Assembly (NCBI GenBank): GCA_947172705.1
Contig: CAMWCA010000001.1
Coordinates: 1 to 64,000, forward strand
DNA: 64,000 nt
From: an uncultured Lachnospiraceae bacterium
Lineage (GTDB): Bacteria > Bacillota > Clostridia > Lachnospirales > Lachnospiraceae
Direction of reading: 5' to 3'
Below are positions 1 through 64,000 of this stretch, piece by piece. The notes beneath the pieces are model-generated. The model saw nothing but the letters and a program-made list of their open reading frames with translations. It did no database searches and was not told the DNA's origin. Position 1 is the stretch's first letter. The number at the start of each line of letters is the position of its first letter. The translations under genes were made by a program, and so were the position numbers.

Positions 1-21
1 TTATTCTGGCAAATCGCCCAC

Positions 22-50
22 TTGCAATCTCCCGGTGGATTTAGTATACT
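22..50 (+). promoter_or_regulatory. Sigma-A-type promoter for the PH-domain gene
   Basis: TTGCAA and TATACT are separated by exactly 17 bases, and the gene begins 40 bases further on behind an AAGGAG ribosome binding site. This is a sequence match only. Confidence 0.6.
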
Positions 51-89
51 ACAAAATAGAAATCAGCATTTCGGAAGGAGAAATGTAGC

Positions 90-470
90 ATGGCTGAATT
101 TACAGAAAGAAAAAGATGGGTGTTTTTAGGGCTTCCCTTCACCTTTACCAAGTATATTATTAAAGAAAATATGCTCACCATTGACAGCGGGCTTTTCAAA
201 AAGGTTGAGAATGACTGTTATATGTATAAAGTACAGGATGTGGAACTGGTTACTTCTTTTGCAGAGCGGATCGTGGGGATCGGAACCGTGGTATGCTATA
301 CGGGGGATACCACTCATCCCAAACTGATTCTTTCCCATATTAAAAATGCAAAGACCATCAAGGATTTCATTTTGGAGGCGTCCGAGCAGGCGAGGATGAA
401 ACGCCGTACATTAAATACGTTGGATATCGGAGCGGGGATCGACGACCTGGACGGAGATGATTTGAATTAG
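90..470 (+). CDS. PH-domain-like small protein (bPH type)
   Basis: A 126-residue protein with no signal peptide and no clear membrane span. The pattern of a basic N-terminus, a 'TIDSGLFKKVENDCYMYKV' strand pair and a following 'DVELVTSFAERIVGIGTV' strand resembles the bacterial PH (YdbT/bPH2-like) fold found in many Lachnospiraceae proteins of this size. The C-terminus is acidic. The start is the ATG behind 'cggaaggagaaatgtagc'. It is a single gene with its own promoter; its downstream neighbour is convergent. The family call rests on pattern recognition, and the cellular role is unknown. Confidence 0.6.
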   Translation: MAEFTERKRWVFLGLPFTFTKYIIKENMLTIDSGLFKKVENDCYMYKVQDVELVTSFAERIVGIGTVVCYTGDTTHPKLILSHIKNAKTIKDFILEASEQARMKRRTLNTLDIGAGIDDLDGDDLN

Positions 471-519
471 CGGCGGATGCCGCCGCAGTCTGCGGGGCGG
501 CTTATGGCAATAAGAAAGG

Positions 520-541
520 GCGGTATGAGGGATCATACCGC
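520..541 (-). terminator. Probable terminator of the PF06541-type gene
   Basis: A perfect 9-bp stem (GCGGTATGA / TCATACCGC) with a 4-base loop overlaps the stop codon of the minus-strand gene. On that strand it is followed by the U-rich stretch CTTTCTTATT. It may also serve the convergent PH gene, although the tail on that strand is poor in U. Confidence 0.5.
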
Positions 542-952
542 TTCGTTATTGTGGGCGTCTTCCTGGGAGAGGAGTTTTTCAAATAAAAGCCCGGCAAAGA
601 ACCAGTTGGGGAAGTAATCCAGGCGCACCACTTTGCGGATATGCCAACGGGAACGCTCGTAATTCCAGGGGCAAAGGGCGCGCTTGTCCAGGAAACGTCC
701 TGAGAGATATTCTCCGGCAAAAATGCACAGCGCATAAATACTTCCCCTGACCTGAATGGGAATCTTTTTCAGCTTTTTGAATAAAGGTTCCAGCAGACAT
801 GCGCTGCCGTAGATGGGGAACATCCACAGGGAGGTCTGTCCCATCAACCGCAGCTCCCTTTTTTGCAGGGAATGAAGCGCCGTAAAGGTGATTTCAAGGC
901 ACCAGCCCAAAACACCGCATTTTACAAAGTTTTTAAAAAAGGTTTTCATCAT
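533..952 (-). CDS. Membrane protein of the putative ABC-transporter type IV family (PF06541-like)
   Basis: The recognisable core runs from 'MMKTFFKNFVKCGVLGWCLE' to the C-terminus. It contains the family's 'GWCLEITFTAL', 'SLWMFPIYGSACLLEPLF' and 'WNYERSRWHI...DYFPNWFFAGL' blocks. The track's longer ORF begins 45 codons earlier, but that extension is His/Phe-rich, antisense to the folC N-terminus and without a ribosome site, so I use the internal double Met (139 residues). Three or four hydrophobic segments fit an integral membrane protein. It diverges from folC across about 60 bases. The transporter label of this family is nominal and the substrate is unknown. Confidence 0.7.
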   Translation of the reverse strand: MMKTFFKNFVKCGVLGWCLEITFTALHSLQKRELRLMGQTSLWMFPIYGSACLLEPLFKKLKKIPIQVRGSIYALCIFAGEYLSGRFLDKRALCPWNYERSRWHIRKVVRLDYFPNWFFAGLLFEKLLSQEDAHNNEAV

Positions 953-1012
953 ACTATCAGTATGGTGAAAAGAAGCGCAATTATTCATGGGATTATGGAA
1001 GAAGCATTCAAA

Positions 1013-2383
1013 ATGGAAGAGACGATCAAAAATCAGAAAATCATGACTTATCGTGAAACAATGGAATATGTGGAGGAACTGAAGCAATACGGAAGTGTGC
1101 CGGGGCTGGAGAATATCAGAAATTTGTGCGCCAAATTGGGAAACCCGGAAGACTCCCTGTCATTTATACACATTGCAGGAACCAACGGAAAAGGTTCGGC
1201 GCTTGCCTTTATTTCTGAAATTTTAAAGGCGGCGGGATACCGCACGGGAAGATATCTTTCCCCCACTCTTTTCGAATACAGAGAGCGCATCCAGATCAAT
1301 GGAAGACCCATCGGCAAAAAGGAGCTGTGCAGACAGATGAGCCGTATGAGGGAGATCTGTGAGGAGCTTACAGCGGAGGGGAAAAACCATCCCACGGCAT
1401 TTGAGATCGAGACGGCGATTGCATTTCAGTGTTTTAAGGAACAGAAATGTGAGATCGTAGTTTTGGAAGCCGGGCTGGGAGGGCTTTTGGATGCCACTAA
1501 CGTTGTTTCTAATACGCTGGCGGCGGTGTTTACCTCTATCAGTTATGACCATATGGGAGTTTTGGGAAATACCCTGAAGGAGATCGCAGAGAATAAGGCA
1601 GGCATTGTGAAGCCGGGGGCAAGGGTAGTGGCGGTGAAAGGAGAACCGGAAGTAATGGAAGTACTGCAAAAGAGGGCGGAAGCGTTAAAACTCCCCTTTC
1701 GTGTGGCAGATCCCGGCGAGGCGTCAAATATAAAGAGAAGCCTGGGAAAACAGACCTTTACCTATAAAACATACAAGAACCTGACGATTCACCTTTTGGG
1801 AAGCTATCAGATAGACAATGCCGTTCTTGCCCTGGAGACTATGGAGGCGCTCAGGGAAAGGGGCTTTTCCATACCGGAAAAGGCAGTTTACAAAGGGTTT
1901 GCGGATACCGTATGGCAGGGAAGGTTTCAGATTTTATCCAAGAACCCCTTGTTCATTGCAGACGGCGCCCATAACAGGGATGGCGCAGGGAGGCTTAGAG
2001 AAACCATTGGTTTTTATTTTACAAACAAACGGATTCTATATATAATAGGCATATTGAGGGATAAGGAGCAGGATGAGATCTTAAAGGCCACCTGCCCTCT
2101 TGCAGATCAGATTCTGACGGTTCCTACCAGAGGAGAGCGGGGGCTTTCCTCCTATGAGCTTGCCTGCAAGGCGAGGGAATATCACCCCAATGTGACGGCG
2201 CTGGACAGTGTGGAGGAAGCGGTGGAAATGGCTTACCTGCTTGCAGATAAAGACACGGCGGTGATCGCCTTTGGTTCCCTGTCCTATCTGGGAGAACTGA
2301 TCCAATATGTAGAAAGAATAACCGCCGGTAAAGGCGGAAACGAGATCGGGAGAGATTCACATGGTAAACAAAGAAAAGATTGA
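1013..2383 (+). CDS. folC: Bifunctional folylpolyglutamate synthase / dihydrofolate synthase
   Basis: FolC adds glutamate to dihydropteroate and extends folate polyglutamate tails, using ATP in the cytoplasm. The Mur-ligase-type P-loop '[15 protein letters not shown]' and the following '[19 protein letters not shown]' block are diagnostic. '[14 protein letters not shown]' and '[12 protein letters not shown]' are further family motifs. The track ORF starts at 863, but ATG 1013 has GGAAGAAG eight bases upstream and gives a normal 456-residue enzyme. It is the first gene of the folate operon and its 3' end overlaps folE by 23 bases, which suggests translational coupling. Confidence 0.93.
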
Positions 2384-2915
2384 GGAAGCTGTAAGGCTCC
2401 TTTTGGAAGGAATAGGGGAGGATACTGACAGAGAAGGGTTAAGGGATACGCCGAAGCGGGTAGCGCGGATGTATGAGGAGATCTTTTCCGGTATGGAGGA
2501 GGATGCAGGGGAGCATCTTTCCAGAACCTTTACCGCTGAAAATAACGAAATGATTCTGGAAAAGGATATTGTTTTCTATTCCACCTGTGAACACCATCTG
2601 ATGCCTTTTTACGGAAAGGCGCACATTGCCTACATTCCCGATGGAAAAGTGGTTGGGATCAGCAAGCTTGCCCGGACGGTGGAAGTCTTTGCAAGGCGGC
2701 TGCAGATTCAGGAAAAACTGACGGCGCAGATCGCAGATGCAGTTATGGAGTGCTTAAGCCCCAGGGGGGTCATGGTTCTTGTGGAAGCGGAGCATATGTG
2801 TATGACTATGCGTGGGGTGAAAAAGCCGGGAAGCCATACGGTGACCATGGTTTCCCGAGGCATATTTGAAGAGGATGAAACATTAAAAAGAACCTTTCTT
2901 GATCTGGTAAGATAG
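2361..2915 (+). CDS. folE: GTP cyclohydrolase I
   Basis: The enzyme converts GTP to 7,8-dihydroneopterin triphosphate, the first committed step of pterin and folate synthesis. The 184-residue length is typical. The zinc and active-site region '[22 protein letters not shown]' and the later '[17 protein letters not shown]' supply the conserved Cys and His residues. It begins inside the end of folC, behind GGGAGAG. It lies in the folC-folE-HD-folP-folBK operon. Confidence 0.97.
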
Positions 2916-2949
2916 GAGAGCAGCGTGGCGCACAGGCATGGAGGGGAAG

Positions 2950-3432
2950 ATGGAACGTATTAACCAAATCCTGGCATCCGACCTATATGGAGGATATCTG
3001 AAAAAAAACAATAAGGCAGAGGCGGGACGACGCTTCTGCCGTCATAATATGGGGCATTTTCTGGATGTGGCGCGGATCGCATGGATACTGAATCAGGAAG
3101 AGGGCTATGGGCAGGAGAAGGAGCTGGTCTATGCCGCAGCTCTTTTGCACGATATTGGAAGATGGATGCAGTATGAGCAGGGGGTACCCCATGAGCAGGC
3201 AAGCGCCGCCCTGGCGCCGGAGATATTGAGATCCTGTGGTTTTGCCCGGGAAGAGGAAGAGACGGTTATAAAGGCAATTGGAAATCATAGAAACGCCGAC
3301 ATAAAGGAAGAGAAATCCTTATCAGGGCTTTTGTACCGCGCCGACAAATACAGCCGTCCCTGCTTTGCCTGTGAGATGAAAGAGGCATGTGATTGGAAAA
3401 CGGGTAAAAAGAATTTACAGCTGTTTTTATAG
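2950..3432 (+). CDS. HD-domain phosphohydrolase in the folate operon
   Basis: A 160-residue HD-superfamily protein. The metal ligands are visible as His in 'RFCRHNMGHFLDVARIA', the His-Asp pair in 'ALLHDIGRW' and a later 'GNHRNAD' segment. Such enzymes usually cut phosphate esters of nucleotides. ATG 2950 is preferred over 2938 because GGAGGGG lies five bases upstream. It sits between folE and folP, exactly where the dihydroneopterin triphosphate dephosphorylation activity is otherwise missing, so a role in that step is a reasonable inference but is not shown by sequence. Confidence 0.8.
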   Translation: MERINQILASDLYGGYLKKNNKAEAGRRFCRHNMGHFLDVARIAWILNQEEGYGQEKELVYAAALLHDIGRWMQYEQGVPHEQASAALAPEILRSCGFAREEEETVIKAIGNHRNADIKEEKSLSGLLYRADKYSRPCFACEMKEACDWKTGKKNLQLFL

Positions 3433-3468
3433 AAAACAGACAAAAGAAGCTTTGGCATGGAGGATAGA

Positions 3469-4314
3469 ATGAAGATTGGCAGCCATGATTTTGACCTGAA
3501 AAACCATACCTATGTTATGGGAATCTTAAATGTAACGCCGGATTCTTTTTCCGATGGGGGAAAGTTTAACCATCTGGACAAGGCGCTTTTCCATGTAGAG
3601 GAAATGGTGGAGGAAGGAATGGATATTCTGGATATCGGAGGAGAATCCACCAGACCGGGTTATACGCCTTTGTCCTGTGAAGAGGAGATTGAGCGGGTGG
3701 TTCCCGTAATCGAAGGGGTGAAAAAGAGATTTGATGTTCCGGTTTCCCTGGATACCTGCAAGGGAGAGGTGGCAAAAGCAGGAATTTGGGCGGGAGCGGA
3801 TCTGATCAATGATATATGGGGGTTAAAATATGATCCTGCCATGGCGGGTATTATTGGAGCCGCCCATCTTCCCTGTGTCCTGATGCATAACCGCAGGGAA
3901 GCAGTTTACCGGAACTTTATGGAGGATGTGTTACAGGATTTGAGGGAAACGCTTGTATTGGCACATGGCGGAGGAATTGCCGATGATAAGATCATTCTGG
4001 ACCCGGGGATTGGTTTTGGAAAGACCCGTGAACACAACCTGCTCCTTCTTAAGTCCCTGGAAAGACTGCTGGAACTGGGATACCCCACCCTTTTGGGAAG
4101 CAGCCGAAAGTCGGTGGTGGGGCTTACCCTGGGACTCCCTGTATCAGAACGGCTGGAGGGCACTTTGGTCACCACTGTTTTTGCAGTATTGCAGGGATGC
4201 TCTTTTGTACGGGTACATGATATTAAGGAAAATGTGCGTGCGGTGAAAATGACGGAAGCGATCTTAAAATCAGAGGATATGGATGGAAATGAAGATGGAT
4301 CAGATCAAAATTGA
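3469..4314 (+). CDS. folP: Dihydropteroate synthase
   Basis: Condenses hydroxymethyl-dihydropterin pyrophosphate with p-aminobenzoate. The signature 'MGILNVTPDSFSDGGKF' and the second signature 'DIGGESTRPGYTPL' are intact, as are 'DPGIGFGKTREHN' and 'GSSRKSVVG'. ATG 3469 has GGAGG five bases upstream, whereas the track start at 3457 has only a weak site. The protein is then 281 residues, a normal size. It overlaps the start of folBK by 32 bases. Confidence 0.96.
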   Translation: MKIGSHDFDLKNHTYVMGILNVTPDSFSDGGKFNHLDKALFHVEEMVEEGMDILDIGGESTRPGYTPLSCEEEIERVVPVIEGVKKRFDVPVSLDTCKGEVAKAGIWAGADLINDIWGLKYDPAMAGIIGAAHLPCVLMHNRREAVYRNFMEDVLQDLRETLVLAHGGGIADDKIILDPGIGFGKTREHNLLLLKSLERLLELGYPTLLGSSRKSVVGLTLGLPVSERLEGTLVTTVFAVLQGCSFVRVHDIKENVRAVKMTEAILKSEDMDGNEDGSDQN

Positions 4315-5167
4315 AAATCTGGAGGTGTATGCTGCCCACGGGGTTTTTCAGGAGGAGACCCGAGAGGGACAGCTGTTTTTGGTGGACGTGACTTTAAATA
4401 CAGATTTAAGGCAGGCGGGGCTTGCCGATCAGCTTACGCTGTCTACCCATTATGGGGAGGTGTGTGAGACGATCAATGGTTATCTAAGAGAGCATACTTT
4501 TTTGCTGATCGAGGCGGCGGCGGAACATTTGGCGGAGGAGCTTCTTTTGCGCTTCCCCCTTGTGAACAGTCTGACGTTGGAATTGAAAAAGCCCCATGCA
4601 CCCATCCGGCTTCCCTTTTCAAATGTTTCCGTAAGGATCGAAAGAGGCTGGAAAAAAGTATATCTGGGAATCGGCTCCAATCTGGGAGACCGTAAGAAAT
4701 TTTTGGAGCAGGGGATCTCAGGGTTAAAGCGCAATCCCCGGGTCCGCAGGGTGGAATGTTCCCAAGTGATAGAAACAAAGCCCTATGGAGGCGTGGAACA
4801 GGGGGATTTTTACAACGGGGCAATAGCCCTTGAAACCTTACTTTCGCCTTACGAACTGCTGGATTATCTGCATCAGTTGGAAGCGGCAGCGGGAAGAGAA
4901 AGAAAGCTCCGCTGGGGTCCCCGTACCCTGGATCTGGATATTTTATTTTATGAAGATTTTATTTCTCAGGATGCGGTGCTTACGGTTCCTCATCCGGATA
5001 TGGAAAACAGGGTTTTTGTGCTGGAACCTTTAAATCAACTCTGCCCCTGGTATCGGCATCCGGTGACGGGAAAAAGCGTAAGGCAGATGCTGGAAGAACT
5101 GAAGAAAAAGTGTGGAAATGAGGAAGAATGTGAAAAAAGGAATGAAACGCCCCAAAGGCAGCTGTGA
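4283..5167 (+). CDS. folBK: Fused dihydroneopterin aldolase / HPPK (FolB-FolK)
   Basis: Residues 1 to about 125 are a FolB domain ('LEVYAAHGVFQEETREGQLF', with the 'KKPHAPI' active-site loop). Residues from about 128 on are a FolK domain ('VYLGIGSNLGDRKKFL', 'RWGPRTLDLDIL', 'VPHPDMENRVFVLEPL'). The fusion couples formation of hydroxymethyl-dihydropterin to its pyrophosphorylation. The total length of 294 equals the sum of both domains with no spare linker. A second in-frame Met four codons on could also serve as start. It closes the set of committed pterin steps in this operon. Confidence 0.95.
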   Translation: MEMKMDQIKIENLEVYAAHGVFQEETREGQLFLVDVTLNTDLRQAGLADQLTLSTHYGEVCETINGYLREHTFLLIEAAAEHLAEELLLRFPLVNSLTLELKKPHAPIRLPFSNVSVRIERGWKKVYLGIGSNLGDRKKFLEQGISGLKRNPRVRRVECSQVIETKPYGGVEQGDFYNGAIALETLLSPYELLDYLHQLEAAAGRERKLRWGPRTLDLDILFYEDFISQDAVLTVPHPDMENRVFVLEPLNQLCPWYRHPVTGKSVRQMLEELKKKCGNEEECEKRNETPQRQL

Positions 5168-5327
5168 GCAGTGCAATAACTATGTTTATGATGAGGACTA
5201 TGAATGCTATACCTGCGAGATGGATCTGGATGAGGACGAGATGGCAAGGTTTTTGTCAGGTTCCTATAAAGACTGCCCTTACTACCAGCCCGGAGATGAA
5301 TATCTGATCGTAAGAAAGCAGATGTAA
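5118..5327 (+). CDS. DUF6472-like small Cys-rich protein
   Basis: A 69-residue acidic protein with 'CEQCNNYVYDEDYECYTCEMDLDEDEM' followed by 'DCPYYQPGDEYLIVRKQ', a pattern I associate with DUF6472. Five cysteines suggest a small zinc-binding fold. The track uses a GTG at 5112; ATG 5118 is two codons on and equally placed. It overlaps the end of folBK by 50 bases and is therefore probably translated from the folate mRNA. The function is unknown. Confidence 0.7.
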   Translation: MRKNVKKGMKRPKGSCEQCNNYVYDEDYECYTCEMDLDEDEMARFLSGSYKDCPYYQPGDEYLIVRKQM

Positions 5328-5367
5328 AAGGGCGGCAGCAGGGCAGCAAAATAACAAAGGAGCAGCG

Positions 5368-6396
5368 TTATTTTACAGGAACGGCGTTTTGCGCGGCGGA
5401 AAAGGCTCCGATCTGGATCGGACCGTTGACGGGGGTACGATAAACGGGAACCTCTGAGCCAAATGCGTTAAAATAAGCGTACTGGGAGGTAAGGTTGATG
5501 TTTTCATAATTTCCTTCCGCCAGGATTTCAGGATTGCTGCCATCCAGTCCCATCCGCATCAGGGCGGGGGCGTCAACGGAATTTTTCTGATAGTAGATAA
5601 ATTGATCGCCCACATTGAAGGTGTCTACCCGGTCGTTTGTAAGGATCTCAACCGTATTGGACGAGAGAGAGTAACGGCACAGGCAGTAATTGCTGGAAAT
5701 GTCCATATAATAGATGTATCCCTGATGATATGCCGGAAAGCACAGATTTCCCTCCAAAACAGTGGAGATGGTGTCTGTTCTGGTATCCAGGGCATAGAGA
5801 TAGTGGTCTTTGTCCGCCCCGCTGAAATAGATGATGCCGTTGTTGCATGCCGCAGGGTTGATCATAACATCAGATACAAATTCATTTTCAGATTTATCGG
5901 TTTTGACTTTATACAGTTTGGTGAAATCCTTGTTATTATAGCGCTGATAGTAGAGATAATCGCCGGTAAGGACCATGTTCACGGAAGCGCTTCGGTCAAG
6001 GCATTTGGTGTGGGAACCGTTTGACTTTGAGCGGTAAACGCCGAAGGTGCGCACCACATAGCCCATGCCGCTTCCCCCGTTTACACTGTCCATATAATAA
6101 TAGATGTAATCTCCTCCGGTGTTGATGGAGTTTACCTGGGCGTCAGAGAGCTTCTTTACCTCTGTCTCGTCAGCGTTCATGGAATAGAGACATCCTCCGT
6201 CATAGGCATTTGAAAAATAAACCTTTCCGTTGTTTTCAGCAAAGAGACCTCCGTTGTTTAAGTTTCCGGCGGTATTTCCGGTAACGGCTGGATCATTTGG
6301 GGGTACTCTTTGTGCAAGAGAGGAGAAAACGGCGGAGACAATTAATACCAATAAAATAACTGCTACTACCAGCAGCGTTTTCCAGTTCTTTTTCAT
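5368..6396 (-). CDS. DUF5050-type secreted or membrane-anchored beta-propeller protein
   Basis: An N-terminal uncleaved signal or anchor ('KTLLVVAVILLVLIVSAVF', residues about 7-25) is followed by an Asn/Gly-rich linker. About six repeats of the form 'xxxYIYYYxxD...xxLYRxxxDGS' follow, the DUF5050 pattern predicted to form a beta-propeller outside the membrane. The ribosome site GAAAGGAAT precedes the ATG. It is convergent with the folate operon and divergent from pheA. Its ligand is unknown. Confidence 0.8.
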   Translation of the reverse strand: MKKNWKTLLVVAVILLVLIVSAVFSSLAQRVPPNDPAVTGNTAGNLNNGGLFAENNGKVYFSNAYDGGCLYSMNADETEVKKLSDAQVNSINTGGDYIYYYMDSVNGGSGMGYVVRTFGVYRSKSNGSHTKCLDRSASVNMVLTGDYLYYQRYNNKDFTKLYKVKTDKSENEFVSDVMINPAACNNGIIYFSGADKDHYLYALDTRTDTISTVLEGNLCFPAYHQGYIYYMDISSNYCLCRYSLSSNTVEILTNDRVDTFNVGDQFIYYQKNSVDAPALMRMGLDGSNPEILAEGNYENINLTSQYAYFNAFGSEVPVYRTPVNGPIQIGAFSAAQNAVPVK

Positions 6397-6473
6397 AGAT
6401 TTATTCCTTTCAGTTCAGATCATTCTGGTTTTATTATAATAAGCTGATTTTTGTTACGCAATAGGAATTGTGC

Positions 6474-6502
6474 TTGAATCCCATATTTTTTTAATATAAA
6501 AT
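6474..6502 (+). promoter_or_regulatory. Promoter for pheA
   Basis: TTGAAT and TAAAAT are 17 bases apart in the divergent intergenic region. A minus-strand TATAAT lies at 6433-6438 with a weaker TTGCGT 17 bases behind it and could drive the DUF5050 gene. Confidence 0.45.
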
Positions 6503-6530
6503 ACTATTGTCAGGAAAGGAATGAGTGAAA

Positions 6531-7655
6531 ATGGATTTATTGGATTTACGCAGACAGATTGATGAGATCGACACCAGGATCGTGGAACTGTATGAAAAGC
6601 GGATGGACATATCCAGGCAGGTTGCCGAATATAAAATAGAAACCGGCAAAAAGGTTTTTGACAAGGTGAGGGAGGAAGAGAAGCTGCGCAGTGTGAAGGC
6701 GCTGACCCACAGCGAGTTTAACAGCACGGGAATAGGGGAGCTTTTTGAACAGATCATGGCGATCAGCCGGAAGCTTCAGTACCGCCTGCTGACGGAACAG
6801 TGCGGCAGTGGAAAACTGCCTTTTATCCAAGTGGACAGCCTGGAGACGGGAAAAGCAAGAGTGGTATTTCAGGGAGCGGAAGGCGCCTACTCTCAGGCGG
6901 CGATGATGCAGTATTTCGGAGATCAGGTAAACAGTTTTCACGTTGAGACCTTTCGGGACGCTATGATCGCCATTGACGAAGGCAGGGCGGATTTTGCGGT
7001 GCTTCCTATCGAAAATTCCACGGCAGGCATTGTCAGTGAAATATACGATCTTCTGGTAGAATTTGAGAACTATATTGTGGGAGAACAGATCATACGGATC
7101 GAGCATTGTCTGATGGCAGTGCCGGGGACAAAGCTGGAAGAGATCAAAACAGTATACTCCCATCCCCAGTCCCTGATGCAGTCGGCGCGGTTTTTAAGCG
7201 AATACAGCTGGCAGCAGATCAGTATGCAGAACAATGCCTTTGCGGCGAAGAAAGTTTCTTTGGATCAGGACAAAGGACAGGCGGCGATTGCCGGCGAAGC
7301 GGCGGCAAAGCTGTACGGGCTCCAGGTGCTTGTAAAGGGGGTCAACCAGTCCCAGACCAACTCCACCCGGTTTATTATCGTGACCAATCAGAAAATCTTT
7401 CTGGAACAGGCAAAAAAGGTCAGCATTTGCTTTGAGGTTCCCCATGAAAGCGGGTCCTTGTACCACATGCTTTCCCATTTTATCTATAATCATCTGAATA
7501 TGAACAAGATCGAAAGCAGACCCATAGAGGGAAGAAACTGGGAGTACCGATTTTTTATTGACTTTGACGGCAATCTTTCGGACAGTTCCGTCAGGAACGC
7601 TCTGCGGGGATTGCGGGAAGAAGCGAGGAATATGCGGATACTGGGCAATTATTAG
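6531..7655 (+). CDS. pheA: Bifunctional chorismate mutase / prephenate dehydratase (P-protein)
   Basis: Directs chorismate through prephenate to phenylpyruvate for phenylalanine synthesis. An AroQ-type chorismate mutase occupies residues 1 to about 85 ('LRRQIDEIDTRIVELYEKRM'). The prephenate dehydratase domain starts at 'VVFQGAEGAYSQAAMMQYFG' and includes 'LPIENSTAGIV' and 'NSTRFIIV'. A C-terminal ACT domain with 'IESRPIEGRNWEYRFFIDF' indicates feedback inhibition by phenylalanine. ATG 6531 replaces the track's GTG two codons upstream. It leads the cluster pheA-DUF815-ppx-ppk1-maf-HAD. Confidence 0.96.
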   Translation: MDLLDLRRQIDEIDTRIVELYEKRMDISRQVAEYKIETGKKVFDKVREEEKLRSVKALTHSEFNSTGIGELFEQIMAISRKLQYRLLTEQCGSGKLPFIQVDSLETGKARVVFQGAEGAYSQAAMMQYFGDQVNSFHVETFRDAMIAIDEGRADFAVLPIENSTAGIVSEIYDLLVEFENYIVGEQIIRIEHCLMAVPGTKLEEIKTVYSHPQSLMQSARFLSEYSWQQISMQNNAFAAKKVSLDQDKGQAAIAGEAAAKLYGLQVLVKGVNQSQTNSTRFIIVTNQKIFLEQAKKVSICFEVPHESGSLYHMLSHFIYNHLNMNKIESRPIEGRNWEYRFFIDFDGNLSDSSVRNALRGLREEARNMRILGNY

Positions 7656-7682
7656 ACGTCCGTATAAACAGAGGAAAAGAGC

Positions 7683-8993
7683 ATGAGGGAACAGGAATTA
7701 ATCGTATATAAGGATTTTGAGAAAGATGAAGGAAAGCTGCTCTATGACATGGCATGGCTGATGGAGCATTATGGGGATGAATATTACAATAGAGAGGACA
7801 TGGCTGCTCTTTTGTACGAGTGTATCCACCGGCTTTTAGAGATGGCGGGCAACCATGGTTTTTACGGAAATCTCTGGCACTGCTATCTGTCCAATCTGCT
7901 GGTCAATAACGAAAACAGCTACAGCAGAGCATGTGAGATCAGAGGTCCGGTAGAAGGAACCATTAACCGTGCGGTGCTTCACGATATCGTGATCTTGAAA
8001 GAATTTTTTGACTATGATTTTTCCCATATGGTGCAGACACTGGGCGTAGAAGGATTTGACCTGGTTACGGAATACAGCGCCAGCGACAGTGAAAGTAAGG
8101 TGTACAACAGCCGGATCAGAGAAAGGATCTGCTCCCTTGCGGTAAAATTTACCCAGAACCACACGCCGGATGAGATGAAAGATACGCTGACGGAATTTTA
8201 TAAAGACTGCGGAGTGGGAAAATTCGGGCTGCACAAGGCGTTCCGGGTGGTACATGAGGGAAATGGAGTGGAAATCGTACCCATCCAAAATATTGCCCAT
8301 GTGCATTTGGATGATCTGGTGGGCTATGAGATTCCCAAGCAAAAGCTGATCGAGAATACCGAGGCGTTTGTGGAGGGGAGAAAGGCGAACAACTGTCTGC
8401 TTTTCGGGGATGCAGGAACCGGAAAATCCTCCAGTATCAAGGGCATTGCAAATGCCTATTACGAGAAGGGGCTGCGTATCATTGAAGTGTACAAGCACCA
8501 GTTTCAGGATCTCAATGAGGTGATTACCCAGATCAAAAACCGAAACTATAAGTTCATCATATACATGGATGATCTGAGCTTTGAGGATTTCGAGATCGAA
8601 TATAAATACCTGAAAGCAGTGATAGAAGGGGGATTGGAGAAGAAGCCCCGGAATGTATTGATCTATGCTACCTCCAACAGACGCCACCTGGTTCGGGAGA
8701 AGTTCTCCGACAAGGAGGAGCGCCGGGACGACCTTCATGCAGGGGATACGGTTCAGGAGAAGCTTTCTCTGGTATCCAGGTTTGGCGTGACCATCTTTTT
8801 TGCCGCGCCGGATAAAAAAGAGTTTCAGAACATCGTAAAGGTTCTGGCGGAGCGGTATCAGGTTTCCATGCCGGAGGAGGAGCTTTTGCTGGAGGCAAAC
8901 AAGTGGGAGCTTGCCCACGGCGGATTGTCGGGAAGATGTGCACAGCAGTTTATTGATTATTTACTGGGAAAGAAGGGAAATTCATGTCAGTAA
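7683..8993 (+). CDS. DUF815-type AAA+ ATPase
   Basis: A 436-residue cytoplasmic protein. The C-terminal half holds the ATPase core with Walker A 'LLFGDAGTGKSSSIKGIA', Walker B-like 'FIIYMDDLSFEDFE', and 'VLIYATSNRRHLVRE' as sensor region, which is the DUF815 pattern. The N-terminal 200 residues are helical and lack a known motif. It overlaps the exopolyphosphatase gene by 10 bases, so the two are translationally coupled. The biochemical role of DUF815 is not established; the context suggests a link to the polyphosphate enzymes. Confidence 0.85.
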   Translation: MREQELIVYKDFEKDEGKLLYDMAWLMEHYGDEYYNREDMAALLYECIHRLLEMAGNHGFYGNLWHCYLSNLLVNNENSYSRACEIRGPVEGTINRAVLHDIVILKEFFDYDFSHMVQTLGVEGFDLVTEYSASDSESKVYNSRIRERICSLAVKFTQNHTPDEMKDTLTEFYKDCGVGKFGLHKAFRVVHEGNGVEIVPIQNIAHVHLDDLVGYEIPKQKLIENTEAFVEGRKANNCLLFGDAGTGKSSSIKGIANAYYEKGLRIIEVYKHQFQDLNEVITQIKNRNYKFIIYMDDLSFEDFEIEYKYLKAVIEGGLEKKPRNVLIYATSNRRHLVREKFSDKEERRDDLHAGDTVQEKLSLVSRFGVTIFFAAPDKKEFQNIVKVLAERYQVSMPEEELLLEANKWELAHGGLSGRCAQQFIDYLLGKKGNSCQ

Positions 8994-10525
8994 GAACATT
9001 TGCAGCCCTTGACATCGGCTCGTATGAGCTGTCTATGAAAATTTTTGAGGTTTCCAGGGCAAGAGGAATGCGGGAGATCGACCATATCAGGCACAGCATT
9101 GACATGGGAACGGAGACCTACAGCACCGGAAAGCTTTCCTATGACAGAGTGGATGAGCTTTGCCGGGTGCTTCGGGAGTTTGGGGATATTATGAAATCCT
9201 ATCAGGTGGCGGATTACAGGGCTTATGGAACCAGCGCCATCAGAGAATCCAAAAACAGGGCGATTCTGTTGGATCAGATCGAGCAGAGAACGGGAATCAG
9301 GATCGAAGTGCTGAGCAACTCGGAGCAGCGTTTTCTGGATTACAAATCCATTGCTTTTCAGGGAGAGGGTTTTCAGAAGATCATCGAAAACGGAACCGCC
9401 ATTTTGGATATTGGAGGAGGGAGCATCCAGCTTTCCCTGTTTGACAATGATACCCTGGTATCTACCCAGAACCTGCGGCTGGGGGTTCTGCGGCTTCAGG
9501 AGAATCTGAATCATCTGGATGCCAGCATCAGCCGTTATGAGGAACTGATCGGAGAGATCGTAGAGTCTCAGATGAGCGTTTACAAAAAGTTGTATTTAAA
9601 GGATCGAACCATTAAAAATATCATTGTAGTGGACGATTATATTTCGGCAATTGTAAAGCGCAGAGAGACCGGTGTCCAAAAAGGCGGATTTGCAGATAAA
9701 AAGCTGATGGATCATTTTATGCAGAGCCTTCAGACCAAAAGCCTGCCGGAGCTGGCAAAAGTTTTGGATATGCCGGAGGAAAACATGATGCTTTTGTTGA
9801 TTTCCATGATTTTGCTGCGGAATATCATGGAGGATATGGGAGCGGAGCAGATCTGGGCGCCGGGGGTAACGCTGTGCGACGGAATTGCCTATGAATATGC
9901 GGAAAAGAATAAAATGATCGCCTCCCCCCATGATTTTGAGAAGGACATTATCGCCTGCGCCCAGAATATCAGCAAACGTTACAGAGGCAGTAAAAAGAGA
10001 AGCGAAACTCTGGAAAAGATAGCCCTTACGGTTTTTGACAGCATGAAGCGGGTGCATGGGCTGGATAAACGGGCGCGGCTGCTTTTGCAGATCGCCACCA
10101 TTCTTCACGACTGTGGGAAATATATCAGTATGGCGAATCTGGGGGAGTGTTCCTATAGCATTATCATGGCAACGGAGATCATAGGCTTGTCCCATCTGGA
10201 GCGGGAGATCGTTGCCAATGTGGTAAAGTACAACCATTTGGAATTTGATTATTATGAGACCAAGGGAAGCTTAAACGCCCTGGACAATGAATCTTATCTC
10301 AAGATTGCAAAGCTGATCGCCATTCTCCGTCTTGCCAACGGGCTGGATCGGAGCCACAAGCAGAAATTCAGAGATATGAGAATTTCCCTGAGAGAAGAGG
10401 AACTGGTCATCACAGTCAACACCAATGAGGATATTACACTGGAAAAGGGGCTTTTTGATGCCCGGGCGGATTTTTTTGAGGAAGTATACAATATAAGGCC
10501 TTTGATCAGGCGAAAGAGAATTTAA
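8984..10525 (+). CDS. ppx: Ppx/GppA exopolyphosphatase-family protein with C-terminal HD domain
   Basis: Removes terminal phosphate from polyphosphate or hydrolyses pppGpp; sequence cannot tell which. The ASKHA-type N-terminus shows 'ALDIGSYELSMKIFEV' and the phosphate-binding loop 'AILDIGGGSIQLSLFD'. From about residue 320 a helical HD-like domain contains 'TILHDCGKYI' and 'ANVVKYNHLEFDYY'. Its length of 513 matches two-domain enzymes. It lies directly upstream of ppk1, so synthesis and breakdown of polyphosphate are encoded together. Confidence 0.9.
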   Translation: MSVRTFAALDIGSYELSMKIFEVSRARGMREIDHIRHSIDMGTETYSTGKLSYDRVDELCRVLREFGDIMKSYQVADYRAYGTSAIRESKNRAILLDQIEQRTGIRIEVLSNSEQRFLDYKSIAFQGEGFQKIIENGTAILDIGGGSIQLSLFDNDTLVSTQNLRLGVLRLQENLNHLDASISRYEELIGEIVESQMSVYKKLYLKDRTIKNIIVVDDYISAIVKRRETGVQKGGFADKKLMDHFMQSLQTKSLPELAKVLDMPEENMMLLLISMILLRNIMEDMGAEQIWAPGVTLCDGIAYEYAEKNKMIASPHDFEKDIIACAQNISKRYRGSKKRSETLEKIALTVFDSMKRVHGLDKRARLLLQIATILHDCGKYISMANLGECSYSIIMATEIIGLSHLEREIVANVVKYNHLEFDYYETKGSLNALDNESYLKIAKLIAILRLANGLDRSHKQKFRDMRISLREEELVITVNTNEDITLEKGLFDARADFFEEVYNIRPLIRRKRI

Positions 10526-10543
10526 AAAGGAAGGGAGGCTGTT

Positions 10544-12673
10544 ATGAGTATGTCCAGATATGAAGACCCGGAATTTTACAGCAACAGAGAACTGAGCTGG
10601 ATTCTGTTTAACAGGAGAGTTTTAAGCGAAGCGAGAAATAAAAATAACCCTCTGTTTGAGAGGCTGAAGTTTTTAAGTATTACAGCGTCCAACCTGGATG
10701 AATTTTTTATGGTCCGCGTGGCATCCTTAAAAGATATGGTAAATGCAGGATATACCAAGACGGACATTGCAGGGATGACGCCCACGGAGCAGCTGCAGGC
10801 GTTGAATCAGGTGACCCATGAGCTGGTGGAGCAGCAGTATGCCACCTATAACCGGTCTATTATACCCCAGCTTCCGGCAAATGGTCTTAAGGTGATAGAA
10901 CGCCATGAGAAACTGACTCAGAAAGAAGGAGCCTATGTGGATAAATATTTTGAAGAGAATGTTTATCCGGTGCTGACGCCCATGGCGGTGGATTCCTCCA
11001 GACCCTTTCCGCTGATTCGGAATAAATCCTTAAACATTGGCGCTCTGGTACAAAAAAAGGAAGGGGATAAAGAACTGGAATTTGCCACGGTGCAGGTGCC
11101 CAGCGTCCTGCCCAGGATCGTGCCCATTCCCTCGGGAAAAGAAGGGGAAACGGTGGTGATCCTGCTGGAGGAGATCATTGAAAGAAACATTCATAAGCTT
11201 TTTCTGAATTATGATATTGTGTGCGCTTATCCCTTCCGCATTATGCGGAATGCGGATCTGTCCATTGAAGAGGACGAGGCGGAGGATCTGCTGAAGGAAA
11301 TCGAGCGTCAGTTGAAAAAAAGACAGTGGGGGCAGGCGATCCGGCTTGAAGTTGAGGAGGGGATCGATGAACGGCTGCTGGATATGATCGAGAGAGAACT
11401 GCATATTGCCAATGAAGACATTTACAGAATCGACGGTCCTCTGGATCTGACTTTTTTAATGAAAATGTATGGGCTCCCGGGCTTCGAGCATTTAAAAGAG
11501 AGAAGCTATGCGGCGCCCCAGCAGGTGCCGGAGCTTCCGCCGGAATGCGATATTTTTGAAAAGATCCGGGAAAAGGACATTTTGCTGTTTCATCCCTATG
11601 AATCCTTTAGCCCTGTGGTGGAATTTATCAGGCAGGCGGCAAGAGATCCGGAGGTGCTTGCCATCAAGCAGACCCTTTACCGGGTCAGCGGCAATTCCCC
11701 TATTATTGCGGCTCTCGCCCAGGCGGCGGAGAATGGAAAACAGGTTTCCGTTCTGGTGGAATTGAAGGCAAGATTTGATGAGGAGAACAACATTGTATGG
11801 GCAAAAATGCTGGAGAAAGCAGGATGCCATGTGATCTATGGGCTGGTAGGGCTTAAGACTCACAGCAAGATCACCCTGGTGGTGCGCCGGGAGGAAGACG
11901 GCATCAGAAGATACGTACATCTGGGAACCGGTAATTACAATGATGCAACCGCAAAGCTTTATACGGACATTGGTCTTTTGACCTGCGCCTCCGCCATCGG
12001 CGAGGATGCTACCGCGGTATTCAATATGCTTTCCGGTTATTCGGAGCCCCTTGGCTGGAACAAGCTGTCTGTGGCGCCTTTGTGGCTGAAGGATCGTTTC
12101 CTGTTTTTGATTGGAAGGGAAAAGGAGAATGCCCTGGCAGGCAGAGGCGGTCATATCATTGCCAAAATGAACAGTCTGTGCGATCAGGATGTGATCAGGG
12201 CGCTCTATGAGGCGGCAGCGGCAGGGGTGAAGATTGAGCTGATCATCAGAGGGATCTGCTGCTTAAAGACAGGGCTGCCGGGGATAGGCGACCGTATTAA
12301 AGTTCGCTCCATTGTGGGAAACTTTCTGGAACACAGCCGTATCTTTTACTTTGAAAATGGCGGAAAAGCGGAGTACTATTGCGCCAGCGCTGACTGGATG
12401 CCAAGAAATCTGGAACGCCGGGTGGAGATCATGTTCCCCATTGACAGACCTGAATTGCAAAAGAAGCTGATGACGATTCTTCAGATGCAGCTTAAGGATA
12501 CGGTCAAAGCGCATATTCTGACCCCTCAGGGCGTCTATGAAAAAGTGGATAAGAGAGGAAAGGGAACCTTTAATTCTCAGCTGGCATTCTGCGATATGGC
12601 TGTGGAAGCGGCAAAAAAGCAGGAGGAGCAGGTGAACAGCAGGATATTTATCCCGGAGATGCATCATGAATAA
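10544..12673 (+). CDS. ppk1: Polyphosphate kinase 1
   Basis: Reversibly transfers the gamma-phosphate of ATP to polyphosphate. The 709-residue protein has the N-terminal 'NRELSWILFNRRVLSEA' block, the 'SNLDEFFMVRVASLKD' segment and the phospholipase-D-like core. The core includes 'GLKTHSKITLVVRR', whose His is the expected phosphorylated residue, and 'RYVHLGTGNYNDATA'. A GGAAGGGAGG site precedes the ATG. It overlaps maf by 8 bases. Confidence 0.96.
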   Translation: MSMSRYEDPEFYSNRELSWILFNRRVLSEARNKNNPLFERLKFLSITASNLDEFFMVRVASLKDMVNAGYTKTDIAGMTPTEQLQALNQVTHELVEQQYATYNRSIIPQLPANGLKVIERHEKLTQKEGAYVDKYFEENVYPVLTPMAVDSSRPFPLIRNKSLNIGALVQKKEGDKELEFATVQVPSVLPRIVPIPSGKEGETVVILLEEIIERNIHKLFLNYDIVCAYPFRIMRNADLSIEEDEAEDLLKEIERQLKKRQWGQAIRLEVEEGIDERLLDMIERELHIANEDIYRIDGPLDLTFLMKMYGLPGFEHLKERSYAAPQQVPELPPECDIFEKIREKDILLFHPYESFSPVVEFIRQAARDPEVLAIKQTLYRVSGNSPIIAALAQAAENGKQVSVLVELKARFDEENNIVWAKMLEKAGCHVIYGLVGLKTHSKITLVVRREEDGIRRYVHLGTGNYNDATAKLYTDIGLLTCASAIGEDATAVFNMLSGYSEPLGWNKLSVAPLWLKDRFLFLIGREKENALAGRGGHIIAKMNSLCDQDVIRALYEAAAAGVKIELIIRGICCLKTGLPGIGDRIKVRSIVGNFLEHSRIFYFENGGKAEYYCASADWMPRNLERRVEIMFPIDRPELQKKLMTILQMQLKDTVKAHILTPQGVYEKVDKRGKGTFNSQLAFCDMAVEAAKKQEEQVNSRIFIPEMHHE

Positions 12674-13244
12674 GATCATATTGGCTTCCGCTTCCCCCAG
12701 AAGGAGGGAATTGCTGGAGCAGATAGGCTTGGAATTTGAAGTGATTCCAAGCGACATAGAGGAAAAACCTCAAAACCGGATACCCTGTGAGATGGTGATG
12801 GAACTTTCAGCGGTGAAAGCGGAGGATGTTTTTGGGCGCCTTTCCGGGGAAAAGAAAAATTCTGCGATAGTGCTGGGTGCGGATACCGTGGTCGCCCTTG
12901 GAGACCAGATCATGGGCAAGCCCGGAAGCAGAGAGCGCGCGGAGACAATGCTGACCCTTTTGCAGGGGAAGACCCATCAGGTATATACAGGTGTAACGCT
13001 GATTTGCCAAAAGGAAGGGGTTCCGGTACAGGTTTCCTTTTATGAGCGTACAGATGTGGCCATGTATCCCATGAGTGGCGAGGAAATACGTGCCTATGTG
13101 GATACCGGGGAGCCTATGGACAAGGCGGGCGCCTATGGCATTCAGGGAAAGTGCGCCGTTTTCATAAAGGAAATTCAGGGAGACTATTACAATGTGGTAG
13201 GGCTTCCTGTTGCCAGACTATATCAGGAGATGAAGAAGCTATGA
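12666..13244 (+). CDS. maf: Maf-family nucleotide pyrophosphatase
   Basis: Maf proteins hydrolyse non-canonical or pyrimidine nucleoside triphosphates and have been linked to septum control. The 192-residue length and 'ILASASPRRRELLEQIGLEF', 'VLGADTVVALGDQIMGKP', 'YTGVTL' and 'DKAGAYGIQGKCAVFI' blocks are canonical. It starts inside the end of ppk1 and its stop overlaps the ATG of the next gene as ATGA. Confidence 0.95.
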   Translation: MNKIILASASPRRRELLEQIGLEFEVIPSDIEEKPQNRIPCEMVMELSAVKAEDVFGRLSGEKKNSAIVLGADTVVALGDQIMGKPGSRERAETMLTLLQGKTHQVYTGVTLICQKEGVPVQVSFYERTDVAMYPMSGEEIRAYVDTGEPMDKAGAYGIQGKCAVFIKEIQGDYYNVVGLPVARLYQEMKKL

Positions 13245-14038
13245 TCAAATTGATTGCGTCGGATGTAGACGGGACTTTAATTCAGGATTCCACGCCGGAT
13301 CTGTATCCTGAGATGGTGCAGACCATCCGGGCTTTAAAGGAAAAAGGAATTCTGTTCTGTGCCGCAAGCGGAAGACAGTATGAAAGCTTGAAAAATGTGT
13401 TCCGGGACGTGGCGGAGGAGATCGCTTACATTGCGGAGAATGGCGCCCATATCCGTTACAGACATCAGAACATTTCCGTTACGCCCATGAAACGGGCGCA
13501 TATTGAGGGGATTATGCAAATGCTCCGCCCATATTACGGGGAATGTGAAGCCGTGATCTCTACGGCGCAGGGGGCTTTGGTAGAAAGTAAAAACCAGGAC
13601 TTTATCGATCTGCTGAAATACGGATATCATAATACCTTCCGGCTGGTGGAGGATGTGCTTAAGGAAAAGGCGGATATCATTAAGATTGCAGTCTACCGGA
13701 AGGAAAGCATCCGTGCGCTTGGGGAAAGCCTTTTTATCCCAACCTGGTCTTCCCAGGTGAAGGCATGTATGGCGGGAGAGGAATGGGTGGATTTCATGGA
13801 TCGCTCAGTAGACAAAGGCAAGGGGTTGAAGATTCTGGAGGAGTATTTGGGCATAAGCAAAGAGGAGACCATGGCGTTTGGCGACAATGACAACGATATC
13901 GGCATGATGCTTGCCGCAGGGGAGAGCTATGCGGTGGACACGGCAACAGACCAGGTGAAGGCGGCGGCAGGCAGCATCTGCCCCGGCTGGCGCGAAAAAG
14001 GAGTTTTTCAAATTATAAATACAAAAATTTTGGGATAG
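13241..14038 (+). CDS. Cof-type HAD-superfamily phosphatase
   Basis: Motif I 'IASDVDGTLIQDS', a motif II-like 'FCAASGRQYESL' and motif III/IV 'MAFGDNDNDIGMMLAAGESYAV' define a HAD IIB (Cof) phosphatase of 265 residues. The track ORF begins 30 codons earlier inside maf; the true start is ATG 13241, which forms an ATGA overlap with the maf stop. Substrates in this family are phosphosugars or nucleotides and cannot be predicted here. Confidence 0.92.
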   Translation: MIKLIASDVDGTLIQDSTPDLYPEMVQTIRALKEKGILFCAASGRQYESLKNVFRDVAEEIAYIAENGAHIRYRHQNISVTPMKRAHIEGIMQMLRPYYGECEAVISTAQGALVESKNQDFIDLLKYGYHNTFRLVEDVLKEKADIIKIAVYRKESIRALGESLFIPTWSSQVKACMAGEEWVDFMDRSVDKGKGLKILEEYLGISKEETMAFGDNDNDIGMMLAAGESYAVDTATDQVKAAAGSICPGWREKGVFQIINTKILG

Positions 14039-14041
14039 GTA

Positions 14042-14071
14042 TTGACTTAAATAAATAGAATACAGCATAAT
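14042..14071 (+). promoter_or_regulatory. Promoter for the 88-residue protein and CPBP protease genes
   Basis: TTGACT and CATAAT are separated by 18 bases in the 71-base intergenic gap; the next gene starts 39 bases downstream behind AGGAGAAC. Confidence 0.5.
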
Positions 14072-14109
14072 AATATTAGCAATTAAATTTTGTCATAGGA
14101 GAACAGGTT

Positions 14110-14376
14110 ATGCATGAATTTGATGATGCGGTATTACAATGTTTTTTGGACAATCAGAGGCAGTTGTTTCCGGAGGAGGATGTGGCGTCCAATCTGGAGG
14201 AAGCGGAGGCGTTTTTGGAGGAATGCCTTGCCGTTGTGGTGAATTCCGTGGAAGAAGTATGGGAATTCTTTGAAGAAGAAGGCGTTGATGTGGAGAATGT
14301 GAAGGGAGAAGAAATTCTGGAAGCGGATGAGGTGTTTGATATTGGAGATGGCAGATATCTCATTGTAGAAGGATAA
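14110..14376 (+). CDS. Small acidic protein of unknown function
   Basis: An 88-residue, strongly acidic protein without signal peptide or membrane segment. It opens with 'MHEFDDAVLQCFLDNQRQLF', continues through several Glu-rich helices and ends with a short strand 'GDGRYLIVEG'. I recognise the pattern as recurrent in Lachnospiraceae but know no function. A clear AGGAGAAC ribosome site precedes the ATG. It is cotranscribed with the CPBP protease gene, which starts nine bases later. Confidence 0.7.
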   Translation: MHEFDDAVLQCFLDNQRQLFPEEDVASNLEEAEAFLEECLAVVVNSVEEVWEFFEEEGVDVENVKGEEILEADEVFDIGDGRYLIVEG

Positions 14377-14384
14377 CAGAAAAG

Positions 14385-15323
14385 ATGGAAAAGCAGACAA
14401 ACAAAAATACCAGGCAGATCGTGATCTATCTTTTGATTACTTTTATTCTTACTTATGCAGTAGAAATTTTCCTGATCATGCCCATGGCAGGGAGCACGGA
14501 TCTGCTGCTGGCTTCTCTGGCGCAGGCATTGAAGGCGGGGGTGATGATGATACCGGCTTTCGGAGCGTTGACGGCACGGCTTGTGACGGGAGAAAAACTG
14601 AGCAAAGAGAATTTGATGCTTTCCTTTCACTTTAAGGGAAATCTGAAATATTATGGGCTTGCCTGGTTTGGCATGGCTTTTTTGATCGCATTTGGGGCGG
14701 CGCTGTATTTTTTGATTTTTCCCAGGCAGTTTGATCCCAATATGGGTTATATAAAAAGCTTACTGGAAGCCCAGCAAAGCGCACTGGGACAGACCGGAGA
14801 GATATCCCAAAGCATGGTGGTGCAGGTCGTGGCAGTTCAGATGCTTATGGGTGTGTTCCTTTCTCCTTTTTTGAATGCCATTCCCTGCTTTGGAGAGGAG
14901 TGGGGCTGGAGAGGCTTTCTCCTGCCAAAATTGTTGAAGCGCTTTAAAGTAGTGCCCTCCCTTCTTTTAAGCGGAGTAATCTGGGGGCTGTGGCATGCGC
15001 CGCTGATCGTAGCCGGGCACAATTACGGAATTGGTTATCGGGGCTTCCCTTACCTGGGAATTTTTGCCATGTGTGTGTTCTGCATTGTGGTGGGAATTAT
15101 TTTATCCTATGTAACGATCAAGACAGAAAGCTGCATTCCGGCGATCATGGGGCATGGAACATTGAATGGTCTTGCATCTGCAGGTATATGTTTTGTATCC
15201 CTTCAAAATCCTTATAATGTATTTGTAGGACCGTTGCCGGTAGGCGTTATCGGAGGCGCGGGATTGATTTTGACAGCTGCCCTGCTGCTATATAAGTTAT
15301 ACAGGGAAGAAAAAAGCGCTTGA
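14385..15323 (+). CDS. CPBP-family intramembrane glutamic protease
   Basis: A 312-residue polytopic membrane protein. The CPBP (ABI/Rce1-like) catalytic motifs are present in order: 'EEWGWRGFLLPKLLKRF' with the catalytic Glu pair, 'WGLWHAP' with the first His, and 'IMGHGTLNG' with the second. About eight hydrophobic segments surround them. Family members cleave within membranes or act in bacteriocin immunity; the substrate here is unknown. The infC operon promoter overlaps its stop codon. Confidence 0.9.
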   Translation: MEKQTNKNTRQIVIYLLITFILTYAVEIFLIMPMAGSTDLLLASLAQALKAGVMMIPAFGALTARLVTGEKLSKENLMLSFHFKGNLKYYGLAWFGMAFLIAFGAALYFLIFPRQFDPNMGYIKSLLEAQQSALGQTGEISQSMVVQVVAVQMLMGVFLSPFLNAIPCFGEEWGWRGFLLPKLLKRFKVVPSLLLSGVIWGLWHAPLIVAGHNYGIGYRGFPYLGIFAMCVFCIVVGIILSYVTIKTESCIPAIMGHGTLNGLASAGICFVSLQNPYNVFVGPLPVGVIGGAGLILTAALLLYKLYREEKSA

Positions 15324-15348
15324 CAATTCCTTTATATGGTGTTAAAGT
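15320..15348 (+). promoter_or_regulatory. Strong promoter of the infC-rpmI-rplT operon
   Basis: A perfect TTGACA overlaps the CPBP stop codon and is followed after 17 bases by TAAAGT. The transcript would carry a leader of about 180 bases before infC. Confidence 0.65.
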
Positions 15349-15385
15349 AAATGAGCATGCGGAAAACGCAGGTACATGAAGCAGA

Positions 15386-15510
15386 GTATCCACTCTCACC
15401 CTGTGGCAATCGGGCTTACAGGCGTTTATCATTTTTAACTTTGCGCTTATATAAGGTTTATTGCGCTATAGTTGTGAGGTTTAGTGGATAGGTATGCTAT
15501 CCACTTTTTT
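15386..15510 (+). promoter_or_regulatory. infC leader with terminator / antiterminator hairpins
   Basis: The stem AGTGGATAG (15483-15491) and CTATCCACT (15497-15505) with a GTATG loop and six Ts form an intrinsic terminator about 28 bases before the start codon. The upstream segment GTATCCACT (15386-15394) can instead pair with the 5' arm AGTGGATAG, so the leader has two exclusive folds. This matches the known use of leader attenuation by L20 in Firmicutes infC operons, although I did not test the L20-leader consensus. Confidence 0.7.
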
Positions 15511-15537
15511 AGTTCATGAGGTAGGGAGGATACAGCC

Positions 15538-16044
15538 ATTAGCGAATTATTCATTAACGAACAAATCAGAGACAAGGAAGTGCGTGTTGTCGGAGAAAAC
15601 GGCGAACAGCTGGGAATCATGTCTTCAAGGGAAGCATTACAGATGGCAGAGGAAGCAGGCGTGGATCTTGTAAAGATCGCACCCACCGCCAAGCCCCCTG
15701 TGTGCAAGCTTGTTGATTACGGGAAGTATAAATATGAGCAGACCCGTAAGGAGAAGGAAGCGAAGAAAAAACAGAGAGTAATTGAAGTGAAGGAAATCCG
15801 CCTGTCTCCTAATATTGATACCAATGACCTTAATACCAAAATGAATGCAGCAAGAAAATTTATCTCCAAAGGAGACAGAGTGAAGATTACTTTAAGATTC
15901 CGGGGACGTGAAATGGCGCATATGGCAAACAGCAAGCATATTCTGGACGATTTTGCCGAGGCTCTTTCCGATATATGCGTGGTTGAAAAAGCGCCCAAGG
16001 TGGAAGGAAGAAGTATGACAATGTTTTTAACTGAAAAGCGTTAG
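15538..16044 (+). CDS. infC: Translation initiation factor IF-3 (AUU start)
   Basis: IF-3 binds the 30S subunit and discriminates against non-canonical start codons. The track begins at an internal GTG (15580), but in frame 14 codons upstream ATT 15538 lies behind GGGAGGATACAGCC and adds 'SELFINEQIRDKEVR', the universal IF-3 N-terminus. The result is 168 residues, the usual length. AUU starts in infC are the classic basis of IF-3 autoregulation. Downstream lie rpmI and rplT. Confidence 0.95.
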   Translation: MSELFINEQIRDKEVRVVGENGEQLGIMSSREALQMAEEAGVDLVKIAPTAKPPVCKLVDYGKYKYEQTRKEKEAKKKQRVIEVKEIRLSPNIDTNDLNTKMNAARKFISKGDRVKITLRFRGREMAHMANSKHILDDFAEALSDICVVEKAPKVEGRSMTMFLTEKR

Positions 16045-16119
16045 CCTGGCAGTTAAAATAGAAGGCGGAGGACATGCCCGCCAATGGAAATTTAAATTAG
16101 TATACAGGAGGAAACAGTT

Positions 16120-16317
16120 ATGCCCAAAATGAAAACAAGCAAATCGGCTGCAAAGCGTTTTAAAGCTACAGGAACAGGTAAATTGAAAAGAAGCAAAGCT
16201 TACAAGAGCCATATCTTAACCAAGAAGACTACCAAGAGGAAAAGAAATTTAAGACAGCCTGCAATTACAGATAAGACAAATGTTAAGAATATGAAGAAGA
16301 TTTTACCCTATTTATAA
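16120..16317 (+). CDS. rpmI: 50S ribosomal protein L35
   Basis: The 65-residue basic protein '[20 protein letters not shown]' is a full-length L35, with the C-terminal 'MKKILPYL'. A GGAGG site precedes the ATG. It is the second gene of the infC operon. Confidence 0.98.
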
Positions 16318-16347
16318 GTTTCATAAGTCGTAAGGAGGATATAAGAG

Positions 16348-16704
16348 ATGGCAAGAATTAAAGGCGGCATGAACGCCAAGAAAAAACACAATAGAGTATT
16401 AAAGCTTGCGAAAGGCTACAGAGGAGCCAGAAGCAAACAGTACAGAGTAGCAAAGCAGTCCGTAATGAGAGCGTTAGCTTCTTCCTATGCAGGACGCAAG
16501 GAGAGAAAGCGTCAGTTCAGACGTCTTTGGATCGCACGAATTAATGCGGCAGCAAGGATGAACGGTTTATCTTACAGCAAATTTATGCATGGACTGAAGC
16601 TTGCAGAGGTAGAGGTCAACAGAAAGATGCTTGCAGAGCTTGCGGTAAATGATGCGGAAGGCTTCAAGACATTGGCAGACCTGGCAAAGAGCAAAATTGC
16701 ATAA
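16348..16704 (+). CDS. rplT: 50S ribosomal protein L20
   Basis: The 118-residue protein has the L20 landmarks '[19 protein letters not shown]' and '[19 protein letters not shown]'. L20 binds 23S rRNA early in assembly and, in Firmicutes, the leader of its own operon. It is the last gene of the operon, followed by a strong terminator. Confidence 0.98.
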
Positions 16705-16729
16705 AATAAATTTGAAAATGTTTTAAACC

Positions 16730-16762
16730 AAAGACCTTATTCCAGTTAATAAGGTCTTTTTT
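16730..16762 (+). terminator. Intrinsic terminator of the infC operon
   Basis: A perfect 12-bp stem, AAAGACCTTATT paired with AATAAGGTCTTT around a six-base loop, runs into a T tract 26 bases after the rplT stop. Confidence 0.9.
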
Positions 16763-16825
16763 CTATAGGAAACATGTGATATGATTGCTTTATATTGTAA
16801 GGAAGCAAATACAGGGAGGAATGAG

Positions 16826-18325
16826 ATGAGGGCGCTTAGGCATTTGGAACCCAGGGATGTTTTTTATTATTTTGAAGAAATCAGCCGAATTCCCCACGGA
16901 TCAGGCAATACGGATCAGATCAGCAATTATCTGGCAGCGTTTGCCAGAGAGAAAAATCTTGAACATTATCAGGATGAAATAGGAAATGTAATCATCATGA
17001 AAGAAGCAACTCCGGGCTACGAGGATCATCCGCCGGTTATGCTGCAGGGGCACATGGATATGGTTGCGGTAAAAAAGCCGGAATCCCCAATCGATATGGA
17101 GAAGGAGGGGCTGAAGCTGGCGGTGGACGGCGACAGACTGATCGCCCAGGGAACCAGCCTGGGAGGCGATGATGGCATTGCCATTGCTTATGGGCTTGCA
17201 CTCCTTGCAGGCAGTCAATATCAGCACCCCAGAGTGGAACTGGTGGTCACGGTGGATGAAGAGGTCGGAATGGATGGAGCGAGAGCTTTGGATGTTTCGC
17301 CTCTGAAAGCAAAACGGCTGATCAATCTGGATTCAGAGGAAGAAGGAATTTTCCTTGCAGGCTGTGCCGGCGGCGCAAGGGTCAATTATTACTTTGACCA
17401 TGAGAGAAGATCAAGAAAAGGGCTTTGCTGTGAAGTCCGCGTAGAGGGCTTAAAGGGCGGACATTCAGGGGAAGAGATCAATAAAGAACGGGGAAACGGC
17501 ATTTGCCTTTTGGGAAGAGTTCTTGCAAGGCTTTCAGGGAAATTGGATATTTGCATTGAGGACCTGGAGGGCGGCGTGGCGGACAATGCCATTCCAGGCC
17601 ATGCAGCTGCCCGCATTCTGCTGACCGGCTATAAAAACGGAAACAGCAGACAGAAGAGCATGCAGGGCGAGTTTTCCGAGCAGGAATGTCTGGCGCTTTT
17701 TAAGCATACCTGTGAGAAGCTTGGCAGAGAGTTTCAGACGGAATTGGCGGAAAAGGACGGCGGAGTATGTGTTAAGACGCATTCCCAGGGAACAGGGGAG
17801 AGAATGGTTGTGGAAGAGGAGGCAAGCAGCCGGCTGATCGCCATGTTGAACGGACTTCCCCATGGGGTTCAGGCAATGAGCAGCGCCATGCCGGGCTTAG
17901 TGGAAACCTCTCTTAATCCTGGATTACTTTCCATGAATGAGCATCAGGTAAACATAGGGATATCTGTGCGCAGTTCTTTTGACAGCGCAAAGCAGGCATT
18001 GATCAGACAGCTTCAAAGTATCGCCCAGCTTGCAGGAGCAAAAACAGAGGTGACCGGTGAATATCCTGGCTGGGCATATAAAAAAGAGTCGCCTTTGCGG
18101 GATAAAATGGTGGAAGTATATGAAGAAATGTATCAGGCAAAGCCGATGGTCAGGGCGATCCATGCAGGCGTGGAATGTGGTCTGCTTGCCCATAAAATAC
18201 ATGGGCTGGACTGCGTGTCCATAGGACCTGATATGAAAAATATTCATACCGCGGAAGAGGAACTTTGCATTTCTTCTGCAGAAAGAGTCTGGAAGTATCT
18301 TTTAAGGCTCTTACAGGCACTGTAG
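16826..18325 (+). CDS. pepD: Aminoacyl-histidine dipeptidase (M20 family)
   Basis: A cytosolic zinc dipeptidase of the PepD type. Metal-binding segments are visible as 'MLQGHMDMVAVKK', 'GTSLGGDDGIAIAYGLALL', 'VTVDEEVGMDGA', 'NLDSEEEG' and the late 'IHAGVECGLL'. ATG 16826 follows AGGGAGGAATGAG and replaces the track start 45 bases upstream, giving 499 residues, the usual PepD length. It stands alone between the rplT terminator and the transporter gene. Confidence 0.93.
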   Translation: MRALRHLEPRDVFYYFEEISRIPHGSGNTDQISNYLAAFAREKNLEHYQDEIGNVIIMKEATPGYEDHPPVMLQGHMDMVAVKKPESPIDMEKEGLKLAVDGDRLIAQGTSLGGDDGIAIAYGLALLAGSQYQHPRVELVVTVDEEVGMDGARALDVSPLKAKRLINLDSEEEGIFLAGCAGGARVNYYFDHERRSRKGLCCEVRVEGLKGGHSGEEINKERGNGICLLGRVLARLSGKLDICIEDLEGGVADNAIPGHAAARILLTGYKNGNSRQKSMQGEFSEQECLALFKHTCEKLGREFQTELAEKDGGVCVKTHSQGTGERMVVEEEASSRLIAMLNGLPHGVQAMSSAMPGLVETSLNPGLLSMNEHQVNIGISVRSSFDSAKQALIRQLQSIAQLAGAKTEVTGEYPGWAYKKESPLRDKMVEVYEEMYQAKPMVRAIHAGVECGLLAHKIHGLDCVSIGPDMKNIHTAEEELCISSAERVWKYLLRLLQAL

Positions 18326-18399
18326 AAAATCGGATAAGGAGATTACTGTGAAAATGCTGACGCCCAAATTTGCAGGTGTTGGCAGCATGGAGGATTACT

Positions 18400-19590
18400 A
18401 TGAATTTGAACCGAAAAAATATCAAAAAGATACGGGGATTGATTTTGTTTGCGGCTGTGGTGATTTTAGGGCTGATGAAATTTGATCTTTTGTGTGCCGC
18501 CGCGGTATTTGTGGTGAATATCCTGAAGCCCTTTATTCTGGGCGGTATGATTGCATTTGTAATCAATATTCCCATGGGCTTTTTTGAGACAAAGGTATTT
18601 GGCAGCGGTCTGGCAAAAAAAGGAAAGGGCAGTTATTTGCAGAAAAGCAGGAGAGGAATCAGCATGGTGCTTTCCTTCTTTGCCGTAATTTTGGTGGTTA
18701 CCCTGGTAGTGGTTACGGTAATACCCCAGCTTTTTGCGGCAATCAGGGTGCTTACCAATAAGATTCCCGTATTCTGGATGGATCTCATCGCGCAGTTGGA
18801 GATTTTGTTTGCAGAAAACCCTGAGTTGATGGGAGTTTTAAACAGTTTTGAATCCATTGAGATCGACTGGCAGAAAATCATCAACACAGTGTTGGAGTTT
18901 TTGCAAAATGGAATGGGAAGCATGCTGAACTCTACGTTTACAGTGGCAAGCAGCATTATCAGCAGTACCGTTAATTTTTTTATTGCCCTGGTTTTTTCTA
19001 TCTATATTCTGGTACAAAAGGAGAAGCTGGGAAATCAGTTTAAAAGACTTTTAAAGGCATACGGGACACCTAAGATATATCAGGGAACACTTAAGGTGTG
19101 CAGGCTTTTACACCAGAACTTCAGTCATTTTATCACCGGACAGTGTACCGAAGCTGTAATTTTAGGTTTGATGTTTGTGGTTTCCATGACCATTTTCAGA
19201 TTTGATTATGCGGTGATGATAGGAGTGTTGATTGCATTTACGGCATTGATTCCCATTGTAGGCGCATTTATTGGCTGCTTTGTAGGCGCGTTTTTGATGC
19301 TGGTGGATGATCCGGTAAGGGCGCTTTGGTTTGTAATTTTGTTTATTGTGCTGCAGCAGATCGAAGGGAATCTGATTTATCCCCACGTGGTGGGAAATTC
19401 GGTAGGTCTGCCTTCCATATGGGTGCTCGCCGCGGTTACGGTGGGCGGCAGTCTCATGGGCATATTTGGCATGTTGATTTTTATTCCCCTTCTTTCTACG
19501 GTGTATATGCTGCTTAGAGAAGATGTGAATAAGCGAAACGGAACCCTGCCGGAACCCCAGGCGGCGCCTCCGGATGTTTCACCCAAGTAA
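18400..19590 (+). CDS. AI-2E family transporter
   Basis: A 396-residue polytopic membrane protein. A long first hydrophobic pair near the N-terminus, a soluble middle segment with 'KIPVFWMDLIAQLE', and the C-terminal helices with 'GVLIAFTALIPIVGAFIGC' and 'LQQIEGNLIYPHVVGNSVGL' are typical of PF01594. ATG 18400 lies six bases behind GGAGG and is used instead of the track's 18370. Members export AI-2 or act as ion/H+ antiporters; the substrate is open. Confidence 0.92.
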   Translation: MNLNRKNIKKIRGLILFAAVVILGLMKFDLLCAAAVFVVNILKPFILGGMIAFVINIPMGFFETKVFGSGLAKKGKGSYLQKSRRGISMVLSFFAVILVVTLVVVTVIPQLFAAIRVLTNKIPVFWMDLIAQLEILFAENPELMGVLNSFESIEIDWQKIINTVLEFLQNGMGSMLNSTFTVASSIISSTVNFFIALVFSIYILVQKEKLGNQFKRLLKAYGTPKIYQGTLKVCRLLHQNFSHFITGQCTEAVILGLMFVVSMTIFRFDYAVMIGVLIAFTALIPIVGAFIGCFVGAFLMLVDDPVRALWFVILFIVLQQIEGNLIYPHVVGNSVGLPSIWVLAAVTVGGSLMGIFGMLIFIPLLSTVYMLLREDVNKRNGTLPEPQAAPPDVSPK

Positions 19591-19605
19591 AAAGGATGGA
19601 TAAAT

Positions 19606-19635
19606 AAAAAGCACTGGCGAAAGCCAGTGCTTTTT
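19606..19635. terminator. Bidirectional terminator shared by the AI-2E gene and tRNA-Pro
   Basis: AAAAAGCACTGGC, a GAAA loop and GCCAGTGCTTTTT form a 13-bp stem with A tracts on one side and T tracts on the other. It lies 16 bases after the transporter stop and two bases from the tRNA 3' end, so each strand has a proper U-tract terminator. Confidence 0.9.
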
Positions 19636-19637
19636 CG

Positions 19638-19710
19638 TCGGAGTGACAAGACTTGAACTTGCGGCCTCTACTTCCCTAAAGTAGCGCTCTACCACCTGAG
19701 CCACACCCCG
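19638..19710 (-). tRNA. tRNA-Pro (anticodon AGG)
   Basis: Read on the minus strand, a 73-base cloverleaf forms. The acceptor stem is CGGGGTG with CACTCCG (one G-U), the D arm GCTC/GAGC, the anticodon stem CTACT/AGTAG with loop TTAGGGA, and the T arm GCAAG/CTTGT around TTCAAGT, with A73. The loop places AGG at positions 34-36, reading the proline codon CCU, with G37 as usual for proline tRNAs. No CCA is encoded, so it must be added after transcription. Confidence 0.92.
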
Positions 19711-19723
19711 AAACGCAAGTTAT

Positions 19724-19752
19724 ATTATAAAGGGTGTGGGAAATAAAATCAA
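19724..19752 (-). promoter_or_regulatory. Promoter of tRNA-Pro
   Basis: On the minus strand TTGATT and a perfect TATAAT are 17 bases apart, ending 13 bases before the mature tRNA 5' end. Confidence 0.75.
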
Positions 19753-19796
19753 GCCCTATTTTAAAAAAGTTTTTTTGAAAATTTATAAAAAAGCAG

Positions 19797-19825
19797 TTGA
19801 CATTTTTGAAAATCAGCCATATACT
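19797..19825 (+). promoter_or_regulatory. Promoter of the fatty-acid synthesis operon
   Basis: A perfect TTGACA and TATACT are separated by 17 bases. The predicted start of transcription near 19832 lies inside the first of three palindromic operators. A degenerate fourth copy (TTTGAAAATCAGC) overlaps the spacer. Confidence 0.8.
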
Positions 19826-19869
19826 TTGACTGTCAAATAATTTGAATATCAAAATATTTGACGGGCAAA
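19825..19869 (+). promoter_or_regulatory. Three tandem FabT-like operators
   Basis: TTTGACTGTCAAA (19825), TTTGAATATCAAA (19841) and TTTGACGGGCAAA (19857) follow each other at exactly 16-base steps; the first two are perfect TTTGA-N3-TCAAA palindromes and the third has one mismatch. The motif matches the core that the MarR-family regulator FabT recognises upstream of streptococcal fab genes. A MarR gene ends this same operon, which makes autoregulated repression of fatty-acid synthesis the likely role. Confidence 0.8.
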
Positions 19870-19902
19870 TAAATTATAGAAGTAAATAAAAGGAGAAAGA
19901 TT

Positions 19903-20133
19903 ATGCTTGAAAAGGTAACGGAGATTCTAAGAGAACAGTTGAATTTGGAGAATGCGGATATTCAGATGGAGACCTCTTTTAAGGAGGACCTTGAAGTGGA
20001 TTCTCTGGATTTGTTTGAGCTGGTGATGGCATTGGAGGAGGAATATGATATTGAGATCCCTTCTGAAGATCTGGAACAGCTTACCACGGTAGGGGCAGTG
20101 GTGGAATATTTAAAGAATAAAGGGGCGGAGTAA
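19903..20133 (+). CDS. acpP: Acyl carrier protein
   Basis: A 76-residue acidic protein with the phosphopantetheine attachment site 'DLEVDSLDLFELVMALEEEY'; the Ser of DSL carries the growing acyl chain. AAAGGAG precedes the ATG. It is the first gene of the fab operon, and its TAA shares its last A with the ATG of fabK. Confidence 0.97.
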   Translation: MLEKVTEILREQLNLENADIQMETSFKEDLEVDSLDLFELVMALEEEYDIEIPSEDLEQLTTVGAVVEYLKNKGAE

Positions 20134-21065
20134 TGAAAACCAGAATAACGGAGCTTTTGGGAATTGAATATCCTGTTTTTCAGGGCGGTATGGCATGGGT
20201 GGCGGAGCATCATCTGGCGGCGGCGGTTTCTGAGGCGGGAGGTCTGGGCATCATCGGAGCGGCAAGCGCTCCGGCACAGGTGGTACGGGAGGAGATCCGA
20301 AAAGCAAGGAAACTCACGGATAAACCCATAGGCGTCAATATTATGCTGATGAATCCCAATGCCCCCGAGGTTGCAAAAGTGGTAATAGAAGAAGGTGTGA
20401 AGGTGGTTACCACCGGAGCGGGAAATCCGGCAAAGCTGATGCAAGAGTTTAAGGAAGCGGGAGTGAAGGTAATCCCTGTGGTTGCAGGAGTGGCAATGGC
20501 GAAGATGATGGAGCGCTGCGGCGCAGACGCGGTTATTGCAGAGGGAACCGAATCGGGCGGTCATATTGGTGCGGCAACTACCATGTGTCTGGTACCCCAA
20601 GTGGCGGATGCGGTTCAGATTCCGGTCATTGCGGCAGGAGGCATTGGAGACGGCAGAGGTTTTGCCGCCGCATTTATGCTGGGAGCTGACGCCGTACAGA
20701 TGGGGACGCGGTTTGTGGTGGCAAAGGAGTCTATCGTGCATCCCAACTATAAGGAAAAGATCCTTAAGGCAAAGGATGTGGACTCAGAGGTTACAGGCAG
20801 AAGCACCGGGCATCCGGTACGTCAGATCCGCAATCAGATGACCCGAGAATACCTTCGTCTGGAAAAAGAGGGGGCAGGGCTGGAAGAACTGGAGCAATTG
20901 ACACTGGGTTCCCTGCGCAGCGCCGTGATAGACGGGGACGTTGTAAAAGGCACCCTGATGGCAGGGCAGATCGCAGGGCTGGTGAAAAAGGAGCAGAGCT
21001 GTAAGGAAATAATTCATGAGATCATGGAGGAAGCGGAGTTCCTTTTGAACAGAAAGGAATGGTAG
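20133..21065 (+). CDS. fabK: Enoyl-ACP reductase II (FabK)
   Basis: An FMN-dependent TIM-barrel reductase for the last step of each elongation cycle, replacing FabI. The N-terminal 'YPVFQGGMAWVAEHHLAAAVS' and 'GGLGIIGAA', the middle 'AEGTESGGHIGAATTM' and 'VIAAGGIGDGRG' with 'LGADAVQMGTRF' are the family blocks. Length 310. Its place between acpP and fabD supports FabK rather than a 2-nitropropane dioxygenase-type relative. Confidence 0.94.
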   Translation: MKTRITELLGIEYPVFQGGMAWVAEHHLAAAVSEAGGLGIIGAASAPAQVVREEIRKARKLTDKPIGVNIMLMNPNAPEVAKVVIEEGVKVVTTGAGNPAKLMQEFKEAGVKVIPVVAGVAMAKMMERCGADAVIAEGTESGGHIGAATTMCLVPQVADAVQIPVIAAGGIGDGRGFAAAFMLGADAVQMGTRFVVAKESIVHPNYKEKILKAKDVDSEVTGRSTGHPVRQIRNQMTREYLRLEKEGAGLEELEQLTLGSLRSAVIDGDVVKGTLMAGQIAGLVKKEQSCKEIIHEIMEEAEFLLNRKEW

Positions 21066-21072
21066 GGCAAAT

Positions 21073-21999
21073 ATGGGCAAGATAGCGTTTATTTTTCCCG
21101 GACAGGGGGCGCAGTACCCCGGGATGGGAAAGGATTTTTATGAACAGGAACCGTTGGCAAGGGAAGTGTTTGATAAGGCGTCCAGCATCACAGGTCTGGA
21201 TCTTCCCGCCATCTGCTTTACGGAAAACCATAAATTGGATATGACAGAGTATACCCAGATCGCCATGCTGACGGTGGAGGCGGCGATCCTGAGGGTGTTG
21301 GAGGAGAGAGGAATCCGCCCGGATGTTACCGCAGGATTAAGCCTGGGAGAATATGGGGCGATGGTGGCATGTGGAGCGATCAGGGCGGAAGAAGCATTTG
21401 CCATTGTCAGAAGAAGAGGAATCTATATGCAGGAGGCTGTGCCTGTGGGAGGCGCCATGGCGGCGGTGCTGGGGTTGTCGGGAGAGGTGATCCGGGAGGT
21501 ATGCGAAAATACCCCCGGGATGGTATCCATTGCCAATTACAACTGTCCGGGACAGATCGTGATTACCGGTGAAACAGATGCGGTCAACCATGCCGGGGAA
21601 GCACTGAAGGAAAAAGGAGCAAAACGGGTAGTGCCTTTGAAGGTCAGCGGTCCCTTTCATTCTCAGATGCTGACAGAGGCGGGAAAAAGGCTGAGAAAGG
21701 ATCTGGAGCGGATATCCATCCATGAATTTTCCGTTCCCTATGTGGCAAACCTGACGGCGGATTTTGTAACCTCCGGGGACAATGTGAGGGAGCTTTTGGA
21801 AAAGCAGATATCCTCTCCGGTGAAGTGGCAGCAATCGGTGGAACGGATGGCAGCGGAAGGGGTGGATACTTTTGTGGAGATCGGACCGGGGAAAACCCTC
21901 AGCAGCTTTGTGAGAAAGACCGACAAAACCTTAAGAAGCCTGAATATTGACCGGTATGAGGATCTGGAAACGTGTATGGAGGTGCTTGCAAATGCTTAA
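21073..21999 (+). CDS. fabD: Malonyl-CoA:ACP transacylase
   Basis: Loads malonyl groups onto ACP. 'FIFPGQGAQYPGMGKDFYE', the nucleophile elbow 'AGLSLGEYGAMVACG' with its active Ser, and 'VSGPFHSQMLTEAG' with the catalytic His are intact in 308 residues. The end overlaps fabG by 8 bases. Confidence 0.96.
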   Translation: MGKIAFIFPGQGAQYPGMGKDFYEQEPLAREVFDKASSITGLDLPAICFTENHKLDMTEYTQIAMLTVEAAILRVLEERGIRPDVTAGLSLGEYGAMVACGAIRAEEAFAIVRRRGIYMQEAVPVGGAMAAVLGLSGEVIREVCENTPGMVSIANYNCPGQIVITGETDAVNHAGEALKEKGAKRVVPLKVSGPFHSQMLTEAGKRLRKDLERISIHEFSVPYVANLTADFVTSGDNVRELLEKQISSPVKWQQSVERMAAEGVDTFVEIGPGKTLSSFVRKTDKTLRSLNIDRYEDLETCMEVLANA

Positions 22000-22732
22000 T
22001 GGAAAGGTGGCACTTGTAACCGGAGGAGGACGGGGGATCGGAAGAGAGATCGCCCTTACCCTGGCGGAAAAAGGAGCGTTCGTGGTGGTGAACTACAGAG
22101 GCTCAGAGGAAAAGGCAAAGGAGACAGTGGAAGCCATCCGGCACGCAGGAGGCACGGCGGTTTCTTATGGCTGTAATGTGGCTGATTTTACAGACTGTGG
22201 GGAAATGATAAAAAACCTTATAGAGGAATATGGGCATATCGACATTCTGGTAAACAACGCAGGTATCACAAAAGACAGCCTGTTAATGCAAATGAGTGAG
22301 GAAGCCTTTGACAGCGTAGTGGATGTGAATTTGAAGGGATGCTTTAACACCATGCGGCATTTGTCCAGACAGCTTTTGAAACAAAAAGGCGGAAAGATCA
22401 TCAATATCTCTTCTGTTTCAGGCATTCTGGGAAATCCCGGGCAGGCAAATTACTGTGCCTCCAAGGCGGGAATCATCGGTCTTACCAAAAGCGCCGCAAG
22501 GGAGCTGGGCAGCCGGGGCATTACAGTGAATGCAGTGGCGCCGGGGCTGATCGAGACGGAAATGACAAAAGGGCTTTCCGAAAACGCAAGGAAAACGCTG
22601 GAAGAGAAGATCTTGTTAAAGCGTTCGGGAACGGCAAGGGAAGTGGCGGAGGCAGTGGCGTTTCTGGCGTCAGATGCGGCAGGCTATATTACCGGGCAGG
22701 TAATCGCTGTGGACGGCGGAATGGCGGTATAG
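21992..22732 (+). CDS. fabG: 3-oxoacyl-ACP reductase
   Basis: An NADPH-dependent short-chain dehydrogenase. 'VALVTGGGRGIGREIALTL' binds the cofactor, 'NNAGITKDSLLMQM' follows, and Ser of 'INISSVSG' with 'YCASKAG' forms the catalytic set. The true start is ATG 21992 behind GGAGGTG, giving 246 residues; the track's 21947 start lies inside fabD. Confidence 0.96.
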   Translation: MLNGKVALVTGGGRGIGREIALTLAEKGAFVVVNYRGSEEKAKETVEAIRHAGGTAVSYGCNVADFTDCGEMIKNLIEEYGHIDILVNNAGITKDSLLMQMSEEAFDSVVDVNLKGCFNTMRHLSRQLLKQKGGKIINISSVSGILGNPGQANYCASKAGIIGLTKSAARELGSRGITVNAVAPGLIETEMTKGLSENARKTLEEKILLKRSGTAREVAEAVAFLASDAAGYITGQVIAVDGGMAV

Positions 22733-22751
22733 CCGGAAGGGAGATAGAAGA

Positions 22752-23987
22752 ATGAACAGACGGGTAGTAGTGACCGGAATGGGGGCGATCACCCCTACAG
22801 GACTGAATGTGTCGGCGTTTTTTCAGTCTGTAAAAGAAGGAAAGCATGGATTTGGCGTTATTACGAAATTTGACAGCACCGATTATAAATGTCATGTGGC
22901 TGCCGAGGTAAAGGGGTTTGATCCCAGGGAATACATGGATTTTAAGACCGCAAGGCGTATGGAGCCTTTCAGTCAGTATGCGGTAGCGGCGGCGGGAGAG
23001 GCGCTTGCCGATGCAGGTATCCGGATGGAAAAAGAAGATCCTTACCGGGCAGGCTGTGCAGTGGGTTCAGGAATCGGAAGCCTGCAGGCGATGGAGCGGG
23101 AATATGACAGGCTGACTTCCCGGGGACCGTCTAAGGTCAACCCTCTTTTTGTGCCTTTGATGATTTCCAATATGGCGGCGGGGAATGTGTCCATTCAGTT
23201 TGGTTTGAAAGGCAAAAGCATCAATGTAGTGACGGCATGTGCAACAGGAACCCATTCCATCGGAGAGGCATTTCGCAGCATCCAGTATGGAGAGGCGGAT
23301 ATTATGGTTGCAGGGGGAACGGAAGGCGCCATTACCCCCATGGGTATTGCAGGTTTTTGCGCCCTCACGGCGCTTACCTCATCGGATGATCCGGATCAGT
23401 GTTCCCTGCCCTTTGATAAAAGACGCAGCGGCTTTGTGATGGGAGAAGGCGCGGGAATCGTGGTCTTGGAGGAACTGACTCATGCCAGGGAAAGAGGCGC
23501 GCACATATACGCTGAGGTTTTGGGATATGGCTGTACCAGCGACGCCTATCATATTACCTCCCCGGCGGAGGACGGTATGGGGGCGGCGAAGGCAATGCTT
23601 TTGGCATTGGAGGACGGCGGGGTTTCCCCCCAGTCGATCACCTATATCAATGCCCACGGAACAGGAACCCATCATAACGATCTCTTTGAGACAAGAGCGA
23701 TCAAAACCGCATTTGGGGAACACAGTAGAAATATCCGTATTAATTCCACAAAGTCCATGATCGGGCATCTGTTAGGAGCGGCAGGGGCTGTGGAACTGAT
23801 CACCTGTGTGAAAGAGATGGAGGAGGGCTTTATCCACAAAACGGCGGGCTATGCAGTGCCGGACGATGAACTTGACCTGGATTATTGCCGGGAACCCTAT
23901 GAGGAAAAGATACCCTATGCGCTCAGCAATTCTCTGGGCTTTGGGGGGCATAATGCAAGCATACTGATTGGTCAGTATGTAGATTAG
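22752..23987 (+). CDS. fabF: 3-oxoacyl-ACP synthase II
   Basis: The condensing enzyme for chain elongation. The Cys-His-His triad is seen in 'VTACATGTHSIGEAFR', 'INAHGTGTHHND' and 'KSMIGHLLGAAGAVE'. Length 411 is normal. A GGAAGGGAG site precedes the ATG. Confidence 0.97.
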   Translation: MNRRVVVTGMGAITPTGLNVSAFFQSVKEGKHGFGVITKFDSTDYKCHVAAEVKGFDPREYMDFKTARRMEPFSQYAVAAAGEALADAGIRMEKEDPYRAGCAVGSGIGSLQAMEREYDRLTSRGPSKVNPLFVPLMISNMAAGNVSIQFGLKGKSINVVTACATGTHSIGEAFRSIQYGEADIMVAGGTEGAITPMGIAGFCALTALTSSDDPDQCSLPFDKRRSGFVMGEGAGIVVLEELTHARERGAHIYAEVLGYGCTSDAYHITSPAEDGMGAAKAMLLALEDGGVSPQSITYINAHGTGTHHNDLFETRAIKTAFGEHSRNIRINSTKSMIGHLLGAAGAVELITCVKEMEEGFIHKTAGYAVPDDELDLDYCREPYEEKIPYALSNSLGFGGHNASILIGQYVD

Positions 23988-23997
23988 GAGGATAGCA

Positions 23998-24426
23998 ATG
24001 GCAATTTTATCGGCAAAAGAGATCATGGAGCTTCTTCCCCACCGGCAGCCTTTTATGCTTCTGGATACCGTGGAGGAGCTGACGCCGGGAATAAGGGCTG
24101 TGGCAAAGAAATGTGTTTCCTACAATGAACCCTTTTTCCAGGGGCATTTTCCAGGGGAGCCGGTTATGCCCGGAGTGCTGATCATAGAAGCATTGGCGCA
24201 GACCGGAGCGGCGGCGATCTTGAGTCTTCCGGAAAACAAAGGTAAGACGGCTTATTTTGCCGCAATCGAGATGGCAAAATTTAAGAGAAAGGTGGTGCCC
24301 GGAGACGTTCTGATGCTGGAAACAGAAATCATCAGGCAAAAGGGCGCAATGGGAATTGGCATGGCAACGGCAAGGGTAGAGGGAAAAGTGGCGGCACAGG
24401 CAAAGCTTACCTTTGCAGTTTCATAA
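23998..24426 (+). CDS. fabZ: 3-hydroxyacyl-ACP dehydratase
   Basis: A hot-dog-fold dehydratase of 142 residues. 'LLPHRQPFMLLDTV' and the catalytic 'FQGHFPGEPVMPGVLIIEALAQ' with its His and Glu are intact. GGAGGATAGCA precedes the ATG. Confidence 0.97.
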   Translation: MAILSAKEIMELLPHRQPFMLLDTVEELTPGIRAVAKKCVSYNEPFFQGHFPGEPVMPGVLIIEALAQTGAAAILSLPENKGKTAYFAAIEMAKFKRKVVPGDVLMLETEIIRQKGAMGIGMATARVEGKVAAQAKLTFAVS

Positions 24427-24462
24427 ACAAGCAGGGGCGGAAAGCCCCGCCGGAGGCGTAAT

Positions 24463-26160
24463 ATGGCAGGATTGTTTCACAGAGAAAAATATATACATGT
24501 TAAAGGCGGCGGGAAGGAACAGGAGACGCTGGTGTGTCCCGTCTGTCAAAAGGAACTGGATCGTGCAGATGTGATCGTAAACCACTATATCTGTACGGCA
24601 TGCGGCAGTTATTTTCGGGTGAGGACCAAAAACAGGCTTCGTATGGTCTGCGATAAGAATACCTTTATCCCATGGTTTGAGGAGATGGAAAGCGGCAACC
24701 CCCTTGATTTTCCGGGCTATGAGGAAAAGCTTTCAGAGGTGAAAGAAAAGACAGGGCTTCACGAAGGAATCACTCTGGGAGTGGGAGAAATTTTCGGAGA
24801 AAAAGTATGCCTGGGCGTGTGCGATGCCAGATTTCTCATGGGAAGTATGGGGCATGTGGTAGGAGAGAAGATCGCCCTTGGGGTTGAGAGGGCGACCAGA
24901 GAGAGACTGCCGGTGATCCTGTTTTGCTGTTCCGGAGGGGCAAGAATGCAGGAAGGAATTATTTCCCTGATGCAGATGGCAAAAACCGCGGCGGCGTTGG
25001 AAAGGCATTCGGAGGCAGGGCTTTTATATGTGACGGTACTGACAGATCCCACAACGGGAGGGGTTACCGCAAGCTTTGCCATGTTGGGGGACATCATTCT
25101 GGCGGAACCGGGGGCGCTGATCGGCTTTGCAGGTCCCAGAGTCATTGAACAGACCATCGGTGAAAAGCTTCCCAAGGGCTTTCAGAGGGCGGAGTTTTTA
25201 CAGGAACACGGCTTTGTAGACCGGGTGGTGGAGCGGGATGATCTAAAGCAGGTATTGTTTCAAATCCTGAAATCTCACAGAGTTTCAGGGGAAAACCGGA
25301 ATTACAGCCATTTTACAGACGAGATCAAAAACTTTAAACCCACAGAGATCAGCAGGGAAAAGCAGGCGAAGACCTCTGTAAAATCGGCATGGGAGAAGGT
25401 AAAGGAGGCAAGAAGCCTTACAAGACCCTCCGCTCTCACCTATATCAATTATATATTTGATCAATTTTTGGAACTTCACGGAGACCGGGGCTATGGAGAC
25501 GATAAGGCGGTGATAGGCGGAATTGCATGGCTCTACGGGCAGCCTGTTACGGTGATCGGCATTCAGAAGGGCAATGACGCAAAGGAATGCGCCCAGTGCA
25601 ATTATGGCATGGCATCGCCGGAGGGCTACCGCAAAGCGCTGCGGTTGATGAAGCAGGCGGAGAAATTTCACCGTCCGGTGATCTGCCTGATCAATACCTC
25701 CGGCGCATATCCGGGAATGGAAGCGGAAGAGAGGGGACAGGGAGAGGCGATTGCACGGAATCTTTTCGAGATGTCCGCCCTTAAAGTGCCTGTTCTTTCC
25801 ATTATCATCGGAGAAGGGGGCAGCGGCGGCGCCCTGGGGCTTGCAGTGGGAAATGAGGTGTGGATGCTGGAAAATGCCGCGTACTCTGTTCTTTCACCGG
25901 AGGGCTTTGCTTCCATCCTCTGGAAGGACGGGAAACGTGCAAAGGAAGCGGCGGAGGTTATGAAAATAACGGCTGAGGAGCTAAAAAGGCTTTCGGTGAT
26001 CGAAGAGATCATTCCGGAGTATGGAGGAGCAGATGCATCTACCGCAGAGGACATTGCAGGTTTTATGAAAGAGCGGATGGTTCAGTTTTTGCAGAAATTC
26101 GATGATATGGATGGGCAGGAGATTGCGGAAGACCGATACAGGCGGTTTCGGCAATATTGA
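24463..26160 (+). CDS. accDA: Acetyl-CoA carboxylase carboxyltransferase, fused beta and alpha subunits
   Basis: Residues 1 to about 285 are AccD, with the Cys4 zinc ribbon '[20 protein letters not shown]' and the '[19 protein letters not shown]' crotonase core. The rest is AccA, with '[18 protein letters not shown]' and '[19 protein letters not shown]'. The subunits, usually separate, are joined in one 565-residue chain that transfers CO2 from biotin to acetyl-CoA. The biotin carrier and carboxylase genes (accB, accC) are not in this operon. Confidence 0.95.
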
Positions 26161-26188
26161 TTTCAGGGAACCATGGAGGAGGATTATT

Positions 26189-27151
26189 ATGGCGGCAAGA
26201 ATCATAGGAACGGGGAGCGCGCTTCCCGAAAGAATCGTTACCAATCTGGAGCTGGAAGCAAAGCTGGATACCACAGACGAGTGGATTAGGAGCCGTACCG
26301 GAATAGAAAAGCGTCATATCGCGGTGACGGAAACCACTACTTCCATGGCTGTGGAAGCGGCGGAAAAAGCGCTTGAAAATGCAGGAATGAAGGGGGAGGC
26401 GCTTGACCTGATCATTGTGGGAACCATATCAGGGGATCTGTGCTTTCCCTCTACGGCTTGTCAGGTGCAGAGCGCCTTGTCAGCCGCCAACGCAGTTGCC
26501 TTTGATCTTAACGCCGCCTGCGCGGGATTTTTATTTGGGCTTGCCATTGCCGATGCTTACATGAAGTCCGGCATGGCGGAAAACGCCTTGGTTATTGGGG
26601 CGGAAACCCTGTCCAAAATGATGGATTGGAATGACAGGAGCACCTGCGTGCTTTTTGGAGACGGCGCAGGAGCCACTGTGTTAAAGAAAGATACAGCAGG
26701 CATGATGAGCATGGTGCAGGGTTCGGACGGGCAAAGAGGCGATGCGCTGGTGTGCAGAAATAGGGAAGTAAATAATCCTTTTGTGCAGAATGGAAGGGAA
26801 ATCGACTATACGAAAATGGACGGGCAGGCAGTCTACCGGTTTGCAGTAAGGACGGTTCCCCGAGCGATTACCGAGGCGTTGCAAAAGGCGGAAACAGAGG
26901 CAGATCAGGTAAAATATTTCCTGCTTCATCAGGCAAATATTCGTATTATCGAGGCGGTTGCAAAGAAAATGAACCAGCCCGTTGAAAAATTTCCCACAAA
27001 CCTTCAGGAATGTGGTAATATTTCAGCAGGAAGCGTTCCCCTTTTATTGGATTTTATCAATCGACAGGGGAAGCTGACCAGAGGCGATAAGATCGTGCTT
27101 GCCGGTTTTGGAGGCGGATTGACCTGGGGAGCGGCGGTTCTTACATGGTAA
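26189..27151 (+). CDS. fabH: 3-oxoacyl-ACP synthase III
   Basis: Starts chain synthesis by condensing acetyl-CoA with malonyl-ACP. The triad lies in 'DLNAACAGFLFGLAIADAY' (Cys), 'FLLHQANIRIIEAVAKKM' (His) and 'ECGNISAGSVPLLL' (Asn). ATG 26189 follows GGAGGAGG and gives 320 residues; the track start at 26102 lies within accDA. Confidence 0.96.
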   Translation: MAARIIGTGSALPERIVTNLELEAKLDTTDEWIRSRTGIEKRHIAVTETTTSMAVEAAEKALENAGMKGEALDLIIVGTISGDLCFPSTACQVQSALSAANAVAFDLNAACAGFLFGLAIADAYMKSGMAENALVIGAETLSKMMDWNDRSTCVLFGDGAGATVLKKDTAGMMSMVQGSDGQRGDALVCRNREVNNPFVQNGREIDYTKMDGQAVYRFAVRTVPRAITEALQKAETEADQVKYFLLHQANIRIIEAVAKKMNQPVEKFPTNLQECGNISAGSVPLLLDFINRQGKLTRGDKIVLAGFGGGLTWGAAVLTW

Positions 27152-27199
27152 AGGGTCGAGAAGGAGAAATTTCCTTCAGAAGATTTGGATGGAGCGGAT

Positions 27200-27694
27200 A
27201 TGGAATTAGATAAAGCGTTGAACACCCTGCTGGTTAAATTGTTCAGGGACATTATGCATATTGAAGAGGAGGCATTGATCACAGGGGAGTTTACGGATAT
27301 TACGGTAAATGACATGCATGTGATTGAGGCGATCGGAACGGGAGAACCCAAGCCCAGCTCCGTGGTGGCAAAAGCATTATCTGTGACCATGGGAACCCTT
27401 ACGAAATCCATTGACCGGCTTACCAGAAATCAATATGTTCTGCGGGAAAGAAGTGAAGAGGACAAGCGGCTGGTGCTTCTCTCCCTGACGGAAAAAGGCT
27501 TAAGGGCGGATGCCCATCACCAGAAGTTCCACAAAGAGATGATTCAGGCGGCAATGGCGCAGTTTGATGAAAAGGAGACCAGAATTTTGCTGGAATCCCT
27601 GGGCGGTCTGGCGGATTACTTTTCCCAGCAGAAAAGAACCGGGGGAATGGAAAGTAAAAGCAGCCGGAAGGGCTTACCTGGAGAAGATCAATGA
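27200..27694 (+). CDS. MarR-family regulator, FabT-like
   Basis: A 164-residue winged-helix protein. The recognition region reads 'KPSSVVAKALSVTMGTLTKS' and the wing is 'YVLRERSEEDKRLVLLSLTEKG', the standard MarR DxR signature. The track's TTG start is replaced by ATG 27200. In streptococci the MarR protein FabT sits at the head of the fab cluster and binds TTTGA-type palindromes; here the gene is at the tail but the same operators lie at the promoter. It overlaps the next gene as ATGA. Confidence 0.88.
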   Translation: MELDKALNTLLVKLFRDIMHIEEEALITGEFTDITVNDMHVIEAIGTGEPKPSSVVAKALSVTMGTLTKSIDRLTRNQYVLRERSEEDKRLVLLSLTEKGLRADAHHQKFHKEMIQAAMAQFDEKETRILLESLGGLADYFSQQKRTGGMESKSSRKGLPGEDQ

Positions 27695-27984
27695 TAGACA
27701 AAGAAAAGTTTCATATTCTCAATTACATTAAGAAAGAAGAATACAGCGCCAGCATGGAGGGGATGCGGTACATGCTGAAAAAAAAGGATACGGAGGAAGG
27801 CGCAAAGCTGGAAGTCATCATTTGGCCGGAGCCTTACTGCTATGCCAGGACGGAGGAGGAAAAGAAGCAGCGGCGGGAATTTGCCCTGACAGAGGAAGGC
27901 GTGGGGGAAGCGGCGGACTGGCTGAACCAGCAGTATACCCAGCAGAAGCCCTTGTGGGAATTGTCTAAAAAGATGCGGCTTTAA
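27691..27984 (+). CDS. Conserved small protein after the fab regulator
   Basis: A 97-residue soluble protein, 'MIDKEKFHILNYIKKEEYSA', rich in Lys and Glu, with a central 'KLEVIIWPEPYCYARTEEEK'. No known motif is visible. Its ATG overlaps the stop of the MarR gene, so it is translated from the fab mRNA and may affect that regulator or its targets; this is inference from position only. Confidence 0.65.
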   Translation: MIDKEKFHILNYIKKEEYSASMEGMRYMLKKKDTEEGAKLEVIIWPEPYCYARTEEEKKQRREFALTEEGVGEAADWLNQQYTQQKPLWELSKKMRL

Positions 27985-28001
27985 ATTCTTTCATTTTTTT
28001 A

Positions 28002-28030
28002 TTGAAATCAGTTCTTATTATGAATATAAT
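28002..28030 (+). promoter_or_regulatory. Promoter of the DUF2007-like gene
   Basis: TTGAAA and a perfect TATAAT are 17 bases apart in the 92-base gap after the fab operon. Confidence 0.7.
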
Positions 28031-28076
28031 ATATATAGTTGACATAACGTGAGAATTGTACGGGGAGAGAAGGGTA

Positions 28077-28364
28077 ATGACACCATTGATTTTTGACGAT
28101 CAGAATATTAACAGGGAAGTGGCTTTTTGCAGAGTATACAGTATGGCAAGTAAAGAGAAACTGGAAAAGCTTTTCTTAAAAAATCGTATTTCTTATTTTA
28201 TAGAGTGGCAGGAGCGTTCCTTTTTAACAAGGCTTTTTGGTGGGGAGAAGAACAAAGAAAAGACTGTGTTTACCATTCGGATTAACGAAGCGGATGTAGA
28301 GCGCGCCACGGAGCTGGTGCAGGGAATTGATTCTATCAAGCTCAGAAAAAAGGAAGATGCATAG
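28077..28364 (+). CDS. Small protein, possibly DUF2007-like
   Basis: A 95-residue protein. 'VAFCRVYSMASKEKLEKLFL' followed by a short hairpin and 'TIRINEADVERATELVQGI' gives a beta-alpha-beta pattern like the DUF2007 / putative signal-transducing fold. ATG 28077 lies behind GAGAGAAGGG; the track start is an upstream TTG. It is monocistronic, between its own promoter and a terminator. The family assignment is weak. Confidence 0.6.
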   Translation: MTPLIFDDQNINREVAFCRVYSMASKEKLEKLFLKNRISYFIEWQERSFLTRLFGGEKNKEKTVFTIRINEADVERATELVQGIDSIKLRKKEDA

Positions 28365-28374
28365 AGAAAAGAAA

Positions 28375-28403
28375 AACCCCGGGTACTGATGCAGCCCGGG
28401 GTT
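28375..28403 (+). terminator. Terminator between the DUF2007-like gene and rlmD
   Basis: AACCCCGGG pairs with CCCGGGGTT across an 11-base loop, followed by TATTTGCTTTT. The U tract is broken but the stem is GC-rich. Confidence 0.6.
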
Positions 28404-28436
28404 ATTTGCTTTTCTTATAAACAGGAGGAAATGAAA

Positions 28437-29660
28437 ATGGACAGGAGATCCAACCAAAATACAAGATCTGCAGGCGGGCATAGCACAAGCCGGAAACCAA
28501 AGAAAGAAAACAACCTTTGTCCCGTATATAAAAAATGTGGAGGCTGTCAGCTATTACATATGGATTACGCTGCGCAGCTGCACTATAAAAAGGAGCAGCT
28601 ACGGACGTTGCTTAAGCCCTATGGAAAATTAGAAGGAATGCTGGGGATGGAGGCGCCGGAGCATTACCGGCATAAAGTACATGCGGCTTTCGGAAGGGAT
28701 AAAAGAGGGAATGTGATATCCGGAGTGTACAAAGAAGGAACCCATACCCTGGTTTCTGTGGAGAAATGTCTGTTGGAAAATGAAAAGGCGGACGCCATTA
28801 TACAGACCATAAGAGGGATGCTGAAATCTTTTAAAATCAAGACCTATGATGAGGATACGGATTATGGTCTGCTGCGCCATGTGCTTGTGCGGGTGGGATA
28901 TAGGACAGGGCAGATCATGGTAGTGCTTGTGCTTCGGTCGCCCATTCTCCCCTCCAAAAATAATTTTGTAAAGGCATTGCGCAAGGAGCATCCTGAAATT
29001 ACCACGGTTGTTGTAAACGTAAACGATAAAAGCACAAGCATGGTGCTGGGGGAAAAGGAGCAGGTGATCTATGGTCCCGGGTACATTGAAGACGAATTGC
29101 TGGGGATGAAATTTAAGATTTCCCCCAGATCCTTTTATCAGGTAAACCCTGCGCAGACAGAGCTTCTTTATCAAAAAGTAATTGAATATGCAGAGCTTTC
29201 CGGTAAGGAAAGGGTTTTGGATGCTTACTGTGGAACAGGAACCATCGGCATGATCGCGGCGCCAAAGGCAGGGAATGTGATCGGAGTGGAGCTGAATCAG
29301 GATGCGGTAAGGGACGCCGTGGCAGGCGCCAGGAAAAATCAGGTGGAGAATATCTGGTTTTACCAGGGCGATGCCGGAGACTTTATGGTCAAAATGGCGG
29401 ACGCCGGGGAAAAGGTGGATGTGGTGCTGATGGACCCGCCGCGGACGGGAAGCAGCGAAAAGTTTTTGGCGGCACTGGTGAAGTTGAAGCCTAAGAGAGT
29501 GGTGTATGTGTCCTGTAATCCGGAAACGCTGGCGAGGGATTTGAAGTATCTGTGCGGGAAAGGGTATCGGATGAAGAAAGGTGTGGGGGTGGATATGTTT
29601 CCTTTTACGAAACATGTCGAGACGGTATGCCTATTGAGTAATATTCAAAATAAGAAGTAA
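28437..29660 (+). CDS. rlmD: 23S rRNA (uracil-5-)-methyltransferase, RlmD/RumA type
   Basis: A SAM-dependent enzyme that forms m5U in 23S rRNA. Iron-sulfur ligands appear in 'CPVYKKCGGCQLLHMDY' and a later 'VEKCLLENEKADAI'; the methyltransferase core shows 'VLDAYCGTGTIGMIA', 'VLMDPPRTG' and the catalytic 'VYVSCNPETLARDLKYL'. ATG 28437 has ideal spacing to AGGAGG. The C-terminus 'FPFTKHVETVCLLSN' is intact. The related rum gene is a known integration site for conjugative elements in Gram-positives, and accessory DNA starts 23 bases after this stop. Confidence 0.94.
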   Translation: MDRRSNQNTRSAGGHSTSRKPKKENNLCPVYKKCGGCQLLHMDYAAQLHYKKEQLRTLLKPYGKLEGMLGMEAPEHYRHKVHAAFGRDKRGNVISGVYKEGTHTLVSVEKCLLENEKADAIIQTIRGMLKSFKIKTYDEDTDYGLLRHVLVRVGYRTGQIMVVLVLRSPILPSKNNFVKALRKEHPEITTVVVNVNDKSTSMVLGEKEQVIYGPGYIEDELLGMKFKISPRSFYQVNPAQTELLYQKVIEYAELSGKERVLDAYCGTGTIGMIAAPKAGNVIGVELNQDAVRDAVAGARKNQVENIWFYQGDAGDFMVKMADAGEKVDVVLMDPPRTGSSEKFLAALVKLKPKRVVYVSCNPETLARDLKYLCGKGYRMKKGVGVDMFPFTKHVETVCLLSNIQNKK

Positions 29661-29682
29661 TAAAAATAAAAAGCATAAGGAG

Positions 29683-31356
29683 ATGAACCTATCGCAGGGA
29701 TACCCGATGGGTGCCATCATGCGATTGGAGTACGGCAATGAAGAGATCAAGTTTAAATATCGTCCAATAGAGGGCGTAAAAAATGTCACTGAAAAGCCGG
29801 CTTACCTTGTGCTGGATGGTCAACAGCGCCTTACATCTATGTATCGCACGACGTATTCAAAGGATCCGGTTGAGACAAAGACGGACAAGGGTAAAGGCAT
29901 TAAACGATTTTATTATCTGGATATCAAGAAATGCATGGATGACAATGAAGATCGTTATGATGCTATATTGCCGGTGCCGGAGGATAGGCGGATTAAAACA
30001 AATTTTGGGCGTGAGATTGAACTGGATTTGTCTACAAAGGAATTTGAGTATAAACATGAGATGTTTCCCATCAATATAATTTTCGATAGTAGCGCACGTG
30101 AAGATTGGGCGGACGGTTATAAAGAGTATCATAAATATGACAAGGTATTCATGGAACGATACAAGTCATTTCGGACGAATATAATCGAGACAATAACAAA
30201 CTACAAATTACCGGTGATTACGTTGGGAAGAGAGACCCCGAGAGAAGCAGTCTGCAAGGTATTTGAGAACGTCAATACCGGAGGTGTTGCACTAACTGTA
30301 TTCGAACTTGTTACGGCGACATTTGCAACATATGAATTCGATCTCAGGGCGGATTGGGAAATTTGTAAAGGAATCATCAGAGGGATTCACGAATCGCTGA
30401 ATACGGATGTTATGCACGGAGTGGATAAAACGGCATTCCTCACGACGATAACGCTCTATACAACTTATTTTTCCGATACTATGACAACCTGTAAAAAGAA
30501 GGATGTTCTGGCTCTGAATTTTGAGTCATATAAAGCAAATAAGCCGGCGGTGCTTGAAGGATACAAGATGGTCAGAAAATTTCTGTTCAGCCAGTATGTA
30601 TTTCGCATGAGAGATCTGCCGTATACAACACAGCTGATTCCATTAGTAGCAATCTGCGCTGTCATTGGCAAAAGTACGTTTAATCTGCCACAGACACAGA
30701 AGATTCTTGCACGGTGGTTCTGGTGTGGAATCATGGGCGAAATGTATGGTGGAGCGAATGAAACGAGGTATGCAAATGATATTGAAGATGTTGTTGCTGA
30801 GATACAGGGCAGGGAAAGTCTAAACAGAACGGTCAACGGAGCGTACTTTTCCGCATCAAGACTGATTTCACTTCAGACAAGAAACAGTGCTGCTTATAAA
30901 GGTATTATGGCTTTGGCTTACAGGGAGAGTTGCTGTGACTTTATGAAGGGCACAACGATGGATATTGTTAAGAGCATGGATGAATCTCCGGATATTCATC
31001 ATATCTTTCCGGAGGCTTACTGCATCAAACAGGGTTATCTGAAGAGTAAGTGGAATTCTATTGTCAATAAGACGCCGCTCCTGCCGGAATCCAATCGGCA
31101 GATCGGAGGTGAGGCTCCAAGTAAGTATAGCCAGAAAATTATGAAGGCAGCTCAAATTGATGAAGCTCAGCTGAGAATGAGAGTGGAATCACATCTTGTA
31201 AATTACGATGCATTTATCCAAGATGATTTTGATACCTACTTTATCGATCGGGCAAAGGCAATTATGAAGGTGATTGAATATGCGATGGAGAAGACGATTT
31301 CAGACAAAGGTGCGGAACAGACAATCAATAATTATGGAGTGAGTCTGGAAGACTGA
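29683..31356 (+). pseudogene. DUF262/DUF1524 (GmrSD-like) protein, N-terminally truncated
   Basis: 'AYLVLDGQQRLTSMYRTTYS' is the DUF262 nucleotide-binding signature, and the C-terminal 'DIHHIFPEAYCIKQGYLKSK' with 'IVNKTPLLPESNRQIGG' is the His-Me-type DUF1524 nuclease region, as in modification-dependent GmrSD enzymes. Families of this type begin with an 'F.W....I..L..S...GYPIG' block; here the chain opens at 'MNLSQGYPMGAIMRLEYGN', so roughly 30-50 residues are missing. AAGGAG abuts the ATG with no spacing. The remaining 557 codons are uninterrupted, so loss of activity is likely but not certain. Confidence 0.7.
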
Positions 31357-31370
31357 TGAAAGGTTGTGTG

Positions 31371-32303
31371 TCACTTTTTGTACCGTGTAATTTTAACCCA
31401 ATTTTTAGGGAAGCCCATTTCTTTCAATAACTGCTCTTCTGTGAGATGAGGACATTTTCTGAGGACATTTTTTATTAATAGAGTCATACTTTTGCAGAAT
31501 ATACTGAATTCGCCATCAGAAATCAGATAGTGAAGGGCAATTACAACAGCGAACAGATCTTTTTTGCCATTCTGGTACAAACCTTTTTGGCAGGGAATTT
31601 CAAGTTTGCTATGTAACAGGGTATCTGGAATCATGTCTGTGGTTCGGAAGTCAAATAAGCGTTCTCCATGGGCACAAACATTCCGGCATTTGGCAATTAC
31701 AGTGATAAACTGGTGTAGTTGCTTTTCTGTATATTGTGGGTATGCCTTGCTGACTTTTACCTGAACATCGTTTGGCATATACTGATAAAATGCAGAGGTT
31801 TGTCCCATTGTCATTGCATTGGTTGCTACCCATAACGGAACATTATGATATTTTTTTGCGTGGTGGGTAATGTAACGATAGTGACTTGGCATTGCAATTG
31901 TTTTACTTAAGGAATCGATCAATCTTTTTACTTGTTTTGAATGGTGGATATAATCAAAATTTTTTGGATCTAAATATGCGTTCTGTGATTCTCCGTATTT
32001 TTCTGTGTAGTAATATGAAATCATAGATTTTAAGTGGCGTTCCGTCTGTAAAATGTATTTTAGGAAGATACTGCGGAGCTGTTCGTCAAAATGATAAAAT
32101 GTAACGATTTCATCAAATGTAACGCCATATTTATATTTCTTTGATGCTGGATGTAAAAATAATCCTTTATACCCACCAATCAAAGAATAGTAGCTGATTT
32201 CTTCCAATATTTTTCGTGCAAAGTCGACATCAGGGATGGTCAAGCCTTTATCGACGTGCAGTTTATTTAGTTGTTGTTCGTAAGTCATAAATTTCTGAGC
32301 CAT
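31371..32303 (-). CDS. AbiF/AbiD-type abortive infection protein (Abi_2, HEPN)
   Basis: A 310-residue Abi_2-family protein. The N-terminal 'MTYEQQLNKLHVDKGLTI' with 'ISYYSLIGGYKGLF' and the central 'FDEQLRSIFLKYILQTERHLKSMI' are family blocks. 'IAKCRNVCAHGERLFDF' contains R-X4-H, the HEPN ribonuclease motif. Such proteins block phage growth by damaging RNA and often sit behind a small structured RNA, which is also seen here. It is convergent with the truncated DUF262 gene, stop to stop within 15 bases. Confidence 0.88.
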   Translation of the reverse strand: MAQKFMTYEQQLNKLHVDKGLTIPDVDFARKILEEISYYSLIGGYKGLFLHPASKKYKYGVTFDEIVTFYHFDEQLRSIFLKYILQTERHLKSMISYYYTEKYGESQNAYLDPKNFDYIHHSKQVKRLIDSLSKTIAMPSHYRYITHHAKKYHNVPLWVATNAMTMGQTSAFYQYMPNDVQVKVSKAYPQYTEKQLHQFITVIAKCRNVCAHGERLFDFRTTDMIPDTLLHSKLEIPCQKGLYQNGKKDLFAVVIALHYLISDGEFSIFCKSMTLLIKNVLRKCPHLTEEQLLKEMGFPKNWVKITRYKK

Positions 32304-32332
32304 CAGATAACCTCGTTTTCATTTGTATGGAT

Positions 32333-32360
32333 AAAAAAGGAGCCCACGCATGAGCTCCTT
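32333..32360 (-). terminator. Terminator ending the abiF-type RNA
   Basis: A 7-bp stem, AAGGAGC/GCTCCTT, with T6 on the minus strand lies 30 bases before the AbiF start codon. The toxin gene would be expressed by readthrough. Confidence 0.8.
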
Positions 32361-32398
32361 CGGCTGTGGGCCCCTCGAGCATCCACAGCACAACCACT
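32333..32398 (-). ncRNA. Small structured RNA upstream of the AbiF-type gene (abiF RNA candidate)
   Basis: Read on the minus strand, a promoter is followed by about 66 bases that fold into two hairpins. GCTGTGG pairs with CCACAGC around a loop that itself contains a GCTC/GGGC pair, and AAGGAGC pairs with GCTCCTT followed by six Ts. CCCAC just after the first loop can also pair with GTGGG in the second loop, a possible pseudoknot. The arrangement promoter - small RNA - terminator - toxin gene resembles type III toxin-antitoxin loci and the abiF RNA motif reported from comparative genomics. Confidence 0.7.
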
Positions 32399-32404
32399 AA
32401 CGAT

Positions 32405-32433
32405 AATATACCTTAAGCTATCAAAGATGTCAA
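32405..32433 (-). promoter_or_regulatory. Promoter of the abiF-type RNA and toxin
   Basis: On the minus strand a perfect TTGACA and TATATT are 17 bases apart; transcription would begin near 32398, at the base of the first hairpin. The remaining gap to 32613 is AT-rich, with a -10-like TATGATAAAAT near 32525 but no convincing -35. Confidence 0.75.
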
Positions 32434-32613
32434 ATGGTTTTGAAAGTGGTAATAGTATTTTATGGAGAGGTTTTTAATTTATTCTGATTTAATTCTAATT
32501 TTCCCCTTTTGGTATCAAGAAACTATGATAAAATTATAGTTAACAGCAAAGCGCAGATCACAACTTAAGCTCAAAATCAGAATAGCAATTTATAGTTTGA
32601 AAGGACAATATAC

Positions 32614-34761
32614 ATGTCAAAAGATTTATATCACAATATCCCCAAAAACCGCATTATCAGCATAGCCGTCCTTGCCTTGCTGCTTATGGCATGCGGCGCA
32701 TCCTCAGAAAGTACGGAGAAGCATGCCAGCTGTGAGGTACAGGAACTCAGCGGATATCTGTATGAATATACGCCTGTAAGCCCTTATGCCAGCGCGGAAA
32801 TTACGATAAAAGATTATCAGGGGGAAAGGCTGGAAACCCAGTGGGACGAGCCGTCGGCTTTTCAGTTTGGAGGAGAGGCGGATGTGACATGGCGGTTTTA
32901 CAATTCTCTGGGAGAAATGGAGACAGCGCTAAGTGAGGCGGCAATGCAGGAAACGGATGCAAAATTGCTTCATTTTCTGTACTATACTTTTCCCATGGCG
33001 GAGAATGACCACGCCCTGGATCTATACTACATTCTGAAAGAAAAATTTGATACGGAAGAACATCCTCTCACCGTATGGAGCGCAGACAACGGGAAGATGT
33101 TTTACTATATACAGGAAACGCTGAAAGAGATAGAGGGCTATGAGCTTCCCTGTCTGGACAGCCGGGAGTCGAGGATCAATCTTTATGTGAAGGATCGGAC
33201 GGCATATGGACTTACCCTGTTGAACACGCCAACGGAGGACGACGACGAAACTCCGGGATATGTATTTGAAGATGTTTTCCAGCGCTATGGCGCCCAGGGG
33301 AGCGGCTGGGGGCTGTCTGAGGAAAACCTGTACTGGATCGACCATGATGAGCGGCTGACTGAGCTGGAGAACCCGAAGCGCAGCTTTCGTGAGGTGCGGG
33401 GAATTGACGAGAATTGGGAATCTGCCGGAGACGAAGGGATCATGCGGAATTTTGGGCTGCTTGTGGAAGCTGATTATGAGCTGCCTCTTACGGAGAACGG
33501 CAGAATGCTTTCCCTGCATTTCTCCCTCGTGGAGGAAGAGGATACGGAACTTCGTTATTACCTGTGGAACGGCTCTTGTATGGACGAACCCTATAACATG
33601 ACGGTGACGGATATGGAAACCGGCGAAGTGCTGCAGGAGAGCAGGGTATCCCTGTGTATCGAGCTGGCGGATACGGTCACTTATCCGGATTTAAACGGCG
33701 ACGGTTACGCGGATATGCGGATCGGCGCGCCGGTTCATTCGAGCGGCGCAAAAGCGGAAGAAGAATATTATACGCCGCCTGCTTATATGCTCTGGGACCC
33801 ACAGACGGAGGAGTTTGTGCGTAAGACGGAAAAAGAGGTGGAAAACAGCAGACGGGCGGTGGCAAACGACTTAACGGAGGAAGAACAGGAGGAAAAGAGC
33901 AAGCTGGAGAGGAGAGATCCTTTTGCTCCGGTTCAGGAACTGCCGGAGTGGGCAAAGCCGGAGGACTATATGAAACTCACGGGCGACGGGATGATGGAAT
34001 ATGAGGTGCAGAAAGGAGACAGCCTCTGGCGTATCAGCCAACGCTTCTATGGAACCGGATACAAATGGACGACCATCACGTGGACTGAGGATGCGCCGAA
34101 AGATCCGAATTATCTGTTGGCAGGCGAGATGGTATTTATGCCGGAGACTTTTTATATATGCAAAGACCCCTATTCCAGGGGTGGTCTGCGCTCCCAGGGG
34201 AGTTTTCAGATCGAACAGCCGGATGGGTTTGCCCATTATTTTCTGAATAGCGATGTGGCTTTTATGTCCTGGGAGGAAGAAAACCAGATTCACAGCCTGC
34301 CGGTAACGAATCCCGTGGAGAAAAACCCCTTTCATAAACCGGAGGATTGGGAAGCTTTTCAGGCGGAGGCAATACGGTGCAGTGAAGAACTTTGTCCGGG
34401 AAGAGTTTCCAACCTCACTTTTGAAAAGAGTCATATGGAGGACGGCTGCGACCTGTACGGATATTCCTTTGAGTATGATACGGGGGAGAAAATCCTGGAA
34501 TATGTGGATTTCTTTAAGCTTGACAATGCCAATATGGCGGAAGTGATCGGCGTGCGTGAGCAGGAGCCGAACAGTGTGCTGGTGAATACCGTCCGTTATA
34601 TGGCGGCAAGTTTCACCGATTACGGCGGTAAGCCGGGCATGGGTTGGGGAGATGATGTAGCGCCCAATGTGGGTGCGGATCAATGGACGTATCCATACCT
34701 TCACAATCTGTTTGAGGCGGCGAGGAAGCAATTTGAAGATTCAAGTGATATAAATTTCTAA
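32614..34761 (+). CDS. Lipoprotein with a C-terminal LysM-like domain
   Basis: Signal peptide II is clear: 'RIISIAVLALLLMACGASSE', with cleavage before Cys at about residue 27. Most of the 715 residues are unassigned. 'YPDLNGDGYADMRIGAPVHS' is a calcium-binding FG-GAP or dockerin-like loop. From about residue 463 'MEYEVQKGDSLWRISQRFYG' begins a LysM domain, implying attachment to peptidoglycan. The last 200 residues have no recognisable motif. The gene stands before the DUF3990 toxin pair; the substrate or partner is unknown. Confidence 0.8.
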   Translation: MSKDLYHNIPKNRIISIAVLALLLMACGASSESTEKHASCEVQELSGYLYEYTPVSPYASAEITIKDYQGERLETQWDEPSAFQFGGEADVTWRFYNSLGEMETALSEAAMQETDAKLLHFLYYTFPMAENDHALDLYYILKEKFDTEEHPLTVWSADNGKMFYYIQETLKEIEGYELPCLDSRESRINLYVKDRTAYGLTLLNTPTEDDDETPGYVFEDVFQRYGAQGSGWGLSEENLYWIDHDERLTELENPKRSFREVRGIDENWESAGDEGIMRNFGLLVEADYELPLTENGRMLSLHFSLVEEEDTELRYYLWNGSCMDEPYNMTVTDMETGEVLQESRVSLCIELADTVTYPDLNGDGYADMRIGAPVHSSGAKAEEEYYTPPAYMLWDPQTEEFVRKTEKEVENSRRAVANDLTEEEQEEKSKLERRDPFAPVQELPEWAKPEDYMKLTGDGMMEYEVQKGDSLWRISQRFYGTGYKWTTITWTEDAPKDPNYLLAGEMVFMPETFYICKDPYSRGGLRSQGSFQIEQPDGFAHYFLNSDVAFMSWEEENQIHSLPVTNPVEKNPFHKPEDWEAFQAEAIRCSEELCPGRVSNLTFEKSHMEDGCDLYGYSFEYDTGEKILEYVDFFKLDNANMAEVIGVREQEPNSVLVNTVRYMAASFTDYGGKPGMGWGDDVAPNVGADQWTYPYLHNLFEAARKQFEDSSDINF

Positions 34762-34766
34762 TTTTA

Positions 34767-34795
34767 TTGAAATGATATCACTACGGTGATACAAT
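34767..34795 (+). promoter_or_regulatory. Promoter with embedded palindrome for the DUF3990/HTH pair
   Basis: TTGAAA and TACAAT are 17 bases apart. The spacer and the first bases of the -10 carry the inverted repeat TATCAC-TACG-GTGATA (34776-34791). A dimeric repressor bound here would block polymerase directly, and the second gene of this operon encodes an HTH protein, so autoregulation is likely. Confidence 0.75.
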
Positions 34796-34823
34796 TGCAT
34801 TAAAATGGATGGAGGTCAGGAGA

Positions 34824-35516
34824 ATGGATAAACTGATTACCGTATATCATGGTTCTGAAAAAATTGTGGAACAGCCGGCTTTTGGCGAAGGAAAAAAGAA
34901 TAATGACTTTGGTCTTGGTTTCTATTGCACTGTAAATGAGGAACTTGCAAAGGAATGGGCAGTATCTTCCCAGCGTGATGGATTTTCTAATCGTTATACG
35001 CTGAATACTGAGTACCTGAACATTTTGAATTTAAACTGCCCTGATTATACAATCTTAAACTGGATTGCCGTTTTGGTGGAACACCGTCTGTTTTCCATCA
35101 AATCGCCTGTGGCAAGACGGGCAAAAAGGTACTTGATTGATAATTTCAGCATCAATGTGAATGCCTTTGATTTGATTATAGGCTATCGTGCGGACGATTC
35201 CTATTTTGATTATGCGGAATCATTCCTTAACAATGGTATTACGGTAGAGCAGCTTGCGCAGGCTATGCGGCTTGGAAAACTGGGGGAACAGATTGTTATC
35301 AAATCGAAGGCTGCCTTTTCCAATTTAAAGTACGAGGGATTCGATATTGCAGAGAAAGACAAGTATTACGTTCTGCGCAAAGCCAGAGATGATGAAGCGA
35401 ATCAGCATTACCTTCAAATACTTGAAGAAGAAAAGGATGGATTGTATATTCAGGATATTATGAGAGGAGACATGAAAAACGATGATCCACGCATACCAGG
35501 AAATATATCTGAGTAA
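34824..35516 (+). CDS. DUF3990 protein, probable ADP-ribosyltransferase-like toxin
   Basis: A 230-residue soluble protein. 'LITVYHGSEKIVEQPAFGEG' followed by 'NNDFGLGFYCTVNEELAKEW' is the DUF3990 signature, a family placed near the ADP-ribosyltransferase fold; the H-Y-type first strand and 'GLGFY' loop are consistent with NAD binding. ATG 34824 has GGAGG upstream. Its last 35 bases overlap the HTH gene, the usual tight coupling of toxin and antitoxin. The target is unknown. Confidence 0.8.
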   Translation: MDKLITVYHGSEKIVEQPAFGEGKKNNDFGLGFYCTVNEELAKEWAVSSQRDGFSNRYTLNTEYLNILNLNCPDYTILNWIAVLVEHRLFSIKSPVARRAKRYLIDNFSINVNAFDLIIGYRADDSYFDYAESFLNNGITVEQLAQAMRLGKLGEQIVIKSKAAFSNLKYEGFDIAEKDKYYVLRKARDDEANQHYLQILEEEKDGLYIQDIMRGDMKNDDPRIPGNISE

Positions 35517-36120
35517 GGCGCAGTCGGTGCTTGGAGATGCCTTTGATTATGCTGTTAACACCTGCAGAATTGACGGGAGCGATTTTGTGAAGCTGTTTAT
35601 TGCCAGTTCTGTAAGCAAACGAATGGAAAATGGCGAGCCCGCCTGCCTTACAGGGAAAAGCGGAATTGAGATTGTCAGGGGAATTGTTTTGGAAACAAAA
35701 GGACAGGAAATACAAACAGAACCTCGGGAGCATTTTGGGCGTTCAGGGGAATACTGGATTGGATGGGCTGTGGCTTATTATCAATGGTATTCAGGCAGAA
35801 AGTACGGCGACATTTTCAGGGTGGTTTCCTTTGAGGATTTGCAGAAAATGTATTTTACTCTCCATGAGGCGGATATAACTAAATTTGCTGACATTATGGA
35901 TGCACGAATGAAGGAATTTTTTTCTGAAACCAATTTAAAGCGTATCCGCACAGTTTATGGTCTTACCCAGTCAGAGCTTGCAAAACGTTCCGGAGTCAGC
36001 CTTCGTTCCATCCAGATGTATGAACAGCGCAACAAAAACATTAATAAGGCAAGCGCAGACACAATATATCGCCTTGCCAAAGCGCTTGGCTGCACAATGG
36101 AGGATCTGATTGAAAGGTGA
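35482..36120 (+). CDS. DUF3791-like / XRE helix-turn-helix antitoxin
   Basis: A 212-residue protein. The N-terminal part ('YAVNTCRIDGSDFVKLFIAS') resembles DUF3791, commonly beside DUF3990. The C-terminal 60 residues are an XRE-type HTH: 'YGLTQSELAKRSGVSLRSIQ' followed by 'INKASADTIYRLAKALGC'. The fusion of a toxin-partner domain with a DNA-binding domain fits an antitoxin that also represses its promoter. It overlaps the toxin gene by 35 bases. Confidence 0.8.
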   Translation: MIHAYQEIYLSKAQSVLGDAFDYAVNTCRIDGSDFVKLFIASSVSKRMENGEPACLTGKSGIEIVRGIVLETKGQEIQTEPREHFGRSGEYWIGWAVAYYQWYSGRKYGDIFRVVSFEDLQKMYFTLHEADITKFADIMDARMKEFFSETNLKRIRTVYGLTQSELAKRSGVSLRSIQMYEQRNKNINKASADTIYRLAKALGCTMEDLIER

Positions 36121-36140
36121 GGGTAACAGAGGTGGAAACT

Positions 36141-38048
36141 ATGTATAAAAAAAGGTGGAAAGTTTTTTTCAGGTTAGCGGCAGTACTGACATTTACATTT
36201 TTTGCTGCGTGCGCCTGTGGAAAAACGGAAACAGATGTGAATCATAAAGACAGGGAGACGGAAAACAAGGAAGTTTATACGAACAAAACAGAAGGACAGG
36301 ACGAGACCGGGATCATATTAGGGGAAGGTATCCTTCCGGGAAGAAAAGAATACCATCTTGATAGTTTTGGGGAAAACATCTGGTTTTTTGCGCCGGAAGA
36401 CGATCCGGAGGATGTGCAGAAGGAGTTGGAGATCCTGTGGGAAAGACAGGAGACGAACCAGTTCGGCGATAACAGGTATTCCGTTTACTTTTTGCCGGGA
36501 GAATACGATGATCAGATTCGACCGAAAATAGGCTTCTATATGCAGGCAGCCGGACTGGGTAAAATGCCGGATGACGTATCCCTCTATGCAATCAGGTGCG
36601 ACGCCAGATGGCTGGGGGACAACAATAACCACAATGCCACCTGCAATTTCTGGAGGGGAGTGGAAAACCTGTCCGCCAGAAATCATGTGACCTGGGCTGT
36701 GTCACAGGCTACGTTTATGCGCAGAGTGCATTTGGAGAAGAACCTGTACCTCCATGACACTTTGGGCTGGTGCAGCGGGGGATTTTTGTCCAACAGCAGG
36801 ATAGGGCTGGAGGTAAATTCCGGAAGCCAGCAGCAGTGGCTTTCCCGGAATTGCGACTGGGATGCCTGGGACGGTGAGAACTGGAATATGGTATTTGCAG
36901 GCATTGAGGAGGGAAAGACGCCGGAGGGAACCTGGCCGGAACATGCCTATACCGATATTCCGGTGGTGGAGGAGATCAGGGAAAAGCCTTTCTTGACATA
37001 CGATGAAGAAAAAGGCTTTGGAGTATACCTGCCCGACATGCGGAAGGAAGCGGTGGGCGTGGACTGGATGCCGGGAGAATTTCTTCCTATGGAGAGCTTT
37101 TACATAGCCAAGCCCCTTGTGGATACGGCGGAAACCATAAACGATGCCCTGAATTCAGGAAAAAATCTGTTTCTGACACCAGGGATATACCAGCTGACGG
37201 AGCCCATTCGTATAGAAAAGGAAGGAACTGTGGTGCTGGGAACCGGGCTTGCCACCCTGCGCTCTATGGAGGGGAGTACCTGTATGGAAGTGGCGGGCGA
37301 GGCAAAAGTGACGCTTGCCGGTATTCTCTTTGACGCGGGACCGAAAGAAACGGAATCCCTGTTGGTGGTAGGTGATGAAACCGAAGCTGAATTGCCGGAG
37401 AACTGGAATTTCACACAGAATGCGGGTTCGTTGCAGGAGCAAAAAACCCTGTTGGCGGATCTGTTTTTCCGGGTAGGCGGCGCCGGGGAATATGACACAG
37501 ATGTTGCATGCTGTGTAAAACTGTGTCAGGATGGGATTATCGGCGATAATTTTTGGGTATGGCGGGCAGACCACGGTTCCGGGGTAGGCTGGGACCGCAA
37601 CAGAGCTTCAAACGGTATTCTGGTATCAGGGGACAATGTGACGATGTATGCGCTGATGGTAGAACATTTCCGGGAATATCAGACGATTTGGGAAGGGGAA
37701 AATGGAAAAATTATTTTCTATCAATGCGAAATACCCTATGACGTACCGGATCAGGAGAGCTGGCGGAGCCAGGAAGGTACAGTCAACGGTTATTCTTCCA
37801 TAAAGATTGCGGATTCTGTAAAGAACCACGAGGCATGGGGGCTGGGGATTTATCTGTATAACCGGGATGCAGAGGTAGAACTGTATGCAGCAATGGAAGC
37901 GCCGGAGGGCACAGGCGGAATTCGGGTACATCATATCTGCACCGTGATGATAACCGGGAATCCGGGTATGAGCCATATCATTAACGGGGACGGCGATGCC
38001 GTAACATATGGTGGCGCCAGATCCGTCATTACGGAGTGGGGGACGTAA
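36141..38048 (+). CDS. Lipoprotein with right-handed beta-helix-like domain
   Basis: 'KVFFRLAAVLTFTFFAACAC' is a signal peptide II with cleavage before Cys near residue 20; a charged linker follows. The 635-residue protein has a pectate-lyase-like pattern: 'KNLFLTPGIYQLTEPIRIEK' and 'GTVVLGTGLATL' are typical of pectate lyase 3 / GH55-like coils. No sure catalytic residues can be named. ATG 36141 lies behind AGAGGTGG. It is 20 bases after the antitoxin gene and may be cotranscribed. Confidence 0.75.
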   Translation: MYKKRWKVFFRLAAVLTFTFFAACACGKTETDVNHKDRETENKEVYTNKTEGQDETGIILGEGILPGRKEYHLDSFGENIWFFAPEDDPEDVQKELEILWERQETNQFGDNRYSVYFLPGEYDDQIRPKIGFYMQAAGLGKMPDDVSLYAIRCDARWLGDNNNHNATCNFWRGVENLSARNHVTWAVSQATFMRRVHLEKNLYLHDTLGWCSGGFLSNSRIGLEVNSGSQQQWLSRNCDWDAWDGENWNMVFAGIEEGKTPEGTWPEHAYTDIPVVEEIREKPFLTYDEEKGFGVYLPDMRKEAVGVDWMPGEFLPMESFYIAKPLVDTAETINDALNSGKNLFLTPGIYQLTEPIRIEKEGTVVLGTGLATLRSMEGSTCMEVAGEAKVTLAGILFDAGPKETESLLVVGDETEAELPENWNFTQNAGSLQEQKTLLADLFFRVGGAGEYDTDVACCVKLCQDGIIGDNFWVWRADHGSGVGWDRNRASNGILVSGDNVTMYALMVEHFREYQTIWEGENGKIIFYQCEIPYDVPDQESWRSQEGTVNGYSSIKIADSVKNHEAWGLGIYLYNRDAEVELYAAMEAPEGTGGIRVHHICTVMITGNPGMSHIINGDGDAVTYGGARSVITEWGT

Positions 38049-38066
38049 AATCTCAAATTCTCATCA

Positions 38067-38094
38067 TTGACAAAGTAAAATCAAATGTTAAAAT
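38067..38094 (+). promoter_or_regulatory. Promoter of the hybrid histidine kinase gene
   Basis: TTGACA and TAAAAT with a 16-base spacer lie 48 bases upstream of the ATG. Confidence 0.55.
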
Positions 38095-38141
38095 TCTATT
38101 AGGATCTTTTTCGATATAGAATTGGGGGGAGAGGCGTTTTT

Positions 38142-41100
38142 ATGAAAAAAAGAAAGTATCTGCAGAAAACAGTTTATTTTGTGATACTTCTAGTTGTGAT
38201 TATGATTTTGTTCCAGTGGTATACGACCCAAAACAGAAGACGTATGGAGGAACGTAACAAGAGCTATGCGTCTGATTCGGCGCGGCAGATGGCGGATCAG
38301 ATAGATGATGAGTTAAACAATGGACTGGATTTGGTTACCACTTATTCCTATTTTCTGGGGGAAAGCCTGACCGAGCCTGAGGTAACACCGCAAATGCTGA
38401 AGGAGATAATAGACAATTCTCTGTTTGACGCTTTGGTGTTTACAGATGCAGAGGGAATCAATCACACGTTTGACGGACGAACCTCTGATGGGTCAGAATG
38501 TGATTATTACATTCATGGCATGCAGGGAGAAAAGGGAATATCCGTGGTATTTGATTCGGCTTTTTATGATGAAACGATGCTGTGCTTTTATGCGCCTGTC
38601 CGATATCAGGGAGAGATCATAGGCGTTTTACGGGGCGCATATCTGGCGGAAGAATATCTGAAGGATATGCTGGTTACTACATACTTTGGAGAGAAGGCAT
38701 CCGTGCATTTGTGTATGCCGGATGGGAGAATACTTGCCTGCTCCGATGCCAAGGGGCATCAGGGTATTCTGGTTGATATGCTGTTAGAGATGGGAATGAT
38801 TGATGCAGGTACGGCGGAACAGACCAACGCTGTGTTTAGGAACGGAGGAGAAGGCGCCTTTGTCTGCAGTGCCGGCAGTAAGACAGATAATATCTGTGTC
38901 AGGTATCTTGCCCAAAATGAATTTGTTCTGGTGCAGACCTTTCCGAAGAATGTTACAGAGAGCATGGTCAAAGCCGAAAATCTTGTAGGAATTCGGCTGG
39001 AGGCAATGCTGATAGGAGTTTTTATTTGCTACATGCTGGTGATGCTGCTTCATGCAGGACGGGAAAGAAAGCGGCTTCAGCAGGAAAACCGTGAGATGGG
39101 ATATATTATCAGCGGCATTAACACATTGTTTTCCCGTTTTGTCATGGCTGATTTTGAAACAGATACCTATCTTTACCTTGCCGGAACAAGACCCGAGGAC
39201 AGCAGGTTTTCAGTCAGCGGCAGATATGAGGATTTGGTACGGCATCTCAGCAGCTTTCTGGAAGATGCTGAGGAACGTCAGGTGTTTGCAGGACAGCTTG
39301 CTAAAGATGCCATTATAAAAGAAATGGAAGAACACGATGACCTTCGTTTTGAATGCCATATACTCCGGGGCGGAAAGCCGGAATGGGAGCATATGAATAT
39401 TATCTGTCTGGAGCGAAAGGAAGGCAGAGTATCCAAAGTTTTGTTTATCCGGCAGAACATTACAGAGGTAAAGGAAAAAGAATTGCGCATCCAGGCGGAA
39501 ATGTCCCTTGCAAATCGAAAGGAAAGGCAGTATCGAATTGCAATTACCTCCAATGCTTTCTGTACCTTTGAATTTAACTTGACGAAGGATATGATAGAGG
39601 ATGATATTTTACGGGATGTAGAGGATGGAACCATTTCGCTGCTTGAGAAAGTTGGGCTGGAGGTTCCCTGTAAAGCGTCCCAATGCTTTGAACTGTGGAA
39701 GCCGTTTGTATTAGAGGAATCTGTGGAGGAGTATGAACGGATCGTAAATACCAACTACCTGAGAGAGCGGTTTGAACAGGGAGAAACAGAGGTCAATATT
39801 GATTATTGGGGCTGGGTTTCTGCCAACAGACAAATGTGCGTAAGGCAGTCGTTTATTATGACCCAGGATTATGATACGGGCGATATCATGGTTATGGTAG
39901 TATCAAAGGAGATCACGGAACAGGTGCAGAAGCAAAGAGAGCAGACCCAGGCGCTTCAGGATGCCCTTATGCAGGCACAGCATGCCAATGCGGCAAAGAC
40001 CACCTTCCTTTCCAATATGTCCCATGATATCCGCACGCCCATGAATGCGATCATAGGCTTTGCAACCATTGCAGTGAGCCATATTGACAACAAAGAACAG
40101 GTCAGGGACTGCCTCCAGAAGGTTCTTTCATCCAGCAACCATCTGCTGAGTCTGATCAATGATATTCTTGACATGAGCAGAATTGAAAGCGGGAAGGTGC
40201 AGATCAAAGAGCAGGAATGCAATATTTCTGAGCTGATGCACAATTTGGTTAATATTATCCAGCCTCAGGTGAAGGCAAAACAGCTTGAATTGTTCATTGA
40301 TACGTTTGAAGTAGCGAATGAAGACGTGATAGCCGATCCCCTTAAGTTGAATCAGATTTTTATTAATCTGCTCAGCAACGCTGTAAAATACACGCCGGCG
40401 AAGGGCAGTATTTCCTTCAGAATTATTCAGAAAACCACCTTCCGGCATGGCTATGGCGATTATACTTTCGTTGTAAAGGACAGCGGTATGGGTATGACGC
40501 CGGAATTTTTAAAACATGTTTTTGAACCCTTTGAACGGGAATCCAGTACCACCCGCAGCGGAATTGAAGGAACAGGGCTGGGAATGGCAATCACGAAAAA
40601 CATTGTGGAGATGATGAACGGCAAGATTTCCGTGGAGAGCGAAGTGGGAAAAGGAAGCGTCTTTACGGTAGAACTGACCTTGAAGCTCCAGGACAATGAA
40701 AAGAATGCGGAACAGATCAAGGAACTGAACGGCTTGCGGGCGTTGGTGGTGGATGATGATTTCAATGTCTGCGATAGTGTAAGTAAAATGCTGAAAGAAA
40801 TTGGCATGCGTGTGGAATGGACCACTTCCAGCAGGGAAGCAGTATACCGCGCCAAGGGCGCCTGTGAGGAGGGAGATTCCTATCATACTTATATCATTGA
40901 CTGGCAGATGCCGGAAATGAGCGGTGTGGAAACGGCAAGGAAAATCCGCAGCGCGGTAGGAAAGGAAGCGCCGATCATCATTCTCACCGCATACGACTGG
41001 ACAGATATTGAGGAGGAGGCAAAGGAAGCGGGGGTTACTGCTTTCTGTGCAAAACCGCTTTTCATGTCAGATTTGAAGTCGGCATTACTGGCGGCAAATA

Positions 41101-41537
41101 ACCTGATTGACAAAGAGGAAAAGGACAGTTCATGGGTATTGGGAGATTTTAAAGGGAAACGGGTTCTCTTGGTGGAAGACATTGAACTGAACAGGGAGAT
41201 TGCAGAGGTCATATTGGAGGAGGCAGGATTTGCCGTAGAGTCTGCACCGGACGGAACGGATGCGGTGGAAATGGTGAGCAGATCGGAAGAAAATTATTAT
41301 GATGTAATTTTAATGGATATACAGATGCCCATTATGAACGGCTATGAGGCAACCAGAGCCATCCGTAATCTTGCAAGAAAAGATGTCAGAAATTTACCCA
41401 TTCTTGCCATGACAGCCAATGCGTTGGAGGAAGATAAAGAGGCGGCAATCAAAAACGGTATGAATGCGCATATTGCCAAACCGTTGGATATAAAAGTGCT
41501 TATGGATGTGCTAAGCCAATATCTTGACCAGAATTAA
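38142..41537 (+). CDS. Hybrid sensor histidine kinase with two receiver domains
   Basis: A 1131-residue membrane kinase. TM1 lies near residues 8-27, an extracellular sensor of about 260 residues follows, and TM2 is 'MLIGVFICYMLVMLLH'. A PAS-like region leads to the HisKA box 'FLSNMSHDIRTPMNAIIGFA', then HATPase boxes 'IFINLLSNAVKYTP' and 'GTGLGMAITKNIVEMM'. Receiver 1 has 'YIIDWQMPEMSG' and receiver 2 'VILMDIQMPIMNGYEA', each with its Asp. No HPt or DNA-binding output is attached or adjacent. GGGGGAGAGG precedes the ATG. Confidence 0.95.
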   Translation: MKKRKYLQKTVYFVILLVVIMILFQWYTTQNRRRMEERNKSYASDSARQMADQIDDELNNGLDLVTTYSYFLGESLTEPEVTPQMLKEIIDNSLFDALVFTDAEGINHTFDGRTSDGSECDYYIHGMQGEKGISVVFDSAFYDETMLCFYAPVRYQGEIIGVLRGAYLAEEYLKDMLVTTYFGEKASVHLCMPDGRILACSDAKGHQGILVDMLLEMGMIDAGTAEQTNAVFRNGGEGAFVCSAGSKTDNICVRYLAQNEFVLVQTFPKNVTESMVKAENLVGIRLEAMLIGVFICYMLVMLLHAGRERKRLQQENREMGYIISGINTLFSRFVMADFETDTYLYLAGTRPEDSRFSVSGRYEDLVRHLSSFLEDAEERQVFAGQLAKDAIIKEMEEHDDLRFECHILRGGKPEWEHMNIICLERKEGRVSKVLFIRQNITEVKEKELRIQAEMSLANRKERQYRIAITSNAFCTFEFNLTKDMIEDDILRDVEDGTISLLEKVGLEVPCKASQCFELWKPFVLEESVEEYERIVNTNYLRERFEQGETEVNIDYWGWVSANRQMCVRQSFIMTQDYDTGDIMVMVVSKEITEQVQKQREQTQALQDALMQAQHANAAKTTFLSNMSHDIRTPMNAIIGFATIAVSHIDNKEQVRDCLQKVLSSSNHLLSLINDILDMSRIESGKVQIKEQECNISELMHNLVNIIQPQVKAKQLELFIDTFEVANEDVIADPLKLNQIFINLLSNAVKYTPAKGSISFRIIQKTTFRHGYGDYTFVVKDSGMGMTPEFLKHVFEPFERESSTTRSGIEGTGLGMAITKNIVEMMNGKISVESEVGKGSVFTVELTLKLQDNEKNAEQIKELNGLRALVVDDDFNVCDSVSKMLKEIGMRVEWTTSSREAVYRAKGACEEGDSYHTYIIDWQMPEMSGVETARKIRSAVGKEAPIIILTAYDWTDIEEEAKEAGVTAFCAKPLFMSDLKSALLAANNLIDKEEKDSSWVLGDFKGKRVLLVEDIELNREIAEVILEEAGFAVESAPDGTDAVEMVSRSEENYYDVILMDIQMPIMNGYEATRAIRNLARKDVRNLPILAMTANALEEDKEAAIKNGMNAHIAKPLDIKVLMDVLSQYLDQN

Positions 41538-41574
41538 AACAGCAGTCCGAAGGGATAAGGGAAGCTGGATACAG

Positions 41575-41622
41575 AAAGGGCGCTCACGATCATCTGTTTT
41601 GATGGTTATGAGCGCCCTTTTA
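41575..41622. terminator. Bidirectional terminator between kinase and peptidoglycan-binding gene
   Basis: AAAGGGCGCTCA pairs with TGAGCGCCCTTT, with further partial pairing inside the 22-base insert. It is flanked by As and Ts and lies between two convergent genes. Confidence 0.85.
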
Positions 41623-41657
41623 TGAACAATAAGCTGGCGCGCTGCGGCAGCGTTTGT

Positions 41658-43328
41658 TTATGGCCGCGGGATTAAAAGCACCTGACCTACATCCAGAAGA
41701 TCGCTGGTAAGCCCGTTTAAAGCCATGATTGCATCCACTGTGGTGTTGTATTTCCGGGAGATCAGCCAGAGGCTGTCGCCTGCCTGAACCACATATCTTA
41801 TGGTATCTGTCCCGGAGCCGGGACCGGGGACGGGAACATTCTGGTCAATGCCCAGATACACATCGTACAATGCCTGCCAGGTAAGCGGACCTACAATACC
41901 GTCGGCATCCAGTCCCATGGCACGCTGAAAGGCGGATACGGCGCTGTAGGTGTTACGCCCGAAGATGCCGTCCGGTGCGGGGGCGGGAATGCCGGGATAA
42001 TATTCGGAGATGACACTTAGAAGATATTGGAGAGTGACCACATCCTGCCCTCTGGAACCCTGCCGAAGCACGGAAGAAGGAGGAATGGTGCCGATACCCA
42101 GGGTATTCCCCTGGCTGTCCAGTTCGGCAAGCCTTGTGACGGCGGCGTAAAGGCTGGAAAGCTTATACCAGGTAGCTTTGCCTACGATACCGTCAGGAGT
42201 CAGATTGAAAATATTTTGAAATTTGGTGACAGCAGCTTTTGTGCTGTTCTGGAAGGAACCGGCAGCATCGGTAATACGGGGAATTGCCGGATAGTTTTGC
42301 CGGATTCTGTTTAAGTAGGTTTGAATGGTCTGGACATCAAGCCCTGTGCTGCCGACCCTTAAGGGGGTACCGGGATAGGAAGATAAAATACCGGTAATGA
42401 TGTTGGTCTGCACAATTTCAATATCCTTTGGATAGTAGGAACGGAGAATCTGTAAGGGAGTCATCCCCTGATCTGCCAGAGTAACCGTTCCCCATTGAGA
42501 CAAGCCCTGACAGCTGACAGTGGTTCCATTGCAGAAGGATGTAAAATAGGGAGCATTTTGCCCCTGCCTGCGGATATATTCGTTAAAGATCTCATCCACG
42601 ATCCGGTTGATAGAGGAATAGACAGGACGTCCATAGACAAAAGCCTGATCGTAGGCGGTGCTGTTTGTAATATCAAAGCCATACCCCCGGCTGCGGTACC
42701 ATTCTGTATAGACCCGGTTTAAGGCAAATGTAATGATGGCATAAATATTGGCGCGCAGGGAGGCATCCGGCCAGGTGGGATAGATTTCGCTGCTGGCAAC
42801 ATTTTTAACATAATCAGGGAAGGATACCTGTATATTTGAGGCGGAAGAACTGGGGGGACCCAAATGCACGGTAATGGGATTCGGGATCGCCACCTGCCGC
42901 AGAATGCGGGAGTCTTCAGAAACCGTTCCCTGCTGACTGCGTGCAGTATTAGAGGCAACAGCAGGTTTGCCGACGGAAATCTCGGTTTGAAAAGGCTGAC
43001 GCTGTATTTCCTGCATAGGAATCATCGTAAGGGGAAGGATTGCCGTTTCACCGTCATAGATGGGTATATCTGAAACATAAAGAGAGTTAAAGCCGGTGGC
43101 GCGTGCAAGCACATTGTAGCTTACATAAGGAAGACCGGAATAATAGGAAGTCTGAGAAAAACGTTTATCTATGGTTTCTAAAGGCATCTCTTTTGTCTCG
43201 CCATTTTCATCTGTTATCAGTTCGTAAACGCTATTACCCTGGTCGTCCAGAACCCTGATCTGAACCCCTGACAGCGGAAGCGCGCCGTGGGCAGTTTGCG
43301 CCTGCATGGTTAAATAACCAATTGCCAT
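41658..43328 (-). CDS. SpoIID-like protein with two peptidoglycan-binding domains and LysM
   Basis: A 556-residue protein without a visible signal peptide. Residues about 10-110 look like a carboxypeptidase-regulatory beta domain ('GVQIRVLDDQGNSVYEL'). A SpoIID-like region contains 'CNGTTVSCQGLSQWGTVTLA'. Two PG_binding_1 repeats follow ('FNLTPDGIVGKATWYKL' and 'MGLDADGIVGPLTWQAL'), then a C-terminal LysM 'YVVQAGDSLWLISRKYNTTV'. The domain set implies binding and perhaps trimming of peptidoglycan, possibly in sporulation. GGAGA precedes the ATG. Confidence 0.88.
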   Translation of the reverse strand: MAIGYLTMQAQTAHGALPLSGVQIRVLDDQGNSVYELITDENGETKEMPLETIDKRFSQTSYYSGLPYVSYNVLARATGFNSLYVSDIPIYDGETAILPLTMIPMQEIQRQPFQTEISVGKPAVASNTARSQQGTVSEDSRILRQVAIPNPITVHLGPPSSSASNIQVSFPDYVKNVASSEIYPTWPDASLRANIYAIITFALNRVYTEWYRSRGYGFDITNSTAYDQAFVYGRPVYSSINRIVDEIFNEYIRRQGQNAPYFTSFCNGTTVSCQGLSQWGTVTLADQGMTPLQILRSYYPKDIEIVQTNIITGILSSYPGTPLRVGSTGLDVQTIQTYLNRIRQNYPAIPRITDAAGSFQNSTKAAVTKFQNIFNLTPDGIVGKATWYKLSSLYAAVTRLAELDSQGNTLGIGTIPPSSVLRQGSRGQDVVTLQYLLSVISEYYPGIPAPAPDGIFGRNTYSAVSAFQRAMGLDADGIVGPLTWQALYDVYLGIDQNVPVPGPGSGTDTIRYVVQAGDSLWLISRKYNTTVDAIMALNGLTSDLLDVGQVLLIPRP

Positions 43329-43476
43329 AAGATTAAAATCTCCTTTTTCGCTATATCATATCAATATGACGCCTTACAGAGAACTGTTACAGAGAGGTTC
43401 TCCGGGTGACGGGGGGAAACAGGAGGTTTCTATTCAAAAGGGTTTATGCTAAACTATAAAACAGGAGGAAAAAGAT

Positions 43477-44229
43477 ATGGCAAAATATTTATTGGAATGT
43501 TGTGTGGACAGTGTGGAGTCGGCGCTGGAGGCCGCAAAGGGCGGCGCCGACAGGCTGGAGTTGTGCAGCGCTCTGGTCATCGGAGGTATTTCTCCCGGGC
43601 TGGCGTTGTTTGAGCAGGTGAGAAGCTGTTGTGAGCTTCCGGTACGGGTATTATTGCGCCCACGTTTCGGGGACTTCCTATACACGCCATATGAATTTCA
43701 AATTTTGAAAAGAGAAGTGGAGCTTTTTAGAGATGCGGGCGCCGAAGGAATTGTAATAGGCTGCCTGAAGGAAGATGGGAGTCTTCATGTGGAGCAGATG
43801 AAAGAACTGATAGCGGCGGCAGGGGGGATGAAGATTACCCTGCACCGTGCTTTTGATGTATGTGCAGACCCTATCCAAACCTATCTTCAGGCGGGAGAGC
43901 TTGGGATCGATACTGTTTTAACATCAGGGCAGGAAAAAGACTGCCTTTTGGGGATGCCTCTTTTAAAGCGTTTGTGCGAACTGGAGAAAGAAACGGAAGG
44001 CCCCGTAATTATGGCAGGGGCAGGCGTGACGCCGGAGGTGATCAGGACATTTCTTGTCCATACAGAGATTACCTGTTATCATCTTTCGGGAAAGAAAATG
44101 ACAGACAGCGGTATGCTTTACCGCAGAGAGGGTGTTCCCATGGGACTTCCGGTGTTGAGCGAATACAGTATTTTCAGGACAGACAGCAGTGTTGTGGCAG
44201 AAGCAAAGGAAGCGTTGAAAAGGATTTGA
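43477..44229 (+). CDS. cutC: CutC-family protein
   Basis: A 250-residue TIM-barrel protein. 'CCVDSVESALEAAKGGADRL', 'LCSALVIGGISPG', 'RVLLRPRFGDFLYTPYEF' and 'TLHRAFDVCADP' are CutC blocks. The copper-homeostasis label is historical and the enzymatic reaction is not settled. ACAGGAGG precedes the ATG. Confidence 0.94.
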   Translation: MAKYLLECCVDSVESALEAAKGGADRLELCSALVIGGISPGLALFEQVRSCCELPVRVLLRPRFGDFLYTPYEFQILKREVELFRDAGAEGIVIGCLKEDGSLHVEQMKELIAAAGGMKITLHRAFDVCADPIQTYLQAGELGIDTVLTSGQEKDCLLGMPLLKRLCELEKETEGPVIMAGAGVTPEVIRTFLVHTEITCYHLSGKKMTDSGMLYRREGVPMGLPVLSEYSIFRTDSSVVAEAKEALKRI

Positions 44230-44257
44230 AAATATAGAAAGAATGATGGAGGTAAAA

Positions 44258-44533
44258 ATGGACAATCGAGGAAGACAAATTTTTTATGTGATTGGGGGAG
44301 GATACCTGCTGTACCTTGCTTATAAGCTGCTTACGACAGTTAAAAACCAGGAAGGCGACAATCCGGTTTTGCTATTGATTTTTGGTATTGGGTTTGGAAT
44401 TGCGGGCATAGGAATTCTAATTTATACCTACAAAATGTACAAAAATGAAGCTGCAGCCGGGCAGCAGGAGAAGGACAAGGAAGAATCCACGAAAGAAGAA
44501 CAGGCGGCAGAAGACAATAAAAATGAAAAATAA
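44258..44533 (+). CDS. Small two-span membrane protein
   Basis: A 91-residue protein with two hydrophobic segments ('IFYVIGGGYLLYLAYKLL' and 'LLLIFGIGFGIAGIGILIYT') and a highly charged Glu/Lys tail. ATG 44258 follows GGAGGTAAAA. It lies 28 bases behind cutC and is probably cotranscribed. No family recognised. Confidence 0.7.
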   Translation: MDNRGRQIFYVIGGGYLLYLAYKLLTTVKNQEGDNPVLLLIFGIGFGIAGIGILIYTYKMYKNEAAAGQQEKDKEESTKEEQAAEDNKNEK

Positions 44534-44618
44534 GGAGTTAGCATATTTCTGAATCGACATAAGTGACAAAAAAGAAATATGTAAATATCCCTGAATTGTT
44601 AAAAATGTCCCAAAAATA

Positions 44619-44647
44619 TTGACATCGTTATTTCTTTGTTTTATGAT
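44619..44647 (+). promoter_or_regulatory. Promoter of the HD-GYP / surface-protein operon
   Basis: A perfect TTGACA and TATGAT are separated by 17 bases. The leader to the first ATG is about 80 bases and AT-rich; I looked for a cyclic-di-GMP riboswitch core here and did not see one. Confidence 0.7.
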
Positions 44648-44732
44648 AAAAACTGACAATTCTTTTTATTTGGTTAGATATTTGTGCAATAATTTTTATA
44701 TATAGCCATTTGAAAGTAACAGGTGCATAACG

Positions 44733-45374
44733 ATGATCGTAGAGGAACTGGAACAGATAAAGCCGTCAGAGACAGGCTGTTTCCCAGGTTTGAATGCTCT
44801 TTGGAGCACGTTCCCCAGAAGTACAAGGATTCATATGGAGAATGTGGGGAAATATGCGGATGCCATGTATCAATATATGGCGGAAACCAATATGGAAAAT
44901 GTAAATGAGGTGCTGGGGAAGGACTTCAGAAGTGTAAGCAGACAGCTTTTTATGCTTCATGACATTGGAAGGCATTACATTCCCTTTGCGCTGTTAAATA
45001 AGGTTGGGAAGTTGGAACCTGAAGAACTGCAATTGATTAAGGATCATACAGTCAATGCCAGGCGTGCGATCAGAAGTATTTATCAACAACCCTTTTCCGA
45101 TGAGCTCATGAGGATATGGGAGGATATTTCCGTATATCATCATGAGCATTTTGACGGTACCGGTTATCCGGAAGGGCTGGCAGGCACAGATATTCCGCTG
45201 GCAGCACGGATCTGCGCAATTGCGGATGCTTATGAGGGAATTGTAAGCTGGAAGCCTTATAAGAAGAAACAGACCTCCAGCCAGGAAGCGGCGGACATCA
45301 TTGAAGGGGAGGCTGGGAAGCAGTTTCAGCCGGAATTGGTTGAGGTTTTCCGAAAATGCATTATAAGGTTCTAG
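44733..45374 (+). CDS. HD-GYP domain protein
   Basis: A 213-residue protein that is almost only the HD-GYP domain. Ligands appear in 'STRIHMENVGKYADAM', 'LFMLHDIGRHYIPFALLNKV', 'LIKDHTVNARRAI' and 'VYHHEHFDGTGYPEGLAGTD'; the last contains the GYP motif. Such domains hydrolyse cyclic di-GMP, a signal that commonly controls matrix production. There is no sensor or receiver attached. It leads the operon of exported fibre-like proteins, 38 bases before the next gene. Confidence 0.9.
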   Translation: MIVEELEQIKPSETGCFPGLNALWSTFPRSTRIHMENVGKYADAMYQYMAETNMENVNEVLGKDFRSVSRQLFMLHDIGRHYIPFALLNKVGKLEPEELQLIKDHTVNARRAIRSIYQQPFSDELMRIWEDISVYHHEHFDGTGYPEGLAGTDIPLAARICAIADAYEGIVSWKPYKKKQTSSQEAADIIEGEAGKQFQPELVEVFRKCIIRF

Positions 45375-45412
45375 GAAGGAGAGACCGTTAAACGGTTAGT
45401 AAGTGGTTGATT

Positions 45413-46414
45413 ATGGACAGTCGAAATCGTTTCCGGAAATCTGCATTGAATCGCAGGAAATCCTCCCAAAAAAGCTTTGAAGGGGACTGGGAAGAAAATT
45501 TGGAGGATATGCCGGATAAAGGAGAGAAAGAGGATAAGGATCAAAAAATAAAACGTACGTTGCTCAGCCGGTTTGATCTCCTTAACCGCTTTAAGCATTG
45601 GTACTTGGGAGGAATCAGCTTCTTCCGAAGTCTTTTTCGCGTACATGCGGCAAAACAGACGATTCTTTTGATTCTGGGCGCATTGTCTGTCTGCTTTATT
45701 ATGGCGGCGTTTTATACCAACGCAGGCGAATTTGTGGTAAAGGTAGACAGGAAAATGGCGCGGGATGGCTTTTTCCTGTCGGAGATCCCCAACTTTGACG
45801 AACGATTGATCACCCTTCATGCAGTAGCGCTGGAGGATGCTACCAACATCAGCATTTATGATATAGAGGAGGATGTGATGGATGTGGACGGCGTTCATCA
45901 TACCAGCGACTGCTTTGCGTATACCTTTTATGCCAAAAATCTGACGGGGAAAACGGTGGATTACCGTTATACGCTTTTTATCAGGCATCAGACAAGAGGT
46001 ATAGAGGAGGCGGCATGGATCATGCTGTTCCATAATGGGAAACAGGAGATCTTTGCAAAAATGAATGAAAACGGTTATCCGGAAACCCAGTATTCGGATT
46101 ATGAATTTCCTTTCAGGGAATATGCAAGATATCCTGAAAAACAGCAGACTACCATCAGTCAGAGAAATCCCGGGCATATTACCCAGGAGGTGATCGACAG
46201 ACAGGGCTTTGACAGGCTGGATGGCATCTATCAGTTGAATACGGTGCCCTTTGCATCAGACAGAACCATATGTACGGGGCTTCGGGAAGAGTTTGAACAT
46301 GACGGAATGGACAAGTTCACAGTAGTGATCTGGCTGGAAGGGGAGGACCCTGAATGCATCGATAAGATCATCGGCGGCGAACTGGAATGCGCAATGAGCT
46401 TTACCTATAAATAA
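45413..46414 (+). CDS. Membrane-anchored beta protein related to the TasA-like group
   Basis: A long charged cytoplasmic N-terminus (about 80 residues) precedes one membrane segment, 'TILLILGALSVCFIMAAFYT'. An extracellular domain ends with 'VVIWLEGEDPECIDKIIGGE'. The same 'IW.EG.D..C' ending occurs in the next protein, so the two appear homologous. ATG 45413 is used instead of the TTG two codons upstream. A scaffold or base role in fibre assembly is inference. Confidence 0.65.
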   Translation: MDSRNRFRKSALNRRKSSQKSFEGDWEENLEDMPDKGEKEDKDQKIKRTLLSRFDLLNRFKHWYLGGISFFRSLFRVHAAKQTILLILGALSVCFIMAAFYTNAGEFVVKVDRKMARDGFFLSEIPNFDERLITLHAVALEDATNISIYDIEEDVMDVDGVHHTSDCFAYTFYAKNLTGKTVDYRYTLFIRHQTRGIEEAAWIMLFHNGKQEIFAKMNENGYPETQYSDYEFPFREYARYPEKQQTTISQRNPGHITQEVIDRQGFDRLDGIYQLNTVPFASDRTICTGLREEFEHDGMDKFTVVIWLEGEDPECIDKIIGGELECAMSFTYK

Positions 46415-46433
46415 TGAGAGGGACCAGTTTATT

Positions 46434-47378
46434 ATGAAAAAAAGAAAAGAAGACGAGCTGATTCATAATGAAGAAATGGAAAATAAAAAAGAACACCGAA
46501 AGGCAGGATGGCTGAAATCCAAGCTGATGGTATGCCTTTTGTATGTGGCGGTGCTTTCTACAGCAACCTACGCCTGGTTTACCCTGAACAATAAGCCCAA
46601 GGTTTTTAACCTTGCGCTGACCGCGGGAGCCTCTGCGGATCTTTTGATCGCTGACGACCTGGGGGGAGGTCCCGGGGAGTATGGGGAAGAGTTGAATCTA
46701 AAGGAGGCGCGGCAGGACCCGGTGGCAATGGAAGAGGTGGAGTTAAATCCGGTTACTACCCTGGATGCCGAGACCTTTTTCGAGCCGGTCTATACAGGAA
46801 CCACGGTAACGGATGTGAAAGAGGTTACCGATCTGACCGAGTTAAATCAGAGCTACGTCTACGAAAAGACTTTTTACTTGAAAGCGGGAAGCCTGAAGAC
46901 CAAAAGCGGCAGGAGAGTCAATTCCAGAGAAAAATATTATGATATCATGCTTTTGGGTCCTGAGCAGGAAGAGGAATTCACAGGCTGTGTCATCGAACAG
47001 GCGCCGGGCGCTTCCACAGAAGGCGGCGCAACGGCGGCAAACTCTATCCGAATTGCTTTTATTGTGGAAGGCGAGGAGGAAGTATCCATTTATGAGCCTA
47101 ACAGCGAACAGCACAATGGCGGCGACAAGGCAACCAATGGGGTAAATTATGGGACCTATGAGACCATGAAACAGCCTTCGCCCGGTGCAGAGTTTGAAAA
47201 CGGCGAGGGCGGCAACTCTAAAACCATGTTTACCATTAAAGAAGAAGAGGATGTACTGGTTACCATGCGGATCTGGATTGAAGGAACAGACGACGACTGT
47301 ACCAACTCCATTCAAATGGATGAAATTATAGGAAATATTCAATTTATTTCAAAAGATGCAGAGGATGCGGGAAGGTAG
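46434..47378 (+). CDS. SipW-dependent exported protein (TasA/camelysin-like) 1
   Basis: A 314-residue protein with a SipW-type signal: 'LMVCLLYVAVLSTATYAWFT', with cleavage expected after Ala-Tyr-Ala. The mature part is acidic and beta-rich, includes 'NQSYVYEKTFYLKAGSLKTK' and ends with the 'MRIWIEGTDDDCTNSIQ' motif shared with the upstream protein. A family role as fibre or surface subunit is likely. It is 13 bases upstream of the AAA+ gene. Confidence 0.78.
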   Translation: MKKRKEDELIHNEEMENKKEHRKAGWLKSKLMVCLLYVAVLSTATYAWFTLNNKPKVFNLALTAGASADLLIADDLGGGPGEYGEELNLKEARQDPVAMEEVELNPVTTLDAETFFEPVYTGTTVTDVKEVTDLTELNQSYVYEKTFYLKAGSLKTKSGRRVNSREKYYDIMLLGPEQEEEFTGCVIEQAPGASTEGGATAANSIRIAFIVEGEEEVSIYEPNSEQHNGGDKATNGVNYGTYETMKQPSPGAEFENGEGGNSKTMFTIKEEEDVLVTMRIWIEGTDDDCTNSIQMDEIIGNIQFISKDAEDAGR

Positions 47379-47390
47379 GAAGGATAAATC

Positions 47391-48998
47391 ATGAATGCGT
47401 TTTTTTACTACTTTTATAATTTTATGAGAAGCATTTTCGGACATATCTGGAATGTGCTGGTGGCGATCAAGGATGCCATCATTGGAATCTTTGATGTTCG
47501 GTATTATATGGAACTGTTCAGCACATACAGGGATGATCTTTCCGTTTTCGGATGGATCTGTGCCATCATTGTACATATTTTACTGATCATGCTTCTTGCT
47601 TTGTTTGTATTTCTGGTGTACAAGGGGCTTAAAGTGGTTTTCCGGTTTAAGGTTCCCGTAGTGGAATATGAGAAAATGAAGGATGAAGTGGTAACTTTAA
47701 AACGCGAGATCATGAAGGCGAATTATGAAAAAGACAAGATTCTTGCCATGAAGATTTCAGAGCTGGGAATGGAGGTCAATCCGGAGTTGATGAATACACC
47801 GGGAGAGCTTCTTGCCGCCGGATTGAAAGCGGATGCAGCGCCGGAAAGCGGAGAGCTTACAGCAGAAGGGACAGAGGAAGGAGCAGTTGAGGTAGTGGAG
47901 ACTACGGAACTGCGTTTTCCGAGGCTTTCCAGTGTCGACCTGATCTACAAGGCGCCCGATTATCAACCGCCGGAATACAACAACACCATCACGTTAGAAG
48001 AGGTCTGCATTAATTTCAGAAACTTTGCGGCAAGCAGGCTTGGGTTATATTATGATCTGGAGGTAATGAAGCAGGCGTTTGCCTCCTTTGGCGCCGCCAA
48101 GATGCTGATCCTTCAGGGTATTTCAGGTACCGGTAAAACTTCCCTGCCTTATGCTTTTGGTCAGTTTATCCAAAATCCCAGTGTGATCTGCTCCGTACAG
48201 CCTTCCTGGAGAGACCGTACGGAATTGTTTGGCTATTACAATGACTTTACCAAAAAGTATACGGAAACAGATTTTTTAAAGACCATATATGAAGCCCATT
48301 ATTATGAGGGCCCCAGAATTGTGATCCTGGATGAAATGAATATTGCCAGAGTGGAATATTATTTTGCGGAAATGCTTTCGATCCTGGAGCTTCCCAGGGA
48401 GGAAGAGCGGTTTGTATCGGTAGTGTCCAATACGGCGGCGAATGATCCTGATCTGATGAAAGAAGGAAAGATCTGGATTCCTGAAAATGTCTGGTATGTG
48501 GGAACCATCAACAACGATGATTCTACCTTTGCAGTGGCGGATAAGGTTTATGACCGCGCGATCCCCATCGACTTGGACGACCGTGCAGAATATTTTGAGG
48601 CGCCGGACACAGAGCCTATGCGTCTCAGCTATAAGCATATGGCAAAGCTTTATGACGAAGCAAAAGAAAAATATCCGGTATCAGAAGAAAACCTGATTCT
48701 TCTCGATAAGCTTGACAAATATCTGATCAGTCATTTCAGGCTTACTTTTGGTAATCGTATTATGCGGCAGATGAAGGATTTTGTCCCCTGTTATGTGGCA
48801 TGCGGCGGTACGGAGATCGATGGCATTGACTTTATGTTTGCCAAGAAGATCCTGCGTAAGTTTGAATCCCTGGGGCTTGGGTTTATCAGGGATGAACTGG
48901 ACAGTCTTGTGGCGTATTTGGACAGCGAGTTTGGAAGAGAAAATATGGGTATCAGCAAAGCATATCTGGCGCGCCTTAAGAGGATGAGCGGCAGTTAA
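47391..48998 (+). CDS. Membrane-anchored McrB-like AAA+ ATPase
   Basis: A 535-residue protein. One membrane helix ('WICAIIVHILLIMLLALFVF', about 55-78) is followed by a coiled coil (about 92-125) and an acidic linker. The ATPase domain from about residue 195 has Walker A 'LQGISGTGKTSLPYAFGQF', Walker B 'IVILDEMNIARVEYYF' and the McrB-like sensor 'VGTINNDDSTFAVADKVYDR'. McrB relatives normally act in restriction, but the anchor and the surrounding export genes argue for an envelope task. A DUF2357-like partner follows. Confidence 0.88.
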   Translation: MNAFFYYFYNFMRSIFGHIWNVLVAIKDAIIGIFDVRYYMELFSTYRDDLSVFGWICAIIVHILLIMLLALFVFLVYKGLKVVFRFKVPVVEYEKMKDEVVTLKREIMKANYEKDKILAMKISELGMEVNPELMNTPGELLAAGLKADAAPESGELTAEGTEEGAVEVVETTELRFPRLSSVDLIYKAPDYQPPEYNNTITLEEVCINFRNFAASRLGLYYDLEVMKQAFASFGAAKMLILQGISGTGKTSLPYAFGQFIQNPSVICSVQPSWRDRTELFGYYNDFTKKYTETDFLKTIYEAHYYEGPRIVILDEMNIARVEYYFAEMLSILELPREEERFVSVVSNTAANDPDLMKEGKIWIPENVWYVGTINNDDSTFAVADKVYDRAIPIDLDDRAEYFEAPDTEPMRLSYKHMAKLYDEAKEKYPVSEENLILLDKLDKYLISHFRLTFGNRIMRQMKDFVPCYVACGGTEIDGIDFMFAKKILRKFESLGLGFIRDELDSLVAYLDSEFGRENMGISKAYLARLKRMSGS

Positions 48999-49012
48999 GT
49001 CTGGAGAGAGCA

Positions 49013-50284
49013 ATGGGTAATACAGAAAACGCAGAAAACATGGAACAGGAAGATTTTGTTCATGAGACCTATTTGAATATGAATCGGGAAGATGTGCAGG
49101 AAGGTCTTAAGGAGGATAAGTTTTATAATTATTTTTATAATCTCCTTGAAACCGGAAGCAATTACTGCAAATTTTCCAATGCCAAGCTGGTAAAAAGCAT
49201 TGATGAGGAGTGGGTTCGTGCCGTGGAAGCAGCTATGCCTTCCCTCCACTATGTGATTACCCATCCCCGTAAATTTATTGAGGAGGAACGGGAGGTTGTC
49301 AATGTGGCGATGGCGCGTAATATCACTACGGAGTCTATCCGCCACCTTTTACAGCACAGCAATTTGATCGATGAATACAAGGAGGACGGAACGGTTATTC
49401 CCAACCGTATTCTGAACGTTTTTAAGGAGGAAAGCTTAAATATTTATGAAAACCGTTTTATCTGTACGTTGGTAGCGGAGTTACAGTATTTTGTCAATAA
49501 GCGGTTTAATATGATCTTTGAGGCAAGCAAGGATGAGGTGGGCACTTTCTTTGAATTACAGTCCCGCGTTGATAATTATACGGAAGTAGTGGAGTATAAT
49601 CTTTCCGTAAAGATCAAAGAAAAGCAGACGGATGTCAACAATGAGACGGAGAATCAGAACATTTTTGCCAGGATCATCAAGATCCATCAGCAGATCAACA
49701 TGCTTGCCGCTACGGAATTTATCGGGCTTATGCGCCGGTATCCTGCGGTGTCCCATCCCATTGTCAAGACCAACGCCATTGGCAAGAATAAGGACTATAA
49801 AGCATGTCATAAGCTGTGGAATTTTATCCACTCCTACAGCAGAGTGGGCTACAAGGTCAATATTGTCAAGCAGGAGCCCATTATTTCCAGGCAGTTTGAG
49901 CGTGATATTTATAATACGCTGATCCGGGATTATGCCATGCTGCATAATAACATGGAATTTCACAATGAAGTGGATGTAAACCGCCCGCCCATAGAGAAAA
50001 AGATGGATGTAAAGCAGATCAGGCAGCTTCTTGACGAGATTGTAAAGCATACGGAGTTAAGCGATGCAAACTTAAGAAAGCTGCTGGTAAAAGAGCTTAC
50101 GGACATTCAGTCAAGGAGAAAGGCGGAGCTTGCAGAACAGGAGCGCCTTGCCAGACAAAAAAGGCGGGAGATCCAGAAGAACCAGAGAATTGCAGAGTAC
50201 AAAGAAAATGCATCCTCAAAAACCGGCGTAATGCGTCAGAAGCGGCGTGAAAGGATAGCAGAGCGCAAAGCAAAGAAAAAATAA
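49013..50284 (+). CDS. DUF2357-like partner of the AAA+ ATPase
   Basis: A 423-residue soluble protein. 'ESLNIYENRFICTLVAELQY' resembles the ENR block of DUF2357/McrC-type proteins that pair with McrB ATPases. I see no PD-(D/E)xK nuclease motif. The C-terminal 70 residues are a very basic helix, 'RLARQKRREIQKNQRIAEYK'. It begins 15 bases after the ATPase and its TAA shares its last A with the ATG of the signal peptidase, so all are coupled. Family call moderate. Confidence 0.65.
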   Translation: MGNTENAENMEQEDFVHETYLNMNREDVQEGLKEDKFYNYFYNLLETGSNYCKFSNAKLVKSIDEEWVRAVEAAMPSLHYVITHPRKFIEEEREVVNVAMARNITTESIRHLLQHSNLIDEYKEDGTVIPNRILNVFKEESLNIYENRFICTLVAELQYFVNKRFNMIFEASKDEVGTFFELQSRVDNYTEVVEYNLSVKIKEKQTDVNNETENQNIFARIIKIHQQINMLAATEFIGLMRRYPAVSHPIVKTNAIGKNKDYKACHKLWNFIHSYSRVGYKVNIVKQEPIISRQFERDIYNTLIRDYAMLHNNMEFHNEVDVNRPPIEKKMDVKQIRQLLDEIVKHTELSDANLRKLLVKELTDIQSRRKAELAEQERLARQKRREIQKNQRIAEYKENASSKTGVMRQKRRERIAERKAKKK

Positions 50285-50829
50285 TGAAAAGAATATTGTC
50301 ACTTATTGGAAACATGATATTTATAGCAGTGGTGCTGTACCTGTGTTACTTCATTATCCAGGCAGTCCAGGACCGCTCCCCAAGTGTGTTTGGGTACAGA
50401 ATGCTGCGTGTTATGACGGACAGCATGGAGCCCGTTTTTTCCAGCGGAGATTGCATTATCGTGAAGGAGACGGAAAAGGAGGAACTGGCAGTAGGCGATA
50501 TTATTACTTTTGTTTCCGCTGATCCTTCCCTCCAGGGCAATCTGAACACGCACAGAATCGTAGACATTGCCAAAGATTATACCAACGGTGAAATGGTTTA
50601 CTATACCAAGGGAGATCATAACAGCTGGGTTGACGATTACACCACTCCTTATGAGGAGATCGTAGGTAAATATGTAAAAACGCTGCCCTTTGGAAAAAAG
50701 TTTTCAGAATTTTTAGGGAAGCTGTCCGATCGGGATTACTATTTTGCAGTGGTGATCGTACCGATTCTCATCTGTTTTATTTCCTGCATTCTTCAGTTGG
50801 TGAGGGACATACGAAAAAGAGTAAAATAA
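50284..50829 (+). CDS. sipW: SipW-type signal peptidase I
   Basis: A 181-residue peptidase of the ER (Ser-His) type. The nucleophile lies in 'VMTDSMEPVFSSGDCIIVKE' and the catalytic His in 'LNTHRIVDIAKD', replacing the Lys of standard bacterial enzymes; 'YYTKGDHNSWVDD' is the third box. Two membrane segments flank the catalytic domain. This type matures TasA-like proteins, several of which surround it. Confidence 0.94.
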   Translation: MKRILSLIGNMIFIAVVLYLCYFIIQAVQDRSPSVFGYRMLRVMTDSMEPVFSSGDCIIVKETEKEELAVGDIITFVSADPSLQGNLNTHRIVDIAKDYTNGEMVYYTKGDHNSWVDDYTTPYEEIVGKYVKTLPFGKKFSEFLGKLSDRDYYFAVVIVPILICFISCILQLVRDIRKRVK

Positions 50830-50845
50830 ATTTTATGGTGGGAAC

Positions 50846-51622
50846 ATGAAGAAATTCAGGCAATTCTTTCAGGAAAAAATCATATTGAGCGCAGTAATGT
50901 GCGTGCTTCTTGCAGTGGTACTGACAACGGCTACCACTGCTTGGTATGCCATAAACAGTTCCACCAAAACCTATGGTTTGGATCTCAAGCTGGGGGGAAT
51001 TGGCGGAATCAAAGTGGCGACTGTGCCAGGAGGAGAGGATATTATGGCAGATCCCAATCTCCCCCAAAATGACGATGGGTATCCCATCATTTCCATCAAT
51101 CTGAGAGAATTTGAAAACATAGAAGGCGGCAGGATCGCGCCGGGCGCTTATGGTACCCTGCCTTTTTATATCACTGCATTGGGGGAGAACATCAAATTTT
51201 ATTCCATTAAAGTGCAAATGGAATACCGCCCCGCATCAGAACATGTTTCCGAGGAGCAGAGACAGAAAATACAGGAGATCATCAACGATCATATTTGTGT
51301 TTATACTTCCCAATACAGGGACGGCGATGGCATCTGGCGTTTTGAAAATCCTCTTACCTATTATGTGGATGAGACAGATGCAGTGACAGCGGCGACAGGT
51401 CCTCTTATGTATATGGAAGAGGTTTTGGCGGAGATCTACTGGGTGTGGAATTATGAGCTTACGGATATTCCCGATTATGATGAAATCGATAGATTTCATG
51501 GCATGGATACCCGCAAGGCGGTGCGTGCTTATGATGAGGAAGACACCACCCTGGGAAATTACATAGATGATATCTGGTTTAATGTATATATTGAAGGCAT
51601 GACGGAAGAGGCAGGTGATTAG
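50846..51622 (+). CDS. SipW-dependent exported protein 2
   Basis: A 258-residue protein with the signal 'AVMCVLLAVVLTTATTAWYA', the SipW type. The mature domain is beta-rich with 'RIAPGAYGTLPFYITALGEN', as in camelysin/TasA folds where Pro-Gly turns precede the first strands. No active-site motif. It lies directly after sipW. Confidence 0.8.
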   Translation: MKKFRQFFQEKIILSAVMCVLLAVVLTTATTAWYAINSSTKTYGLDLKLGGIGGIKVATVPGGEDIMADPNLPQNDDGYPIISINLREFENIEGGRIAPGAYGTLPFYITALGENIKFYSIKVQMEYRPASEHVSEEQRQKIQEIINDHICVYTSQYRDGDGIWRFENPLTYYVDETDAVTAATGPLMYMEEVLAEIYWVWNYELTDIPDYDEIDRFHGMDTRKAVRAYDEEDTTLGNYIDDIWFNVYIEGMTEEAGD

Positions 51623-51626
51623 AGCG

Positions 51627-52379
51627 ATGAGCAGGATAAAGAAAATAATTGTAATTGCCGTATGTGCGCTTCTGTGCCTGATGGCGGCAGGTGGTACCTT
51701 TGCCTGGTATCTCAGGGAAGAAGAGAAGCGCGCCGAAACAGAGGCTGCAAAAGTGATGGCGCCTTATAACCTGTATTTAATGAACGCCAATGCACAGGAT
51801 ACCCTGCAGTTTGCAGTAGGTAATCTCCATCCGGGAGAGACCAAGCAGGTGGTCATCTGTGTGTCCAATAAACGTCCTGATAATTATGAGGGAGATACCA
51901 GTGAGATGACGGAACTGGTAAAGGACTCGGAATTTGGGTATGACCTGATGCTGGTGCATACGGATAATCTGGCGGTGAATTATCAGGTTTATCCCCTTGC
52001 ACGAAACAATCAAACGCCGGGAAACGTTCTTCCGGAGGGTGCGATCATTATGGACGATGATACAAAGGATTTGTATTATTGGATGAAGATGGCGGCTCCT
52101 TTGGGAGGAAATGACCGATCAGAGGATCTGAGAAAAAGAGTTTTTGGAGAAAATGATACAGGCAGTATTGTAAATGTGGGTTCCTATTGGCTCTCCGATG
52201 ATGACAGCATGCAGCTTGCCTACCGTGTAAATGACAGCGGGGAAGGAAGCTATGAATATGATTATTATCTGGTTGAAGTGACATGGAAAAATATTTCTAA
52301 TTTTGATGTCTACAAAAAAGAAACAGACCTGGTGTACGTGGTGGTAAATGCCAAACAGCCAAGACCTGTGGATAAATAA
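51627..52379 (+). CDS. SipW-dependent exported protein 3
   Basis: A 250-residue protein with the signal 'IVIAVCALLCLMAAGGTFAW', the SipW cleavage type. 'AVGNLHPGETKQVVICVSNK' resembles the strand pair of TasA-like domains. ATG 51627 replaces the track's GTG four codons upstream. It has no recognised catalytic residues and is probably a minor fibre subunit. Confidence 0.78.
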   Translation: MSRIKKIIVIAVCALLCLMAAGGTFAWYLREEEKRAETEAAKVMAPYNLYLMNANAQDTLQFAVGNLHPGETKQVVICVSNKRPDNYEGDTSEMTELVKDSEFGYDLMLVHTDNLAVNYQVYPLARNNQTPGNVLPEGAIIMDDDTKDLYYWMKMAAPLGGNDRSEDLRKRVFGENDTGSIVNVGSYWLSDDDSMQLAYRVNDSGEGSYEYDYYLVEVTWKNISNFDVYKKETDLVYVVVNAKQPRPVDK

Positions 52380-52439
52380 GCGCGCTGCAGCAGGAATTGT
52401 GCAAGACAGAGAAAATGCAGCGGCGGATAGGAAAGACGG

Positions 52440-53525
52440 ATGCAGAAGGAAAAACCGGAAAAGAAAAAAAGAGAAAAGAAAAACAGAATTCCTCAAATCA
52501 TATTTACAGCCCTGGCGGGTTTTCTCGTTTTGGGAGTGTCTATTACCGTTTACTCAAAGTACTATAAGACTGGCTATAATAAAGGAATGGCGATTGCTTC
52601 TGGTTTTTATTTTAGCAGTAATTTTATGGCAGTGACGGAAGATCTGAAGGGTAAGACCATGGAGGAGATTGCCAGGGATCATCTGGATTCTGTTATTATT
52701 TCGGCAAACCCTACCTCTTGGAAGGGAACGGACGCCTATACTTTTGGGGTGGAAGTAAGGAATTACGATAATCATCTGCTGTATAATGACAGAGATTTGA
52801 ATGTGGAATATCAGATTGAATTTATGCTTTTGGAGGAACCTAAGGGAGCCACTTATCAGGTAGGATTTGGTACGGAGACAAAGCGTCTGACGAAAAAAGG
52901 CAATGTGGTCAGTTTTAAGGGAAAACTGCCGGGGGGAGGTTTGAAAGCGGATGTATACAGTCTGTCCGTGGGAATGACCAATGCTGGTATTTATGAACCC
53001 GCAGATGTTCTGATGGTTGCCTATCCCATAGGTCCGGATTATCTGGTCGACACGAAATGTATGGCGGGCATTGTCAGGGCTATTTTTGAAGAGAGAGAGT
53101 TTAAGATCGAAGAGGGAAGCGGATTTACAGTTATTTATACAGAGGAGTATGAGAAGGATTGGAAAGCGGCGGTGGAGCCGGAAGCGGGATTTGTTTATCA
53201 GTTGATTACCACCGGAAGCTATACCGGTTCAGAAACCACCTCGACGAAGAAGAAGATCAAGATAAAATGGAAGAAAGATATATTCAAGATCAGCATGAAC
53301 GATGAGTATTACCAGGAGGCGCTAAAACATGACGCAGCTTTTCCCACAGAGCCGAAGCAGTTTTATGAGGATGGAGAATGGCAGGTCATGGAGGTGGAAG
53401 TGATGCCCTATGCCTCGATCAAATTTGTATTTTTCCGAAACGACGGCTTTGAGCCGGGATTAAGCGGGATAACTCAAAAAGAAGATTTTGAAGCTTTGAT
53501 TACTGCAGAAGTGGTAACACAGTAG
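52440..53525 (+). CDS. Exported or anchored protein 4 of the fibre operon
   Basis: A 361-residue protein with a basic N-terminus and one membrane segment, 'PQIIFTALAGFLVLGVSITV'. The cleavage region 'YSKYYKTGYNKG' departs from the AYAW form of its neighbours, so it may stay anchored. The extracellular part shows 'YTFGVEVRNYDNHLLYNDRD', a beta-sandwich-like pattern, and no known catalytic motif. It is followed after 32 bases by the giant surface protein gene. Confidence 0.7.
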   Translation: MQKEKPEKKKREKKNRIPQIIFTALAGFLVLGVSITVYSKYYKTGYNKGMAIASGFYFSSNFMAVTEDLKGKTMEEIARDHLDSVIISANPTSWKGTDAYTFGVEVRNYDNHLLYNDRDLNVEYQIEFMLLEEPKGATYQVGFGTETKRLTKKGNVVSFKGKLPGGGLKADVYSLSVGMTNAGIYEPADVLMVAYPIGPDYLVDTKCMAGIVRAIFEEREFKIEEGSGFTVIYTEEYEKDWKAAVEPEAGFVYQLITTGSYTGSETTSTKKKIKIKWKKDIFKISMNDEYYQEALKHDAAFPTEPKQFYEDGEWQVMEVEVMPYASIKFVFFRNDGFEPGLSGITQKEDFEALITAEVVTQ

Positions 53526-53557
53526 GTTTAAAATAGAAACAGACAGGTGATGAAAAA

Positions 53558-56500
53558 ATGAGAAAGAGAATGAGAATAATTCGCGCGGTTGCAATTTTAC
53601 TGGCGATGATTCTGTTTTTGAATAATGAGCAGATGGTATATGTGCTTGCCACCGCCACAGAAAATATAGGCGGAGAAAATCAGATGCCCCAGGAAGCGCC
53701 TTCCGATGAGACTTTGACGGAAGAGGGAGACCAGGATGGAGAGAACAGCGGCGAGACAGTTCCGGATGTCAACGAGGGCGAGGGTGGAGATGAGACGCCC
53801 AAGGAAGAAGCCTGTGACCATGACTGGGTGACCAACGATGAGGGAACTGAGGCAGTGTGCAGTAAGTGCGGGGAGACGAAGACAGTAGAACCGGAGAATC
53901 CGGAAGAACCGGAGGAACCGGAGGAACCCTGCCAGCACGACTGGGTGACCAACGATGAGGGGACTGAGGCAGTGTGCAGTAAGTGCGGGGAGACGAAGAC
54001 GGTAGAACCGGAGAATCCGGAAGAACCGGAGGAACCCTGCCAGCACGACTGGGTGACCAACGATGAGGGGACTGAGGCAGTGTGCAGTAAGTGCGGGGAG
54101 ACAAAGACGGTAGAACCGGAGAATCCGGAAGAGCCGGAGGAACCCTGCCAGCACGATTGGGTGACCAACGATGAGGGAACTGAGGCAGTATGCAGTAAGT
54201 GCGGGGAGACGAAGGCGGTAGAACCGGAGAATCCGGAGGAAGAGTGTGAACATGAGTGGATCACAGATCCGGAAACTTCTTTGACTATATGCAGTAAGTG
54301 TGGAAAAGAAAAGGCGGAAGAGGAAGAGTGCGAGCATGAGTGGGTCACAGACCCGGAAACGTCTCTGACCATATGCAGTAAGTGCGGAAAAGAAAAGGCG
54401 GAAGAAGAATGCGAGCATGAGTGGGTCACAGATCCGGAAACTTCTCTGACTATATGTAGTAAGTGCGGGAAAGAAAAGGCGGAAGAGGAAGAATGTGAGC
54501 ATGAATGGATGAGGGACCCGGAAACCCTGCTGATTATCTGCAGCAAGTGTGGAAAAGAAAAAACGGCGGAGGATATCTGTGAGCATGAATGGATGAGAGA
54601 TCCCGAGACGTTACTGATCGTTTGCAGTAAATGCTATGAAGAGTCATTGGAGGAAGAGGAGGAATGTCCCGAGGGAGGCTTCCATATTTATGATTTGAAT
54701 GAAGAAGGCACAGGCTGGGTCTGTGTTCTTTGCGGCGTTTATAAAGAAACTCTGGATGTGCTGGACGTGACCCTTGAGATGTACCTGAAAGCAATGGGAG
54801 ACGTAAGTCTGTTAGGGCTGGATGACGCAGATGATCCGGCGTCTTCCAAGCTGCCCAAGACCAAGGCGGAACTGGATGGATATCTGTCTAAGGATCTTAC
54901 AATCGCCTCTCTGGGAGATCTGCTCGTGATACAGGAGTTGAGCAAGGAGACAGATTTCAAGGGCTATAACCTTATTTTTTCCAATCGCTCTTTGGGAAAA
55001 CTATCGGCAAATTACTCTGTGGATACCTGGGAATTGAGTACTGTGGCGGATTTTAAGGGGATCGGAGATGCGGCTCATCCTTTTAGCGGAACAGTATATG
55101 CAGGTATTACGGGTGTCAATTTGCAGTTGTCGGTACCCTTATTCCAGTATGCGTCTACAGACGCTTCTATTAACACCATGAATATCAAGAGCGATATTCA
55201 TGTGAACGACAGCGCCACGCCTGTAGGGATCATAGCGGGAACGCTTGTAAAAGGAGACGCACCGGCATTTACTTTTGGCAGGGGCGTCAATCTGGAAGGC
55301 ACTGTTTCCAACGCTTCCGGTGCGGCAGGTATGCTTTTTGGCAGGGTGGAAAACCAGGGCGGAACGGATCTTATGGAGATTAATCTTGACGGTTCTAAGA
55401 TTACATATACAAAGGACTCCAGCGTTTCAGGGCTTCACGCCGGGGGCGTGATCGGAGAGATCCAAGGAGAGGTTAAGCTGAATATTTCCTCACCGAAACT
55501 GGTAAGCAGGGTGAGCGTAAAATCGGTAAACAGCACATTGAGCCTGGGGAATGCCCTTTCCTGGAGCGCAAGCGCGGCAGGTATGTATGTGGGTGCCATG
55601 GAAGACGGCGAGATTGCCATATCCGGCGGCTCTGAAAGTTATATGGCACAGGTAGGACGTGAGTCAGGGAATGGAGGAGTAAACGGCGGGCTTGTCGGAT
55701 TGGTTTTGGGCGCCAAAGTCACCACAGACGGCAGTCAGATTTCAATTGCAGGCCCGGGTGTGACAGGACAGGTTGCCGGAGGCGTTTTTGGATACTATCA
55801 GCATGAAGACGGCGTTTCCATGTCTCTGGAGCATCTTTTGATCGATGTGCCTGTAGACGCATCAGGCGCGCAGTATGCCGGAGGCGTGCTGGGGCGTTAT
55901 TACAGGGATGAGGATGGAAGCCCGGCGAAGGATTACGATATCATTTCTGACGTGACGGTGCAGAAGAATGTGCAGGCAAATCAGTTTGCGGCAGGCATAG
56001 CAGGCTCTGTGCAGGGTTCTAATCTGAAAATTCAGGACGTCTCCATTACAGGCAATATTACCAATGTATCGGGAGGCGCAGAGGACAACAGGCGCGGTGT
56101 GGGCGGTGTGATCGGACGGCTGGAGGGGCAGTATGTAGAAATTGAAAGAGCCAGTGTGAAGACTACGTTCAACAAAGAAGCTTTTGTAGCAGGCGGCATA
56201 GTGGGAGAAGTGGTTAAAGGCGGAGACAGAAACGCTATTTTGAAGATCACAGATCCTGCTGTGGACAGCGCCTTTGGAGATAATAACGCGTATTACAGAG
56301 GTGGCATATTAGGATACGTAGGTTCAGGCAATTTTGTGGCGTTGGACGGCAGCGTCCAGGTGGGAATGGCTTGTACCCAGAACTATGGCAAGGTGGGACA
56401 TATTGCGGGCTCCCAGAGGGAATCTCTGATTTATTTGGAGACGGATGCCGAGTATACCAGACCCACGGGAAAGAACTGGCAGGACGATATTGGTAACTAT

Positions 56501-59500
56501 GGCGGCGTATATAGAAACGGAACATGGGGAGAGGGCGCTCCCTTAATTTCCTATGCAGACGGAAAGGTCATGGGGACGGTGGGGAATTCCGGCGGCACAT
56601 GGCAGATCGACAGCGAAGCGGATCTGATCCGGCTTGCAATTATGTTGAATACAGAGGGAAATTATGCGGCGGAATGCTTTGGCGGTACCGGAAAAGGCGG
56701 TCTGTTAACAGGATCATATCAGGTTACCAGATCCCTGGATATAAGTAAAAGCGGAATTTACGACTTGAACAGGAACGACAGCATAGGCAAGGAAGCGGAG
56801 ATGTTTAAGGGAAGCTTCAGGGGACCGGGCAGCGGGACAACCATTGATTTGGGAGAGGTAAGCACGAACCAGAAATATCTGGGGCTGTTTCCTTATGCGG
56901 GACGGGGAGCGGAAATTTCAGGCTTTACCTTGGAGCGTACCATCAATTATGCAGAAGATTATGCTGGCGGATTGGCAAGCGATATACGGGGAAATTTTAC
57001 GACAAGGGATGTTACCCTTCTCTTAAACATGCAGTCTTATATATCAGGCTCAGCCAATAACAGAACGCATTTTTATGGCGGCGTTGCAGGCAGAATCGTT
57101 CAGGAGGGCGGCGAGGAGCTTACCGTAGAAAACCTCAGGGTAGGTGGAAACTGGCAGATGAAGGTTGCCAACGGAGCTAACAGCGGTCCGGCGATGGGAG
57201 GTTTGACGGCCTTTTACAATCAGGTGGACAATGGCAGCTGCTCCAGGATTCTGGTAGACGGCTTTGAATTAATGGAAAGCTTTAAGCTGACTTCAGGAGG
57301 TTACAGAAGCAGCGGTATGTTCACCTGGCTGAATAATACCTACGTGAAAAAGGACAGGACAAGGCTGTCCATGCAGAATATTAAGATCCATAATGGAGCG
57401 GTGATGGCGCTGGATCAGAATTCCGATGATCCGGGCAGCGGATGGCTTGGTATGAGCTGGAATGATGTGACTCCGGATGATACGGTGCATTATTCCATAA
57501 AGGGACTCCAGATCGGGGATGGCGGAAGCGCAGCGCAGGGACCTGCCTACAGCTCAAGAGCTGTGTTTGGCGGTCTTGTAGATTCTGTAACCGGTCGCAT
57601 TCAGCTGCAGAATATTTCCATTCAGAACGGTACCTTTAACAACGTGAACCGAAAGGATCGTATCGGTTTATTATTCCGTCTGGGACACAATGCGCTGATA
57701 GAGATCGATGGGTACGATATTGCAGGGCGTAAGCTGGGAGACATGAGCGGGGCAAATAATACCGGCGCGGTACAGCTTGTGAATTTTACGGCGGGAAATT
57801 ATGATGAAATAGTGTCATATAATATTGGGATTCATAGAAATAATTCGGACGATTACCAGAGAGGCGGTATTGTCAATATTATTTATGACGGGTTTACAAC
57901 AGGGCATAAGGTTTATCAGAACAGACTTCTTGATGACAAAGCGAACACGGTGACCCGGTATTATTATAATCTCTTTGGGAATAGCTTTGCAGCAGAGGAC
58001 AGCTTCCTTTCAGAGGGCGAGAAGTTAACGAAAAATGCAGCAGTGATCACCAATGAGAGGCAGATGATGATCTGGCATCTGACCCATTATATGAATGACG
58101 ATATCAGAAGATATCTGGCGCCCTATTATGTGGACGGACAGATCAGTGACCGTAGTAAAGACACTGTCTTTAAAGGTTGTATCGATCTGAAAGGGGTCAG
58201 TTACTATCCCACCTGGATTTCTGGGGGAGCGTATCTTTTTAACAAAGGAGATGACGGGAGAGGAGCGGAGATCAAGTTCCATGCCCAGGAGATCAGCGAC
58301 GCGGCGGGAACCAAAATGACGCCTGAAAATAATAGCAGGGAGCATTACATGATGCATGGCGGTCTGTTTATCAGCCGTTCCGGGAATGTAACGGTGAAGG
58401 GAGATGAGGATTATCTTACGTTAAGCGGTACAGTTGCCCATCTATCCCAGCAGCACAGCTCCGGTGCGCTGTTTGTAATGTATGTAACCGGAAATAAAGG
58501 TATGTATCGTATTCGCCTGAAGGATCTGTATTTGACCAATTATAAGGGAGAAGACAGCGAAGGGCTGTTGATTGGGCGGGTGAATGAGGATTCATCCCTT
58601 GATTTGTCCTGGATTGAAACGGAATATACGACTACCGGGAAGAAAGCGGCGGCGGCACTGATTGGCGTTGTCGGAAATGAACAGGCGAAAAATATTAGCA
58701 TCGAGTTTAAAAATATGAAGCTGGACAGCCGGAGAACAGAAGGCATTTTCCAAAATGCAAGCCTGATTGACAGTAATTATTATCTGGAAGATAAGACAAA
58801 CCAGAATTGGAACCGTCTGAGGCGACTGCGGTATCTGTTTACGGAAAGAGCGTTTGACCCTGGCGTTTCTGCAGACAACGATCCTTATCCGCCTTTTGAT
58901 TCCGCAACGGATACAGATAATGCAAATTATGGAAATAATGAATATACGGAATCTTATGTAACCATTGGCGCTGAATTGAAGGACGGCGTGGAATTCTGGG
59001 ATAATGAGAACGGACCGGTGGACGGCACATCTTACGATTTTGCATTTTGGAAAGGCTATAAATGGGATTACAGTAAAATCGAGACCGATTATGTTCCTTA
59101 TGTGCATACCATCGAGCATGTGGGAAGTAAGGAGATAGAGGTCAATCCCAAAAACAGACCGATTACGGAAGGCTGCGGTACCTATGAGGACCCTTACCAG
59201 ATCACCAGTGCAAAACAGCTGCTGGCGTTGGGAAGATACCTTCAGAATAAAGACGACACGAAATATCTGGAAGGCTGGCAGGTCAACAAGTATGAATCAG
59301 GGCGCAGCGGCGCAGGTTCTATTTGCAATAAAACATGCCATGATGACGGTTCAGATTTGAGAACCTATAGGATAGACAGCGATTTTCCCACCCAGGCGCA
59401 GTTAAGTCAGGCATACTATATGATCATGAACGACATTAAACTGGATGGAATGACGAATGCAACGGATAAGCAGATCGCAGAGGACTTTCTGGGACTTGGA

Positions 59501-62500
59501 ACGTTGGACATGCCTTTCAGAGGAGTGATCGTAGGGAAACAGCAGGATGATGGAAGTTATCCTACCATTTCCCTGCCTGTGAGAAGAAATTATACGGGAA
59601 ATACAGCCGATGCAAACCATGGATTTATTCAATACGCAAAAGGCGCGGTGGTGAAGGACCTTCATATCAAGGGAGGCGATGCCGGAGGAGATGACACAAG
59701 AACGGGAATCGTCAAAGTGAGGTCCATGGCAGGCGGCGTTATGGCGTGCATTCTTGGCGGAGATAATATTATTGATAATGTTACGGTGGAATTGGAGGTC
59801 GGTAAGCACAATGCCGATACCGTCCAGGCGGGCGCATATGTAGGAAACATCAGGCAGGGAAGCCTGATTTTGAGAAATTTAAAGGAAGACTCAGCCAAAG
59901 GCTTCCGGGTGGGAAGCTTTGTGACCGACAACGGGAAGAATGGGCGTCTTGAAGCGGGATCAACGGATGCTGATCGGCAGAATCTTTATATATCCGGTCT
60001 GGTAGGCAAAGTGGAGAATGGCTGTGTCATATATGATGATGCCGGTGCCTCCTATAGCGGTAAAGTGCTTCCTCATGATGCTGCAAACATCAGCGGGATC
60101 TATACAAATGACGAGGGATATCCTGTTTGTAAGCATTACGATATTATAGTAAAAAGCCATTTGGATTCAGACGGAAAGATCGATCTGACCTCTGCTGAGT
60201 CGGGCGGCGTTACGCACTTTACGGCAAAGGTAAGCAATGCATCTCAATTACAGGTGGTTTCCATGGCGGTCAATTCGGATGCCTTTTCCGTATGTTACAT
60301 GGACGGCGGTTATGATAAAACAGCGGTCTGCCGTAAAGCGGCGTACAGCGATGTGGGAAATGTTCCGGCGGCAACGGCAGATTTTACAAATGCAACCACA
60401 GAGGACGATAAAACCTACGATTATCCATATCTGTACAAGGAGTATATTGCATTTCATAATGCGGGAGGAAGAGCCGCTACTTTTGTCAGTGCCGGCGGTG
60501 ATCAGGTCAGCAGATTAAACGGGGTGATTTCTCATTCTGATCCGGCACAGAGAGTGGATCTTAATGCGGTAATGAACTATCAGCTGTCAAATACAACCTA
60601 TGATATGTCGGTATATGACAGAGGATTTAGAGGAATAGGAGCCACCTACAGGATATTTTCAGAGCATACATCCGAAGGCATTCCTTATGAGCAGGTTGGA
60701 GCAGAGACTTTTTATTCTGATTTCAGGGCAAATTTCCTGGGAAACGGCGCAGTTATCAATCTTGGAATTGACAGAAGCTATGATAGGTCCATACATACGG
60801 CGGCTTTGTTCAACGATCTTTTGGACAGAAGAAATACCTATGAGTACACGCTCTCTGATTTTACGGTAACGGGAGCAGTGTCCAGCGTGGTGAAGGATTC
60901 GGAGGGAAATATTACCAGCGGCGGTAATGAGATAAACACAACGCGTACAGCCGGCGTGGTGGGACTGATGCGCCGCCCGTGGAAGATAAAAAATGTAAAG
61001 ACAGAAAATATTTTAATTGAGGGAAGAGGAAACACAGGCGGCATCGTGGCATGGATCGAAGCAGATCCGGACCGTAGTGATAAAACCTACGACTTTAACG
61101 GATGTATCGTAGGAGAGGGGACAAAGGCTGATTCCTATGGCGGCAGCGTGGGCGGCGTGATCGGTGTAATATGCCGATATACACCTACCGGTACGCCTCT
61201 GGAAAATGTGAAGGTTAATCTGACCAATTGTGCTGTCAAAGGAAGCGCGGCTGATCCGGACAAGCATGTTATCCTCACTGTGAAAGACAGAAAAGCAGAT
61301 AAAGCACCGGGAGGAGGCGATGATTCCTGGAGAAGACGTAATACAGCTCAGGCGGCAGCGGGAAGAAGCGGCGGTTTGGTAGGCTACATTGGAAGCAGGT
61401 TTGAAGCCCATGCAAACGATCATAATCAGATTATGCCTGTGCAATTGACCATTGAAAACGGTGTGGCGGAATATGCACAGCTGGTGGGCGCTTATTCTGC
61501 AGGCGGACTGCTGGGAGAGTATGACGCGCATCAGGATGCGGAAAACCCTTCTTCCGCTACGACAAGCGCGGGCGTAACAGTTACAGACAGCAGAGTAAGC
61601 TTATGTCAGATTGAAAGCTATAGATGGAATCTGAAATGGGGTTCACTTGTCAGGGATGATTGGAGAAATTATGGTGCAGGCGGACTGATCGGCGGAATGA
61701 GAGGAAGAGAGCTGGTTATTTCAGCATCTCAGGTGGAAAACACCAATATTACAGCGTCCAGCGGTTCAGGGGATGAGACTTTGGCAGCCACAAGAAACGG
61801 CAATCCGGGTATTTATGCTGGCGGTGCCGTGGGATGTATCAAGGCAAGAGCTGCTACTATTACAGATGTTACCGTGGAGGGCGGTCTTGACGCAAGCGCC
61901 CGGGCAGATCTGGAGCTGGGCGGTCAGCAGTACCGCATCCGTTCCTGGGGGGCAAGTGCAGGCGGACTGGTCGGAATGGCAACAGCGGTAAGCCCGAACA
62001 TGGCAGTGCCTTCTGCGCTGAACCTAAGCGGCATCAAAGTGAAAGGGATGCGGATCGATGTGGACGACCGCAAGAATGAAACGGTATTTGAGACAACAGG
62101 CGGTGCAGAAGGAAATGTCGGCGGCGTGGTTGGAAGAAATCAGATGCAGCTTTCCATTAAGCCCAAGACAGGGGAGACCGCCCAGGGGGCAGGAGCAACA
62201 GTAGAAAATTGCATGATCCTGTGTTCCATTAATCATGCCGGCGGCGTACTGGGCGCTCAGGTAAAGCATTACAATAATAATAACAACGCTGCATGCCCTA
62301 TTCGTAACACAAGTATTTGGAATGTGGAAGTGAAAAACAGCATTATCGGTACAAATAACACGGCTACTTTCTTGGTTGATAACAGAAATGATAACTGGCG
62401 CGGCATCGGCGGAATCTATGGAGCTTTGACCGCTTCGCAGGATGCAGGAGGGTATAACAGGCATTATCTGGAGAATGCGGAGGTCAGCGGCTGCTGGATT

Positions 62501-64000
62501 TATGGGTATAGTACCGGCGGTGTTTTAGGTCTTACGGCATCTCATGTGTATTTGCTTTCCAATGCAGTTGGGACAGAAACTGCCGACAGCGTTAAAATCA
62601 GGAATAATAAAATGTACGGTATGGTGGTAGGAGGTGTGATCGGAACCAGCAGAGCAAGGTGGGTGAACTATATTGGCACCCTTGTTGAAGGTAATGTTCT
62701 TCAGGGCTATAAGAACCACAAGGATTGGTCGCCTGTGGTGGGAGGATTTTTTGGGTCAGGGGCGTCCATAACGAACCATATTGATTATGCAAGGATCAGA
62801 AATAACGGGATTCTTGCGGCAAATGCGAATGCAGCGGGCAATAAGAGGATTGCGGTAGGAGGCTTTGCAGGCGTCACAGAATGGTCAAATGGGGCGAATG
62901 TTTACTGCCCTGAGCTTACAGATAACCTGATCGGTTACAGAGAGACGACAACGGGAGACAAATTTGCAGGAAATGTAACAAACTTAAAGGCAAATGAAAC
63001 CCTCCAGACGCTCTTTGGGTCAGGGGGAGAATTGGAGGTTTTCGGTTCAGACGGAAAACCCCTTAGTGGAAATCAGGTGAAACTGGTTTATGGAAATACG
63101 GACGGCGCGCTGAAAACCTGTAATATGCCTTCCGCAGATGAATTACGTGAAAACACGGCAGGCTATTATGGCGCACGCATTGGCAATCTGGTGGGAATCA
63201 ACAGCGGAAATTATCATTCTTACTATCTTGCACCGAAAATTTCCTACAGCAGTGACATTAAGACGCGACCGGTTATTGACGTGGGCGGAAGCTTCAGTGT
63301 CCGTCAGTCATCCGCCGATCTGCTCACCGCTCCTTATGCATATCGGAAGTTTGTCCATATTATTTATCATGAGCCTTTGGCAAGCGCCGATGCCGATGCT
63401 AATGTGTGGGATCGAACCGGAAACACGCTGCTGGATGGAACAACAATAAGCGGAAGTAAATGGAAAACTCTCTTTGGAGGTATCAGCTATACCGGAATTA
63501 TGGAAGAGTATCGGAACGCAAAAACCTCAACGGATCTGAAAGCGGTGCTGGATGCTTATCACTTAAATGCGAAAACCGACAGAGCTGCGGATGCATTACT
63601 GCTCGAGGAAGTGTATCAGAATCTTTATAAGGATGAGAACGGAGATTTACTTTCTACGCTGACTGTAACAGGCGATATAGATCCGGATGCTGAGATCCTT
63701 CCGCTGATTGTGTTGGATACGCAGTATGGAACGGCGGATGAACTGGTAAAAAGCGTCGTCACAGCATTGACCGGAACAGGAGGCGCTTATAATGATGCAG
63801 ATGGCGTCTACTCAACCGGGATGGCTGGGGTCACAGACATTAAGGCTGAACCTGTGGAGATCAAAAATGGTCAGATCCAAAAACGAAGCGGAACGGCAAG
63901 CTTAAAGGCGAGCAAGCAGAATAATAAGTGGACGGTGGATTATGTGGGATTTGACAATGATGGACTGGATGGAAATCCCCAGACCTTTACACTGCTTACG
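53558..64000 (+). CDS. Giant secreted repeat protein (partial, runs off the window)
   Basis: The frame is open from ATG 53558 to the window end, at least 3481 residues; the track omits it for want of a stop. A signal peptide ('IIRAVAILLAMILFLNNEQM', cleaved near 'VLATA') is followed by an acidic linker and nine CxH...CxxC modules (residues about 86-369), then a tenth degenerate one. The rest is rich in short beta segments with recurring glycine motifs such as 'AGGVLGRYY', 'GGVIGRLEG', 'GGLVGYIG' and 'GGLIGGMRG', as in GLUG-type or beta-helix adhesins. No LPXTG is visible because the C-terminus is missing. AGGTGA precedes the ATG. Confidence 0.9.
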   Translation, partial: MRKRMRIIRAVAILLAMILFLNNEQMVYVLATATENIGGENQMPQEAPSDETLTEEGDQDGENSGETVPDVNEGEGGDETPKEEACDHDWVTNDEGTEAVCSKCGETKTVEPENPEEPEEPEEPCQHDWVTNDEGTEAVCSKCGETKTVEPENPEEPEEPCQHDWVTNDEGTEAVCSKCGETKTVEPENPEEPEEPCQHDWVTNDEGTEAVCSKCGETKAVEPENPEEECEHEWITDPETSLTICSKCGKEKAEEEECEHEWVTDPETSLTICSKCGKEKAEEECEHEWVTDPETSLTICSKCGKEKAEEEECEHEWMRDPETLLIICSKCGKEKTAEDICEHEWMRDPETLLIVCSKCYEESLEEEEECPEGGFHIYDLNEEGTGWVCVLCGVYKETLDVLDVTLEMYLKAMGDVSLLGLDDADDPASSKLPKTKAELDGYLSKDLTIASLGDLLVIQELSKETDFKGYNLIFSNRSLGKLSANYSVDTWELSTVADFKGIGDAAHPFSGTVYAGITGVNLQLSVPLFQYASTDASINTMNIKSDIHVNDSATPVGIIAGTLVKGDAPAFTFGRGVNLEGTVSNASGAAGMLFGRVENQGGTDLMEINLDGSKITYTKDSSVSGLHAGGVIGEIQGEVKLNISSPKLVSRVSVKSVNSTLSLGNALSWSASAAGMYVGAMEDGEIAISGGSESYMAQVGRESGNGGVNGGLVGLVLGAKVTTDGSQISIAGPGVTGQVAGGVFGYYQHEDGVSMSLEHLLIDVPVDASGAQYAGGVLGRYYRDEDGSPAKDYDIISDVTVQKNVQANQFAAGIAGSVQGSNLKIQDVSITGNITNVSGGAEDNRRGVGGVIGRLEGQYVEIERASVKTTFNKEAFVAGGIVGEVVKGGDRNAILKITDPAVDSAFGDNNAYYRGGILGYVGSGNFVALDGSVQVGMACTQNYGKVGHIAGSQRESLIYLETDAEYTRPTGKNWQDDIGNYGGVYRNGTWGEGAPLISYADGKVMGTVGNSGGTWQIDSEADLIRLAIMLNTEGNYAAECFGGTGKGGLLTGSYQVTRSLDISKSGIYDLNRNDSIGKEAEMFKGSFRGPGSGTTIDLGEVSTNQKYLGLFPYAGRGAEISGFTLERTINYAEDYAGGLASDIRGNFTTRDVTLLLNMQSYISGSANNRTHFYGGVAGRIVQEGGEELTVENLRVGGNWQMKVANGANSGPAMGGLTAFYNQVDNGSCSRILVDGFELMESFKLTSGGYRSSGMFTWLNNTYVKKDRTRLSMQNIKIHNGAVMALDQNSDDPGSGWLGMSWNDVTPDDTVHYSIKGLQIGDGGSAAQGPAYSSRAVFGGLVDSVTGRIQLQNISIQNGTFNNVNRKDRIGLLFRLGHNALIEIDGYDIAGRKLGDMSGANNTGAVQLVNFTAGNYDEIVSYNIGIHRNNSDDYQRGGIVNIIYDGFTTGHKVYQNRLLDDKANTVTRYYYNLFGNSFAAEDSFLSEGEKLTKNAAVITNERQMMIWHLTHYMNDDIRRYLAPYYVDGQISDRSKDTVFKGCIDLKGVSYYPTWISGGAYLFNKGDDGRGAEIKFHAQEISDAAGTKMTPENNSREHYMMHGGLFISRSGNVTVKGDEDYLTLSGTVAHLSQQHSSGALFVMYVTGNKGMYRIRLKDLYLTNYKGEDSEGLLIGRVNEDSSLDLSWIETEYTTTGKKAAAALIGVVGNEQAKNISIEFKNMKLDSRRTEGIFQNASLIDSNYYLEDKTNQNWNRLRRLRYLFTERAFDPGVSADNDPYPPFDSATDTDNANYGNNEYTESYVTIGAELKDGVEFWDNENGPVDGTSYDFAFWKGYKWDYSKIETDYVPYVHTIEHVGSKEIEVNPKNRPITEGCGTYEDPYQITSAKQLLALGRYLQNKDDTKYLEGWQVNKYESGRSGAGSICNKTCHDDGSDLRTYRIDSDFPTQAQLSQAYYMIMNDIKLDGMTNATDKQIAEDFLGLGTLDMPFRGVIVGKQQDDGSYPTISLPVRRNYTGNTADANHGFIQYAKGAVVKDLHIKGGDAGGDDTRTGIVKVRSMAGGVMACILGGDNIIDNVTVELEVGKHNADTVQAGAYVGNIRQGSLILRNLKEDSAKGFRVGSFVTDNGKNGRLEAGSTDADRQNLYISGLVGKVENGCVIYDDAGASYSGKVLPHDAANISGIYTNDEGYPVCKHYDIIVKSHLDSDGKIDLTSAESGGVTHFTAKVSNASQLQVVSMAVNSDAFSVCYMDGGYDKTAVCRKAAYSDVGNVPAATADFTNATTEDDKTYDYPYLYKEYIAFHNAGGRAATFVSAGGDQVSRLNGVISHSDPAQRVDLNAVMNYQLSNTTYDMSVYDRGFRGIGATYRIFSEHTSEGIPYEQVGAETFYSDFRANFLGNGAVINLGIDRSYDRSIHTAALFNDLLDRRNTYEYTLSDFTVTGAVSSVVKDSEGNITSGGNEINTTRTAGVVGLMRRPWKIKNVKTENILIEGRGNTGGIVAWIEADPDRSDKTYDFNGCIVGEGTKADSYGGSVGGVIGVICRYTPTGTPLENVKVNLTNCAVKGSAADPDKHVILTVKDRKADKAPGGGDDSWRRRNTAQAAAGRSGGLVGYIGSRFEAHANDHNQIMPVQLTIENGVAEYAQLVGAYSAGGLLGEYDAHQDAENPSSATTSAGVTVTDSRVSLCQIESYRWNLKWGSLVRDDWRNYGAGGLIGGMRGRELVISASQVENTNITASSGSGDETLAATRNGNPGIYAGGAVGCIKARAATITDVTVEGGLDASARADLELGGQQYRIRSWGASAGGLVGMATAVSPNMAVPSALNLSGIKVKGMRIDVDDRKNETVFETTGGAEGNVGGVVGRNQMQLSIKPKTGETAQGAGATVENCMILCSINHAGGVLGAQVKHYNNNNNAACPIRNTSIWNVEVKNSIIGTNNTATFLVDNRNDNWRGIGGIYGALTASQDAGGYNRHYLENAEVSGCWIYGYSTGGVLGLTASHVYLLSNAVGTETADSVKIRNNKMYGMVVGGVIGTSRARWVNYIGTLVEGNVLQGYKNHKDWSPVVGGFFGSGASITNHIDYARIRNNGILAANANAAGNKRIAVGGFAGVTEWSNGANVYCPELTDNLIGYRETTTGDKFAGNVTNLKANETLQTLFGSGGELEVFGSDGKPLSGNQVKLVYGNTDGALKTCNMPSADELRENTAGYYGARIGNLVGINSGNYHSYYLAPKISYSSDIKTRPVIDVGGSFSVRQSSADLLTAPYAYRKFVHIIYHEPLASADADANVWDRTGNTLLDGTTISGSKWKTLFGGISYTGIMEEYRNAKTSTDLKAVLDAYHLNAKTDRAADALLLEEVYQNLYKDENGDLLSTLTVTGDIDPDAEILPLIVLDTQYGTADELVKSVVTALTGTGGAYNDADGVYSTGMAGVTDIKAEPVEIKNGQIQKRSGTASLKASKQNNKWTVDYVGFDNDGLDGNPQTFTLLT
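53813..54664 (+). repeat. Nine tandem CxH...CxxC repeat units in the giant protein
   Basis: Four A units (117, 108, 108 and 99 bases) encode 'CQHDWVTNDEGTEAVCSKCG' plus a Pro-Glu spacer. Five B units (81-87 bases) encode 'CEHEWVTDPETSLTICSKCG' plus a Glu/Lys spacer. All keep Cys-X-His and Cys-X2-Cys, a likely metal-binding set. The A units are nearly identical at DNA level, with whole-unit and spacer-length differences, pointing to recent duplication. A tenth, diverged unit with 'CVLCG' follows to about 54740. Confidence 0.95.

Follow-up and report, generated by a model that had tools for sequence, protein, structure and literature searches.

A candidate stalk of putative zinc-binding modules on a giant exported protein encoded in a CoCoPALM-like operon of a Lachnospiraceae bacterium

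Bacillus SipW–TasA operons, which are matrix operons, combine a SipW-type signal peptidase with small exported proteins that carry TATTAWY-like signal regions. TFIIB-type zinc ribbons (PF08271), which are intracellular, and DUF5817 (PF19134) are built around a CxxCG knuckle and a hairpin. A 2024 census gave the name CoCoPALM to McrBC relatives whose NTPase is of a transmembrane/coiled-coil type and which are linked to a signal peptidase, and deferred them to a later publication (eLife 2024, PMC11090510). The traits listed for the class are FtsB-like homology and a coiled coil in the N-terminal part of the NTPase, an NxD motif in its McrB-like domain and an McrC homologue with DUF2357; the passages that describe it make no mention of giant exported proteins or zinc-ribbon-like stalks (PMC11090510). 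Our literature search found no later paper on CoCoPALM and nothing on exported zinc-ribbon arrays or DUF5817.

In the window, the 64,000-nt stretch of the source genome that we analysed (G000; other G numbers denote the related genomes compared), we identified an operon with features of both operon types. It comprises ten genes on the plus strand, separated by short gaps, of which the last encodes a giant protein. The order starts with an HD-domain protein (44733–45374; Pfam HD_5 at 2.7e-25, with synteny), followed by two single-pass, probably exported proteins of 335 and 314 aa (45407–47378), an McrB-like AAA NTPase (47391–48998), a DUF2357 (McrC N-terminal-like) protein with a Lys/Glu-rich tail (49013–50284; PF09823 at 1.6e-9, 37.8 bits against a cut-off of 23.3) and a SipW/archaeal-type signal peptidase I (50284–50829; TIGR02228 at 3.1e-27, 95.4 bits against a cut-off of 51.85). 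Three more single-pass, probably exported proteins (258, 254 and 361 aa; 50846–53525) occupy the interval between the peptidase and the giant gene. The peptidase and the small exported proteins with TATTAWY-like signal regions are held in common with Bacillus SipW–TasA operons; the NTPase, the DUF2357 protein and the 4,154-aa giant protein go beyond them, and the peptidase scores 86 bits with the Bacillus SipW model, below its cut-off of 190. Upstream of the operon, at 38142–41537, the sequence predicts a large hybrid sensor histidine kinase with receiver-like domains.

The operon fits the CoCoPALM class on most of the features for which we compared sequences, sharing a putatively McrB-like NTPase with a transmembrane helix, an McrC-like DUF2357 partner and a linked signal peptidase (PMC11090510). 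The NTPase has one predicted transmembrane helix at aa 58–76 (mean hydropathy 3.23), followed by a stretch that by eye is rich in Lys and Glu. Its domain carries Walker A and B motifs and an NNDD motif, in which GTINNDDST is compatible with both NxD and NxxD. The best matches of this domain were AAA_5, at 20.1 bits against a cut-off of 22, and an McrB model at 1e-5, far under its cut-off; these scores and the DUF2357 neighbour hint at a likeness to McrB. No nuclease domain was found in the DUF2357 protein. The NTPase occurs in 21 of 299 Lachnospiraceae genomes (E up to 1e-60) and is the most conserved member of the operon, the giant protein being the least. The full gene order is kept in seven genera (the source genus and those of G351, G093, G245, G162, G051 and G168); for another three (G184, G046 and G333) the stretches fetched showed parts of this order. 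The linkage of the signal peptidase is conserved. In each of two genomes, G110 (contig C9) and G226 (contig C6), a distance of about 3 kb separates two relatives of the NTPase.

The giant open reading frame starts at 53558 and runs past the end of the window at 64000 to position 66022, as read from the same contig, and encodes 4,154 aa. It opens with a Sec-type signal peptide, MRKRMRIIRAVAILLAMILFLNNEQMVYVLA (53558–53650), with a hydrophobic stretch at aa 5–23 and a predicted cleavage point, in agreement with the export proposed by the initial annotation. An array of small modules follows in the same reading frame and precedes a predicted beta-rich region with GG repeats, the first part of which is at 55050–56344 (pLDDT mostly 80–95). 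A fold search with the beta-rich region gave no significant match, and its weak matches were mainly to beta-helices of enzymes and tailspikes.

The array consists of ten modules of 19–23 residues, four of class A (pattern C[DQ]HDWVTNDEGTEAVCSKCGETK), five of class B (pattern CEHEW..DPET..CSKC) and one divergent terminal module, with acidic Pro/Glu linkers between them. The class A units are unit 1 (53813–53881, then spacer TVEPENPEEPEEPEEP), unit 2 (53930–53998, then spacer TVEPENPEEPEEP), unit 3 (54038–54106, 1 nt different from unit 2) and unit 4 (54146–54214, then the short spacer AVEPENPEEE). Class B comprises units 5 (54245–54313), 6 (54329–54397), 7 (54410–54478), 8 (54494–54562) and 9 (54578–54646). 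The initial annotation had recognised nine CxH...CxxC modules in two classes at 53813–54664; that count stands for the pattern C.H.W....C..C, which occurs 9 times, whereas shuffling the whole protein 2000 times gave none and 2000 shuffles of the array alone gave at most one. A tenth module just outside that extent had been missed: the terminal C-x5-H...CxxC module CPEGGFHIYDLNEEGTGWVCVLC at 54665–54733, which is common to all seven module-bearing genomes. Cysteines make up 30 of the 310 residues of the array versus 26 of the 3,844 in the rest of the protein, and Tandem Repeats Finder scored the array at 696 (period 108) and 447 (period 84). Since the longest exact repeat is only 80 bp, an assembly error in the module count is unlikely. 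Three antisense ORFs (329, 288 and 111 aa) cross the array, and we discounted them because the composition of the repeats probably gives rise to them; the two longer ones span the array at 53597–54586 of the window on the minus strand.

Near-identity of the units, as first described, holds for the class A cores (91–99% DNA identity) and weakens along the array, to 88–93% for units 5–7 and 65–78% for the further diverged units 8 and 9. The class A spacers do vary by whole PEE steps of 9 bp. Every difference among units 2, 3 and 4 is silent and unit 1 adds a single changed residue; pairs among units 5–7 have 5–7 synonymous and 0–1 nonsynonymous differences (dN 0–0.018, dS 0.5–1.0). Units copied again and again, with the module then kept under purifying selection, would show this pattern. 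Judged by these substitutions, the module sequence, beyond the ligands alone, is under strong purifying selection. We weighed the reading that the array is a near-neutral, low-complexity linker growing by slippage or unequal exchange, its Cys and His residues being a relic of one copied ancestral module. The PEE steps would suit such growth, as would the unrelated repeats at the same site in other genera; we nevertheless disfavour it as very improbable, because like units accumulate silent differences but seldom replacement changes, and no ligand is lost in any unit compared.

We compared the array across relatives. The conserved part just after it is present in 6 of the 38 genomes of the genus, source genome included, and the gene upstream in 8 of 38. 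A profile search with the unit gave credible matches (E <1e-6) only in the giant protein family, whose matching members come from six species of the genus and from the more distant G351. Matches with a name were from Lachnospiraceae and include Lachnospiraceae bacterium 10-1 and strain 1XD21-87. A plasmid search found no relative. Including the terminal module, we counted 10 modules in G000, 10 in G005 (five A, four B and the terminal one), 6 in G032, 5 in G003, 2 in G004, 3 in G351 and at least 6 in G006, where the contig breaks off inside the array. In nine further genomes the orthologue of the giant protein has no array, and a plain linker takes its position; in other genera the site is filled by genus-specific low-complexity repeats (TGNTDN, TEPQTET, QPPEGGNGSE and GEGSGEDTGN, seen in the N-termini of L041, L042, L039 and L020).

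We built a tree of the units, which are short sequences, so that support is modest for several branches. Internal units of one genome fall together in it: units 1–3 of G003, units 5–7 of G000, and units 2–3 and 6–7 of G005. By contrast with these internal units, unit 9 pairs by position between G000 and G005, and so by best match does unit 8, which differs from its orthologue, unit 8 of G005, by 12 silent and 0 replacement changes. Among class A units dS is 0.08–0.41, versus 0.83 and 1.11 in the flanking sequence of G000 and G005. The clustering by species and the low dS of the A units relative to the flanks point to internal units having turned over since the species separated, and these sequence comparisons support a history of gain, loss and homogenisation of internal modules between species, with the last modules fixed in place. 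The variation in unit number expected by the initial annotation is thus borne out between species. Constant number together with silent divergence had been named as the outcome that would speak against it; silent divergence is seen in units 5–7, the number is not constant, and the combination as a whole does not hold.

Zinc binding and disulfide formation had both been proposed for the cysteines. The ligand set C/H1, H3, W5, C16 and C19 is invariant in the aligned units, and both ligand pairs, C/H-x-H and CxxC, are kept in every unit, one G032 unit having CxxH spacing. The sole swap is of the first Cys to His in G004 and G351 (HMHIW... and HAHIW...), a form that may stem from one common evolutionary event. 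Such a swap would keep a zinc site and break a disulfide, which favours metal; with three cysteines and one histidine per unit, the odd number of cysteines also suits a Cys3His site better than disulfide pairing. AlphaFold2 predicted one hairpin per unit for units 8, 9 and the terminal module, at moderate confidence (mean pLDDT 76.9). A Foldseek search of the PDB gave no significant match, many of the weak ones being zinc ribbons, and a PDB sequence search was weak, with TFIIS-like zinc ribbons at E of about 0.05. TFIIB-type ribbons and DUF5817 have in common with the array the CxxCG knuckle and its predicted hairpin, and the whole array scores above their cut-offs (46 bits against 31 for DUF5817 and 37.2 against 29 for Zn_Ribbon_TF). 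These scores are sums in which every contributing match is partial, and unit 8, unit 9 and the terminal module taken together stay below the Pfam zinc-ribbon cut-offs.

The cysteines could instead pair as disulfides, or make up a CxxC redox site, once the protein is outside the cell, and the fibre would then be stiffened or cross-linked by covalent bonds. In favour of this reading, CxxC doubles as a redox motif and the protein is exported. Against it, one of the three cysteines in each unit would lack a partner, His3 does not vary, His stands in for Cys1 in two genomes, and the hosts belong to Lachnospiraceae, a family of gut anaerobes; we consider it unlikely. Of the two chemistries first proposed, putative metal binding is plausible and the better fit, given the ligand pattern and the predicted hairpin.

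We suggest, at somewhat better than even odds, that the array is a stalk of zinc-ribbon-like beads on the giant exported protein. Each module would bind one Zn2+ through Cys3His, or Cys2His2 in the HxH form, and would fold as a minimal zinc-ribbon-like hairpin. The array would then resemble small, rigid beads strung on charged linkers, keeping the body of the protein off its anchor, and recombination between repeats would adjust the number of beads. The distance from the initial Met to the first coil motif is 452–505 aa in G000, G005, G032 and G003 despite their 10, 10, 6 and 5 modules, a length that is only loosely constant in a small sample of four array-bearing species; in G032 and G003 longer plain linkers offset the fewer modules. 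Orthologues without modules have 152–321 aa there, mostly linker of the disordered type. As far as length goes, modules and linker thus seem able to stand in for each other, which makes a stalk the most economical role, and it is also the likeliest one because in other genera the array site of the orthologue is taken up by plain, disordered linker. By eye, no cell-wall anchor was found at the C-terminus of the giant protein, which is SLTDFFVFSVAKLKTDLDY in G000, with a similar end in G003, and lacks an LPXTG-like signal; a stalk that holds the body away therefore presupposes an anchor that we did not see.

The same modules could serve as a multivalent, low-affinity binder of a host glycan, mucin, a metal store or an operon protein, with repeat number setting avidity. 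Selection on the whole module sequence rather than on the ligands alone speaks for this reading, and choline-binding repeats, which are tandem hairpin arrays, were among the weak fold matches. The module-free orthologues in nine genomes argue against it, as do the most distant units, which conserve almost nothing beyond W5 and the ligands, and we think a binder rather doubtful.

Returning to the stalk, the giant protein would be exported and assembled with its operon partners, namely the SipW-type signal peptidase, the small exported proteins, the NTPase and the DUF2357 partner. A bolder version, to which we give little credence, is a zinc-bead stalk outside the cell that repeat recombination and the supply of zinc would tune in length and stiffness. 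The giant surface protein bearing it would be exported by an McrBC-derived, membrane-anchored NTPase system that has gone from restriction to surface assembly. Most likely the array is an adjustable stalk made of modules whose general kind is common in the family, and it belongs to a little-studied gene cluster. It offers a clean case, with strict ligands, clear repeat turnover and module-free orthologues for comparison. The operon is more surprising than the array, which alone is of modest interest and gains from its setting: through this operon, an McrBC-linked class that has been named but is still unexplored gains a likely and concrete client, the giant exported protein, and the role of the class thereby becomes testable.

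The initial annotation had also called a string of such modules unusual, a view that our survey of the family does not support. Using a query of our own design, we found a generic exported H-x-W...ATCTEDG...CxxCG module in 140 of 299 sampled Lachnospiraceae genomes, about half (E up to 1e-5). Examples (L088, L095, L096, L097 and L099) carry a roughly 34-aa H-x-W...TC...CxxCG repeat; N-termini were seen for part of them, some with a signal peptide, and one example has a sortase signal. No Pfam or NCBIfam zinc-ribbon cut-off was reached in the three proteins scanned, and we found no curated family for these modules and no function in the literature searched. Like the array, they stand in tandem on low-complexity linkers and have His-x-Trp/Tyr followed by CxxCG, some starting with CxH or HxH. 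They differ in being about 34 aa long with an extra TC loop, whereas the array unit is 24 aa with its first Cys in CxH, and, unlike the array, they sometimes lose cysteines. A profile comparison of the two gave 91.7% probability over 17 columns only, those of the CxxCG half. Because generic modules are so frequent in Lachnospiraceae, we regard the array as a compact variant of a common theme. Such modules recur in the source genome itself, where a second protein (L100:115-1263, G000 contig C16) starts with an N-terminal membrane helix and continues with CxxCG modules (HVHDY...C...CSECG) spaced by Pro/Thr linkers.
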